In this document: in pieces, positions 1 to 6,961 of the stretch
Numbering within the stretch: position 1 is the first letter of the stretch
Layout: every line of letters starts with the position of its first letter
Assembly (NCBI GenBank): GCA_947365485.1
Contig: CANAXK010000094.1
Location: 1 to 6,961 of the forward strand
DNA length: 6,961 bases
Origin: an uncultured bacterium
GTDB lineage: Bacteria > Cyanobacteriota > Vampirovibrionia > Gastranaerophilales > Gastranaerophilaceae
Direction of reading: 5' to 3'
Notes under the pieces: model-generated
The model's input: only the letters and a program-made list of their open reading frames with translations
Databases searched by the model: none
What the model was told of the DNA's origin: nothing
Position numbers and translations under genes: made by a program

Positions 1-3
1 AGA

Positions 4-180
4 ATGAACGTAACAATTAATGATTCTTGTATCGGATGCGGCGCTTGCGAATCAATTTGCGACGCAGTTTTCCATGTTGAAGATAGAGCAGAAGTTAAAG
101 AAGCCGGCATTGCAGGCAACGAAGAATGCGTTGAAGAAGCAGCTAACGCTTGCCCTGTTTCTGCAATCGAAGTTCAATAG
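4..180 (+). CDS. Small single-[4Fe-4S] ferredoxin
   Basis: A 58-residue soluble electron carrier. The cysteine layout is C9-x2-C12-x2-C15-x3-C19, then C42 and a final C50-Pro. This matches monocluster ferredoxins of the Thermotoga maritima type, in which the first three cysteines and the last one bind the cluster. By that analogy C9, C12, C15 and C50 are ligands, and C19 and C42 are free to form a disulphide. The length is normal for the family. The ATG at position 4 gives a full-length protein, but only three bases precede it, so its ribosome binding site and promoter lie outside the window. A hairpin terminator follows 18 nt after the TAG stop, so the gene probably ends its transcription unit. 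The redox partner cannot be told from the context. Confidence 0.9.
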   Translation: MNVTINDSCIGCGACESICDAVFHVEDRAEVKEAGIAGNEECVEEAANACPVSAIEVQ

Positions 181-198
181 TTAATATTTAGATTATAG

Positions 199-231
199 AA
201 AAAGAGCCCCGTTAAATAAGGGCTCTTTTTT
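199..231. terminator. Bidirectional intrinsic terminator after the ferredoxin gene
   Basis: The arms 199-209 (A5-GAGCCC) and 220-230 (GGGCTC-T5) are perfect complements around a 10-nt loop. There is a T run on the 3' side and an A run on the 5' side. It can therefore stop ferredoxin transcripts on the plus strand and antisense transcripts arriving from the minus-strand gene at 1088-1948. The right arm, without the left arm, recurs at 808-819 in front of the third paralogue. Confidence 0.88.
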
Positions 232-233
232 CA

Positions 234-242
234 TGGTACAAT
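234..242 (+). promoter_or_regulatory. Extended -10 promoter of paralogue copy 1
   Basis: TGG followed by TACAAT at 237-242 forms an extended -10 element immediately after the terminator. No good -35 hexamer is visible at the expected spacing (the bases there are AAATAA). The predicted transcript starts near 249, so the leader would be very short and consist mainly of the ribosome binding site AAGGAG (249-254, 7 nt before the ATG). The same element recurs at 822-830. Confidence 0.55.
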
Positions 243-261
243 TAATTCAAGGAGTATTTAT

Positions 262-525
262 ATGTTAATAAATCCTATCTCAAATCAAACAAGCTTTAGG
301 GCGGTTAACCAGAAGTATTATCAGTGGGCGAAAAAAGAGGCTAATGGGTGTAAGCGTTTTGGTGAAATACTTGAACAGCTGCGTTTTGATGTTGCTTGGG
401 GAGATATTCACCCGCGGGATGGTATTGATACGGTGAATGAGATTATTAAATTAAACGGAAGTACTGATTCTGGATTTGAACATATTCTTGAAGGTTTTCG
501 AAGAAGACTTGCAAAATTAAAATAG
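262..525 (+). CDS. Tandem small-protein paralogue, copy 1 (unknown function)
   Basis: An 87-residue soluble protein of a family I do not recognise. The first 29 residues (INPISNQTSFRAVNQKYY, then QWAKKEANG) are identical to copy 2 apart from the following C-terminal drift. The C-terminal half keeps the family core DVxWxDxHPxDxIDT at about residues 45-59, but otherwise differs from copies 2 and 3 and ends in a basic tail (RRRLAKLK). There is no signal peptide or membrane segment. It has a strong AAGGAG site and an extended -10 promoter, and lies 20 nt before copy 2, so the two are probably cotranscribed. The N-terminal SFRA/SFKA block is of a kind I associate with Gastranaerophilales proteins. 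A role as a sorting or secretion tag is speculation. Confidence 0.8.
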   Translation: MLINPISNQTSFRAVNQKYYQWAKKEANGCKRFGEILEQLRFDVAWGDIHPRDGIDTVNEIIKLNGSTDSGFEHILEGFRRRLAKLK

Positions 526-545
526 ATTTCATCAAGGAGTATAAA

Positions 546-800
546 ATGTTAATAAATCCTATCTCAAATCAAACAAGCTTTAGGGCGGTGAATCAGAAGT
601 ATTATCAGTGGGCGAAGAAAGAGGCTAATGGATGTCATCGTTTTGGTGAACTTTTTACCCAGATAGAAATGGATGTGTGCTGGAAAGATATGCATCCACA
701 AGATGCAATTGATACACTTGAAGCTATAAAGAAGATTATGCCACCAGATTGGAAAGGTATTGAAATTACATTTGAATATGTTAAGAAATTTCTTCCTTAG
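546..800 (+). CDS. Tandem small-protein paralogue, copy 2 (unknown function)
   Basis: An 84-residue paralogue of the flanking genes. Residues 1-30 match copy 1 almost perfectly at DNA level. From the GELF motif on, it matches copy 3 (DVCWKD, HPQDAIDT, MPPDWKG, ending YVKKFLP). It contains C30 and C45, no membrane segment and no signal peptide. Its Shine-Dalgarno is AAGGAG at 534-539, 6 nt before the ATG. No promoter is evident in the 20 nt after copy 1, so expression probably comes from the copy 1 promoter. Differences from copy 3 in the C-terminal half are mostly synonymous or conservative, which argues that a real protein is under selection. Function unknown. Confidence 0.82.
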   Translation: MLINPISNQTSFRAVNQKYYQWAKKEANGCHRFGELFTQIEMDVCWKDMHPQDAIDTLEAIKKIMPPDWKGIEITFEYVKKFLP

Positions 801-849
801 TAAATAAGGGCTCTTTTTTCATGGTACAATTGATTCAACGAGTATTTAT
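801..849 (+). repeat. Direct repeat of the copy 1 leader (213-261)
   Basis: This block matches 213-261 at 47 of 49 positions and continues into the first ~80 nt of the coding sequence. It begins exactly after the TAG stop of copy 2 and carries the terminator right arm, the -10 element and the Shine-Dalgarno region. The two differences are A to G in the AATTAATT stretch and G to C in the Shine-Dalgarno. It marks the junction of a segmental duplication that produced copy 3. Confidence 0.85.
822..830 (+). promoter_or_regulatory. Duplicated extended -10 promoter of copy 3
   Basis: TGG-TACAAT (hexamer at 825-830) lies within a 49-nt block (801-849) that repeats 213-261 with two mismatches. The repeated promoter means copy 3 can be transcribed independently of copies 1 and 2. 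No left arm of the hairpin precedes it, so read-through from copy 2 is also possible. The ribosome binding site has changed from AAGGAG to AACGAG (837-842). Confidence 0.5.
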
Positions 850-1107
850 ATGTTAATAAATCCTATATCAAATCAAACAAGCTTTAAAGCGGTTAACCAG
901 AAGTATTATCAGTGGGCGAAGAAAGACATTGAATACGGCATCGGGCTTTCTGGTGAACTTTTTACCCAGATAGAAATGGATGTGTGCTGGAAAGATTTAC
1001 ATCCACAAGATGCTATTGATACACTTGAAGCCATAAAAAAGATTATGCCACCGGATTGGAAAGGTCTTGAAATAACACTTGATTATGTTAAGAAGTTTCT
1101 TCCTTAG
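850..1107 (+). CDS. Tandem small-protein paralogue, copy 3 (recombinant; unknown function)
   Basis: An 85-residue paralogue. At DNA level its leader and first ~20 codons follow copy 1 (GTT AAC for Val-Asn, where copy 2 has GTG AAT). From GCG AAG AAA onward, and through the whole C-terminal half, it follows copy 2. Between the two shared parts it has its own segment, DIEYGIGLS, one residue longer than EANGCHRF in copy 2. The C-terminal half keeps DVCWKD, HPQDAIDT and YVKKFLP. Its Shine-Dalgarno is weakened to AACGAG, so it may be translated less than its siblings. The 3' end overlaps the convergent gene 1088-1948 by 20 nt. No terminator follows. Function unknown. Confidence 0.8.
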   Translation: MLINPISNQTSFKAVNQKYYQWAKKDIEYGIGLSGELFTQIEMDVCWKDLHPQDAIDTLEAIKKIMPPDWKGLEITLDYVKKFLP

Positions 1108-1948
1108 TTTTGACTAACTTCGGCGCCATTGCCCCAATAGCAGTACCGGCAGCCATGCCGGTTAAAGACCCGAATGCACCGAGATGTTTGTATCCGGCAG
1201 CACCCAGATACCCGACTCCAGCAAGAGTTGTCCCGACTTCCAATGCAGTTTTTCCGACCTCCTCAAAAATATTTTTGCCATCTGCTATTTCATAGCCAGC
1301 ATGGATTGCACCCAAACCGCCAAGGACAAATACGCCAAGTTTAGGAGTTCGTGTTAATGCACGGGCAGTTAAGTCAGCAAATGTATTTTTGGATTTGTAA
1401 ACGAAAGCTCTGGCAAAATTAGGATTCTCTTGAGTGTGTAACAAACTCTCTATATTAGTATTTACTTGCGCTACTTGCTTTACACCAAGCTTATCCAACA
1501 CCCATTCACCCAACTTCGTCTCCGCAAGACTTACATCCGCCTTAATCACCTTCTTCGCAAGCTTCTTGTCCAAACACTTTTCCGAGTTAGGATTCAAATA
1601 CTCGTGCAAAACCGTACCACGGAAAAACGAAAACGGATGCTGCGCAACTTTCGGGTCATAACCGTCCTGCTTGTTGTCTTTGAACTTCGACTTTATCTGC
1701 TTCCACGCAGAATAAATCTCATCAACGTCAGTCGGGCCGTTCAAAACAGCCAGCGAGGTCAAAGCCTTTGCACACAGGTAATCCTTGTCAGCCGCCTCTT
1801 CCACAATGTCGCCACCCCACCACGGTGCTTCGGCTTTGTCTGTATCAGAAGAGCCTGCCCTGAAACCGGATTTAACCAGCCTGTAATCTCTTATTATGTT
1901 GGGCACTTTCTCTGCCCTGTATTGTTGCATTATAGCATCAATTGACAT
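1088..1948 (-). CDS. Unrecognised protein with Gly/Ala-rich hydrophobic C-terminal region
   Basis: A 286-residue protein I do not recognise. Residues 1-160 are polar and mixed, with an acidic/Trp patch around 40-52 (EAPWWGGDIVEE) and Lys-rich stretches at 83-94 and 127-137. Residues 198-280 are hydrophobic and Gly/Ala rich: a segment at 203-218 (LGVFVLGGLGAIHAGY), an amphipathic linker, then 236-277 with repeated small residues (GxxxG-like spacing). These could be two to three membrane or membrane-inserting helices. There is no N-terminal signal peptide. The ATG at 1948 has an AAGG site about 7 nt upstream. Its final codons are the complement of the end of paralogue copy 3, so the tail may have been set by the tandem array. 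A membrane-active role is possible but unproven. Confidence 0.75.
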   Translation of the reverse strand: MSIDAIMQQYRAEKVPNIIRDYRLVKSGFRAGSSDTDKAEAPWWGGDIVEEAADKDYLCAKALTSLAVLNGPTDVDEIYSAWKQIKSKFKDNKQDGYDPKVAQHPFSFFRGTVLHEYLNPNSEKCLDKKLAKKVIKADVSLAETKLGEWVLDKLGVKQVAQVNTNIESLLHTQENPNFARAFVYKSKNTFADLTARALTRTPKLGVFVLGGLGAIHAGYEIADGKNIFEEVGKTALEVGTTLAGVGYLGAAGYKHLGAFGSLTGMAAGTAIGAMAPKLVKTKEETS

Positions 1949-1975
1949 TGAACAACCTTACACTTTACACACATA

Positions 1976-1981
1976 TTTATA
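1976..1981 (-). promoter_or_regulatory. Possible -10 element for the 286-residue gene
   Basis: Read on the minus strand, TATAAA lies in a very AT-rich stretch about 27 nt before the ATG at 1948. No convincing -35 hexamer or TGn extension is present. It shares the 137-nt divergent intergenic region with the promoter of the radical SAM operon. Confidence 0.35.
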
Positions 1982-2055
1982 TAAAGTATTTTGCACAACA
2001 AAAATTGCTCAATTGTTAAGTTTTTTTACAAACCCATCCTTCAGGCGCTGCTATT

Positions 2056-2066
2056 TGTTATACAAT
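2056..2066 (+). promoter_or_regulatory. Extended -10 promoter of the radical SAM-maf operon
   Basis: TGT followed by TATACA (2059-2064), overlapping TACAAT (2061-2066), lies 20 nt before the ATG. No clear -35 is seen. The transcript would begin only about 10-15 nt before the ATG and still include the strong ribosome binding site AGGGGG (2074-2079), 6 nt before the start. Confidence 0.5.
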
Positions 2067-2085
2067 TAGAATAAGGGGGTAGAAA

Positions 2086-2709
2086 ATGTACACACTCGTT
2101 TATTCAATCAATGAAGACAAATCACCGGAAACGGTTTACGTAAATCTCACAAACGCTTGCACAAACTCTTGCGTGTTCTGCCTTAGAGAACAAAAAGACG
2201 ATGTCTGCGGCGCCGAGATGTGGCACGATGATAATTACACCCTCGAAGATGTTATTAAGCAGTTTAAGACCTTCCCTTCTGCAAAAGAAGTCGTGTTCTG
2301 CGGCTACGGCGAGCCGTTTTTGAAAAAAGAGATGATGAAATCTTTTTGCGAGTATTTAAGGCAAAACCATCCGGAGATAAAAATCCGCGTCAACACAAAC
2401 GGGCATGCAAACGCCATATACAAAACCAATGTCGCAGAAGAGTTCAAAGGGCTTATTGACTCAGCCTCAATCAGCCTAAATGCTCCAAGTGCAAAGGAAT
2501 ACAATGAGATTTGCAACCCGAAAATCGAAAACGCGTATGATGAGGTCAAGAAATTCATCAAAGCCTGTGTGGATGCCGGGATAAGTGTTTCAGCAAGCAT
2601 TGTAACAGGGTTTGACAAAAGAGAAATTGACATCAACGCCTGCGAAGAAATTGCGAAATCTCTTGGCGCAAAGTTCAGAAACAGAGAATTTATAACAAAC
2701 GGGTACTAA
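2086..2709 (+). CDS. Radical SAM protein, TatD-associated type
   Basis: A 207-residue radical SAM enzyme. C25-x3-C29-x2-C32 (NACTNSCVFC) binds the [4Fe-4S] cluster that cleaves S-adenosylmethionine. G73-Y-G-E-P77 is the SAM-binding GGE-type motif, and VNTNG and SISLN are later barrel strands. The short length and the YVNLTNxCTNxCxFC opening fit the small family named for frequent linkage to TatD nucleases (TIGR04038-like). That assignment is from memory. The substrate is unknown, and no extra cluster domain (SPASM or twitch) is visible after the core. The start is fixed by the AGGGGG ribosome binding site. Only two bases separate its TAA from maf, so the two are surely cotranscribed and probably translationally coupled. 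No TatD gene is in the window; it may lie elsewhere in this genome. Confidence 0.8.
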   Translation: MYTLVYSINEDKSPETVYVNLTNACTNSCVFCLREQKDDVCGAEMWHDDNYTLEDVIKQFKTFPSAKEVVFCGYGEPFLKKEMMKSFCEYLRQNHPEIKIRVNTNGHANAIYKTNVAEEFKGLIDSASISLNAPSAKEYNEICNPKIENAYDEVKKFIKACVDAGISVSASIVTGFDKREIDINACEEIAKSLGAKFRNREFITNGY

Positions 2710-2711
2710 AA

Positions 2712-3287
2712 ATGATAAAACTAATTCTCGCCTCAAACTCTCCGCGCAGAAAAAAAATCCTGACTGATCTTGGCCTGGATTTTGAGGTTGTTCCTTCAAA
2801 CTACGAAGAAAAGCTCGAAAGCGACACATTTTCTTACGACGCAATCGAAGATTTGGCGACCCAAAAGTGCCTTGATGTTGTTAGGCGCTCCGATAAAAAC
2901 TCGCTCGTGCTTGCAGCTGACACCGTCGTAGTCTTGCATAACAAAATTTTAGGGAAGCCGCATTCAAGAGAAGAGGCGTTTGAGATGCTCAAATCGCTTT
3001 CCGGAGCAACGCATTCTGTTGTCACCTCGATTTGCGCAATCAACACAAGAACTAACCGCGCAGTACTTCTTTCTACAACAAGTTACGTAAGATTCACCGA
3101 GTGGTCGGATGAGATGATTAATCACTACATTGATGAATTTAACCCGCTCGACAAGGCTGGAAGCTACGGAATACAAGAGCTTCCTCCAAACTATCTTGAT
3201 AAGTATGAAGGAAGCTTTGAAAATATTGTAGGTTTGTGCCCAGAAAGCGTTAAGGCTGTGCTGGAGCAGCTTCAATTTCCTCTGTAG
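2712..3287 (+). CDS. maf: Maf family nucleoside triphosphate pyrophosphatase (probable dTTP/UTP type)
   Basis: A 191-residue cytoplasmic house-cleaning enzyme that hydrolyses selected nucleoside triphosphates to monophosphates and pyrophosphate. Family motifs in order: LASNSPRR (6-13), AADTVV with the catalytic Asp70, GKP (81-83), LSGATH (96-101), DKAGSYGIQ (147-155) and GSFENIVGLC near 167-176. The SPRR and DKAGxYGIQ forms match the YhdE-like dTTP/UTP (and modified pyrimidine) branch rather than the YceF-like 7-methyl-GTP branch, which has SPFRR and an AGSFxxEG form. Length is typical. It has no strong ribosome binding site of its own and probably depends on coupling to the radical SAM gene two bases upstream. 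Its last 38 nt overlap the convergent rpsA gene. Confidence 0.93.
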   Translation: MIKLILASNSPRRKKILTDLGLDFEVVPSNYEEKLESDTFSYDAIEDLATQKCLDVVRRSDKNSLVLAADTVVVLHNKILGKPHSREEAFEMLKSLSGATHSVVTSICAINTRTNRAVLLSTTSYVRFTEWSDEMINHYIDEFNPLDKAGSYGIQELPPNYLDKYEGSFENIVGLCPESVKAVLEQLQFPL

Positions 3288-4329
3288 GCAAACCCAGAGA
3301 AATACGTTTGTCCTTTGGATTGAACTTGATAATCCTTGTATTAATCTTGTCGCCAGCTTTTATAATGCAGTTGTTCTTGTTCTGGTAATCACCTAGTTCT
3401 GACTGCGGGAACAAAGCTTCCACACCCGGCAAAACTTCTACAAACGCACCAAACGCTTTAATGCGGGTAATAGTGCCTTCTTTGATATCGCCTTCTTTAA
3501 GTTCTGCCTCTGCCTGAAGCCATGGGTCAGGCTCGGTATTTTTCAAGCTCAAGCTGATTCTCTGCTTGTCGTAATCAATATCAATAATCTCAACATTGAT
3601 TTCCTGACCGATTTTCAACAAATCTGTTGGATGCTCAACCCATTTCCATGAGATTTGTGAAAGCGGAAGCAGGCAATCAACCCCGCCAACATTCACAAAC
3701 GCACCAAAGTCAGTGATTCTGACAACTTCGCCTTTAACAATCTGCCCAACTTCAACCTGCGCAAACACGCTCTTTCTGGTCTCTGCCATGTTTGTTTCGT
3801 AAACTTTTCTGTTTGATAGGATAAGGTTGTTTTGAGATTTGTCCAGAGTAAGGATTTTCACCTCAATCTTGTCACCCTGATTGCAGATTGTTTCTCTTGC
3901 GCAGAGCTGACCCTGCGGGATAAAGCCCTGAACTCCTGAAATATCAACAACAAGTCCGCCTCTAACGACCTGCGAAACAACCGCTGCAATTGTCTCATCA
4001 GCTTCCTTAACCTTTTCAAGCTCTGCCCAGGTGTGAGCAAGGTGAACCTTTTTGTAAGAAAGAGTAAACTTTCCGTTCTCATCGCAGTCCTGAACAATCA
4101 GAAATTCGTATTCTGTGTTTTTCTCCAAAACATCCTCAACACGCGCTTTTCTGTCCGAAGATACCTCGTATTTTGGAACAAACGCAGTGCATTTTGAACC
4201 GATATCAACAATTGCACCGTCTGATTCGTACGCGCAAACCACGCCCTTTACAATATCTCCGCGTTTAAACTTGTAGTCATACTTCTCAAGAAGAGCTTCA
4301 AAATCGCCATTTGAATACTTTTCACCCAT
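3250..4329 (-). CDS. rpsA: Ribosomal protein S1 (four S1 domains)
   Basis: A 359-residue mRNA-binding protein of the 30S subunit. Four S1 (OB-fold) domains are visible at about residues 23-94, 112-175, 194-263 and 279-348. Domains 3 and 4 are the most canonical (GxVxRITDFGAFVxVGG and GTITRIKAFGAFVEV). The N-terminal segment DFEALLEKYDYKFKRGDIV closely resembles cyanobacterial S1, but cyanobacterial S1 normally has three domains and ~330 residues or fewer, so the fourth domain is an addition. The start is secured by AAGGAGA at 4342-4336, 6 nt before the ATG. It has its own promoter and is probably transcribed alone. The 3' end overlaps maf by 38 nt, and the C-terminal tail is short and Ala/Pro rich. 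The four-domain architecture also occurs in Firmicutes S1. Confidence 0.93.
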   Translation of the reverse strand: MGEKYSNGDFEALLEKYDYKFKRGDIVKGVVCAYESDGAIVDIGSKCTAFVPKYEVSSDRKARVEDVLEKNTEYEFLIVQDCDENGKFTLSYKKVHLAHTWAELEKVKEADETIAAVVSQVVRGGLVVDISGVQGFIPQGQLCARETICNQGDKIEVKILTLDKSQNNLILSNRKVYETNMAETRKSVFAQVEVGQIVKGEVVRITDFGAFVNVGGVDCLLPLSQISWKWVEHPTDLLKIGQEINVEIIDIDYDKQRISLSLKNTEPDPWLQAEAELKEGDIKEGTITRIKAFGAFVEVLPGVEALFPQSELGDYQNKNNCIIKAGDKINTRIIKFNPKDKRISLGLPTEEIEAAPAQP

Positions 4330-4363
4330 GCGTATTCTCCTTTTTCATAATAAACACGAGGTT

Positions 4364-4392
4364 ATTATAACATATTTACCCGTCTGACACAA
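4364..4392 (-). promoter_or_regulatory. Promoter of rpsA
   Basis: On the minus strand there is a TTGTGT -35 (4392-4387), a 17-nt spacer ending in TGT, and a perfect TATAAT -10 (4369-4364). The TGn makes it an extended -10 promoter. The expected start is near 4357, about 28 nt before the ATG. The leader 4350-4335 contains TTATGAAAAAGGAGAA, identical to that of rbfA. Confidence 0.75.
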
Positions 4393-4420
4393 TAGGCAGG
4401 CGAAAATTCACCCTTAAGAG

Positions 4421-5272
4421 CTATAAAAACACTTTCTTACACTTCATCAAATGATTGTCCGAAACAGCAATCCCCGCAAGGCTTCCCGCAAAGGTCAATA
4501 CCGCAATCCCGTCATCCATCGGGGTTCTGAAGTTCATGCCATGAGAGACCTTCTCCTTTTCAGCCTCTGTAAGCTCGTATTTCGGGTGGTGAAGATAATC
4601 AAGCGGATTAAGAAGATTTTTTTCTACGTTTTCAATTGTTTGAAGCTCCTCAAGCTTTACAGCCTCTTCGACCTTGAAATCACCGGCCTTCACTCTCACA
4701 AGCTTAATCAAGTGCCCGTAAGTTCCAAGCGCCTCGCCCAAATCATGGGCAATTGAGCGGATATAAGTGCCTTTTGAGCACTCAATATAAAGTTCAAGCG
4801 TTCTTTGTTCCGGATCAAACCCGACAACCCGAAGCTCTTTTATATTAACTTCTCTCGGCCGGATTTCGACCTCTTCGCCCTTGCGCGCGTATTCGTAAAG
4901 CTTTTTGCCATTAACTTTTATCGCAGAATAAATTGGAGGGAGCTGTTCAATATCCCCGCGGAAATCTTGAAGCGCGGCCTCAATCTCATCAAGCGTTACA
5001 GTTTTATCAGACTCGTTTACCGCCTCGCCCTCAATATCGTATGTGGTTGTGGATTTCCCGAGTTGAACCGTGCCGACATAGGCTTTGTCGTCTTCGAGGT
5101 ATTCGATAAGTCTGGTTGCTTTTCCGATACAGACCGGCAAAACGCCTTCTGCAAAGGGGTCAAGTGTGCCTGTGTGTCCAATTTGTTTAACCTTTGTAAC
5201 GTGCCTCAAGATAGCAATAACATCATGGGATGTTTTGCCTTTTGGTTTGTACACATTCAGGATTCCGAGCAT
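4421..5272 (-). CDS. truB: tRNA pseudouridine(55) synthase TruB
   Basis: A 283-residue cytoplasmic enzyme that converts U55 in the TPsiC arm of tRNAs to pseudouridine. The catalytic motif GHTGTLDPFAEGVLP holds nucleophile Asp38. Also visible are Tyr65 in KAYVGTVQLG, the substrate-loop region LPPIYSAIKVNGKKLYEYAR (111-130), and Arg172 in CSKGTYIRS, corresponding to the conserved active-site Arg. A C-terminal PUA-like segment (about 230-283) ends in KKVFL, as is usual. Length is normal. The ATG directly follows the TAA of rbfA (TAAATG). No good ribosome binding site is close (a GAGG lies about 13 nt upstream), so translation is probably coupled to rbfA. No clear terminator follows before the rpsA promoter. 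Confidence 0.96.
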   Translation of the reverse strand: MLGILNVYKPKGKTSHDVIAILRHVTKVKQIGHTGTLDPFAEGVLPVCIGKATRLIEYLEDDKAYVGTVQLGKSTTTYDIEGEAVNESDKTVTLDEIEAALQDFRGDIEQLPPIYSAIKVNGKKLYEYARKGEEVEIRPREVNIKELRVVGFDPEQRTLELYIECSKGTYIRSIAHDLGEALGTYGHLIKLVRVKAGDFKVEEAVKLEELQTIENVEKNLLNPLDYLHHPKYELTEAEKEKVSHGMNFRTPMDDGIAVLTFAGSLAGIAVSDNHLMKCKKVFL

Positions 5273-5620
5273 TTACTTAATCTCGCCTCTTGAGATTTTT
5301 TCAATAAGGTCAAGGACTTTTGAGCCTTTTTCGAGGCCGTCGGAGTAAACAAATTTTATTTCCGGAGTAACACGGAGACGGATGCGTTTACCGACTTCGT
5401 ATCTGACTTTTCCGGTGTTTTTTTCAATGATTTCTTTATCTTTTTCCACCTGTTCAGCAGAGCCGAGCACGCTGTAGAAAACTTTTGCATAAGAGTTGTC
5501 GTGGGAGACTTCTATATCGATAATAGATACAACGCCTTCGAGCCCTCTGATTTCTTTTCTTATAATATCAGAGATATCGCGCATTAACTCTTTTCTAACC
5601 CGTTCATTTCTTAAAGACAT
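5273..5620 (-). CDS. rbfA: Ribosome-binding factor A
   Basis: A 115-residue KH-fold 30S maturation factor that binds near helix 1 and the decoding region of 16S rRNA and is important in cold adaptation. Diagnostic parts: RNERVRKELMRDISDIIRKE at the start, IDIEVSHDNSYAKVFYSV in the middle, and GKRIRLRVTPEIKFVYSDG toward the end. Length is typical. The start is backed by AAGGAGA (5633-5627), 6 nt before the ATG. It is the first gene of a two-gene operon with truB, a pairing that is conserved widely; the nusA-infB genes that usually precede it are not adjacent. Transcription starts from an extended -10 promoter between it and the SLH gene terminator. Confidence 0.95.
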   Translation of the reverse strand: MSLRNERVRKELMRDISDIIRKEIRGLEGVVSIIDIEVSHDNSYAKVFYSVLGSAEQVEKDKEIIEKNTGKVRYEVGKRIRLRVTPEIKFVYSDGLEKGSKVLDLIEKISRGEIK

Positions 5621-5653
5621 TGTATTTCTCCTTTTTCATAAGCTATTTTCTTT

Positions 5654-5662
5654 ATTATATCA
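5654..5662 (-). promoter_or_regulatory. Extended -10 promoter of rbfA-truB
   Basis: On the minus strand, TGA followed by a perfect TATAAT (5659-5654) forms an extended -10. The -35 position (AATAAG) is poor, as expected for this class. The spacing from -10 to ATG is 33 nt, against 34 nt for rpsA, with the same 16-nt leader block TTATGAAAAAGGAGAA at 5641-5626. Confidence 0.7.
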
Positions 5663-5701
5663 TAAAAAAAGCGCGTCTTATTGCCTGATAGGGTTAAGCA
5701 G

Positions 5702-5741
5702 TAATAATAAAAAAAGGGAACAGGTAAAACCTGTTCCCTTT
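5702..5741 (-). terminator. Strong intrinsic terminator of the SLH-domain gene
   Basis: On the minus strand, AAAGGGAACAGG (5741-5730) pairs perfectly with CCTGTTCCCTTT (5724-5713) around a 5-nt loop. A run of T then continues as TTATTATTA. The 12-bp stem plus U tract lies 30 nt after the TAG of the SLH gene and isolates it from the rbfA promoter. Confidence 0.92.
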
Positions 5742-5770
5742 CGAGAATGCAAACGACTTTCTATTTCTTA

Positions 5771-6961
5771 CTAGTTGCCGCTGCAGCCGAACGCTATAGT
5801 AACGTGTTCTTTCGGGTTAATAGATGAGATTTTGTAGCCCTTAGCATCTACAAGGTAACCAATTTCGTCACCAGTAGCCTGAACTAAGCCGGTTACACCG
5901 GATACAGCTGTTCTTGTGAAGTCGATAGGTGCCTTAACAGTATCAACTACTGCGTCACCCAAGCTTCTGCCAGCTGCTGCAAACTGACCCTGGAATGTTT
6001 CACCCAAAGCGATACCTGTACCTGATGCAACGTCTTCAAGAGCGTTACCGAGGTTAGAAATCATACCGCCTGTAGTTCTACCTACGATACCAAGCATCTG
6101 TCCGCCCCAGGTAAGTGGTGCTGTAACAATTCTTGATACGATGTTTGGAGTATTTGATTTGTTAATTTCCGCATTAAGAATCTGTCTAGGCAATGTTGCT
6201 TTTTGACCGCAGTTTTCAATTTCTGTAAACGCAAGTTTCAAAGCACCCTTTTGACATCCTGAAGGTCTTACAACTTCTACAACCTTACCGTATACGTTTG
6301 AACCGCATGGGTACAAGTGGCCGTTGATAGTTACATCTTCAAGGGTTTTAGCTGCGAATCTCTGACCTACGTGAGAAGATTTTGCAGATACCTGGTCTCT
6401 GAATTTAAGTTTCAATGTAGGGATTTTAACAAGTTCTTCATTTTCGATGAATGCCTTTTTGTCAGTCGGGCAAATTGGACAATCATTGTTTGCTGTTACA
6501 GGGTTCTTGTCAATACCAGATGAAACGCGGATGTTTTGTAACATTGCTGCGATATCAGCACGTGTTGCATCCTTAAACGGAGCAATAGTCTTAGGATTTG
6601 GAGAGTTGTTCAAAGCACCCTTTTCTAAAGCTGTTGCAATAGAGATTTGTGCCCATTCAGGAACAGTGTTACCATCTGTATACTGTGACAATATTTCCTG
6701 TGCTTTGCATTTATCAACCGGTGTGCAAGGAATACCCTTAGACAATGCACATAGAGCTTCTACTCTTGTTACGTTATGGTTAGGCATAAATTTGCCGTTT
6801 GGATAGCCCTTTAACAAGTCCTGATGAACTGCAACGGTGATAGCTGAGTTAGCCCAGTGGTTTGTAGGAACGTCTGAGAACAATTTTTCAGGAGCGCAAG
6901 AATACATGTCTTTGTCAAATCCTTTAACTAACATTGTAGCAAATTCTGCACGTGAAATGTT
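5771..6961 (-). CDS. SLH-domain envelope protein, N-terminus beyond the window
   Basis: 396 residues are visible. The frame stays open to the window edge, and the codons before the ATG at 6934 read NISRAEFAT, the end of an SLH domain (ITRAEFA motif). The true start is therefore upstream, and the ATG at 6934 is internal. Domains: end of SLH 1 (1-15), SLH 2 (about 28-76, FSDVPTNHWANSAI to VTRVEALCAL), SLH 3 (about 94-142, YTDGNTVPEWAQ to ATRADIAAML), a beta-rich domain (about 181-267, with VGQRFAAKTLEDV and CGSNVYGKVVEV), and a Gly/Ala-rich amphipathic tail (274-364). SLH domains anchor proteins to cell-wall polymers. Unlike typical cyanobacterial SLH proteins, no OprB-like porin barrel is evident. 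Ten cysteines, including a CPIC pair at 161-164, suggest disulphides. A strong terminator follows. Confidence 0.85.
   Translation of the reverse strand, partial: NISRAEFATMLVKGFDKDMYSCAPEKLFSDVPTNHWANSAITVAVHQDLLKGYPNGKFMPNHNVTRVEALCALSKGIPCTPVDKCKAQEILSQYTDGNTVPEWAQISIATALEKGALNNSPNPKTIAPFKDATRADIAAMLQNIRVSSGIDKNPVTANNDCPICPTDKKAFIENEELVKIPTLKLKFRDQVSAKSSHVGQRFAAKTLEDVTINGHLYPCGSNVYGKVVEVVRPSGCQKGALKLAFTEIENCGQKATLPRQILNAEINKSNTPNIVSRIVTAPLTWGGQMLGIVGRTTGGMISNLGNALEDVASGTGIALGETFQGQFAAAGRSLGDAVVDTVKAPIDFTRTAVSGVTGLVQATGDEIGYLVDAKGYKISSINPKEHVTIAFGCSGN

Follow-up and report, generated by a model that had tools for sequence, protein, structure and literature searches.

A candidate N-terminal sorting tag shared by a hypervariable family of tandem small proteins and by unrelated proteins of Gastranaerophilales

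Described systems and their likeness to the locus

Modular proteins in which a constant N-terminal part serves trafficking and the C-terminus varies are well known from polymorphic toxins and RXLR-type effectors. Pore-forming colicin genes and their immunity genes are convergent. Flagellins are established substrates of type III export, while amylases and 5'-nucleotidases are types of enzyme often found outside the cytoplasm. The locus described here lies in a DNA stretch of 6,961 nucleotides (contig CANAXK010000094.1 from an uncultured member of Gastranaerophilaceae), hereafter referred to as the window. In it, three tandem small genes, whose products begin with a common N-terminal tag, face a larger convergent gene, which we call the partner.

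Like polymorphic toxins and RXLR-type effectors, the small family combines a constant N-terminus with a variable body, is multicopy and recombines between copies. It differs from both in its 70-residue body, which is predicted to be helical and has no similarity to known toxins, and in having no PADLOC match. In polymorphic toxin loci the immunity gene is variable and lies in the same operon, whereas the partner is conserved and convergent. The window pair resembles a pore-forming colicin and its immunity gene in being convergent and in the hydrophobic C-terminus of the larger protein. However, the small protein is soluble by hydropathy (maximum 0.05 over 19 residues), the pairing of bodies with partners is loose, and no known colicin domain was found in the window partner by Pfam search.

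Like Sec signal peptides the tag is N-terminal, and 5'-nucleotidases of other families of the order have a Sec-like segment at the site that the tag occupies in the genus; the tag differs in lacking a hydrophobic core. It resembles type III and flagellar export signals, which are short, uncleaved, disordered, rich in Ser, Asn and Ile and poor in acidic residues. They also have an aliphatic residue 3, which is I or V in 29 of 44 tagged open reading frames (ORFs) and I, V or L in 32, counts that are partly due to construction, the search pattern itself demanding an early I or V. Unlike such signals, the tag contains a fixed F-x-A/G at about residues 10-20, and flagellin-family proteins of the same genomes do not carry it (absent from all eight examined). 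In early flagellar subunits a non-polar N-terminus is combined with a second motif located at least 26 residues downstream, as set out in PMC8983047. Identity of the tag with this gate-recognition motif was rejected, since in the window copies F-x-A/G starts at residue 12 and not at the distance of at least 26 residues given in that paper. Targeting of cargo to microcompartments or encapsulins was also rejected: PF00936 and PF04454 were each found in 0 of 37 genomes by searches whose controls were positive.

Three tandem small genes and their convergent partner

The small genes are ATG ORFs on the forward strand: copy 1 (262..525, 87 amino acids), copy 2 (546..800, 84 amino acids) and copy 3 (850..1107, 85 amino acids), whose stop codon overlaps the convergent gene. 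Residues 1-30 of copies 1 and 2 are identical, and within the first 26 residues copy 3 departs from copy 1 only by R13K and E26D. Beyond the shared N-terminus the copies diverge except for a D-V-x-W-x-D-x-H-P-x-D-x-I-D-T core, kept as DVAWGDIHPRDGIDT, DVCWKDMHPQDAIDT and DVCWKDLHPQDAIDT in copies 1, 2 and 3, respectively. The ORFs and the alignment bear out the tandem trio with a fixed N-terminus and changing C-termini (87, 84 and 85 residues) that was described in the initial annotation. The similarity between copies is not due to chance, because 32 family proteins were retrieved at E<=1e-3, a set that includes copies 3 (P0002) and 1 (P0017) of the window, and most can be aligned over their full length.

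An AlphaFold2 model of copy 2, based on 46 relatives, has a mean pLDDT of 81.8 and four helices from residue 17 onwards. Residues 1-16 are modeled without secondary structure, with a pLDDT of 46 for residues 1-10. A known fold was rejected after Foldseek searches of PDB and BFVD returned no match at E<=0.001 for the small protein and a PDB fold search with the partner model (pLDDT only 67.7) returned none. Pfam gave a best E of 0.23, below cut-off, for the small copies and no family for the partner. Phage origin was rejected, PHROGs yielding nothing for the small proteins and 0.071 for the partner and BFVD being likewise without a match; membership in an anti-phage defence family was rejected for want of a PADLOC match.

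The 48 nucleotides preceding copy 1 (214..261, forward strand) and copy 3 (802..849, forward strand) are identical at 46 positions, whereas the corresponding sequence of copy 2 agrees with either at only 11 of 48. By eye, the block at 214..261 contains the distal arm of a stem-loop that lies behind a ferredoxin gene, a T run, TGGTACAAT and AAGGAG; the block at 802..849 has a ribosome-binding site (RBS), AACGAG. The elements named by eye in the former block were not returned by a promoter and terminator scan. An explanation by promoters or terminators was rejected, promoter-like sites being at the level of shuffled sequence and terminator-like sites numbering 2 versus 0.8. Part of the sequence that separates the ferredoxin gene from copy 1 has been duplicated ahead of copy 3.

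Substitutions were counted by the Nei-Gojobori method. Between copies 1 and 2, divergence is low over codons 1-36 (dS 0.27 and 0.40) and reaches saturation in the body (dS 1.48). Over codons 27-36 copy 3 is far from copies 1 and 2 (dN 0.72 and 0.77, the value for copies 2 and 3 being 0.72). The body of copy 1 is distant from those of copies 2 and 3 (dS 1.48 and 1.76, dN 0.70 and 0.72). From codon 37 to the end, copies 2 and 3 are separated by 6.5 synonymous and 4.5 nonsynonymous changes (dS 0.30, dN 0.039, ratio 0.13). Since copy 2 is near copy 1 over codons 1-36 and near copy 3 over the body, it is, by its sequence, a mosaic in which a copy-1-like 5' part is joined to a copy-3-like 3' part. 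In genome G019, which has three paired copies, DNA identity is 83-95% in the 5' UTR, 95-98% in the tag and helix 1, 66-75% in the body and 80-89% in the neighbour gene; between C47 and C18 of this genome, protein identity is 98% for the partner, 96% for the tag with helix 1 and 56% for the body. The window mosaic and the G019 pattern together indicate that recombination helps to keep the N-terminus alike.

The body dN/dS is about 0.04-0.35 in nine family pairs with tags of moderate similarity and a body dS in the range 0.03-0.5. The median over all 69 pairs with body dS <0.8, a set dominated by distant and mosaic pairs, is 0.70. Within codons 1-26, synonymous and nonsynonymous changes number 3 and 0 between copies 1 and 2, 4 and 2 between copies 2 and 3, and 3 and 2 between copies 1 and 3. 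Purifying selection on both bodies and tag is supported between close copies. The initial annotation had counted about six synonymous and four conservative changes between copies 2 and 3, close to the values obtained here, and had taken them as a sign of purifying selection, which the body ratios (0.13 for copies 2 and 3, 0.04-0.35 in close pairs) support; its suggestion of gene conversion gains support from the three-way mosaic in the window and the G019 copies. It had overlooked the divergence of copy 3 over codons 27-36, the remoteness of the copy 1 body, the upstream block common to copies 1 and 3, and the convergent partner gene.

The partner gene (1088..1948, reverse strand, 286 amino acids) was delimited as an ORF and characterized through its homologs, alignment, convergent association and hydropathy. 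It overlaps copy 3 by 20 nt, the two genes being convergent with overlapping stops, and its product has a conserved HPFSFFRGT motif and a Gly-rich, mildly hydrophobic C-terminus. There are 330 homologs at E<=1e-3 (the best 120 of the 330 being listed). The Kyte-Doolittle maximum over 19 residues is 1.42 for the window protein, less than the 1.6 usual for a membrane span, and 1.2-2.0 in relatives; the prediction that the protein inserts into a membrane is weak for the former and better for some of the latter.

The small family is present in 9 of 37 genomes, the window's own included. Among the 22 genomes of the genus, 8 have both the small family and the partner, 14 have neither and none is discordant. 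Outside the genus the partner family was found in 11 of 15 genomes; one of them, G030, has 18 matches that face several small-gene types. Pairing was scored as a convergent small ORF with the loose tag pattern R1, without an RBS requirement, within 60-70 nt of the stop, in 51 of 63 partner matches (11 rows, fragments or not fetched, had been excluded beforehand, and one had no room). Such an ORF was present at 37 of the 51 partner genes, which come from across the order, compared to 110 of 1434 control ORFs (7.7%), a rate at which about four of the 37 pairings are expected by chance. Pattern R2 gave 35/51 versus 75/1433, and when an RBS was required pairing was lower, 25/51 versus 40/1440 in controls that include the family's own cases. 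The bodies from the 33 pairings with R1 on the chosen small ORF formed 14 phmmer clusters. In one genome, the small proteins of loci L235 and L237 have 20 of their first 21 residues in common and then differ. A second set of 66 loci, reduced to 53 by exclusion of L229 and of 12 contigs already seen among the 65 scanned, contained a tagged convergent small gene in 36 cases by eye. Of the 48 loci of this set with any ORF, 37 matched R1, a count not used as a test because some of the matches are PHP-type genes. We conclude that small gene and partner together form the actual unit, a convergent module of two genes.

Ten partner loci (L225, L226, L228, L232-L234, L236 and L239-L241) have no small gene and are convergent to an adjoining gene that was named by eye as a PHP-type metallohydrolase; at L004 a similar gene, also named by eye, precedes the small gene. 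Decayed partners were seen at L005:627-1497 (broken into two ORFs, the adjacent small gene being intact), at L010:1999-2340 in genome G015 (a remnant with a stop, again next to an intact small gene) and at G000:C101:4788-5156 (a piece interrupted by a stop). Across 45 pairs, the identity of the small bodies rises with that of the partners (Spearman 0.61), as either relatedness alone or co-evolution can bring about.

The N-terminal motif on unrelated proteins

The tag comprises residues 1-14 of copy 1, MLINPISNQTSFRA (262..303), and the corresponding parts of copy 2 (546..587) and copy 3 (850..891), all on the forward strand. This motif of about 14 residues, common to unrelated proteins, has the form M-x-I/V, an Asn/Ser-rich linker and F-K/R/Q-A/G (more generally F-x-A/G). 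Many ORFs of the genus begin with it, and relatives outside the genus have variants such as DTVSF-x-A/G. When the tag was removed from 44 tagged ORFs sampled from genus genomes, six of them from the small family, the remainders fell into 31 phmmer clusters at E<=1e-3; the ORF caller and choice of start were simple and home-made. Searches of the open-access PMC literature for a description of this kind of motif in Gastranaerophilales, Melainabacteria or Vampirovibrionia found none.

Tag patterns were fixed before new genomes were fetched, and internal Met residues served as controls. In the genomes G020, G009 and G005 taken together, pattern C matched 5/456 N-termini versus 1/2323 internal Met (Fisher 6e-4), pattern D 8/456 versus 10/2323 (p 0.005) and pattern B 6/456 versus 11/2323 (p 0.047). 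A second hold-out of further G005 DNA gave 8/329 versus 5/1893 for a later rule (p 1.4e-4) and 8/329 versus 9/1893 for pattern D (p 0.0015); patterns B (p 0.11) and C (1/329 versus 0/1893, p 0.15) were not significant there. Enrichment was small for pattern A (59/968 N-termini versus 174/4779 internal) and weak in a position count of all FxA triplets. Pattern C was absent from the N-termini of two other families of the order (0/154 and 0/115), and its exact form is therefore a feature of the genus.

The initial annotation had suggested that the segment of about 26 residues may be a common address, to be checked by looking for unrelated proteins that share the N-terminus alone. Such proteins were found, in the 31 clusters, for the first 14 or so residues, and to this extent the suggestion is supported. 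It does not hold for the segment as a whole: the second half, AVNQKYYQWAKK, forms helix 1 of the model and was noted only in family members. Partner binding, also put forward there, is unlikely in the sense of docking to the adjacent partner alone, because G005, G009 and G020 carry tagged ORFs and have no partner gene. In G005, three small tagged genes, two with related bodies, lie next to each other at L127:7237-8358 (minus strand), and a fourth is located near this run at L127:17994-18365 (minus strand).

In a comparison of 30 tagged proteins with Pfam, two 5'-nucleotidases, a GNAT acetyltransferase, an M16 peptidase, an alpha-amylase (its relative was below cut-off) and one HTH protein scored above cut-off, and the remaining proteins had no match at E<=0.01. 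Fifty N-termini of 5'-nucleotidases of the order (L265-L314, one gene being counted twice) belong to two well-supported clades. One clade consists of 12 rows, all of other families in the order, 10 of which have a Sec-like hydrophobic segment; among the 12 are a row truncated at the 5' end and another whose start is uncertain. The clade of 38 rows, which has no such segment, holds all 22 genus members, and 17 of these match R1. The split indicates that tag and Sec signal occupy the same place in the two clades; the signal-less enzymes could simply be cytoplasmic. Of the 19 genus loci of the M16 peptidase whose N-terminus is covered, 15 have the tag, and none of 30 loci, within the genus or beyond it, showed a Sec signal. 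Since a Sec signal is missing from all 30, the tag is no substitute for one in this peptidase, and Sec-to-tag replacement was rejected for it. A Sec-type hydrophobic core of about 10-12 residues was found in 0/44 tagged ORFs compared to 412/1887 sampled ORFs, although the pattern itself disfavours hydrophobic stretches.

Possible roles of the tag

From these sequence comparisons, we put at roughly 45% the probability that tandem, recombination-shuffled gene copies encode hypervariable cargo and that the segment of about 14 residues in front of it is an uncleaved tag for sorting or export, independent of Sec. A shared receptor would recognize the tag and move the protein out of the cytoplasm, perhaps by way of a flagellar-type III export apparatus, the hypervariable body being the cargo. 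The recombination that swaps bodies would find its anchors in the conserved 5' DNA and in the 3' end of the partner gene, which is conserved as well, and the partner would associate with the membrane and receive, tether or neutralize the small protein. A wider version is rather doubtful: a previously undescribed Sec-independent signal may send a few percent of Gastranaerophilales proteins, hydrolases and the small effector-like family among them, through flagellar-type export, the small proteins forming with their convergent membrane partner an order-wide module whose bodies are swapped by recombination anchored in tag DNA and the partner 3' end. Should the tag serve export, it would offer a first entry point to the exported proteins of these widespread gut bacteria, most of them uncultured, and such proteins could be listed from sequence; the convergent hypervariable module would represent a novel type of locus that generates diversity. 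Should sorting be confined to the cell interior, the tag still points to a shared receptor worth seeking.

Genes of the FlhA family (FHIPEP) are present in 37 of 37 genomes, with at least two matches each, and a flagellin domain in 36 of 37. The presence of FlhA does not discriminate, since untagged genomes have FlhA genes too. Besides the flagellar operon, a second FlhA-type operon with genes named by eye as FliE- and FliF-like was seen at L155:7979-13995 and L154:9040-12942 (minus strand). The FHIPEP matches usually include, in addition to these two, a shorter protein with the C-terminal part only. In genome G011 a small/partner pair adjoins the second FliE/FliF/FlhA-like operon.

The convergent pair could instead be a toxin and its antidote, the partner being a membrane-active toxin, the small proteins variable immunity or antitoxin proteins, and the N-terminus merely fixing folding or expression. 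This is an improbable reading, despite the constant convergent geometry with stops overlapping or nearly touching, the Gly-rich, hydrophobic end of the partner, the several small genes per partner (in the window and at L143), the strict co-occurrence within the genus and the Spearman correlation. The tag is borne by many proteins that have no partner; a single partner in the window serves three small proteins with two body types, and the two most similar partners, 98% identical and from one genome, go with bodies that are 56% identical. Moreover, the small gene of G015 is intact beside a decayed partner, ten partner loci adjoin a PHP-type gene and lack a small gene, and PADLOC had no match.

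Recent duplication with gene conversion might have produced the shared N-terminus as a mere by-product devoid of tag function. The upstream bases common to copies 1 and 3, the mosaic copy 2 and the same pattern in G019 DNA could be explained in this way, but synonymous changes outnumber nonsynonymous ones in codons 1-26 (3:0, 4:2 and 3:2) in spite of about five times more nonsynonymous sites, and the motif is kept in distant relatives and on unrelated proteins. We regard this explanation as the least probable of those considered. It is also unlikely, if slightly less so, that the tag lets its bearers dock to some other machine in the cytoplasm, such as a protease adaptor or chaperone, or is a feature of translation start. 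Recurrence of F-x-A/G at the protein level in many clusters, and the presence among tagged enzymes of an amylase and 5'-nucleotidases, point away from such a role, whereas the disorder of the modeled tag (pLDDT 46 over residues 1-10) and its Asn-rich composition with few acidic residues, partly imposed by the pattern, would suit it. An export or sorting tag is the reading we prefer.

Elsewhere in the window, Pfam identified a radical SAM protein at 2086-2709 and an SLH-domain protein at 5771-6961 (minus strand), and between 2709 and 5771 there are genes that we take to be Maf-like, S1-like, TruB-like and RbfA-like. At L029:388-1748 (plus strand), a long ORF starting with MGMAASQVRLLQLTSRKNDIG adjoins a small-family gene; by eye its product is coiled-coil-like and possibly related to export.
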